Below, piece after piece: positions 1 to 36,447 of a stretch of 36,447 nucleotides of DNA. The DNA is from an uncultured Bacteroidales bacterium (lineage in GTDB: Bacteria; Bacteroidota; Bacteroidia; Bacteroidales; Paludibacteraceae): assembly GCA_945827635.1 (NCBI GenBank), contig CALZOG010000012.1, positions 1 through 36,447 on the forward strand. The letters are read 5' to 3'. Position numbers and translations under genes: made by a program. Every line of letters starts with the position of its first letter. Within the stretch, counting starts at the first letter, position 1. The notes under the pieces are model-generated. The model was not told where the DNA came from, searched no databases, and worked only from the letters and a program-made list of their open reading frames with translations.

Positions 1-14
1 GCATTGTTTTTGAG

Positions 15-1352
15 TTGCAGTTTGTAAAACGTCTTTACGACCAATACCAACCGCACAAGTTGCATATTTGGGATACATTTACGGACACTACATTAGAGAC
101 TTTGACAAAAGATTACGAGTCGCCCTCTGAATCTGATTCTACCATCTTTAATGAAGGAGATTTGAGATTACAAGAAGGGAAATTGACTCACATAGATTGT
201 TTTGCAGGCCCAGGAGGTATCTGCACAGGATTGCATGCAGCCGGTTTGCAGACTTTAATCGCAATAGAATATATCAAGAGTTGCTGCGAAACATATACTG
301 CGAATCATCCCGAAGTGCATGTTATTCACTCGGATATTAGAAAAGTATCACCCGAACAGATTTTACCGTACATTCCTGCTAACGGTGTGGATTTAGTTAC
401 CTCCGGCATGCCCTGTGAGACTTTTTCCACGGCGGGAAATACTTCTCGTTCATTTTACGATGATCGCCAATTCTTATTCCGTGAGGGACTACGAGTTGCT
501 CAAATAGCAAATGCAAAAATGATTCTATTTGAGAATGTACCTGCTATTACATCAAAACGCACTGAAAAGGACAAAGGTGAGTTAATTGTGGATGTTCTTA
601 AAAAAGAATTAAAGGCTGCCGGATATGGAAATTATATTGAGGTTGTCCTTGATTCTACGAAATATGGTGTTCCTCAAAAAAGAAACCGTTTCTTTATCCT
701 TGCATGCCGCTACCCGGAGTGGAAATTGCAACCGCCAAAGCCGGGCGATAGTCCTTTAGTAACAGTGAGTGACGCTTTAGCGGGATTACCTAATGTAATA
801 GCGAATAGTGATGTAGAGGGCACAGAGTACACAGATGAACATTCGGATTTTGAACAACTGATGCGTGATGATGCTTTTTGGCATAGAGAGGACATGACCT
901 CGCAAAAGATTCTCAATCACATGCCGATGAAGCATAGAGATTGTACGCTCAAACGGTTTGCATTGTTGAGCCAAGGGGACAGTTTGAAAACACTGTTTGA
1001 AAGATACCAAGGAGCAGAACGTGAACGCTTACAGAAAGAACGCATCCTTCCGAAGAAGATGTTTATTAAGCGTAATTACCGTTTGATAAATAATGAGCCA
1101 TCTCCGACAGTCACAAGTCACTGCTTGGATGAGTTTGTGCATCCAATATATGACCGTGCTCTTACCGTACGTGAGTGTGCTCGTTTACAATCTTTCCCCG
1201 ATTCCTATAATTTTGTTGGCGGTCCTTATATTGTACCCCACATTGATAGAACGGTACAAGATAAATACGAACAGATAGGCGATGCTGTTCCGCCATTATT
1301 AGCATACGCATGGGGAATGCAAATTAAACAAATTTTTGAAAATAATGATTGA
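15..1352 (+). CDS. DNA (cytosine-5-)-methyltransferase of a type II R-M system, 5' end probably beyond the window
   Basis: Motif I FAGPGGICTGLHAAGL, motif IV GMPCETFSTAG, motif VI FENVPA, motif VIII-like KRNRFF, C-terminal RECARLQSFP and GDAVPPLLA. Position 15 is a TTG and no in-frame stop lies upstream within the window. Confidence 0.93.
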   Translation: MQFVKRLYDQYQPHKLHIWDTFTDTTLETLTKDYESPSESDSTIFNEGDLRLQEGKLTHIDCFAGPGGICTGLHAAGLQTLIAIEYIKSCCETYTANHPEVHVIHSDIRKVSPEQILPYIPANGVDLVTSGMPCETFSTAGNTSRSFYDDRQFLFREGLRVAQIANAKMILFENVPAITSKRTEKDKGELIVDVLKKELKAAGYGNYIEVVLDSTKYGVPQKRNRFFILACRYPEWKLQPPKPGDSPLVTVSDALAGLPNVIANSDVEGTEYTDEHSDFEQLMRDDAFWHREDMTSQKILNHMPMKHRDCTLKRFALLSQGDSLKTLFERYQGAERERLQKERILPKKMFIKRNYRLINNEPSPTVTSHCLDEFVHPIYDRALTVRECARLQSFPDSYNFVGGPYIVPHIDRTVQDKYEQIGDAVPPLLAYAWGMQIKQIFENND

Positions 1353-2218
1353 TGGTCATGAAAAATAATTGTTACCAGTTTTGCCTTGATTCCTACCAAG
1401 AGGAATACAATCGTTGCTTTGAGGCTTTGAAAGCCGAGCACAAAGGTCGAGTATCGTCCAAGTTATCAGATGAATTTGATCGCGAGGCTCAAAAGTCAGC
1501 TATTCGTCTGGCTATAACCAATGCTTTGCGTACGTTTCCCAGTGAACCAGTAGCTGAATTATGGAGCGCAATCTATCGTGCGCATTTATTCCGTAAATCT
1601 GGCATTTCTGATTTGGAAACCATCAATAAAGTAATAAGCGCAGACCAAAGTTGGAAGAAATCAAGCGGACATGCCTTTGAAGAAATGGTCAAGGAGTTGG
1701 CTTCGCTGGCTTTGTATGGTACTGGCGTGGAGATTATTCTTCAACGCGACTTAAACACCTTAATCAAGGCAAATGAACTGGCAAACGAACCGCGCGATAT
1801 TGCTTGGCTCGAAAAGCAGATACAAGGTAATATATTTGACTTATATGGAATATTGACCATTGAAGGCAAAAAGTATTGTTTTGGATGTGTACAGGCAAAA
1901 ACAAGTATCCGTGACCGCGTGACACGCGACCGCGAACCGTCTATTCACGCTATGCAGTCGTTCTTCTGGAGTATTGTTTTTGTACTGGATGGTGACTTCT
2001 TACGTTTGCCGAAATTTGTCAGCATGATCAATGGTGGTTCGGAGGAGTTCCCTGAAAATGGTTGGCATGGAATGTATGTCTTATCCGTAAAAGAACAGAA
2101 CGACCGCATATATCCGATAACTATGGACTTTGATTTATTCAAGTCTCATGCCTTGCAAGCTGCTGACCAATGGATTAAACGCCGTCAGTGGTTTGACTTG
2201 GCATGGAAGGCACTATAA
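1352..2218 (+). CDS. Putative type II restriction endonuclease, PD-(D/E)XK, resembling the BsaWI/CCGG family
   Basis: Follows the methyltransferase with a TGATG stop/start overlap. Contains FDLYG...CVQAKTSIRDRVTRDREPS: D...K-X12-E plus an R-D-R motif typical of CCGG/CCNGG-recognising nucleases. Confidence 0.72.
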   Translation: MVMKNNCYQFCLDSYQEEYNRCFEALKAEHKGRVSSKLSDEFDREAQKSAIRLAITNALRTFPSEPVAELWSAIYRAHLFRKSGISDLETINKVISADQSWKKSSGHAFEEMVKELASLALYGTGVEIILQRDLNTLIKANELANEPRDIAWLEKQIQGNIFDLYGILTIEGKKYCFGCVQAKTSIRDRVTRDREPSIHAMQSFFWSIVFVLDGDFLRLPKFVSMINGGSEEFPENGWHGMYVLSVKEQNDRIYPITMDFDLFKSHALQAADQWIKRRQWFDLAWKAL

Positions 2219-2244
2219 ATTGCAACATATTCCACAGATTGGCA

Positions 2245-2721
2245 ATGATTGACAATTGGATATTTCAATATAACAAGAAACGTCAGCCGGAGCGTAAGGT
2301 TGTTTTTCCGAACTACAGCAAAGTGCGTTCGGTGGTGCTGGTATATGAGCAGGGAGTGGATGACAAAAGTATATCCCTGCTTGCCAAACGTCTGGAGAAA
2401 GACGGAATAATGGTAGAGGTGGTAGGTTATCAGCCCAAAGAAGACTTCAACTACTTCGGACGAGTAAAGGCAGAAGCAATGACCGCCTTGCCCTCGCAAC
2501 GGTTCGACCTGCTGATGGATCTGAGTACGCATTACTACTTTGGGACACAGTATATATTGATGGCAATTGACGCAACATTCAAAGCCGGACTGCGGTTTGT
2601 AGATGTGGCAGAGAAAGACCAACAAGGTATATTGGATATGATGGTCAGCCTGCCGGGAAGCGCACAACCGGAAGAGATTGCGGAGCAGGTTATACACTTT
2701 ATGAAAATGATCAACGCATGA
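2245..2721 (+). CDS. Conserved hypothetical protein, DUF6913-like, upstream of dapA
   Basis: ORF MIDNWIFQYNKKRQPERKVVFPNYSKVRSVVLVYE...; the ORF track starts at 2203 but ATG 2245 fits better. It overlaps the dapA start. Confidence 0.6.
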   Translation: MIDNWIFQYNKKRQPERKVVFPNYSKVRSVVLVYEQGVDDKSISLLAKRLEKDGIMVEVVGYQPKEDFNYFGRVKAEAMTALPSQRFDLLMDLSTHYYFGTQYILMAIDATFKAGLRFVDVAEKDQQGILDMMVSLPGSAQPEEIAEQVIHFMKMINA

Positions 2722-3611
2722 GCAAACAGATTATACAAGGATTAGGCACGGCGCTGGTGACACCATTCACGGAAACAGGAAAAGTGGATGAGACGGCATT
2801 ACACAGACTGTTAGACAGGCAGCTTGCGGCAAAGGTGGATTATCTGGTGGTGCTGGGCACAACGGGTGAGGCGGCCACCATGACGGCACGTGAGCAAGCG
2901 TTCGTCAGAAAGACGATAGTGGAACATGTTGCCGGCAGAGTGCCGCTGGTGCTTGGCGTAGGCGGCAACTGCACACAGGAAGTGGTTGAGCGACTGGGCT
3001 TGCTGAGCACTGAACTGAAACGCGACTATGCGGCTATACTGAGCGTGTGCCCATACTATAACAAGCCTCAGCAGGAAGGGTTATACAGGCATTTTGCAGC
3101 GATAGCAGAAGCATCGGCAGTGCCGGTGATACTATATAATGTACCCGGTCGTACAGGAGTGAACATGCTGCCTGAGACGGTATTCCGATTGGCAGCCAGT
3201 TATCCGCACAAGATCATTGGCGTAAAAGAGGCGTCCGGCAAGCAAGAACAGATAGAGGCTATCATCCGCGGCACAAGAGGCAGCGAGTTTGTGGTGTTGT
3301 CGGGCGATGACGGGTTGGCTGCACCGCTGATGCTGAATGGTGCACAAGGGCTGATATCCGTGCTGTCGAACGCCCTGCCGGAAGATACGATGCGGCTGGT
3401 TCACCAACCGACATTAGAGCAGCAGGCGGCTTTGGAGGAACTGATCAAAGCACTGTTTGCCGAAGGTAATCCGACTGGGATAAAAGGTTTGCTGTCAATA
3501 CAAGGTGTGATGAGTGATCATGTGCGTTTGCCACTGGTGGCGGCAAGTGCAGGGTTGAAGAGTGATTTACGAAAATTATTGGACAATTATGAAAATAGCA
3601 CTATTCGGTAA
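2718..3611 (+). CDS. dapA: 4-hydroxy-tetrahydrodipicolinate synthase
   Basis: GLGTALVTPFTE, GTTGEAATM, YYNKPQQEGLYRHF, LYNVPGRTGVNM, GVKEASG. Confidence 0.97.
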   Translation: MSKQIIQGLGTALVTPFTETGKVDETALHRLLDRQLAAKVDYLVVLGTTGEAATMTAREQAFVRKTIVEHVAGRVPLVLGVGGNCTQEVVERLGLLSTELKRDYAAILSVCPYYNKPQQEGLYRHFAAIAEASAVPVILYNVPGRTGVNMLPETVFRLAASYPHKIIGVKEASGKQEQIEAIIRGTRGSEFVVLSGDDGLAAPLMLNGAQGLISVLSNALPEDTMRLVHQPTLEQQAALEELIKALFAEGNPTGIKGLLSIQGVMSDHVRLPLVAASAGLKSDLRKLLDNYENSTIR

Positions 3612-4458
3612 CGCGATGAAGCGAATGACGCTTGGCGAGGTGTCCCATGTGCTGGAGTTTATGGAGTTGCGTCAAGTGGAGGTTTATCTGTCGCAAGAAC
3701 TGCGTCAGGAGATGAACCTGCGCGACTATCCTCCGTTCCCTGCCGAAGAGAAAGCCTGGAAAGAGTTTACGGACGAAGGGAATATGATTGATTTTGCGTT
3801 GTCCATCGGCGGCGACGGCACGTTTCTGACCACAGCATCGATTATCGGTGACAAGAACATACCTATCGTAGGCATCAACTGCGGTCATTTGGGTTTTCTG
3901 GCTGAGGTACAAGCGAATCAAGTGGATCTGATTATGGATCAGCTTATACAAGGCCGTTACACCATAGAACAACGCTCGCTACTGACCGTTGACGGCAAGG
4001 GTGGTCACTTGTCTTCACCGTTCGCGCTGAACGAGATAGCAGTGATGAAATCGGGGTTGTCGTCGATGATAGAGATTGATGCGTACGTGAACGGCGAGTT
4101 GCTGCATACATACGAGGCAGACGGTTTGGTCATATCTACTCCGACAGGCTCAACAGCCTATAACCTGAGCGTAGGAGGCCCGCTGATGGAGCCGCACGTA
4201 AAAGCAATCATCCTGTCGCCGATCGCCACGCACCGATTGTCAGTTCGTCCGCTGGTTATACCCGATGATTGGACTATAGACCTGAAAGTCAGAAGCCGCA
4301 ACGGCAACTACCTGATATCGGTGGACGGGCGAAGCCAATCGCTACTGAACGAAGTGGAGTTGCATATAGCCAAAGCGCCTTACACGACGAAAGTGGTGCA
4401 GCTGGAGGAGCACTCGTTTGTACAGGCGCTGAAGGACAAACTCCAATGGGGGAAATAG
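3589..4458 (+). CDS. nadK: NAD kinase
   Basis: SIGGDGTFLTTA, GINCGHLGFLAEV, NEIAV, DGLVISTPTGSTAYNLSVGGP. Start set at MKIALFGN, overlapping the dapA 3' end. Confidence 0.95.
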   Translation: MKIALFGNAMKRMTLGEVSHVLEFMELRQVEVYLSQELRQEMNLRDYPPFPAEEKAWKEFTDEGNMIDFALSIGGDGTFLTTASIIGDKNIPIVGINCGHLGFLAEVQANQVDLIMDQLIQGRYTIEQRSLLTVDGKGGHLSSPFALNEIAVMKSGLSSMIEIDAYVNGELLHTYEADGLVISTPTGSTAYNLSVGGPLMEPHVKAIILSPIATHRLSVRPLVIPDDWTIDLKVRSRNGNYLISVDGRSQSLLNEVELHIAKAPYTTKVVQLEEHSFVQALKDKLQWGK

Positions 4459-4597
4459 GAGTTTGGGGTTTTCTTGGTGCTTTTGAATTTTTGGTTCGGT
4501 CATTATGCCCGCATAACACCATTACCAGAAAATCCTAAGCCCCTCAAGAAAATTCCAAAACAAAGAGACAAAACACAATTTTGAAAAAAAAGAATCT

Positions 4598-5506
4598 ATG
4601 CGAATAATCTACATGGGAACGCCGGAGTTTGCGGTAGCGCCGCTGAAAGCTCTGGTAGAAGGCGGATACAATATTGTGGCAGTGGTAACAATGCCTGACA
4701 AACCTGCAGGTCGCGGACATCATGTGCAATATTCGGCAGTGAAGGAATATGCACTTTCCGTTGGTTTGCCGGTGCTGCAGCCGGAGAAGTTGAAAGACGA
4801 GACGTTTGTAGAAGAGTTAAGAAGTTACAATGCAGACTTGCAGATTGTGGTAGCATTCAGGATGCTGCCGGAAGTTGTGTGGGCTATGCCGCGTTTGGGT
4901 ACGTTCAACCTGCACGCCTCGCTTCTGCCGCAGTACAGAGGTGCTGCACCCATCAACTGGGCTGTGATCAACGGCGACAAAGAGACCGGCGTGACGACAT
5001 TCATGCTCAAGCACGAGATTGATACAGGAAATATCATACTGCAAGAGCGAATACCGATTGGCGAAGATGAAAATGTAGGATCGGTGCACGACAGGCTGAT
5101 GGAGTTAGGTACAGAGCTTGTGCTGAAAACAGTAGATCTGATTGACGAATCCGATACGAACGGAACGCCTCTGCCTACCACACCGCAGGACGAGATAGCA
5201 GCAGAAGATTTGCGTCCGGCGCCGAAGATATTCAAGGAGACGTGTGAGATTGACACCACAAAGACCGTAGCCGAGGTACATAACTTCGTTCGGGGTTTGA
5301 GTCCCTACCCTGCCGCATGGTGCAACCTGACGATTGGCGGGACAACGTACGAGAATGTGAAGGTTTTTGCCACGCAGAAAGGGAAAGGTGCTATCAGTCT
5401 GCAATGTGCAGATGGAGAGATAAGTTTGACAGAGTTGCAGCTACCCGGGAAGAAAAGAATGAACGCCAAAGACTTGCTGAATGGATTACAGAACGCTCAT
5501 AGATAA
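4598..5506 (+). CDS. fmt: Methionyl-tRNA formyltransferase
   Basis: MRIIYMGTPEFAVAPLKAL, FNLHASLLPQYRGAAPINWAVINGDKETGVT. Confidence 0.97.
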   Translation: MRIIYMGTPEFAVAPLKALVEGGYNIVAVVTMPDKPAGRGHHVQYSAVKEYALSVGLPVLQPEKLKDETFVEELRSYNADLQIVVAFRMLPEVVWAMPRLGTFNLHASLLPQYRGAAPINWAVINGDKETGVTTFMLKHEIDTGNIILQERIPIGEDENVGSVHDRLMELGTELVLKTVDLIDESDTNGTPLPTTPQDEIAAEDLRPAPKIFKETCEIDTTKTVAEVHNFVRGLSPYPAAWCNLTIGGTTYENVKVFATQKGKGAISLQCADGEISLTELQLPGKKRMNAKDLLNGLQNAHR

Positions 5507-6020
5507 ACACTACTCCGGTCAAGAGGAGTTGAAAGCATTACTGCTTCACCACTCGCGACAAGTGGCGGACAAGGCACTGATTGTCTGCGCTGCTCACCCG
5601 GAGTGGAACGCCGACACGCAGTTTGTGGAGGAGGCGGCAATGCTACACGACATCGGCATAATCCGGTGTAACGCACCATCCATCCACTGTCACGGGGCAG
5701 AACCGTATATCTGTCACGGTCGCATAGGCGCCGAGTTATTGCGTGAAGAGGGTTTTGCCCGCCATGCACGCGTGGCTGAACGGCATACAGGCAGCGGACT
5801 AACCAGAGAGCAGATCATCGCTCAGGGATTGCCATTGCCGGCAGAAGATTTTGTGCCGGAAACTATAGAGGAGAAAGTGATCTGCTACGCTGACAAGTTC
5901 TTCTCCAAATCTCACCCCGAGCGCATTGCTTCACCCGAACACATCCGGCAAACCATGCTCAAGTTCGGCAATGGTTCACTGGAGCGTTGGGAACAATTGG
6001 AAAAACTGATGACACAATAA
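5481..6020 (+). CDS. HD/HDIG domain protein (putative phosphohydrolase)
   Basis: AMLHDIGI, CHGRIGAELLREEG, ADKFFSKSHPE; overlaps the fmt 3' end. Confidence 0.85.
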   Translation: MDYRTLIDKHYSGQEELKALLLHHSRQVADKALIVCAAHPEWNADTQFVEEAAMLHDIGIIRCNAPSIHCHGAEPYICHGRIGAELLREEGFARHARVAERHTGSGLTREQIIAQGLPLPAEDFVPETIEEKVICYADKFFSKSHPERIASPEHIRQTMLKFGNGSLERWEQLEKLMTQ

Positions 6021-6038
6021 ATTTTACAATCTATTCCC

Positions 6039-6854
6039 ATGAAACGACATACATTACCAATACGGCTGCTTGTCGCTCTGTTGTTGAGTTGCGCAGCACA
6101 AGTATCTGCATCACGCATGGATACCATAGCCTTTCGCGGTGATTCATCTCATGTCATTCAGCGCGTGTGCGTCTATACGCCGGATAATTATGAGGCAGAA
6201 AGAGATTCGGCTTATCCGCTTGTGTATATGCTTCACGGGATTCACGGCAATCACTATTCCTGGCAACGCAACGGCAATATCCGCTATACCTTGGACAGCC
6301 TGATTCGTAACGGCTTGATTCGTCCGATAGTGGTAGCCTTCCCCTATTGCCAACGTTTTGACACAACGGATGTGGACGAACCCAAATCACTGGTGCATTG
6401 TCTGTTCCATTACGGCTCTATTCTCCGCGGGGATTTTGAGGAGACCTTCTACGAGATTGACGATTATGTGCAAGAACACTATAATGTGGATACTGCGCGC
6501 ACACATCGCGCGATTGCCGGATTGAGTTGCGGAGCACGTCAGGCTTCCGTGATAGCCAAGAGCGGACGATTTGATGTAGTAGGTCTGTTTTGTCCGGTAA
6601 TACACAAACGTCAGTGCCCGGACCCGGAGATTGTACCGGCACACTACTGGATAGGCGTGACGGAGGGAGACGTATTTCTGTATAAAGGTCGTCGATTCAG
6701 ATTGGCTTGCGAGAAACACGGCATACCTGTTACCCTCTATCAGGACAAAGGTTCGCACAACTGGAAAGCTTGGAGAAAGATGGCTGTCCTGTTCCTTGAA
6801 ACATTTTTTGCCACCCCGGAAGAGCATATAGAACAGGAGAGTAATCAAGAATAA
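6039..6854 (+). CDS. Secreted alpha/beta-hydrolase, putative esterase (esterase D family)
   Basis: Signal peptide; YPLVYMLHGIHGNHYSW, RAIAGLSCGARQA (GxSxG), C-terminal DKGSHNWKAWR. Confidence 0.85.
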   Translation: MKRHTLPIRLLVALLLSCAAQVSASRMDTIAFRGDSSHVIQRVCVYTPDNYEAERDSAYPLVYMLHGIHGNHYSWQRNGNIRYTLDSLIRNGLIRPIVVAFPYCQRFDTTDVDEPKSLVHCLFHYGSILRGDFEETFYEIDDYVQEHYNVDTARTHRAIAGLSCGARQASVIAKSGRFDVVGLFCPVIHKRQCPDPEIVPAHYWIGVTEGDVFLYKGRRFRLACEKHGIPVTLYQDKGSHNWKAWRKMAVLFLETFFATPEEHIEQESNQE

Positions 6855-6877
6855 TTGATACAAGAATTTTGATTTTT

Positions 6878-6911
6878 GCCGTGCTACAAAATTGTGGCAC
6901 GGCTTTTGTTT
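6878..6911 (+). terminator. Rho-independent-like terminator after the esterase gene
   Basis: GCCGTGCTACA-AAAT-TGTGGCACGGC (11-bp stem with one T-G wobble) followed by TTTTGTTT. Confidence 0.8.
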
Positions 6912-6958
6912 ATGTAAAAATGGTTGAACACCGCAAATCATAAAAACAATATATAGCA

Positions 6959-7954
<996 letters not shown>

Positions 7955-7994
7955 ACTAGTCCACTAGACGACTATACAACTAGACGACTAGATA
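7955..7994 (+). repeat. Octamer tandem repeat ACTAGTCC/ACTAGACG/ACTATACA/ACTAGACG/ACTAGATA between moxR and the DUF58 gene
   Basis: Five consecutive 8-bp units starting right after the moxR stop and ending 3 nt before the DUF58 ATG. Confidence 0.85.
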
Positions 7995-7997
7995 ATT

Positions 7998-8900
7998 ATG
8001 ACTTCAGAAGAGTTATTACAAAAAGTCCGGAAGATAGAGATCAAGACCCGAGCTCTGTCGCACAACATCTTTGCCGGCGAGTACCACAGCCAGTTCAAGG
8101 GCCGCGGTATGGCGTTCAGCGAGGTGCGCGAGTACCAGCCCGGCGATGATGTGCGGTCCATCGACTGGAATGTGACTGCCCGCATGGGTAAGCCATATAT
8201 CAAGGTGTTTGAGGAGGAGCGCGAACTGACAGTAATGCTGCTCGTTGACGTATCCGGCAGCCGCAATTTCGGAACAATGTCGCAGTACAAGCGCGACACG
8301 ATAGCCGAGGTCGCTGCCACGCTCGCTTTCTCAACCATCGAGAACAACGACAAAGTCGGCTGTATCTTCTTCTCTGACAAAATTGAAAAAGTCATTCCCG
8401 TAAAAAAGGGTAAGAGCCATGTGCTGCATATCATCCGTGAGTTGCTGGACTATGAGCCCGAATCGCACGGAACGGATGTGGCATCGGCTGTTCAGTTCTT
8501 TGCCAATGCACAAAAACGCCATGCTACATGCTTCCTCATCTCTGATCTTGTCGGCGTAGGCGGACAACGTATCAGCGAAGGCAAAAAGAAAGGTCGTTTG
8601 ACGATTGAACAACCATTGATGATTGCCTCCTCGAAGCACGACATGAACGTCATTCAGGTCTATGACCGCCGCGATGCCGAACTGCCGGATATAGGTCTGC
8701 TGAAGCTCAACGATGCCGAAACAGGCGAACGTCTGTGGGTGAACACCTCGCGCGAAGATGTCCGCAAAGCGTATAGCGATGCTTGGACCAGGCAACAGGC
8801 GGCTATACAAGATGTATTCGTTCGCACCGGCGTGAATGCTGTTTCGATGCAGACTGACCACGATTACGTGCGAGCGCTTATGCGGTTGTTTAAGATGTAA
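7998..8900 (+). CDS. DUF58 domain protein (Bat operon)
   Basis: GEYHSQFKGRGMAFSEVREYQPGDDVRSIDWNVTARMGKPYIKVFEEERELTVMLLVDVSGS. Confidence 0.93.
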   Translation: MTSEELLQKVRKIEIKTRALSHNIFAGEYHSQFKGRGMAFSEVREYQPGDDVRSIDWNVTARMGKPYIKVFEEERELTVMLLVDVSGSRNFGTMSQYKRDTIAEVAATLAFSTIENNDKVGCIFFSDKIEKVIPVKKGKSHVLHIIRELLDYEPESHGTDVASAVQFFANAQKRHATCFLISDLVGVGGQRISEGKKKGRLTIEQPLMIASSKHDMNVIQVYDRRDAELPDIGLLKLNDAETGERLWVNTSREDVRKAYSDAWTRQQAAIQDVFVRTGVNAVSMQTDHDYVRALMRLFKM

Positions 8901-8911
8901 TATTGCGTATT

Positions 8912-9823
8912 ATGTTTCTTAGTATCTTATTATCCATAGTAATCAACACTTCGCTTGACTCGACCGTAATCTGTCTGGGCGATCAGACAAGATTAAGGTT
9001 TGAGGCAAACTGTGATGCCAACGAATATGTAACCTTTCCGACATTCGGCAAACAACTGATTGACGGAGTTGAGATCGTACGACAAAGTGGCATAGATTCG
9101 ACGATAGACAAACAAGGCAAGCACTACAAGCAAGAGCTGATGCTTACCTCGTTTGAAGACTCGCTGTTCTTTATCGAGCCGATTGCCTTTGCCTGCGGCA
9201 GCGACACAGCATACAGTGAGACGATCACCTTGAACTTCGTGCAACCGTTCGTGCAGGATTCCACCAACGCAATCTGCGACATCCGAGACATACAGAAAGC
9301 ACCCATCTGGTGGTGGGGATATATCCGTTGGATTCTCGGTGTACTGCTGCTGGCTGGTTTATGCTGGTTGATATGGTGGCTGCTCGGCAAGATTGGCAAC
9401 TACAACGGCAAGTACATGCCGGCTGCCAAGAAAGAGCCCGAACGCCCGGCTGAAGAAGTGGCACTGGAGGAACTTGATCGTATCCGCGAAGAGAAAATAT
9501 GGACGCAGGGACGAACCAAGCAGTATCACACCGAACTGACAGATGTACTGCGTACGTACATTGCCAAACGCTTTGGCATTGCATCCACCGAAAAGACTTC
9601 TGACGAGACTCTGCAAGCCATGAAACCTGTGCTGAAAGACCAACGAGAGTTACATGCCTCGCTTACCAAGGTGCTGCAACTCGCTGATCTGGTGAAGTTT
9701 GCCAAGTGGCAGGCTACTCCTGACGAGAACGAACAAGCCCTGCATATCGCTTATGATTTTGTCAACGAGACTAAGCCTGCACCTGCCGAGACGAATGAAG
9801 ATGTTAAAGAGTTAAATAGTTAA
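8912..9823 (+). CDS. Bat-operon membrane protein, DUF4381/BatD-like
   Basis: N-terminal signal peptide and beta-rich region, then WWWGYIRWILGVLLLAGLCWLIWWLL TM and RTKQYHTELTDVLRTYIAKRFGI; position within the bat operon. Confidence 0.65.
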   Translation: MFLSILLSIVINTSLDSTVICLGDQTRLRFEANCDANEYVTFPTFGKQLIDGVEIVRQSGIDSTIDKQGKHYKQELMLTSFEDSLFFIEPIAFACGSDTAYSETITLNFVQPFVQDSTNAICDIRDIQKAPIWWWGYIRWILGVLLLAGLCWLIWWLLGKIGNYNGKYMPAAKKEPERPAEEVALEELDRIREEKIWTQGRTKQYHTELTDVLRTYIAKRFGIASTEKTSDETLQAMKPVLKDQRELHASLTKVLQLADLVKFAKWQATPDENEQALHIAYDFVNETKPAPAETNEDVKELNS

Positions 9824-9863
9824 AATGGTTTCGATTGACATCGAAACGTTAAATAGTTAGTAT
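9803..9863 (+). repeat. GTTAAAGA/GTTAAATA/GTTAAAAT, hairpin, GTTAAATA/GTTAGTAT before batA
   Basis: Octamers at 9803-9826 and 9848-9863 flank the perfect inverted repeat GTTTCGAT-TGAC-ATCGAAAC (9828-9847). Confidence 0.7.
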
Positions 9864-9865
9864 AG

Positions 9866-10843
9866 ATGTTTTCTCAACCTGCATATTTATTTCTGTTACT
9901 GCTACTGATACCTATTATCGGTTGGTATGTGTGGCAGATGCGTAATGCCGATGCTTCGCTGCGCGTATCCAGCACCTCGCCACTACGCAAGTATGCACTC
10001 CCCGCATGGGTGTTGCACGTACCCTTCGTGCTGCGTGTGGCTGCAGTTGTTCTGCTATCCGTTGCTTTGGCACGACCGCAACTGACTAACCGCTGGCAAT
10101 CGGAAAGCACGGAAGGTATCGACATCATGATGGCTCTCGATATTTCCGGTACAATGCTTGCCGAAGACCTCAAACCCAACCGTCTGGAAGCAGCAAAGAA
10201 TGTCGGTTCGGACTTTATACTTGCACGACCGAACGACCAGATTGGTTTGGTCGTGTTTGCCGGTGAGAGTTTCACACAATGCCCGCTCACCGTTGACCAT
10301 ACGGCACTGGTCAACCTTTTCCAGGCCGTAGAGTTCGGCATGATTGATGACGGAACGGCTATCGGTTTGGGATTGGCAAACTGCGTCAACAGAATGAAAG
10401 ATTCGAAGACAAAATCGAAGGTAATCATCCTGTTAACCGACGGTTCGAACAACGCGGGTGACATTGATCCGCAAACGGCGGCGGAGATTGCCAAGACGTT
10501 CGGCATTCGCGTTTATGCCGTAGGTGTCGGCTCCTACGGACAGGCGCGAGTCCCCGTACAAACGCCTATGGGTATGCAATATATGATGATGGATTCGCAG
10601 TTTGACGAAACAACGCTCAAGAACATTGCCTCCACTACGGGCGGAGCATATTTCCGCGCAACCGACAACAACTCTCTCAAGCTCATCTACGAGCAGATTG
10701 ACCAACTGGAGAAGACCAAACTGCGTGTGCGGGAATACTCAAAGCGTACAGAAAACTTCGCACCGTATCTGCTGGCGGCTTTAATGCTGCTCATTGCGGA
10801 GATTCTCGTTCGATACTTCGGACTCCGCACCATAAGTAACTAA
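9866..10843 (+). CDS. batA: BatA, von Willebrand factor A domain membrane protein
   Basis: TEGIDIMMALDISGTMLAEDLKPNRLEAAK MIDAS, IILLTDGSNNAGDIDP; N- and C-terminal TM segments. Confidence 0.92.
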   Translation: MFSQPAYLFLLLLLIPIIGWYVWQMRNADASLRVSSTSPLRKYALPAWVLHVPFVLRVAAVVLLSVALARPQLTNRWQSESTEGIDIMMALDISGTMLAEDLKPNRLEAAKNVGSDFILARPNDQIGLVVFAGESFTQCPLTVDHTALVNLFQAVEFGMIDDGTAIGLGLANCVNRMKDSKTKSKVIILLTDGSNNAGDIDPQTAAEIAKTFGIRVYAVGVGSYGQARVPVQTPMGMQYMMMDSQFDETTLKNIASTTGGAYFRATDNNSLKLIYEQIDQLEKTKLRVREYSKRTENFAPYLLAALMLLIAEILVRYFGLRTISN

Positions 10844-10941
10844 ATGACAAAAATGGTTAAATAAATGACCCATACGGCGAAGCAGATCGTATGAACGAAG
10901 TGAATAAAGAAATGGTAAACGACTAAATCGTAAATGACTTT

Positions 10942-12678
10942 ATGTTTAGATTTGCTAATATAGAACTCTTGTGGTTGCTGCTGCTCATCCCGGCTATGAC
11001 GGCAGGGCACATTTTCCTGAGTCGCAAGAAACGTCGTGCGGCACGCGAGTTCGGCGAGAAGGCGTTGGTTGACTCGCTCATGCCGAATGCTGCAACAAGC
11101 CGCGTACACATCAAGTTCAGTATATTGATGCTTGCCTTGGCTTGCCTGATTATTGCTGCGGCACGACCGCAATACGGACAATCGGAACGCGTGGAAAAAC
11201 GTCAGGGTATCGAAGTGATGATTGCACTGGATATATCCAACTCCATGCTTGCCGAAGATGTCGCTCCTTCGCGTCTGGACAGAGCCAAACAGATGCTCAG
11301 CAAACTGATTGACAACATGTCGGACGACAAAGTCGGCTTGGTCGTGTTTGCAGGAGAGGCATACACACAACTGCCTATCACGGCTGATTATGTATCCGCC
11401 AAGATGTTCCTGCAGCATATTACTCCCTCTCTCATCCAGACGCAGGGAACGGCTATCGGCGCGGCTATCAACACTTCTATCCGTGGATTCGGCGGCGAGG
11501 AAGGTAAAGCTTCGCGAGCCATCATTCTGATCACCGATGGCGAGAACCACGAGAAAGGTGCAACAGAAGCTGCACAGAAAGCTGCCGAACTGGGCATGCA
11601 CGTACACGTGATCGGTATAGGCAAACCCGAAGGCAGTCCTATTCCTATTGCCGGAACAGGAGAGTTCCGCAAGGACAGACAGGGAAACGTTGTTATTACC
11701 CACCTCAATGAAGACATGTGCCGCGAGATTGCACAGGCAGGCAAAGGATTCTACGTCCGTTGCGACAACACCAACACAGCCTATCGTGCGCTGGAGCAGG
11801 AGTTAGACAAATTGGCTAAGCAGGAGATCGAAACCACCTCGTTCACCGACTACAACGAGCAATATCAGTCGTTTGCCATTCTGGCACTGCTGCTGCTCGT
11901 GGTTGAGTTCTTTATCTTCCCGCGCAAGAACAAAGTTCTGTCCCGATGGAACATTTTCCGCACTCCTGCCACTATAGCCGTATTGCTGATACTTTCCGCG
12001 CCGGCATTCGCACAAAAAGAATCTCCGGATATCCGCAAAGGCAACCGCCAGTTCGTGGATTCCAACTACGTGGATGCCGAATTGCACTACAAACGCGCGC
12101 TGGAAAAGAACGACCAATCTGTTCCCGCTAACTACAATATAGGTTGCGCTTACTTCAAGGACGGCAAATATCAGGAAGCTGCCGAGGCGTTTGAGCAGAC
12201 AAGCAAACTCATTGATCCCGAAAAAGACCATGAGAAAGCTGCTGACAACTACCACAATCTGGGCAACTCCTATTTTGCGCAAGGTCAGTTCGACAAAGCC
12301 ATCGAGGCGTACAAACAGTCGCTGCGTATCCGGCCCAAAGACCACGAGACACGCTATAACCTCGTGAAAGCCATGCAGATGAAGCAACAGCAAGAACAGC
12401 AACAGCAGCAACAACAAGAACAGCAGCAAGAACAACAGCAGGAACAGCAGCAGGAACAACAGCAGCAAGAACAGCAACAGGAACAACAGCAACAAGAACA
12501 GCAACAGGAACAACAGCAACAACAACAGCAACAACAGCAACAGGCTGAAGAGCAGGACAGCATGGACAAAGAAACGGCCGAGCAGATTCTGCAAGCATTG
12601 GAGCAAGACGAACAAGAAACACAAGAGAAAGCACAAAAACCGCAAGGAAAGAAACGCCGCTTGGATAACGATTGGTAA
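10942..12678 (+). CDS. batB: BatB-BatC fusion: VWA domain protein with C-terminal TPR and Gln/Glu-rich tail
   Basis: VWA MIDAS (MIALDISNSMLAEDVAPSRLDRAK), TM, second hydrophobic segment IAVLLILSAPAFAQ, then TPRs (NYHNLGNSYFAQGQFDKAIEAYKQSLRIRPKD), all in one uninterrupted ORF. Confidence 0.9.
   Translation: MFRFANIELLWLLLLIPAMTAGHIFLSRKKRRAAREFGEKALVDSLMPNAATSRVHIKFSILMLALACLIIAAARPQYGQSERVEKRQGIEVMIALDISNSMLAEDVAPSRLDRAKQMLSKLIDNMSDDKVGLVVFAGEAYTQLPITADYVSAKMFLQHITPSLIQTQGTAIGAAINTSIRGFGGEEGKASRAIILITDGENHEKGATEAAQKAAELGMHVHVIGIGKPEGSPIPIAGTGEFRKDRQGNVVITHLNEDMCREIAQAGKGFYVRCDNTNTAYRALEQELDKLAKQEIETTSFTDYNEQYQSFAILALLLLVVEFFIFPRKNKVLSRWNIFRTPATIAVLLILSAPAFAQKESPDIRKGNRQFVDSNYVDAELHYKRALEKNDQSVPANYNIGCAYFKDGKYQEAAEAFEQTSKLIDPEKDHEKAADNYHNLGNSYFAQGQFDKAIEAYKQSLRIRPKDHETRYNLVKAMQMKQQQEQQQQQQQEQQQEQQQEQQQEQQQQEQQQEQQQQEQQQEQQQQQQQQQQQAEEQDSMDKETAEQILQALEQDEQETQEKAQKPQGKKRRLDNDW
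12385..12543 (+). repeat. CAG/CAA/GAA tract encoding a 53-residue Q/E repeat
   Basis: Encodes QQQEQQQQQQQEQQQEQQQEQQQEQQQQEQQQEQQQQEQQQE(Q)11 with mixed CAA/CAG codons. Confidence 0.95.
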
Positions 12679-12698
12679 TTTCCATTTTCGAGTCAATC

Positions 12699-12731
12699 CC
12701 GACGGTCAACCGACGGTCAACCGACGGTCAA
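12699..12731 (+). repeat. Three perfect copies of CCGACGGTCAA (11 bp) upstream of batD
   Basis: CCGACGGTCAA at 12699, 12710 and 12721; batD ATG at 12758. Confidence 0.9.
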
Positions 12732-12757
12732 CTTTTAGATGAATACATTAAACGCTC

Positions 12758-14626
12758 ATGAAAAGACTAATCCAAATAATGACTTTTGTATGCCTGCTTC
12801 CGTTATTGGGCGTAGGCATACTGCGTGCTGAAGATGTACAATTCCGCGCACAGGCTCCGGCGCAGGTGATTGTAGGCAGACCATTCCAGTTCTCATACAC
12901 CGTGAACCAACGTGCCAAAGATCTGCGAGCACCGGAGTTTACCGACTTTGATTATATAGCAGGTCCGTACACCTCCCAGTCGTCATCTACCTCGTTTGTC
13001 AACGGCAAACGTACATCTTCATTCCAGATGACATTTACCTACACGCTAATGGCACAGAAGGAAGGTACGTTCAGTATTCCGCCTGCCACAATTACCGTCA
13101 GCGGTGAGCGATACACCTCCAACGGCGTGAAGATAACCGTTCTGCCTGAAGACCAGCCGCAGCAATCTAACAGCAATAGCGGTCAAACAGCGCAGCGGTC
13201 GAACAGCGGCAGCGGTCAAACAACACAAAGCGGACCGGAGCAAGGAAACATCTTTGTCCGCACGCTCGTCAGCAAAACAAAGGTCTATGAGCAAGAGGCT
13301 ATCCTGCTGTCGTACAAGGTGTATGTAGCGGGAGTGGACCTCAAGCAGTTCACCAACAACACCACGCTGCCGGATTTCACCTCGTTCCTGCAACAGAAGA
13401 TCGACCTGCAGGACGTACAACTCGAACTCGAGAACTACAACGGCCGCAACTACCAGACCGCCACCATCTACTCCACTCTGCTCTATCCGCAAAAGGCCGG
13501 CGACATACAGATTGAGCCTGCCTCGTTCGAAGCTGTGCTGCTCGTACCCAATCAGGCACGCTCACGCAGTATCTTCGATGACTTCTTCAATTCCTACACA
13601 ACAGCCACACGTACCTTGCGCGCACCGGGCACAACGATTCATGTTACACCGCTGCCAGCCGGCAAACCGGCTTCGTACGCTGGCGGCGTAGGCAAATTCA
13701 CGATGGACGCCAAATTATCGTCAACCGAGGTTAAGACCAATGAGGCTATCACGTTGACGCTAACGATTCGTGGTGCGGGAAACATGAAACTGCTGAAAAC
13801 GCCTGCCGTGGATTGGCCGGAAGGATTTGAGCAATACGATCCGAAGGTGACCAACAACTTCAAGACATCAACCGGCGGTATGTCCGGCACACGGACGATC
13901 GAGTATCTCGCTATCCCGCGTGCCGCAGGCGAATATATCCTGCCAGCCATACAATTCGGCTACTTTGATACGGAAAAAGGCAAATATGAAGTGCTCTCCA
14001 CGCCGGAATATACGCTGCATATCGCACGTGGTGCCGGCGACCAAACAGCAACCGCTCAACCTGCCGGAGTAAACTACGTGAACAAAGAAAACATCCGCGA
14101 ACTCGGTTCGGATATACGCTACATATCTGCCGCCAACTTCGTTCCTGCCAGTGACAGTGAGGTGCTTCACATTCCATTCGGATCATGGCAGATGTATCTG
14201 CTGTACGGCTGTCCGTTAATCATAGCTGCGCTGCTGTTCCTTATCTTCCGCAAGCGTATCCGCGAGAACGCAGATATCATAGGCATGCGCAAACGCCAAG
14301 CGAACAGCGTGGCACGCAAGCGACTGAAGACTGCAAAGAAGTTGCTTTCCGAGCAAAAGAAAGAACAGTTCTTCGAGGAGATAGAACGCGCCTCGCTGCA
14401 ATATCTCAGTGACCGCCTGTCGATCCCGACTGCCGACTTGAACAAAGAAACGATCACTTCTACGCTCCGCAACAGAACTATCGACGAGACATTGATCGAA
14501 CGCACCAACCGCGTGCTGTCGGACGCAGCATTTGCACGATACGCTCCCGCAATGGGAATCAAACCCGAAGATTTGTACGCACAGACCGAACAACTCATCA
14601 ATGATTTAGAAGATTGCAAGTTATGA
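12758..14626 (+). CDS. batD: BatD oxygen-tolerance protein
   Basis: Signal peptide; VQFRAQAPAQVIVGRPFQFSYTVNQ, GPYTSQSSSTSFVNGKRTSSFQMTFTYTLMAQKEGTFSIPPATI typical of BatD; C-terminal TM. Confidence 0.92.
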   Translation: MKRLIQIMTFVCLLPLLGVGILRAEDVQFRAQAPAQVIVGRPFQFSYTVNQRAKDLRAPEFTDFDYIAGPYTSQSSSTSFVNGKRTSSFQMTFTYTLMAQKEGTFSIPPATITVSGERYTSNGVKITVLPEDQPQQSNSNSGQTAQRSNSGSGQTTQSGPEQGNIFVRTLVSKTKVYEQEAILLSYKVYVAGVDLKQFTNNTTLPDFTSFLQQKIDLQDVQLELENYNGRNYQTATIYSTLLYPQKAGDIQIEPASFEAVLLVPNQARSRSIFDDFFNSYTTATRTLRAPGTTIHVTPLPAGKPASYAGGVGKFTMDAKLSSTEVKTNEAITLTLTIRGAGNMKLLKTPAVDWPEGFEQYDPKVTNNFKTSTGGMSGTRTIEYLAIPRAAGEYILPAIQFGYFDTEKGKYEVLSTPEYTLHIARGAGDQTATAQPAGVNYVNKENIRELGSDIRYISAANFVPASDSEVLHIPFGSWQMYLLYGCPLIIAALLFLIFRKRIRENADIIGMRKRQANSVARKRLKTAKKLLSEQKKEQFFEEIERASLQYLSDRLSIPTADLNKETITSTLRNRTIDETLIERTNRVLSDAAFARYAPAMGIKPEDLYAQTEQLINDLEDCKL

Positions 14627-15387
14627 AAAAACTGACAAATATATTCTTCCTGCTGCTCTTGTCAGCAGTGGCTTTTGCACAATCGCCTACCGAACTGTGG
14701 GCGCGCGCCAATCAGGCATACACCGACGGCAACTACGCCGAAGCGGCTGCCGACTACAGTGCTATCATTGAGTCTGCACCGGTTATAACACGTGCGTATG
14801 CACCCGTATATTATAATTTAGGCAATGCGCACTTCAAGCACGGCGAACTATCGCAAGCTATCCTGGCTTACGAACGCAGCCTGCGCCTCAAGCCTACGGA
14901 CAAGAACGCAAAGTACAACCTGCGGTTTGCGCAAACGCAGATTATCGACAACATTGCCGATACACAGGTGTTCTTCCTGCGCGAATGGGTAACAACTCTT
15001 CGCAACATGCTGCCGCTGAGCACCTGGATGTGGAGTTCGATTATCCTGTTCAGTCTGATGCTTGTATGCCTGTTGCTGTTCGCATTCTCGCGTTCGCTTG
15101 GCTTACGCAAGGCAGGATTTTACATCAGTATTGTATGCCTTGTTTGCTCTACTATAGCTTTTGCGAATGCCGCCTCGCTGCACCACCGCGACAGTGTGCG
15201 TGCCGAGGCAATCATCACACGCGGCATAGTGAATGCCAAAGCCTCACCCGACCGTTCCGGCACCGAACTGTTTACCCTGCATGAGGGAACAAAAGTAACC
15301 ATTCACGAGGAACTGGGCGGATATGTGAACATTGAAGTAGGTAACTATAACGGGTGGATACCTACCAATACACTTGAAAGAATCTAA
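14623..15387 (+). CDS. batE: BatE, TPR protein with C-terminal SH3-like domain
   Basis: Starts with an ATGA overlap on the batD stop; TPR (YYNLGNAHFKHGELSQAILAYERSLRLKP), two TM segments, SH3-like tail. Confidence 0.88.
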   Translation: MKKLTNIFFLLLLSAVAFAQSPTELWARANQAYTDGNYAEAAADYSAIIESAPVITRAYAPVYYNLGNAHFKHGELSQAILAYERSLRLKPTDKNAKYNLRFAQTQIIDNIADTQVFFLREWVTTLRNMLPLSTWMWSSIILFSLMLVCLLLFAFSRSLGLRKAGFYISIVCLVCSTIAFANAASLHHRDSVRAEAIITRGIVNAKASPDRSGTELFTLHEGTKVTIHEELGGYVNIEVGNYNGWIPTNTLERI

Positions 15388-15416
15388 ACCGACGGCTTGA
15401 ACTAAATGTACAAGAA

Positions 15417-16589
15417 ATGATCGGATTATTTAACGACAACTTTCCACCCGTGTTGGACGGGGTGGCACTAACAGTACAAAACTACGCTTATTGGCTGCAC
15501 CAGAAAGGGCACGACGTATCTGTAATCACACCATACGCACCCGGAGCAGGACAGGTAATCAAGCAGGCTCCTTATCCTGTTTACAGGTTTACCTCCATTC
15601 CGATCCCATTCAGACCGCCCTATCGGTTCGGACTGCCATATTTCTCCCCCATCTTCCTTCAAGAATGGCGAAATATGCGTTTTGACCTTGTTCATGCTCA
15701 CTGCCCGTTCACCACGGCGGATCTTGCGCGCTCGGCAGCCAAATCACAACATATACCATTGGTAGCCACATTCCACTCGAAGTACCGCCAGGACTTTGAG
15801 CACAACGTACCGAACAAGGATGTGGTGAATATGATGATTAAGCGCGTTATTCGATTCTACGAGAAAGCCGACGAAGTTTGGATTCCCCAGGCGGCTGTAG
15901 AACCTACCTTGCGTGAATACGGCTATAAGGGTGCAGTAACAGTAGTTGAGAACGGCAACGACTTTTCCACACCTGTTGAAGAGATTGAGGTGTTGCGCAA
16001 CAATATGCGCGAGGAACTTGGCATGCTGCCCGGCGAAACGATGCTGCTGTTTGTCGGACAACATATATGGGAGAAGAATATAGGTTTTATACTTGAATCA
16101 TTGGCGCTCATCAAAGGCAAACCTTTCCACCTCTATATGGTAGGCACCGGTTATGCCGTACATGACATTCGCGTCAAGATCAAGGAACTCGGATTGTCGC
16201 AACACGTAACCATGCTGGGCAATATCCACGATCGCGAACGTCTGAAGGCAATCGATGCAGCAGCCGACCTGTTTCTGTTCCCCTCGCTGTACGACAATGC
16301 TCCACTGGTGGTTCGCGAAGCGGCAGCCATGCACACTCCGTCGCTGATGCTGCAGGATTCAACAGCGGCTGAAGTAATACAACCCGATATCAACGGATTC
16401 CTCACCGCCAACGACAAACATGCATACGCGGCACGTATATGTCAACTGATGGAACACCCCGAGTTACTGCAAGCGGCTGGCAAAAAAGCCTCCAACACCA
16501 TTGCACGCTCATGGGAAGATGTGATAGATGAAGTTATTCTACGTTATCGCGACATACAAGAATCCTACAAAATCAAACACGGCAAATGA
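15417..16589 (+). CDS. Glycosyltransferase family 4
   Basis: MIGLFNDNFPPVLDGVALTVQNYAYWLHQKGHDVSVITP; LFVGQHIWEKNIGFILESL; LFLFPSLYDNAPLVVREAAAM. Confidence 0.92.
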   Translation: MIGLFNDNFPPVLDGVALTVQNYAYWLHQKGHDVSVITPYAPGAGQVIKQAPYPVYRFTSIPIPFRPPYRFGLPYFSPIFLQEWRNMRFDLVHAHCPFTTADLARSAAKSQHIPLVATFHSKYRQDFEHNVPNKDVVNMMIKRVIRFYEKADEVWIPQAAVEPTLREYGYKGAVTVVENGNDFSTPVEEIEVLRNNMREELGMLPGETMLLFVGQHIWEKNIGFILESLALIKGKPFHLYMVGTGYAVHDIRVKIKELGLSQHVTMLGNIHDRERLKAIDAAADLFLFPSLYDNAPLVVREAAAMHTPSLMLQDSTAAEVIQPDINGFLTANDKHAYAARICQLMEHPELLQAAGKKASNTIARSWEDVIDEVILRYRDIQESYKIKHGK

Positions 16590-16945
16590 TAGTAATGGTA
16601 TTATTAATGCTCCTGCAGACAGCAATGCTTGTACTGGGTCAGGTAGCACTGAAACTCGCAATGCGCGATCTGCCGGACTGGCAGTGGTCGTGGTCGTATA
16701 TTTGGAACGAGGTGATACTCAACTTCTGGATGGTGGTTGCTATCATTCTGCTGATTGCTGCCAACCTGTTCTGGTTCTGGCTGCTGAATAAATATCCGTT
16801 CTCACAGATCTACCCGCTCACGAGTCTTGGCTTTATATTCGGAATGTTCTCAGGAATGCTGATCTTTCATGAGCAGGTAGGCTATCTGCAGTGGATAGGT
16901 GTTATATTGGTTATGGTAGGCTGCTACTGCATTGCAAAGGTTTAA
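16586..16945 (+). CDS. Small DMT/EamA (SMR-like) transporter
   Basis: Four predicted TM segments, PLTSLGFIFGMFSGMLIFHEQVGYLQWIGVILVMVGCY; ATGA overlap with the GT4 gene. Confidence 0.8.
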   Translation: MIVMVLLMLLQTAMLVLGQVALKLAMRDLPDWQWSWSYIWNEVILNFWMVVAIILLIAANLFWFWLLNKYPFSQIYPLTSLGFIFGMFSGMLIFHEQVGYLQWIGVILVMVGCYCIAKV

Positions 16946-19655
16946 GTTATACATACTGTTCTTACTGCTTGTCGTATTTGCTTCGGCAAGTGCGCAGGAA
17001 AAGATTACCTCCGTTGCAGGCGTAGTAGTCGACGCGGATACGGGTGAGCCTTTGCCGTTTGTACAACTGTACTTCATTAAACCTACCAGCGAAGGTTCGC
17101 TCAACACGCAGTATGGCACCACTTCCGACCTTGACGGTAACTTCTCGCTGAGCAATCCTGCCGGTTACACGACGGTTAACTTCCAGATGATAGGTTACAA
17201 GACAGAGATGTACACGCTGCATCAGGGGCAGCAGCGCAAGAACATAAAGATCAAGCTCAAACCCGACGTGTACAACTTGCAGGATATAGTCGTCACGCCC
17301 AAGCACCGCAAGCAGGAATACAGGCGCAAAGGTAATCCTGCCGTTGAACTGATCAAGAACGTAATTGCCCACAAGGATTCACTCACGCCGCGCACACGCG
17401 AGCAATATACCGCCTCTACCTATCACCGACAGTCGTTCGCTTTGGACAATTTCGCTCCCAACTTCAACAAAGGGTTCTGGAAAGAAGTGGATTTCATCCG
17501 CAAGTATATTGACACCACCGGCACCAATCCTGCCCTCACCTTGTCTATCCGCGAAAATCTGGGGCGCGAATTCTACCAGAAGAAACCTCACCGTGAGAAA
17601 GAAAGTATTGACAAGAAACGCTTCTTCGGTCTGGAGTCGCTCATGTCCACCCAAACGATGGAGAAGCAACTGCAAGCCATATTCAAGGATGTGGATATCA
17701 ACCAGGATAACATGAATATCCTGTTCAACCGTTTTGTATCTCCGCTATCCTCCACTCTGGCTGTGGCGTACTACCAATACTACATCATGGACACTATCCT
17801 GGTGGACGGAGTGTCGTGTATCGATCTGGCATTCGTTCCGGTCAACTCGGAGTCGTATTCGTTTACAGGACACTTGTATATTGTCAACGACTCGACCTAC
17901 AAGATCAAGAAATATGCAATCAATATCCCTCCGCACATCAATCTGAACTTTGTAAGCGACTATTCGGTAGCGCACGAGTACAAGCAGTTGCCTGATGGAC
18001 TATGGGTACCTGACAGAACATACACCTACTGCAAGTTCTATCTGACGGACAGGAAACGCACCTTGCTGGCACGGCAAACGAAGATTTATACCGACTTTGA
18101 TTTTGACTCACCTATTGCCAAGGAGGTTTATTCGCCGTTCTACGGACTGACGGATAGTGTCAAGCCGGCAGACTCGACCTCTATCCGCGCAGACTTTCAG
18201 TATTGGGACGAACATCGCCCCGAGCCTCTTTCGTTCTACGAGTCGTCGGTTATGGATCTGGTAGATGAGTTCAAGAACACGCCCAAGTTCAATGCACTGC
18301 TGATGGCTGTAGATGCACTTACATCGGAGTTTGTTGCCACCGTACCATCTACGCGCTGGGGTGAATCGAAATGGGATTTCGGACCGATATACAACACTAT
18401 CTCATGGAATATGCTGGAAGGTGTGCGTCTGCGTGTCGGCGGTACAACTACAGCCAATCTGCATCCGCAGTTCTTCCTGTCCACCTACGCCGCCTACGGC
18501 TTTGGCGACAAGCGTCCGAAAGGCGACCTGACGCTCATGTACTCGTTCAACAAGAAGCGCTACCATCAGTATGAGCCGCTACGCGACTATCTGGCTCTGT
18601 CGCTTAACTACGACGTGCAAGAGCCCGGACAACAGTTCAGCGTACTGGAGCGCGACAACCTGCTGATGTCTATTCCGACGAGCAAGATTGTAATGAAGAA
18701 CTTCCAGTACGTCGCCCGCGGCAGGCTGTTGTACTACAAGGAGTTACCTATCCAACTGACTACCAAGCTCAACTTCGATTACGAGTACAACGAAGCAGCC
18801 GGAGCTATGACCTACGACCGGATAACAGGTTACGACACATTGGGTATCATCAGCGGCACACAACGCATCAAGGCGTATCATAATTATGAGTTCGGCGCAG
18901 AGTTGCGCTATTCGCCCGGCGCAGATTTTCCGATCAACCGTGTGGGCGTTGAGACTCCGTTCACCCTGGAGCAAGACGCACCTGTCATTAGTATCCGCCA
19001 CACTATCGGTTACCTGGACGACAGATCTACCGGTGGGCAGGGATTCTTCTACAACGCCACCCAACTCACTGCCGAGAAGCGGTTCTGGTTCTCGAGTTTC
19101 GGACACTTGGACGCACGAATCCAAACCGGCATGGTGTGGAACAAAGTGCCGTTCACCAAACTCTATTCGCCAACCACCTCCACCTCTATCTTCCTTGGCA
19201 AGAACGCGTTCAACCTGATGCAACCGATGGAGTTTATCATGGACGAATATGTTGCTCTGTATGCGACCTACTTCTTCAAAGGTTGGATACTCAACCGAAT
19301 ACCGGGTATCAACCGGCTCAAGTTACGCGGCGTGATCTCCTTCTCGGGCATCTATGGCGGACTAACGGACAAGAACAATCCCTATATAGCCGGCAACGAG
19401 GGGCTTTACAAGTTCCCGGACTCCTCGACATTTGACGCCAACGGTGAATATGTATCCGGCTATACCTCCTCGCCTATCGGCAAACTGCCGTACATGGAGT
19501 TTACCGCAGGATTTGAGAACATACTCAAGTTCATCCGCATCGATTACGTCCGCCGCATCACATACAACGACTATATGCTGCCCAACGGTAATCGTCGCAA
19601 GATTGGTGCTTGGGGTAGAAACGGAGTAAAAATAACTGTACGCTTTGCACTATAA
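16932..19655 (+). CDS. DUF5686/carboxypeptidase-like regulatory domain outer-membrane protein
   Basis: Signal peptide; ITSVAGVVVDADTGEPLPFVQLYF, IKLKPDVYNLQDIVVTP; long barrel-like C-terminus; TTG start. Confidence 0.85.
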   Translation: MQRFKLYILFLLLVVFASASAQEKITSVAGVVVDADTGEPLPFVQLYFIKPTSEGSLNTQYGTTSDLDGNFSLSNPAGYTTVNFQMIGYKTEMYTLHQGQQRKNIKIKLKPDVYNLQDIVVTPKHRKQEYRRKGNPAVELIKNVIAHKDSLTPRTREQYTASTYHRQSFALDNFAPNFNKGFWKEVDFIRKYIDTTGTNPALTLSIRENLGREFYQKKPHREKESIDKKRFFGLESLMSTQTMEKQLQAIFKDVDINQDNMNILFNRFVSPLSSTLAVAYYQYYIMDTILVDGVSCIDLAFVPVNSESYSFTGHLYIVNDSTYKIKKYAINIPPHINLNFVSDYSVAHEYKQLPDGLWVPDRTYTYCKFYLTDRKRTLLARQTKIYTDFDFDSPIAKEVYSPFYGLTDSVKPADSTSIRADFQYWDEHRPEPLSFYESSVMDLVDEFKNTPKFNALLMAVDALTSEFVATVPSTRWGESKWDFGPIYNTISWNMLEGVRLRVGGTTTANLHPQFFLSTYAAYGFGDKRPKGDLTLMYSFNKKRYHQYEPLRDYLALSLNYDVQEPGQQFSVLERDNLLMSIPTSKIVMKNFQYVARGRLLYYKELPIQLTTKLNFDYEYNEAAGAMTYDRITGYDTLGIISGTQRIKAYHNYEFGAELRYSPGADFPINRVGVETPFTLEQDAPVISIRHTIGYLDDRSTGGQGFFYNATQLTAEKRFWFSSFGHLDARIQTGMVWNKVPFTKLYSPTTSTSIFLGKNAFNLMQPMEFIMDEYVALYATYFFKGWILNRIPGINRLKLRGVISFSGIYGGLTDKNNPYIAGNEGLYKFPDSSTFDANGEYVSGYTSSPIGKLPYMEFTAGFENILKFIRIDYVRRITYNDYMLPNGNRRKIGAWGRNGVKITVRFAL

Positions 19656-19660
19656 CCGAT

Positions 19661-20386
19661 ATGAGACACCTACTCCTCATAGCAGCCTTGCTTCCCCTGG
19701 CACTATTGGCGCAAACGAGCGTATCGCCGTTTGCTATCGGTGCGCAACAACTCAAGGCGTGGGATACGGAGATCAATCTGGATACCATTGACCAGGAGAA
19801 GTTGCCGCAGCGCGTAACTGCCGGCTTGATAGCCACGGCAAATATCAGCAACTACATCATTTATCAGAACAGAAACTACTTCTCATCCTATATGAAAGTA
19901 GGTGCCGATCTTGGCGGTTTTGTTGATTTTACGGTTACCAAGCACTTTGCTATCCAGGGACGGTTGATGCTGACTGCCGAGCAGAACCGGTTTGAGGACA
20001 CCAACGAAGCCAACCTGCTGTGGGCTTTTGGCATAGAGATCCCCGTACTGTTTCTGGCTCGGTTCGGTAATCTGGAGAAAGGTTACCTGTCGGTAGGCGG
20101 AGGACCGTTCACGCACTTCAATTACGCATCGAACATAGGCAAGAAAGGTGCCGAGGTCTATTCGCTGAGTGACAACCACTCCGGATTAGGCGCTTCGATC
20201 AGTTATGAGTTTCCGATAGGCATACAGGTGGTAGCCAACTATTTCGTCAGCCTGACAGATATCGTATCGTTTCACAAACAAAGTGTAGCCACTCACTCGG
20301 TGCAGGGCATTTATCCGCAACGCATCGAACTGGGCATTGCCTACCGCTGGCGCAACACCAAACGCACCTCACCCGATAGCAAATAG
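19661..20386 (+). CDS. Hypothetical outer-membrane beta-barrel protein
   Basis: Signal peptide (MRHLLLIAALLPLALLAQT) and alternating strand-like sequence ending RIELGIAYRWRN. Confidence 0.65.
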   Translation: MRHLLLIAALLPLALLAQTSVSPFAIGAQQLKAWDTEINLDTIDQEKLPQRVTAGLIATANISNYIIYQNRNYFSSYMKVGADLGGFVDFTVTKHFAIQGRLMLTAEQNRFEDTNEANLLWAFGIEIPVLFLARFGNLEKGYLSVGGGPFTHFNYASNIGKKGAEVYSLSDNHSGLGASISYEFPIGIQVVANYFVSLTDIVSFHKQSVATHSVQGIYPQRIELGIAYRWRNTKRTSPDSK

Positions 20387-20431
20387 AAGCGCTACAATAC
20401 AACAACACTATCACCCCACATTGATTACACG

Positions 20432-20998
20432 ATGGATACTTTGTCACTTATATTTCTCGCTATCGGTTTGGCTATGGACTGCTTTTCCGTATCCATTGCT
20501 CAAGGCATACAAGGCACCAAGTTTCGTTCCGCCCTGCTGATGGCTGTACTGTTCGGGGCTTTTCAGGGCGGTATGCCGCTCATCTCGTATTATGCAGGTT
20601 CGCTGTTCGCTGCGTTCTTCACGCGCTGGAGTCCGTGGATAGCCCTCGTACTGTTATGCCTGATAGGCGGCAAGATGCTATGGGAAGCCTACAAGGAACG
20701 CAGCGGTCAAGAAAATGCCGACACCGGTAATTCGACACTCGGCATCGGCACAATGTTGCTGCTATCCATAGCAACCAGTATTGACGCACTGTCTATCGGC
20801 GTGCTGTTTATCCCTGTTCCCGAGGTGCTATGGCGGGCTGTGGCGGTAATAGCATGTACCAGCACGTTCTTCTCGGTTATCGGCTATGCGCTTGGCAAAT
20901 CGCTCGGCAAGCACTTCCCCTTCAATGCGAATATCATCGGCGGAATAATCCTAATAATCATCGGCATTAAGATTTGCATCGAGGGAGTGCTGCTGTAA
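20432..20998 (+). CDS. mntP: Manganese efflux pump MntP family
   Basis: AIGLAMDCFSVSIAQGI, MAVLFGAFQGGMPLI, SIATSIDALSIGVLF, NIIGGIILIIIGIKI. Confidence 0.94.
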   Translation: MDTLSLIFLAIGLAMDCFSVSIAQGIQGTKFRSALLMAVLFGAFQGGMPLISYYAGSLFAAFFTRWSPWIALVLLCLIGGKMLWEAYKERSGQENADTGNSTLGIGTMLLLSIATSIDALSIGVLFIPVPEVLWRAVAVIACTSTFFSVIGYALGKSLGKHFPFNANIIGGIILIIIGIKICIEGVLL

Positions 20999-21001
20999 GC
21001 A

Positions 21002-22201
21002 CTACTTGAGCACGCCGAGTTCTTTTCCCACCTTGATAAACGCAGCCACGCCACGGTCGAGTTGCTCTCGCGTATGCGCAGCGCTGACCTGTACGCGGAT
21101 ACGTGCCTGATCTTTAGGCACAACAGGGTAGTAGAAACCTGTAACGTATATTCCCTCCTGCTGCAATGCGGCGGCAAATTCCTGACTGAGTTTGGCGTCA
21201 TACAGCATAACGGCACAAATAGCCGATTCGGTAGGTTTGATATCGAATCCGGCGGCTTTCATCTTCCCGATGAAATACTCGGTGTTGCCGTGCAGGCGAT
21301 CCTGCAGTTCGTTGCTGCGCGTGAGGATCTCCAAAGTCTTCAGTCCGGCAGCGGCAATCATCGGCGGCAGCGAGTTACTGAACAAGTATGGTCGGCTGCG
21401 CTGGCGCAGCAGGTCGATAATCTCTTTCTTGCCGGTTGTGAATCCTCCCACCGACCCACCGAACGCCTTGCCGAGCGTACCGGTTATGATTTCAATCTTG
21501 CCGCGCAGGTTGTAGCGCTCTGTCACACCATGACCTGTCTTTCCGACTACTCCAGCCGAGTGACTCTCGTCCACCATAACCATGGCGTCGTACTTCTGTG
21601 CAAGCTCATAAATCTTATCAAGCGGGCAAACATTGCCGTCCATCGAGAACACTCCATCGGTAGCAATGATGCGGAATCGTTGTGCCTGTGCTGCCTGCAG
21701 TTGTCTCTCCAGATCCTGCATATCGCCGTTGGCGTAACGGTAACGAACAGCTTTGCACAGACGAACACCATCTATGATTGAGGCGTGGTTCAATGCATCG
21801 GAGATAATAGCGTCATCTGCCGTCAGCAGCGGTTCAAACAGTCCGCCGTTGGCATCGAAGCATGAGGCATAAAGAATCGTATCCTCGGTGCCGAAAAAGT
21901 CTGATAGGGCTTTTTCAAGTTGTTTGTGCGTGTCTTGCGTACCGCAGATGAACCTGACGGAAGCCATGCCATAGCCGCGGCGATCCATACAGTCTTTTGC
22001 AGCCTGTATGAGCTCTGCATTGTTTGCCAAACCCAGGTAGTTGTTGGCGCAGAAGTTAATTACATCAGCCTGCTTGCCATCAGCAGCCACCTGAATACCC
22101 GATGTTTGAGGACTGACAATCACGCGTTCGCGTTTGTATAAGCCAGCAGCCTGAATCTGCTGCAGTTCATCCTGTAGATGTTGTTGGAATTTTGTGTACA
22201 T
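21002..22201 (-). CDS. kbl: Glycine C-acetyltransferase (2-amino-3-ketobutyrate CoA ligase)
   Basis: [67 protein letters not shown]. Confidence 0.96.
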
Positions 22202-22230
22202 GGTAGTTATTTTGATTAGTTAGTATTGGC

Positions 22231-23595
22231 TTAACCAAGTTGATTATTCATCCTTTGTATCGCTTCGCCTACAACGTAATTGCTGCCACCGATGAAGATC
22301 AGGTCTTCCGGTTGCGCAGCGGCTTGCGCACGGGCTAATGCTTCCGCCACCGAACCGAATGCCTGCGCCGTTGAGTCAGGATGGATAGCCAGCCACTTGG
22401 CGAGTAACTGTACGGCAGGAAAGGCGCGATGGCTGGCAGGTTGGGTGAAGTAATAGGTTGCCTCTGCGGGCAATAAATGCAACACGTTGTCAATATCCTT
22501 GTCGGCAACCATGCCGAAGACTATATGTTTGCGTTTGTCTATGCGGCGCAACTGATCTACGTACGTGGCAACGCCGTGACTGTTGTGCCCCGTGTCGCAG
22601 ATAGTGAGCGGACGATTGCACAAGGTCTCCCAACGCCCGCACAAGCCGGTGTAAGTCACTACATTGGCAAAGCCTTCGGCTATGGCGGGAGAGTTGAGGG
22701 TTGAGAGTTGAGAGTGGGTGCGCAGCACTTGCAAGGCGACGCAGGCAGTCTGCAGGTTACGCTGCTGATAATCGCCGCGTAGTTCACAATCGGGCGCGAG
22801 ACGCAGGCGTTGGCGTCGCAGGAATTCGCATTGGTCAGCAAACCACAAGCGGCAGCCGGTTGTCTCCAATCCATCGCCAAGAATGCCGCACTCTTCGGCA
22901 CGGCTGAGGAAAACAGGCGCAGTTTGCGGGTGCGTCTCGCCAATCACGCAGGGAACACCGGGTTTGATTATTCCGGCTTTCTGCGTGGCAATCTCGGCGA
23001 GCGAATGCCCGAGCAGATCAGTATGATCCATGCCGATATTGGTGATAACACTCAGCACAGGTGTAATAATATTAGTAGCATCCAGCAGCCCTCCCAAGCC
23101 GACTTCGATCACGGCTATATCCACGTTCTGCTCCATCAGCCAGCAGAACGCCATAGCCGTGGTGATCTCGAAGAACGAGGGTTGCAGTTCGGCAAACAGC
23201 GCTTGATGGTCTTCAACAAAACGTGCCACAAAAGTCTCGGGAATAAGGGAAAAACCTACCTCTCCGGGATTATCATGGCAGGAACGCCGGCGCTCAATCA
23301 CGCGCACCCGTTCGCAGAACGACACAAGATGCGGTGAGGTGTACAACCCCACTTTGTAGCCCGCTGCAGCCAGTGCAGAGGCAATGAGGTGCGAGGTGGA
23401 TCCTTTGCCGTTGGTGCCGGCTACATGAACCACGGGAAAATTGAAAATTGAAAATTGAGAATTGAAAGGTCGAGTATCCAGTGCAGCCATCAGTCGGCGC
23501 ATAGTATCCAAACCTGGCTTATACGCCGCAGCACCCACCTGATGAAAAGGCGGTGCTATCGAATAGAGATATGTCAATGCTGCATCAAAACTCAT
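22231..23595 (-). CDS. folC: Bifunctional folylpolyglutamate/dihydrofolate synthase
   Basis: VVHVAGTNGKGSTSHLIASAL, TSPHLVSFCERVRV, EVGLGGLLDATNI, NIGMDHTDLLG. Confidence 0.95.
   Translation of the reverse strand: MSFDAALTYLYSIAPPFHQVGAAAYKPGLDTMRRLMAALDTRPFNSQFSIFNFPVVHVAGTNGKGSTSHLIASALAAAGYKVGLYTSPHLVSFCERVRVIERRRSCHDNPGEVGFSLIPETFVARFVEDHQALFAELQPSFFEITTAMAFCWLMEQNVDIAVIEVGLGGLLDATNIITPVLSVITNIGMDHTDLLGHSLAEIATQKAGIIKPGVPCVIGETHPQTAPVFLSRAEECGILGDGLETTGCRLWFADQCEFLRRQRLRLAPDCELRGDYQQRNLQTACVALQVLRTHSQLSTLNSPAIAEGFANVVTYTGLCGRWETLCNRPLTICDTGHNSHGVATYVDQLRRIDKRKHIVFGMVADKDIDNVLHLLPAEATYYFTQPASHRAFPAVQLLAKWLAIHPDSTAQAFGSVAEALARAQAAAQPEDLIFIGGSNYVVGEAIQRMNNQLG
22693..22713 (-). repeat. Heptamer array inside folC (GTTGAGG-GTTGAGA-GTTGAGA on the plus strand)
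   Basis: Three 7-bp units, 21 bp, encoding part of SQLSTLNS. Confidence 0.85.
23436..23463 (-). repeat. Heptamer array inside folC (GAAAATT x3 + GAGAATT on the plus strand)
   Basis: Four 7-bp units encoding FNSQFSIFNF just before the P-loop HVAGTNGKGS. Confidence 0.88.
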
Positions 23596-23625
23596 ACATC
23601 TCAGGTGAGGAAAGTACTATAAAAG

Positions 23626-23675
23626 TACGATAAAACTTCGATAAACCCTCGATAAACCCCCGATGGAACGGAACG
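23626..23675 (+). repeat. 'CGAT ladder' element copy 1
   Basis: TACGATAAAAC TTCGATAAACC CTCGATAAACC CCCGATGGAACGGAACG, then T6; CGAT at 23628, 23639, 23650, 23661. Confidence 0.9.
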
Positions 23676-23679
23676 TTTT

Positions 23680-26600
23680 TTAACTGAAACTATAGGTGAG
23701 TATGTTATCTTTGCGTTGCGCACTCAGCCAGTGGTAGAACGGTTTGGTTACACGTATATGTACGGTTCGTGCTGTGAGGGTTATGCCGTTGTGGTGCAAC
23801 GAATCCTCAACGCGGAATCTGATAACCAATCCGTCGTTGTCGTTCGCCTGCTCGCACTGCTCCTGAAAATCTCCCGCCCACGCTTCGGTAAGTTTGTCAA
23901 CAGGCATAGTGAGAGTGAGGTTGTGGACGCGATTCTTCTGTGCGTCCTGCAGGAGTTGTACATCCTTGACACGGCACTCATATTCGGCTTCGGCAAACGG
24001 AACATCCTTGTAGTACCTTCCGCCCCACCCTCTCGGCTGAACCTGCAGAGAGACGAAGGCATACACATCTTTTTTCAGCAGCGGAGCAAAGCGTTTGTAA
24101 TCCTCACCGAAGATCATGAACTCGTAACTGCCGGTATAATCCTCGATGGTATAACGTCCGTACAATGTACCCTTCTGCGAAGTACGCTCCTCGGCAGCGG
24201 TGATTATTCCGCCAACGTTGATGATACGTTTCTCATGCGCGTGTATCCATTCTTCAGGCGACACGCGTGCCTGTTGCGGAGCTGCATCGGACACAACCTC
24301 TTTCTCTTCGGTCACAGGTTCGCCGTCTGCATCACTGGTCACGATGGTTTCGATGGTTGTCTCCTGCTCGTCGCTTCTGCTATCGTTGCCACCTTGTGCA
24401 AACTGGGCGATTGCGGCGGCACGTTGTTCGGGTTTCTCCCAATCGCGGAAATGCTTGAGTTCCTCAGCGGTAACCGAGCACAGTTCGCGCACCTCAAACT
24501 CGTAATCATCCAGCGGGTGAGCGGAGAGGTAGATGCCGATCATCTCTTTCTCCTTGTTGAGGCGTTCAATGTTCGTCATACGCGGCACGTTGGGCAGTTC
24601 GGGTTTCTGTATATCCACTTCCATGTCCGCTGCGCCGAACAAGGTGAACTGGTTGTCGGCTTTGTTCTGCTGGTAGAGGTTGCCGTAGCGAACGAGCGTA
24701 TCGAGCACAACTTCGCCCTTGGAGTTATAACCTAACAGTTGCTCGCGGTAGAGCCCCTGGAAGCAGTCGAACGCTCCGGCATAGGCGAGACTTTCGATTG
24801 TCTTCTTGTTGCAGGCAGTAAGGTTGACGCGTTCCACAAAATCGAATATATCCTTGTACTTGCCGTTCTTCTCGCGCTCGGAGACGATAGCCTCCACGGC
24901 ATTCTCACCTACTCCCTTCACGCCGCCCAAGCCGAAGCGTATATCGCCCTTGCTGTTCGCCATGAAGTTCAGTCCCGACTCGTTGACGTCCGGCTCGAGT
25001 ACGCGGATGTTCATCTCGGTGCACTCGTCCATGAGGCGGGTTACATCCTTGGTGCTGTTCTTGAGGATAGTGAGGTTAGCCGCCATGAACTCGGAGGGAT
25101 AATGCGCCTTGAGATAAGCAGTCTGGTAGGCGACCCATGAGTAGCACGCTGCGTGCGACTTGTTGAAGGCATAGGATGCGAACTTCTCCCAATCTGCCCA
25201 AATCTTGTCAAGTATCTTCGGGTCATGACCGTTCGCCTTGCCGCCTGTCATAAACTTGCCTTTCAACTCCTGCAGGATAGCCATCTGCTTCTTACCCATG
25301 GCTTTACGGAGTTTGTCGCTCTCGCCGCGGGTGAAGTTGGCAAGCAGTCGTGACAGAAGCATGACTTGCTCCTGATAGACCGTTACGCCATAGGTGTCCT
25401 TCAGGTACTTCTCCATGACAGGTATATCGTAGGTCACAGGCTCCACACCGTGCTTGCGGCGGATGAACTGCGGGATATAATCCATCGGTCCGGGTCGGTA
25501 CAAGGCGTTCATGGCTATCAGGTCGCCCATCACGGTCGGCTTGAGTTGGCGCATGTAACTGCGCATTCCCGAGGACTCAAACTGGAAAACGGCTACCGTT
25601 CGCCCTTCCTGGAACAGTTTGTATGTCAGTTCGTCGTCCAGAGGAATGTGGTCGATGTCAACCTCTATTCCCTTGGTGCGCTTGATAGTTCGTATGCATT
25701 CTTTGATGATCGACAGGGTGATCAGTCCGAGGAAGTCCATCTTGATCAGTCCTACCGACTCCACCACATGACCGTCGTACTGGGTCACAAGCACGCGTTT
25801 TTGCGTCTTGGGGTCGAGCACGGAAGCCAGCGGAGCGAACTTAGTCAGATCGTCGGCACCGATGATCACGCCACAGGCATGTATGCCTACCTGGCGGATA
25901 GTATCCTCTAATTGTGCAGCGTACTCCAAGGTGTTATGCAGTACGGGATCATCGCCCTCGTATATCTGACGGAGTTCGTCGATGTACTTGTAGCAGTTGC
26001 GGAGGTTAACCTTGGGTTTCTTGCCTTTATCATCCTTGACCGAATCGGGGAAGTCGCGATCGGGAACGAGCGACTTGAGCTGGTTGCTCATGGGTATAGG
26101 CACGCCTTGTACGCGCGCCACGTCGGCAAGAGCCGAACGCGTAGCCATCTTGCCGTAGGTGATGATATGTGCCACATGGGTAGCACCGTACTTCTGCGAC
26201 ACCCAATCGAGCACCTTGCCGCGACCGGAATCCTCGAAGTCGGTATCTATATCCGGCAGGGATATACGGTCGGGGTTCAGGAATCGCTCGAACAGCAGGT
26301 CGTACTTCAGCGGATCGAGGTCGGTTATCTTCAGGCAGTACGCGACCACCGAACCGGCAGCGGAGCCACGTCCCGGTCCGACGCTCACGTCCAGTTCCTC
26401 ACGGGCGGCACGGATAAAGTCCATCACAATGAGGAAGTATCCGGGGAAACCCATGGTTTTCATAGTATGGAGTTCAAACTTGATACGCTCCTCCTGCTCG
26501 TCGGTCAGCGTGTCTCCGTAACGCTCGTGGGCACCTTTATAGGTGAGGTATTGCAAGTAATCCGCCTCGAACTTTATGCGGTAGAGTCGATCGTAACCTC

Positions 26601-27714
26601 CGAGTTTGTGGATACGTTTCTCCGCCTCAGCCTCGGTCATGATCACCTCTCCGTGCTCGTTGCGCGTGAACTCGTTGTAGAGTTGCTCGTGTGTGAACTT
26701 CTGCCGCCACTGCTCCTCCGTGCCGAACGACTCGGGTATATCGAACAGCGGCATAATAGGGTCTTTGTCCAGGTCATAGATCTCCACCTTGCTTGCCACC
26801 TCCAGGGTGTTGGCGAGTGCTTCGGGGATATCGTCGAAGATACGTTTCATCTCCTCGGGTGTCTTGAGCCACTCCTGCTTGGTGTACATCAGTTTGCGTG
26901 GTTCGGAGATCTTCTGGTTGGTTGACAGACAGATCAGGTGCTCATGCGCCTCGGCGTTCTGCTCGTCGAGGAAGTGCGCATCGTTGGTGCAGATAATCTT
27001 TACGTCATACTTCCGCGCCAGTTCGATGAGCACGGGATTGACCCGCCTCTGCTCCTGATAGGTCTCCTGGTTGCCGTTGGGTTTGTCGGTCTGGTGGCGC
27101 TGGAGTTCGATGTAATAATCGTCGCCGAACACGCGCTTGAACCACTGCACCGTTTCTTCCGCTCCTGCGCGGTCGCCATGCAGCACTTTCTGACTGAGTT
27201 CACCGCCGAGACATGCCGAGCAGGCGATCACGCCCTCATGATACTGCTCCAGCAGTTCTTTGTCAATACGCGGACGCGAGTAGAACGCATCGTCCATGAA
27301 CCCTGCACTGGTCAGTTTGCACAGGTTATGGTACCCCAGTTCGTTTTTCGCAAGCAGAATGAGGTGGAAGCCCGACTTGTCGATCTGATCTACTTTGCCG
27401 TCCGGCCATGTGTACTGCTCGTTGGTCATCGAGCGTCGCGTACGCCATGCGCAGTACGCCTCGACGCCAATGATAGGCTTGAAGGGCACAAAGGGCTCGG
27501 AGGCATCGTGCGAATCAGCCCACGCCTCTTTGTTCTTCTTGTTGACTTTCTTGCAATAATCTACGAGTTCCTTTATGCCGTACATATTGCCGTGATCGGT
27601 CAGCGCCACAGCCGGCATGCCGGTGCGGATACACTTATCAACTATATCAGGTACCTTCGACATGCCGTCGAGCGTCGAGTAGTGCGAGTGAACGTGCAGA
27701 TGGACAAAAGACAT
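23680..27714 (-). CDS. dnaE: DNA polymerase III subunit alpha
   Basis: FVHLHVHSHYSTLDGM PHP domain, VGPGRGSAAGSVVAYCL, PDIDTDFEDSGRGKVLDW, GIHACGVII, VYQEQVM. Confidence 0.98.
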   Translation of the reverse strand: MSFVHLHVHSHYSTLDGMSKVPDIVDKCIRTGMPAVALTDHGNMYGIKELVDYCKKVNKKNKEAWADSHDASEPFVPFKPIIGVEAYCAWRTRRSMTNEQYTWPDGKVDQIDKSGFHLILLAKNELGYHNLCKLTSAGFMDDAFYSRPRIDKELLEQYHEGVIACSACLGGELSQKVLHGDRAGAEETVQWFKRVFGDDYYIELQRHQTDKPNGNQETYQEQRRVNPVLIELARKYDVKIICTNDAHFLDEQNAEAHEHLICLSTNQKISEPRKLMYTKQEWLKTPEEMKRIFDDIPEALANTLEVASKVEIYDLDKDPIMPLFDIPESFGTEEQWRQKFTHEQLYNEFTRNEHGEVIMTEAEAEKRIHKLGGYDRLYRIKFEADYLQYLTYKGAHERYGDTLTDEQEERIKFELHTMKTMGFPGYFLIVMDFIRAAREELDVSVGPGRGSAAGSVVAYCLKITDLDPLKYDLLFERFLNPDRISLPDIDTDFEDSGRGKVLDWVSQKYGATHVAHIITYGKMATRSALADVARVQGVPIPMSNQLKSLVPDRDFPDSVKDDKGKKPKVNLRNCYKYIDELRQIYEGDDPVLHNTLEYAAQLEDTIRQVGIHACGVIIGADDLTKFAPLASVLDPKTQKRVLVTQYDGHVVESVGLIKMDFLGLITLSIIKECIRTIKRTKGIEVDIDHIPLDDELTYKLFQEGRTVAVFQFESSGMRSYMRQLKPTVMGDLIAMNALYRPGPMDYIPQFIRRKHGVEPVTYDIPVMEKYLKDTYGVTVYQEQVMLLSRLLANFTRGESDKLRKAMGKKQMAILQELKGKFMTGGKANGHDPKILDKIWADWEKFASYAFNKSHAACYSWVAYQTAYLKAHYPSEFMAANLTILKNSTKDVTRLMDECTEMNIRVLEPDVNESGLNFMANSKGDIRFGLGGVKGVGENAVEAIVSEREKNGKYKDIFDFVERVNLTACNKKTIESLAYAGAFDCFQGLYREQLLGYNSKGEVVLDTLVRYGNLYQQNKADNQFTLFGAADMEVDIQKPELPNVPRMTNIERLNKEKEMIGIYLSAHPLDDYEFEVRELCSVTAEELKHFRDWEKPEQRAAAIAQFAQGGNDSRSDEQETTIETIVTSDADGEPVTEEKEVVSDAAPQQARVSPEEWIHAHEKRIINVGGIITAAEERTSQKGTLYGRYTIEDYTGSYEFMIFGEDYKRFAPLLKKDVYAFVSLQVQPRGWGGRYYKDVPFAEAEYECRVKDVQLLQDAQKNRVHNLTLTMPVDKLTEAWAGDFQEQCEQANDNDGLVIRFRVEDSLHHNGITLTARTVHIRVTKPFYHWLSAQRKDNILTYSFS

Positions 27715-27715
27715 A

Positions 27716-27750
27716 ACGATTTACGATTTACCATTTACGATTTACGATTG
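27716..27750 (-). repeat. Five heptamers forming the predicted dnaE 5' leader (AAATCGT-type on the coding strand)
   Basis: Plus strand ACGATTT ACGATTT ACCATTT ACGATTT ACGATTG, ending 1 nt from the start codon. Confidence 0.92.
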
Positions 27751-27756
27751 GCACTA

Positions 27757-27787
27757 CAAAGGTAGTAAAAAAAATGCACATTTGCAA
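27757..27787 (-). promoter_or_regulatory. Bacteroidetes-type promoter of dnaE (TTG-N20-TACCTTTG)
   Basis: Minus strand TTG (27787-27785), 20-nt spacer, TACCTTTG (27764-27757). Confidence 0.75.
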
Positions 27788-27859
27788 ATTTTTCGTTAAG
27801 TTTTTTCACGTGCAGTGCAAAAAAGAAAAAAAACAGAGATACCGAAACGAAGACATAAC

Positions 27860-27909
27860 CACGATGAAACATCGATATTCCCTCGATAAACCCTCGATCG
27901 AACGGAACG
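27860..27909 (+). repeat. 'CGAT ladder' element copy 2
   Basis: CACGATGAAAC ATCGATATTCC CTCGATAAACC CTCGATCGAACGGAACG, then T6; CGAT at 27862, 27873, 27884, 27895. Confidence 0.9.
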
Positions 27910-28034
27910 TTTTTTGGTAAAATAACGGTTACGAGGGGGCGATACAACGATCGAACGTTTCCATAAAGACAGGTTGCATATCAGTCATAAGCGTTGTGGC
28001 TACACATAGCTACCGAATATAACTATGAATCGTT

Positions 28035-29408
28035 TCATGATAGATAAAGTATCGGTTGTCTGAAATATTTGGCAGTGAGGTAAATGACCCTTGCCGCCAA
28101 GTGGGCGAAGTAGGCGATGTAGAGGGAGTGAGTCGAGAGTCGAAAGTCGAAAGTCGAAAGAAGAAAGTAGGAAACGGCGAAGGCGGCGGCAGCCCAGAGC
28201 ATGGCGTTGCGGATATCCTTACCGCGCGTGGCACCGGCAAAAATTCCGTCCCACATGAACGCCAACATACTGACTATCGGCATAGCGATCAGCCAACCTA
28301 TGTACTTGTGCATGGTAGTGATCACCTGTTGATCAGAAGTGAGTGCTGCAAACAACGCGTCGGGGAAAAGGGCGTACAAGAGGCTGAAGAACAAGCCGAC
28401 ACCAGTGCCCCAGGCGAAGAGGGTCCATATTAAAGTTGAGGGTTGAGCGTTGAGCGTTGAGCGAAGTTTGTCAGTTGAGGGTTGATTGCTGATGGCCGAC
28501 TGCTGCTCGCCGATGGTTTTGCCGACAAGAGCCTCGCCGGCATATGCAAAACCATCGATAAAGAACGAGAAGAGCATGAACAATTTCATCATTAGCGCAG
28601 AGGCTGCAAGTTCCACATCGCCGTAAGCACTGCTGATAGCCGTCCAACCGACATACACGACAATGAAACACAACGAACGGATGAACAGGTCGTAGTTGAG
28701 ACGGAAGAAGCGGGAAGAGTCGAAAGTCGAAAGTCGATAGTCGATAGTCGATAGTCGAAAGTGGTCGGCGTAGCGCGTGGCAATCATAACAAGGGCGACG
28801 ATCAGACCTGTCCATTGGGCGATGAGCGTTCCCCACGCCACGCCAACAGCACCTAAAGGTGTGTGGACCGCCAACAGGTACGAGGCGAGCATATTCACGC
28901 CATTGACCACCAGATCGGTGACCATAGCGCGCGTGCCGTCCTGCATCCCGATGAACCAGCCTTTGCAAGTCATGATCATCAGCGTAGCGGGAGCAGCCCA
29001 GACGCGAATGTTGAAGTATGCGCGCGCAAACTCCGCGACCTCGGGCGAGCAGGGCATAACGTAGAGCACCGCTCGCAGATAGACGGATTGCAGCAGCCAA
29101 ATGAGCAATGCGCCGACAAGAGCGATACCTGACGAGCGCAGCAGCAGACTGCCGCACTCCATCCGCTGCCCTGCGCCGTACGCCTGAGCGGTCAGACCTG
29201 CCGTGCTCACACGCAGGAAACCGAAACAGCCGTACAACATGTCAAACAACATTGTACCGACCGCTATGCCGCCTATCGCCCACGCCGAACTGATATGTCC
29301 GGCAATAACCATATCCACCAACCCGACCAGCGGGATAGTGATATTCGCCAGGATTGAGGGGACAGCAATCCGGAGGATGGATTTATGTAGATGAGAGTCG
29401 AAAGTCAA
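28035..29408 (-). CDS. MATE family efflux transporter (DinF-like)
   Basis: SILRIAVPSILANITIPLVGLVDMVIAGH; repeated TM segments; GFAYAGEALVGKTIG. Likely start is TTG at 29408, inside a heptamer array. Confidence 0.9.
   Translation of the reverse strand: MTFDSHLHKSILRIAVPSILANITIPLVGLVDMVIAGHISSAWAIGGIAVGTMLFDMLYGCFGFLRVSTAGLTAQAYGAGQRMECGSLLLRSSGIALVGALLIWLLQSVYLRAVLYVMPCSPEVAEFARAYFNIRVWAAPATLMIMTCKGWFIGMQDGTRAMVTDLVVNGVNMLASYLLAVHTPLGAVGVAWGTLIAQWTGLIVALVMIATRYADHFRLSTIDYRLSTFDSSRFFRLNYDLFIRSLCFIVVYVGWTAISSAYGDVELAASALMMKLFMLFSFFIDGFAYAGEALVGKTIGEQQSAISNQPSTDKLRSTLNAQPSTLIWTLFAWGTGVGLFFSLLYALFPDALFAALTSDQQVITTMHKYIGWLIAMPIVSMLAFMWDGIFAGATRGKDIRNAMLWAAAAFAVSYFLLSTFDFRLSTHSLYIAYFAHLAARVIYLTAKYFRQPILYLS
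28131..28158 (-). repeat. Heptamer array in the MATE C-terminal region (AGTCGAG + AGTCGAA x3, plus strand)
   Basis: Encodes LLSTFDFRLST in frame. Confidence 0.85.
28435..28487 (-). repeat. GTTGAGG/GTTGAGC heptamers inside MATE
   Basis: GTTGAGG + GTTGAGC x3 (28435-28462), an 11-nt interruption, GTTGAGG + GTTGATT (28474-28487); encodes SNQPSTDKLRSTLNAQPST. Confidence 0.85.
28718..28759 (-). repeat. Six-unit heptamer array inside MATE (AGTCGAA/AGTCGAT, plus strand)
   Basis: AGTCGAA x2, AGTCGAT x3, AGTCGAA; 42 bp in frame, encodes FRLSTIDYRLSTFDS. Confidence 0.92.
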
Positions 29409-29475
29409 GAGTCGAAAGTCAAGAGTCGAAAGTCGATAGTCGATAGTCGATAGTCAATAGTCGATAGTCGAAAGA
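29395..29475 (-). repeat. Heptamer array spanning the fabD-MATE junction and the MATE start
   Basis: Consecutive 7-bp variants of AGTCGAA/AGTCAAG/AGTCGAT/AGTCAAT; the TTG start codon at 29408-29406 lies within it. Confidence 0.9.
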
Positions 29476-29486
29476 CAATGGAGGGA

Positions 29487-30359
29487 TTAGCCGATGGTTA
29501 CTTCGGGATTGATCTTGCGTATCAGGTTCTTGAGCACGTCGCCGGGTCCGAACTCATAGAACTCGTTTGCTCCGTCGGCAATCATCTGATTGACAGTTTG
29601 CGTCCATCGCACGGGCGAGGTGAGCTGCTCGAGCAGGTTGCGGCGGATATGTTCAGGATCCGTCTGCGGCGTGGCGCAGACGTTCTGGTAGATCGGACAA
29701 ACAGGTTGACGGAACGCGGTCTGCTCGATAGCCTTGCCGAGCGCCTCTGCCGCCGGTTGCATCAGCGGCGAGTGGAACGCACCGCCCACAGGCAGTTTGA
29801 TAGCACGTTTGGCACCCGCCTCTTTCATCAGCGGGATAGCCTTGTCGATACCGCTCACCGTGCCGGAAATAACAATCTGTCCGTTGCAGTTGAAGTTAGC
29901 AGCCACTACTATATCGTCGGTTATGCTGTTGCATATCTCCTCGACTTTCTCGTCGGGCAGAGCGAGTACGGCAGCCATCGTGCCGGGTTGTAGTTCGCAC
30001 GCCTTCTGCATGGCTTCGGCACGTGCACTCACGAGCAGCAAAGCGTCCTCAAACGCCAACGCACCGCACGCCACCAGCGCGGAGAACTCGCCCAGGCTGT
30101 GACCGGCAACCATCTGCGGCTGCTCAATCGTGTTGACCATGAACGCCGCCACAGAGTGCAGGAACACGGCAGGCTGGGTGACACGCGTGGCACGCAGATC
30201 CTCATCGGTGCCGTTGAACATAACGTCCGTTATACGGAAACCCAGCAGTTCGTTGGCGCGCTCAAAGAGTTCACGAACTACGGCGTGGTTGTCGTACAGG
30301 TCCTTGCCCATACTTGTATGCTGACTGCCCTGACCGGGGAAAACGAAAGATTTTGACAT
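29487..30359 (-). CDS. fabD: Malonyl CoA-acyl carrier protein transacylase
   Basis: SFVFPGQGSQHTSMGKDLY, VAGHSLGEFSALVACGAL, GGAFHSPLMQPA. Confidence 0.96.
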   Translation of the reverse strand: MSKSFVFPGQGSQHTSMGKDLYDNHAVVRELFERANELLGFRITDVMFNGTDEDLRATRVTQPAVFLHSVAAFMVNTIEQPQMVAGHSLGEFSALVACGALAFEDALLLVSARAEAMQKACELQPGTMAAVLALPDEKVEEICNSITDDIVVAANFNCNGQIVISGTVSGIDKAIPLMKEAGAKRAIKLPVGGAFHSPLMQPAAEALGKAIEQTAFRQPVCPIYQNVCATPQTDPEHIRRNLLEQLTSPVRWTQTVNQMIADGANEFYEFGPGDVLKNLIRKINPEVTIG

Positions 30360-30368
30360 GATTGATTT

Positions 30369-30400
30369 TGTTAAGCTGTTAAACTATTAAGCCGTTAAAC
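30369..30400 (-). repeat. Four octamers forming most of the predicted fabD 5' leader
   Basis: Plus strand TGTTAAGC TGTTAAAC TATTAAGC CGTTAAAC. Confidence 0.85.
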
Positions 30401-30405
30401 ATGTA

Positions 30406-30436
30406 CAAAAGTACACAATTTTTGCCAAAAAAACAA
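30406..30436 (-). promoter_or_regulatory. Bacteroidetes-type promoter of fabD (TTG-N20-TACTTTTG)
   Basis: Minus strand TTG (30436-30434), 20-nt spacer, TACTTTTG (30413-30406). Confidence 0.75.
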
Positions 30437-30507
30437 ACCTCTACACACCCTTAAGGCACAAAATGCAAAAAAATAACAAGAAAAAATCACTTTTTGCTAT
30501 ATTGCTC

Positions 30508-30538
30508 TTGCATAAATGAATTATTTTTTGTATCTTTG
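30508..30538 (+). promoter_or_regulatory. Bacteroidetes-type promoter of the first GH13 gene (TTG-N20-TATCTTTG)
   Basis: TTG at 30508-30510, 20-nt spacer, TATCTTTG at 30531-30538. Confidence 0.8.
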
Positions 30539-30604
30539 TGGTACGAAAGTGTTCACCCGAACCATGAAAGACAATCTTCATCACGACAAAACACACTCTG
30601 ATAT

Positions 30605-32608
30605 ATGAAAAAGACCACACTTATCCTCATCTGTTTCGTTGTATCGCTCACGCTGAGTGCCTGCGGCAGCAAACGTGCCTGCGCCAACAGCAACGAGCCT
30701 GTTGTCAATCCTATTATGCCCGTTTATTACACAGGCGGTGTGCAGCATGTATGGCTGACGGATTACTTGCCGGCGCTCAGTACGGACGATACGCCTGTTA
30801 TCGAGGCTATGCCCGGGTACAATGTCAGCAACTTTGCCCGTTTGGAGTTTGATTTGCAGGGCAACAACACGCTGTCCACCCTGTCGGTAGAGACAGCCGA
30901 TCATACTCGTTACGACATAGCCATCCTGCCCGCTCTGCCGTTCAAGACAGGCTTGTTGACGACAGGTTGCACCGAGCGTACGATCACGTTCAGTCTGCCG
31001 GCTGAGGGCTACGATGTACAGGCATATCTCGACAACCGGTTGCTCGGCCCCGACATGCTGGAGATAGAGGGTACAACAGGCACGCTGCATATACCCGACT
31101 GTCCTGAAGGACGTTCGTTCATCCGCCTCTATGCCGCTGATGCGCAGAGCCGACTGAACGACGTGCTCATCCCGATGCAGGACGGCAAGGTGGTGACTGA
31201 CGCAGCCCAACTGACGATTAACGACGACCAGACGCAGGTGCTCTACTCGCTGATGATTGACCGGTTCTACAACGGCAACACGGCTAACGACGAGCCGCTG
31301 AACGATCCGGAGGTACTGCCGATAGTCGATTATCAGGGCGGTGATCTGGCGGGTATAACGGAGAAGATCAACAGCGGATTTTTTGAAGACCTGGGTATAA
31401 CCACCATATGGATATCACCTATCACGCAGAACCCGACCGATGCCTGGGGACGTTATCCGTTCAAGAACGGCAACAAGTACGACCCGAGCAAGACGTACAC
31501 GAAGTTCTCGGGCTACCACGGCTACTGGCCGATATACAACAACAAGGTGGATCACCGCTTCGGCACGAGCGACGAGCTGCGCGCCATGCTGGACGCAGCC
31601 CATGCACACGGCTTGCACGTCGTGCTGGATTATGTAGCCAACCACCTGCATATCAACTCGCCCGTGATACAACAGCACCCCGAGTGGATAACCGACAGCA
31701 TATTGCCGGACGGTCGCAGGAACTTTGAGTTGTGGGACGAGGCGCGCCTGACAACCTGGTTTGATGTACATATCCCCTCGCTCAACCTGGAGATTCCCGA
31801 GGTGTGTGAGGCAATGACTGACACAGCACTGTTCTGGCTGGAGAACTACCCGTTTGACGGTTTCCGCCACGATGCGTGCAAGCATATACCCGAAGGCTAC
31901 TGGCGCATGTTAGGGCACAAGATTGCCACACGATTCCCGGGACGGCATATATGGATGATCGGCGAGACGTACGGTTCGCCCGAATTGATAGGTATGTACG
32001 TCAAGACAGGACTACTCAACGCACAGTTTGACTTCAACGAGTATTACGGCATACGCGAGTCGGTGATTGACAGCAAGTTCCCGATGAGCGAGTTGGAAAG
32101 GATAGTCCAGGAGTCGATGGCAGCCTACGGTGCGCACCACACGATGGGCAACATTTCCGGCAATCATGACCAAGTACGTATAGCCTCTCTTGCCGGCGGC
32201 GCTATCCGTGCCGATGAGGATGGCAAGGAGGCAGGCTGGACACGCACGGTAGGCATAGGTGACGCCAATGTGGCGTACCGCAAGGCTATGCTGCAGGAGG
32301 TGATCAACTTCACTATACCGGGTGTGCCGTGCATCTACCAGGGCGACGAGTACGGCGAGGTGGGTGCCAACGACCCCGACAACCGTCTTATGATGCGTTT
32401 TGACAGGCTGAACGAGCAAGAGCAGCAGATGCGCAGCGAGGTACAGAAACTGATCCGCATGCGCCGCACATCAATGCCACTGCTGTACGGCGATATGCAG
32501 ACCGAGAACCTGACGGAAGATGAGTGGACGTACACGCGCACGTACATGGGTAAGAAAGTACGCGTAACGATCAACCGGAAGGAGTTGAGCTATACAATTG
32601 AAAATTGA
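30605..32608 (+). CDS. GH13 alpha-amylase family lipoprotein
   Basis: Lipobox LTLSAC; DYVANHLH, FDGFRHDACKHI, MIGETYGSPEL, NISGNHDQ. Confidence 0.92.
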   Translation: MKKTTLILICFVVSLTLSACGSKRACANSNEPVVNPIMPVYYTGGVQHVWLTDYLPALSTDDTPVIEAMPGYNVSNFARLEFDLQGNNTLSTLSVETADHTRYDIAILPALPFKTGLLTTGCTERTITFSLPAEGYDVQAYLDNRLLGPDMLEIEGTTGTLHIPDCPEGRSFIRLYAADAQSRLNDVLIPMQDGKVVTDAAQLTINDDQTQVLYSLMIDRFYNGNTANDEPLNDPEVLPIVDYQGGDLAGITEKINSGFFEDLGITTIWISPITQNPTDAWGRYPFKNGNKYDPSKTYTKFSGYHGYWPIYNNKVDHRFGTSDELRAMLDAAHAHGLHVVLDYVANHLHINSPVIQQHPEWITDSILPDGRRNFELWDEARLTTWFDVHIPSLNLEIPEVCEAMTDTALFWLENYPFDGFRHDACKHIPEGYWRMLGHKIATRFPGRHIWMIGETYGSPELIGMYVKTGLLNAQFDFNEYYGIRESVIDSKFPMSELERIVQESMAAYGAHHTMGNISGNHDQVRIASLAGGAIRADEDGKEAGWTRTVGIGDANVAYRKAMLQEVINFTIPGVPCIYQGDEYGEVGANDPDNRLMMRFDRLNEQEQQMRSEVQKLIRMRRTSMPLLYGDMQTENLTEDEWTYTRTYMGKKVRVTINRKELSYTIEN

Positions 32609-32645
32609 AAGTAGAAAATTGTTTAACCTTTTAAAAAAATACACC

Positions 32646-34013
32646 ATGAAAAAACTATGTACCCTCCTGTTGGTGGCACTGACGATCATGTCGTGCGCCA
32701 AGCAAGAAACACAGCAGACCAAACATCCGAAGTTTGCTTATGATGCAACGATCTACGAACTGAACACCCGCCAGTTGACCCCTGAAGGCACGTTCCGCGC
32801 TGCGGAAGCCGAGCTGCCGAAGTTAAAAGAGATGGGTGTGGATATCATCTGGATAATGCCGTTGCAGCCCATCGGCAAGCTGACCAGAAAAGGCACGCTG
32901 GGTAGTTACTACAGCATTGTTGACTACTACGAGTTCAACCCCGAGTTCGGCACGCGCGAGGATTTTGAGCACTTCCTTGCCAAGGCGCACGAGTTAGGAA
33001 TGAAAGTTATCCTTGACTGGGTAGCCAACCACACCGCTCCAGACAGCGAGTGGACGCAGAACGAAGGCTGGCACTACCGCGACGAGAACGGCAACCTGGT
33101 GGTTCAGTACGATTGGACGGACATCAGCAAGCTCAACTACGAGAACGAAGACATGCGTGCCGCCATGAAGGAAGCCATGCACTTCTGGATGGACGAGATC
33201 GGCATCGATGGTTTCCGTTGCGATGTAGCCGGCGAGGTGCCTACCGACTTCTGGAACGATGCGATGAGCGAACTGCGCCAGACGCACCCCGACATGTTCA
33301 CCCTGGCTGAGGATGAAGACAAGGCTATGGAGCTTTGCGAATCGGCGTTCGACATGTACTACGGCTGGACTCTTCACCACCTGATCAACGGCGTGGCACA
33401 AGGCACGAAAAGCGTGCAGGACTTGTGGGACTACTTCGCCAAGGCAGACACGACGGTTGAGAAATATGCTATCCGCATGAACTTCATATCTAACCACGAC
33501 GAGAACTCCTGGGCGGGTGACGAGTACGAGCGTCTGAAGAGCAATGCAGCCGTTGAAGCAATGACCGCTTTCACGTATATTATCCCGGGCATGCCGCTGA
33601 TCTATACCGGTCAGGAGTACGGTAACCATCACCGCCTGGAGTTCTTTGAGAAAGATTGCATCGACCGCGACGAGAACTGCCGCATGCGTCCGCTGTACAC
33701 GGAACTCAACGATATCCGCCAGAGTAACCCTGCACTCTACTCGCCCGAGCTCGGTGCACCGATGGTTCGCCTGGAGTGCGACAACGACAAGGTGTTTGCC
33801 TGCGTGCGTAACGCTTATCTGGCTGATAGGAAGAAGACGAACACTGTCATCTCACTCATCAACATGAGCAACGAGCCGCAGGAGGTCACTGCCATCACAA
33901 GCGACTATGCTGACGATTATTTCGACCTCGATGGCAATATGGTTGCTCTGGACGAGACACACACCTGGCAGCTTGAGCCTTGGCAGTTCATTATACTCAC
34001 GGATATGGATTAA
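32646..34013 (+). CDS. GH13 alpha-amylase family lipoprotein
   Basis: Lipobox LTIMSC; DWVANHTA, IDGFRCDVAGEV, LAEDED, FISNHDENSW. Start moved to MKKLCTLLLVAL. Confidence 0.92.
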   Translation: MKKLCTLLLVALTIMSCAKQETQQTKHPKFAYDATIYELNTRQLTPEGTFRAAEAELPKLKEMGVDIIWIMPLQPIGKLTRKGTLGSYYSIVDYYEFNPEFGTREDFEHFLAKAHELGMKVILDWVANHTAPDSEWTQNEGWHYRDENGNLVVQYDWTDISKLNYENEDMRAAMKEAMHFWMDEIGIDGFRCDVAGEVPTDFWNDAMSELRQTHPDMFTLAEDEDKAMELCESAFDMYYGWTLHHLINGVAQGTKSVQDLWDYFAKADTTVEKYAIRMNFISNHDENSWAGDEYERLKSNAAVEAMTAFTYIIPGMPLIYTGQEYGNHHRLEFFEKDCIDRDENCRMRPLYTELNDIRQSNPALYSPELGAPMVRLECDNDKVFACVRNAYLADRKKTNTVISLINMSNEPQEVTAITSDYADDYFDLDGNMVALDETHTWQLEPWQFIILTDMD

Positions 34014-34033
34014 TCAGCCCAACTTGGCTGATT

Positions 34034-35710
34034 CTACACTAACTTCTTGTAGCGTATGCGCTTCGGTGTGAGGGCATCCTCGCCGAGGCGCATCTTTTTG
34101 TTCGCCTCGTAGTCGCTGTAGTCGCCCTCGAACCAAAACACCTTGCTGTCGCCCTCAAAGGCGAGGATATGCGTGCATATACGGTCGAGGAACCAGCGGT
34201 CGTGGCTGATCACTACGGCACAACCTGCGAAGTTCTCCAAGCCCTCCTCCAGTGCACGAAGGGTGTTGACATCGATATCGTTCGTCGGCTCGTCGAGCAG
34301 CAGCACGTTTGCCTCGCTCTTGAGCGTGAGGGCGAGATGCAGGCGGTTACGCTCACCGCCGGACAGCACACCGCACTTCTTCTCCTGGTCGGCACCGGTG
34401 AAGTTAAACCGGCTCAGGTACGCGCGTGCGTTGATCTCCCGACCGCCTACGCGGATGAACTCCGTGCCGTTGGCGATGGTCTCATATACGGTTTTGTTCG
34501 GGTCGATGTTCGAGTGCACCTGATCGACATAGCCAACCTTGACTGTCTCGCCTACGGTGAACATGCCTTTGTCGGGTTGCTCCATGCCCATGATCATGCG
34601 GAACAAGGTTGTCTTGCCTGCGCCGTTGGGTCCGATGATACCGACAATGCCGTTAGGCGGCAGCATGAAGTTCAGATCCTCCATCAGCAGTTTGTCGCCA
34701 AACGCCTTGCTTACGCCCTCCGCATTGATAACTTTGTTGCCCAGACGCGGACCGTTGGGGATAAATATCTCGAGTTTCTCCTCGCGCTCTTTCTGCTCCT
34801 CGTTGAGCATGCGGTCGTAGGCGCCGAGACGTGCTTTGGATTTTGCCTGTCGTGCTTTGGGCGCCATACGCACCCACTCCAGTTCGCGCTCCAGGGTCTT
34901 GCGGCGTTTGCTGGCCTGCTTCTCCTCCATCGCCATGCGCGTTGTTTTCTGCTCGAGCCATGAGGAGTAGTTGCCTTTCCAGGGGATACCCTCACCTCGG
35001 TCGAGTTCGAGTATCCAGCCGGCAACGTTATCGAGGAAGTAGCGGTCGTGGGTGATACAGATCACCGTGCCCGCGTACTGGTGCAGGTGTTGCTCGAGCC
35101 AATCGATACTCTCGGCGTCAAGGTGGTTAGTGGGCTCATCGAGCAGTAGCACGTCGGGTTGCTGCAGCAGCAGGCGGCATAGTGCCACGCGTCGGCGTTC
35201 GCCGCCGGAGAGCGTCTGCACATTCATATCATCCGGCGGGCAGCGCAGTGCGTCCATCGCGCGATCGAGGCGCTGGTCGATGTTCCACGCATCGGCTGCA
35301 TCAAGTTTGTCTTGCAACTCAGCCTGACGTGCAAGGAGCTTGTCGAAATCCGCATCCGGCTCGGCAAAAGCCATGTTGATCTCGTCGAACTCGCGGAGCA
35401 TATCCATGATTGGCTGCACACCCTCCTGCACACATTCGCGAACGGTTTTTGTGGGGTCGAGTTGCGGGTCCTGCTCCAGGTAACCGACCGTGTATCCCGG
35501 CGAGAAAACGACCTCGCCCTGGTAGTTCTTGTCGATACCTGCAATGATCTTCATCAGCGTGGATTTACCGGCACCGTTCAGACCTATGATACCGATCTTT
35601 GCGCCGTAGAAGAAACTGAGGTAGATGTTATTCAGAATACGTTTCTGGTTCTGCTGGATGGTTTTGCTCACGCCAACCATCGAGAAGATAATCTTTTTGT
35701 CGTCTGCCAT
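34034..35710 (-). CDS. ettA: ABC-F protein, energy-dependent translational throttle EttA
   Basis: Two ABC domains: GLNGAGKSTLMKIIAG, TLSGGERRRVALCRLLLQQPDVLLLDEPTNHLDAESIDWLE, GPNGAGKTTLFRMIMG; start at MADDKKIIFSM. Confidence 0.95.
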   Translation of the reverse strand: MADDKKIIFSMVGVSKTIQQNQKRILNNIYLSFFYGAKIGIIGLNGAGKSTLMKIIAGIDKNYQGEVVFSPGYTVGYLEQDPQLDPTKTVRECVQEGVQPIMDMLREFDEINMAFAEPDADFDKLLARQAELQDKLDAADAWNIDQRLDRAMDALRCPPDDMNVQTLSGGERRRVALCRLLLQQPDVLLLDEPTNHLDAESIDWLEQHLHQYAGTVICITHDRYFLDNVAGWILELDRGEGIPWKGNYSSWLEQKTTRMAMEEKQASKRRKTLERELEWVRMAPKARQAKSKARLGAYDRMLNEEQKEREEKLEIFIPNGPRLGNKVINAEGVSKAFGDKLLMEDLNFMLPPNGIVGIIGPNGAGKTTLFRMIMGMEQPDKGMFTVGETVKVGYVDQVHSNIDPNKTVYETIANGTEFIRVGGREINARAYLSRFNFTGADQEKKCGVLSGGERNRLHLALTLKSEANVLLLDEPTNDIDVNTLRALEEGLENFAGCAVVISHDRWFLDRICTHILAFEGDSKVFWFEGDYSDYEANKKMRLGEDALTPKRIRYKKLV

Positions 35711-35741
35711 AGAAATTTTTGGGATTTGGTAATTGAGTGTG

Positions 35742-35772
35742 CAAATGTACGAAAATTTATTGACATTTGCAA
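35742..35772 (-). promoter_or_regulatory. Bacteroidetes-type promoter of ettA (TTG-N20-TACATTTG)
   Basis: Minus strand TTG (35772-35770), 20-nt spacer, TACATTTG (35749-35742). Confidence 0.75.
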
Positions 35773-35810
35773 GTTTTTCGGCACTATTGTGCAAAAAAGG
35801 GAATAATTAT

Positions 35811-35841
35811 TTGCATTTTTGAAAAAAATGTTGTAACTTTG
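35811..35841 (+). promoter_or_regulatory. Bacteroidetes-type promoter of the ORF at 36059 (TTG-N20-TAACTTTG)
   Basis: TTG at 35811-35813, 20-nt spacer, TAACTTTG at 35834-35841; divergent from the ettA promoter. Confidence 0.75.
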
Positions 35842-35920
35842 CATGGGGGAAAGAAGACAAACGGCGGAATACCTCCTCAAACCGAACACCTCTACGCTTA
35901 CTCTGCGGGAAAGCGAAAGA

Positions 35921-35970
35921 CTCGATACATCCTCGAGAAAGCCTCGATAAGCCCTCGATGGAACGGAACG
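35921..35970 (+). repeat. 'CGAT ladder' element copy 3
   Basis: CTCGATACATC CTCGAGAAAGC CTCGATAAGCC CTCGATGGAACGGAACG; CGAT/CGAG at 35923, 35934, 35945, 35956. Confidence 0.9.
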
Positions 35971-36058
35971 AATTGCATAACAAGAAATCAGACATATAAA
36001 AAACGCATATAATACATATCAAATAGAAACGCATACGACACGTTGCAATCAAGAAGCT

Positions 36059-36412
36059 ATGGAAAAGGATAGACTATTATCAATTGACGAATTGAAGGAG
36101 TTGTTCAATCAGGAAGTATATCAGCCTGAAGATGCACCTGAGGAGCTCAAATTTGATGAAACTTTCATCAGTAACTATGCGTATATAGGGACGTATAAAT
36201 CGTCGCTGGTTCTTGATCATCTGCTGGTGGAGATAATGATGAGAAACCAGGATAGTATCATCTGGGCAAACGTAACCAATCAATTCACTCTATCAATCAT
36301 CATAGAGATTCTGCGTTTATGGTTACACCCGTTAACGTGGCTGCCGGTTGACAGGCATATTACGAACCAATATATAGTGAAAGGCGAGATAGCAGGCGAA
36401 ATGTACTGCTAG
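36059..36412 (+). CDS. Hypothetical protein, 117 aa
   Basis: ATG-initiated ORF downstream of a consensus promoter; no recognisable family. Confidence 0.55.
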   Translation: MEKDRLLSIDELKELFNQEVYQPEDAPEELKFDETFISNYAYIGTYKSSLVLDHLLVEIMMRNQDSIIWANVTNQFTLSIIIEILRLWLHPLTWLPVDRHITNQYIVKGEIAGEMYC

Positions 36413-36447
36413 GCTCGTGTCAATGAGCCCTCCATGGAGGAGTGGAT

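Follow-up and report, generated by a model that had tools for sequence, protein, structure and literature searches.

The heptamer array that immediately precedes dnaE in this uncultured Paludibacteraceae bacterium is probably one case of a genus-wide heptamer-repeat process, tolerated at this locus as a leader spacer. Such a process would make, extend, shrink, and erode tandem heptamers in weakly constrained sequence, chiefly in the short spacers between co-directional genes and in protein loops, and replication slippage is the likely mechanism by which units are gained and lost. The simplest account would be that this lineage in particular tends to form heptamer tandems and to slip within them, with tolerance acting as the filter. 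Because heptamer stutters occur throughout the gene gaps and inside some proteins, the likeliest reading of the dnaE array is a spacer that is tolerated and changes, rather than a special switch. More broadly, this rumen genus of the Paludibacteraceae has species-specific heptamer units that turn over quickly, both in gene spacers and inside proteins.

The window (the whole stretch of 36,447 nucleotides that was analysed) carries dnaE on the minus strand at 23680..27714. The gene encodes the 1344-aa alpha subunit of DNA polymerase III, with the Pfam domains PHP, DNA_pol3_alpha, finger, and HHH_6 and matches to NCBIfam NF004226/TIGR00594 (the reading frame scores above the cut-off for NF004226). 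The minus strand from 27788 to 27712 reads TTTG-N20-TACCTTTG-TAGTGC-CAATCGT-AAATCGT-AAATGGT-AAATCGT-AAATCGT-T-ATG. In the AAATCGT register the minus-strand units, as read from the sequence, are CAATCGT (27750-27744), AAATCGT (27743-27737), AAATGGT (27736-27730), AAATCGT (27729-27723), and AAATCGT (27722-27716), so that two of the five are variants; a single T (27715) separates the last from the ATG (27714-27712). The first-pass annotation had described five AAATCGT-type 7-mers at 27750-27716 ending 1 nt before the ATG, and both direct reading and Tandem Repeats Finder confirm this; the program reports a minus-strand array of AATCGTA/AAATCGT with one AAATGGT at 27716-27749 (period 7, 4.9 copies, score 61). 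The distance from the last G of TACCTTTG to the ATG is 42 nt, of which the repeat occupies 34. Self-match at period 7 reaches 0.77 in the leader (dinucleotide shuffles give P = 0.0005), and the array exceeds chance. The same genome has a second DnaE-like reading frame of 948 aa (L084:1288-4134, G000:C60), which shares 54% identity with the N-terminal portion of the DnaE in the window and may be a paralogue, a foreign contig in the MAG, or a truncated gene.

A predicted promoter lies directly upstream of the array on the minus strand. Its -33 element, TTTG (27785..27788), and its -7 element, TACCTTTG (27757..27764, kept as TANCTTTG in five species), match the sigma-ABfr pattern TTTG-N19..21-TAnnTTTG in motif, and the TTTG-N20-TAnnTTTG spacing fits the published consensus (PMC7366714). 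Across the five species aligned at dnaE, TTG-CAAAT is invariant and TTGCAAAT...TTTTT...TANCTTTG is nearly so, while the leader behind varies from 25 to 63 nt. The putative transcription start region, TAGTGCC (27750..27756), is identical in the sister species G007/RUG324 and in UBA1216. The promoter stretch (window 27793-27756) is found again at many places in the relative G001 and at some in G007, as expected for a widely used promoter. The TTG-N20-TACCTTTG promoter proposed earlier is thus probably real: its core is shared with four relatives, and the stretch is reused elsewhere in relatives. Since this is a standard Bacteroidetes promoter whose core four relatives retain, a 5' UTR dominated by repeat is plausible. 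The earlier suggestion of a repeat-only leader holds in the form that a start near 27750 would give a 5' UTR of about 35 nt, almost all of it repeat; the start itself comes from the predicted promoter. That length is ordinary, close to the median of 32 nt for B. thetaiotaomicron 5' UTRs (PMC7366714). The dnaE leader resembles those of genes with sigma-ABfr promoters and short 5' UTRs lacking a Shine-Dalgarno sequence (PMC7366714, PMC6847099) in its TTTG/TAnnTTTG elements and typical length, but it is repetitive and has G in place of the favoured A at -3. The repeat as a supplier of initiation context was considered and rejected: A-rich positions at -3, -6, and -12/-13 are common to array genes and other genes. 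At array genes, the bases just before the ATG frequently deviate from the repeat.

Its genome contains a great many other arrays, a point that the first-pass annotation missed. Array statistics were obtained from an 812-kb sample of the window's genome (2.07 Mb in 121 contigs), together with whole-genome pattern searches. In 116 kb of intergenic sequence from this sample there are 41 strong period-7 arrays, compared with 1.2 in second-order Markov surrogates; a looser threshold gives 45 against 2.0 expected (110 kb intergenic), and 7 is the dominant period of the sample. The corresponding intergenic counts are 31 versus 1.3 in the sister species and 21 versus 1.0 in a more distant congener (G014). 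Smaller samples from three other families of the order have few or no period-7 arrays (0, 2, and 0). The repeated units are diverse: the window's genome has AAAGTCG, GAGAGTT, AACACTC, ACTATCG, and AAATCGT, and G014 has AACTCAT. The window's genome matches the AAAGTCG pattern 220 times and several congeners not at all; across 41 genomes of the genus this pattern and AAATCGT each vary between abundant and absent.

What the arrays are enriched in is spacers between co-directional genes. Such spacers hold 42 of 46 arrays in the window's genome (p = 2.8e-5), 17 of 19 in G014 (p = 0.011), and 25 of 31 in G007 (p = 0.11). Many arrays span the stop-to-start gap entirely, leaving a promoter no room. 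Array density in predicted promoter-ATG intervals is close to that in all spacers, at 0.60 versus 0.57/kb in the window's genome (four leader arrays), 0.38 versus 0.45/kb in G007 (two), and 0.62 versus 0.40/kb in G014 (two); with so few leader arrays a modest enrichment is possible, though nothing supports one. The proposal that the array acts as a dedicated leader rather than intergenic filler is not supported: arrays are no commoner in these intervals than in spacers at large, an outcome that the first-pass annotation had itself named as refuting. Some close relatives have the dnaE promoter but no clean array, and others have neither. A leader-specific function was rejected on the same densities. 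Gene calls were made with a simple dicodon caller, by which individual start codons may be off; 15 arrays end within 10 nt of a start codon, compared with 16.2 under random placement within the same spacer, and array-to-start-codon distances have no peak. Targeting of start codons was likewise rejected, since abutment does not exceed random placement in any of the three genomes. Abutment on stop codons is in excess in the window's genome (25 versus 16.3, P = 0.0002) and is not significant in G007 or G014. Frame-proof stop codons were rejected as a cause of the repeats: a stop occurs in 20 of 40 units in the sense direction and in 18 antisense, and about half on either strand amounts to no clear bias.

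The same distributions bear on a highly improbable alternative, in which a regulator of translation would bind the repeats in RNA or DNA, as has been suggested for the TAACTGA repeats of Beggiatoaceae. TAACTGA arrays are known from Beggiatoaceae, Cyanobacteria, and Bacteroidetes including Paludibacter, lie in forward orientation, and most commonly end 1 nt before the start codon (PMC4679880). The dnaE array is also heptameric and forward, ends 1 nt before the ATG, and lacks a Shine-Dalgarno sequence. However, its unit is AAATCGT, its units are non-uniform, and the genome has no overall start-codon preference. Units here vary by spacer and by species, whereas BOGUAY has a single motif; array orientation is mixed, start-codon distances are not peaked, and arrays also occur within coding sequence.

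Turnover is seen among close relatives. Those found via DnaE are, where named, mostly rumen Bacteroidales/Paludibacteraceae MAGs. A clean dnaE array is present in the window's genome (five units) and in G007/RUG324 (eight units). UBA1216 and RUG12873 keep the promoter, followed by eroded heptads; RGIG3560 keeps it, followed by a 25-nt non-repeat leader. RGIG6711, whose DnaE is 97% identical to the window's, has neither array nor promoter at dnaE, and G004, G021, and G003 have a TAnnTTTG element closely upstream of the ATG without repeats. At 15 more distant dnaE loci (most titled Prevotella/Prevotellaceae), the heptamers are found at -61 or at more distal positions relative to the ATG; wherever a promoter was called, they are upstream of it. 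Other spacers have changed as well: one orthologous spacer is a 63-nt array in the window's genome and 12 repeat-free nt in G007; another (L071:2498-2681, between two genes) holds 26 AAAGTCG-type units, where G007 has 8-bp GTTTGAAG tandems; and two further array spacers correspond to unrelated sequence in G007. The G007 counterpart of L054:19360-19442, a stretch of heptamers in the window's genome, is a palindromic repeat, CCCCTCCCTGAAAGGAGGGG.

G001 has heptads at dnaE and no promoter, because nth directly precedes dnaE there. This arrangement suggests another quite improbable alternative, that spacers carrying heptamers recombined at the array, whose adjacency to the ATG would be a by-product of gene rejoining. 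Homology between the window and G001 (L080, G001:C6) does start at 27750, the edge of the array, and nth lies elsewhere in the window's genome and in G007, followed there by an AACACTC array. Gene-order breaks, however, normally land in spacers of any content, the unit on the nth side is unlike that on the dnaE side, and the case comprises one breakpoint.

Heptamers also enter coding sequence close to dnaE. The upstream neighbour, a MATE-family transporter gene (28035..29408, minus strand; Pfam MatE, TIGR00797), has period-7 arrays within its reading frame at 28130-28167, 28435-28463, and 28718-28762, with units different from those at dnaE. The encoded heptamer-derived stretches are STIDYRLSTFDS, SNQPSTDKLRSTLNAQPST, and LSTFDFRLST; the G007 orthologue is different at two of them. 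The MATE gene is preceded by fabD (29487-30359, minus strand, as is dnaE). In G007, the MATE gene and the dnaE promoter are separated by a DUF6359 gene (L079:2115-3593), which is missing from that place in the window.

With a conserved sigma-ABfr-type promoter on one side and the ATG on the other, the array would probably make up most of the dnaE mRNA leader. Its role would be that of a permissive spacer, in which neither a particular length nor a particular sequence is needed; each change of one unit would lengthen or shorten the leader by 7 nt and alter dnaE expression modestly at most. Two observations stand against the spacer reading. AAAT-phased heptads occur in the leaders of four promoter-bearing relatives at graded distances (period-7 P = 0.0005 in the window, 0.0005 in G007, 0.021 in UBA1216, and 0.019 in RUG12873), which could reflect weak selection for an A-rich phased leader. 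Initiation regions are also slightly less folded at genes with an array near the start in the window's genome (median -4.4 versus -5.8, p = 0.008) and in G007 (median -3.7 versus -5.9, p = 0.016), though not in G014; less structured starts in the former two genomes fit arrays as harmless A/T-rich leaders.

A more active role is unlikely, though somewhat less so than the other alternatives. Unit number could set dnaE expression, as 7-bp repeats do in the 5' UTR of Haemophilus influenzae hmw1A, if extra units lengthened the leader, added pairing near the start codon, and lowered translation or mRNA level. The array does lie between promoter and ATG and differs between sister species, and the predicted energy of the leader with the early coding sequence falls from -0.1 kcal/mol with one unit to -7.8 with five and -13.9 with eight, with pairing across the ATG. 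In hmw1A the repeats lie inside the 5' UTR of the P2 transcript, and more repeats give less expression (PMC8262952). Longer RNAs fold more in any case, however, and the dnaE leader shows no stronger folding than shuffled sequences (z = -0.24 and -0.63); a selected RNA structure was rejected for this reason. The window's dnaE initiation region is average, at the 35th percentile of folding among other genes, and leaders are not enriched in arrays. Moreover, dnaE is an essential replication gene rather than a surface contingency locus, and its units are imperfect. Imperfect repeat units usually slow slippage. An effect on dosage like that at hmw1A is possible at dnaE but unsupported. It would be a long shot that the leader is so prone to slippage that unit number drifts and the level of DnaE changes between lineages; if true, replication would be tuning itself in a genus rich in such repeats.

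Heptamer arrays of this kind are already known, and the rumen genus adds units of its own. The hmw1A/hmw2A arrays of H. influenzae have about 11-24 7-bp units, vary within strains, and have measured effects on adhesin expression (PMC8262952). The dnaE array is likewise a 7-bp tandem and would, given its predicted and conserved promoter, lie downstream of a promoter and inside the 5' UTR, but it has five to eight imperfect units before an essential replication gene and varies between species. Also known are the intergenic heptameric simple sequence repeats of Xanthomonas (GGGAATC) and Nostoc (GGGGATT), for which a polymerase-footprint explanation of the bacterial heptamer preference has been quoted (PMC4692102). 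Like these, the present arrays are genome-wide, have a unit length of 7, lie mostly in co-directional spacers, often overlap or just follow the stop codon (in the window's genome, not in G007 or G014), and differ in length and sequence between related species (the window's genome versus G007). In contrast to the Xanthomonas and Nostoc repeats, there are many units per genome, and the A/T-rich dnaE units (AAATCGT/AAATGGT) have no run of three G and no G-quadruplex potential. When such genomes are annotated, a genome-wide control is needed before a repeat-only leader is taken as regulatory.

A second dispersed repeat, with the 11-bp unit TCGATAAACCC, occurs in the window at 27855-27918, 23611-23664, and 35915-35959. 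Among short periods in the genome sample, 11 ranks second in enrichment, and G007 has about twenty places that match the stretch at 27855-27918 with 82-98% identity.

Follow-up and report, generated by a model that had tools for sequence, protein, structure and literature searches.

What does a tandem array of 7-bp units do inside the coding sequence of a membrane transporter, how did it arise, and how has the reading frame survived it? The locus that raises these questions lies in a 36,447-nucleotide stretch of DNA from an uncultured Bacteroidales bacterium (Paludibacteraceae), hereafter the window. The gene and its arrays are as follows.

28035 to 29408, minus strand: MATE-family transporter gene (MatE, PF01554), 457 aa, TTG start, assigned from Pfam (MatE, E=1e-23) and predicted structure
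28718 to 28762, minus strand: heptamer array TCGACTT/TCGACTA, 6.4 units, from TRF and sequence, coding for about residues 216-231 in the MATE helix 6-7 loop
28435 to 28463, minus strand: second in-frame heptamer array, TCAACGC/TCAACCC, in the helix 8-9 loop
28130 to 28167, minus strand: third in-frame heptamer array, TCGACTT/TCGACTC, in the helix 11-12 loop
29396 to 29471, minus strand: fourth heptamer array, TCGACTT/TCGACTA/TTGACTN, upstream of the MATE gene and overlapping its TTG start codon

The inter-lobe array and the transporter

On the plus strand, positions 28718-28759 read AGTCGAA twice, AGTCGAT three times and AGTCGAA once more, and the repeat continues with AGT to position 28762. 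TRF reports a period of 7, 6.4 copies and 94% matches, and translation of the minus strand gives ...ADHFRLSTIDYRLSTFDSSRFFRLNYD (HFRLSTIDYRLSTFDS). The six 7-bp units and the in-frame position within the MATE reading frame, both put forward in the preliminary description, are thus confirmed. Matches to the two-unit pattern TCGACTWTCGACTW with at most two mismatches number 23 in the window against 0.66 expected. A three-unit TCGACTW pattern at the same tolerance matches at 322 places genome-wide and its reversed form at 1, a control that is fair for this search only, since TCAACT is palindromic in letter order; searches with TCAACTN were used for presence alone. Chance is therefore excluded, and the array is a heptanucleotide simple-sequence repeat (LSSR), i.e., a head-to-tail series of 7-nt units.

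The gene has both a MatE domain match and a predicted two-lobe fold of 12 helices, which together assign it, in part by modeling, to the MATE transporters. Its product is putatively a drug-efflux-type membrane pump of that family, possibly with cation-coupled export. The predicted structure, with a mean pLDDT of 85 and a pTM of 0.84, has the MATE fold, its two lobes joined by a loop; the structural matches are led by solved MATE structures, with TM-scores of 0.74-0.84 among the best. Residues 213-230 fall between helices 6 and 7, in agreement with the earlier placement of the array in the loop joining the two six-helix lobes, and all three in-gene arrays lie between helices. A pLDDT below 50 over at least three residues occurs only at residues 221-228 (helix 6-7 loop) and 314-318 (helix 8-9 loop), both at arrays. 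From this low confidence, the loop coded by the inter-lobe array is predicted to be disordered.

Heptamer arrays across the genome

The array had first been viewed as a single event. That view does not hold, as the array is one of hundreds in the genome and the same gene has two more, with another over its start codon. In 436 kb of this genome we counted 46 period-7 arrays, about one per 10 kb, against 0 in an order-1 resample; periods 2-6 and 8-12 gave at most 11 arrays each, and the count for period 14 largely re-counts the period-7 arrays. The words found include TCGACTN, TCAACTN, TCAACGC, TTTTCAG, ATTTACG and AATTTTT, and two of these, TCAACTN and TCGACTN, are repeated at hundreds of sites and also turn up in other families of the Bacteroidia.

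Sampled stretches of this genome (780 kb) and of its sister species G007 (1.15 Mb) were compared. By simple gene calls on the 780 kb, where genes make up 85% of the sequence, 27 of the 76 arrays are internal to genes and 17 lie at gene 3′ ends, the stop codon often coming from the array itself. Arrays are depleted about tenfold in genes, yet are far from absent there. We also noted, in the stretches from both species, that antisense TCAACTN arrays often stand exactly at gene 3′ ends with a TGA stop inside the first unit (e.g., L055 5407-5504, L057 11839-11877 and L073 15156-15189), and look as if they had trimmed or capped the genes. Elsewhere in the window, a folylpolyglutamate-synthase-like (Mur ligase) gene at 22231-23595 on the minus strand carries two in-frame arrays (TTTTCAA, 23436-23465; TCAACTC, 22689-22715), and an ACGATTT array at 27716-27749 lies directly upstream of the start codon of a dnaE-like gene (23680-27714). 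A distinct family of 11-bp repeats, TCGATAAACCC, is found close to gene ends and in upstream regions (23611-23664, 27872-27898 and 35915-35958), and a long CAG/CAA (polyglutamine) repeat occupies 12383-12543, near the end of a TPR/VWA-type gene (10942-12678).

The preliminary description had argued that a pure heptamer array encodes the same cyclic heptapeptide in every frame, that TCGACTT and TCGACTA lack stops in all three frames, and that the opposite strand of TCGACTA gives TAG, which might explain the orientation. The arithmetic is correct and so are the stop codons, TAG appearing in every frame of antisense TCGACTA; the explanation survives only in part. Every tested word is open when its TCRAC... 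form is on the coding strand. In antisense, TCAACN words have a TGA in every frame, and in-gene TCAAC arrays are, as stop codons predict, nearly all sense (14, against 1 antisense). Antisense TCGACTT and TCGACTC, however, contain no stop, so the argument from stops is limited to TCGACTA runs. There are five such runs of at least three units, and the sole one within a gene is the TM6-7 array of the MATE gene, in the open orientation. For TCGACT arrays overall the explanation is weak: of the 27 in genes, 4 are sense and 23 antisense, with the word on the template strand, since AAGTCGA (KSKVESR) likewise contains no stop. The TCGACT arrays of the MATE gene are thus in the rarer orientation.

Repeats of this kind are known; what is notable here is the coding location and the change of word in place. 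Mrazek and others (2007) reported 7-nt units as the most abundant class of long simple-sequence repeat in many prokaryote genomes, and slippage tied to a 7-nt polymerase contact has been proposed (both as relayed in PMC4679880 and PMC4692102). Prokaryotic 7-nt LSSRs resemble the present arrays in their genome-wide scatter, in the abundance of heptamers and in the slippage proposed for them (PMC4679880, PMC4692102). The same reports place units divisible by 3 most often in coding regions, whereas here about one third of the sampled 7-bp arrays lie within genes, in frame. The GGGAATC and GGGGATT repeats of Xanthomonas and Nostoc are alike in number, with nearly two hundred heptamer arrays per Xanthomonas genome, and in that related Xanthomonas species share sites at which length and sequence are highly variable (PMC4692102). 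They differ in being G-rich and quadruplex-forming and in being described as intergenic patterns (PMC4692102); the present words lack G-runs and change between sister species. The TAACTGA direct repeats of Beggiatoaceae, cyanobacteria and some Bacteroidetes likewise show heptamers in several phyla with orientation limited by stop codons, but consist of one fixed word found mostly just before start codons (PMC4679880), as opposed to the several words and many in-gene arrays seen here. As of 2015 there was no detailed literature on bacterial heptamer repeats (PMC4692102), and our search of the open-licence literature turned up no description of coding heptamer arrays in Bacteroidales.

Loop length, word and frame among relatives

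Between fixed anchors, the TM6-7 loop has 20 aa here and 15-34 aa in homologues, with a mode of 20-21; outside the close clade, nearly all of the homologues compared lack the repeat. The loop length does not exceed that of repeat-free homologues, and thus there has been no net insertion at TM6-7. The earlier statement that the array was inserted is not borne out; judging from these alignments, the array has overwritten an existing loop. An ancestral origin of the residues had also been considered, but outside the close clade the loop residues differ. The TM8-9 loop has 27 aa, against about 11 aa in outgroups. The TM11-12 loop has 14-28 aa in nine close relatives and 11 aa in all others but one (G044, 24 aa), so that there, unlike at TM6-7, the array adds length. 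In a tree built with the loops removed, the nine species with long TM11-12 loops form one clade with 100/100 support. One ancestral gain of length followed by changes of word would fit best; independent gains may be the alternative.

The close relatives are Bacteroidales and Paludibacteraceae MAGs, at least one of them from goat rumen and others with RUG isolate names, which are probably rumen genomes, with simple gene calls; the window's bacterium is presumably from the rumen too. G001 was excluded from the counts, as the MATE gene of this MAG seems to be disrupted or misassembled. The sister species G007, about 94-95% identical in the DNA flanking the MATE arrays, carries arrays at the same three loops. 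At TM6-7 the two species have equal unit number and equal length, and the variable seventh base differs in most units. At TM11-12, the window's gene has TCGACTT and G007 has TCAACAC units plus a palindrome; at TM8-9, TCAACGC stands against AGCAGTC units plus a G+C-rich insert. Further relatives have other TM11-12 words (AATTGTC in L147, TTTCACC in L149 and an 8-bp word in L148), and in L150 and L153 the loop is long yet without a repeat. In the wider genus, the TM8-9 loops of about a dozen species carry period-7 or period-8 arrays of various words.

Two further features of these genes deserve mention. In G007 (L010 / L146, TM11-12 and TM8-9 loops), an imperfect palindrome, CCCCTCCCTGAAAGGAGGGG, lies in the MATE coding sequence and is read through in frame; at up to two mismatches it occurs 19 times in G007 and 7 times in the window's genome. 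In L148, an array of ATGGCTA/ATGGCCA units lies at about 2960-3000, upstream of the MATE match. The last ATG of this array shares the reading frame of the MATE gene, and the start codon may thus come from a repeat unit.

Array sites were compared between the window's genome and G007 after manual removal of reciprocal duplicates. At some of them the other species has no array, and at others it has a different word. Within genes, the length difference is zero or divisible by 3 at all 18 sites; the nine non-zero differences are 42, 30, 21, 18, 42, 9, 6, 60 and 45, an outcome with a chance probability of about 5e-5. Several of these are multiples of 21, and unit slippage combined with selection on the frame would predict such steps (21 and 42). 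Outside genes or at gene edges, only 7 of the 22 non-zero differences are multiples of 3; multiples of 7 account for 9, where about 3 are expected. Copy number appears to change in whole units between relatives. At the level of sequence, the comparison demonstrates conservation of sites, change of word, steps of seven outside genes and conservation of frame inside them.

Origin and turnover of the arrays

We consider it probable that the arrays form a genome-wide class of heptanucleotide repeats, one copy of which now codes for the disordered inter-lobe loop of the MATE transporter, with turnover by slippage and homogenization and the frame kept by selection. Strand slippage or unequal exchange would add and remove units, 7 bp at a time. 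An array would change family as a variant of its unit, or a unit originating in a different array, spread through it. Selection would remove variants that disrupt the frame or introduce stops, and in-gene arrays would therefore survive only in tolerant loops and in stop-free combinations of word and orientation. The TM6-7 loop would be a passive linker, probably acting only as such, with its exact residues mattering little.

Local slippage alone fails to explain why the same few words stand at hundreds of sites and across Bacteroidia families. On the basis of this recurrence, an active process might copy heptamer units between dispersed arrays, by ectopic conversion or templated re-synthesis, so that whole words change in place while site and frame are kept. 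We regard this as a minority possibility, with perhaps some chance of being correct; if it is, the arrays would be a concertedly evolving, genome-wide family rather than independent microsatellites.

A phase-variation switch, in which loss or gain of one 7-bp unit would shift the frame and turn the transporter off or on, seems improbable. Seven is not divisible by 3, so single-unit slippage would indeed cause a frameshift, and the array at the start of the MATE gene differs by 49 bp between the sister species. Heptanucleotide repeats of variable number also modulate hmw1A and hmw2A in Haemophilus influenzae, where in-ORF heptamers show frameshifts, but the hmw repeats lie in promoters and comprise 13-38 units (PMC2651432), as opposed to few, imperfect coding units with the frame kept. 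No out-of-frame state was seen at any of the 18 in-gene sites, and among the relatives shown only L147 has one stop in the matched frame. The arrays, moreover, lie in or beside dnaE-like, folC-like and many other ordinary genes, not mainly surface antigens. Those within the MATE gene are short (about 4-7 units) and partly degenerate, and arrays of this kind should slip more slowly.

It is similarly doubtful that the peptide itself is selected, i.e., that the heptad FRLSTFD has a function in the loop and the DNA repeat is a by-product. In the TM6-7 loop of L150, L152 and L153 an F-x-[FL]-S heptad persists despite weak repetition in the DNA, which could reflect selection on the peptide. Against this, the loops of congeners outside the clade match in length but have unrelated residues, the same words also occur between genes and in other reading orientations, and the model gives the loop the low confidence typical of disordered segments. 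Least probable is a REP-like or MITE-like mobile element that placed a ready-made array in the gene: the multicopy palindrome adjoins the TM11-12 array of G007, and a G+C-rich insert lies at TM8-9, but none of the arrays in the window's MATE gene has this palindrome beside it, the TM6-7 loop has not grown on balance, and a non-systematic look at the listed empty-site pairs revealed no consistent target duplication.

Heptamer repeats are widespread in bacteria and little studied. Sister species that carry different heptamers in the same protein loops, with the frame kept, provide a natural record of how arrays arise, change word and come under selection in coding DNA. Loop residues in such proteins mirror DNA repeats rather than ancestral sequence, and this calls for caution in annotation and phylogeny.
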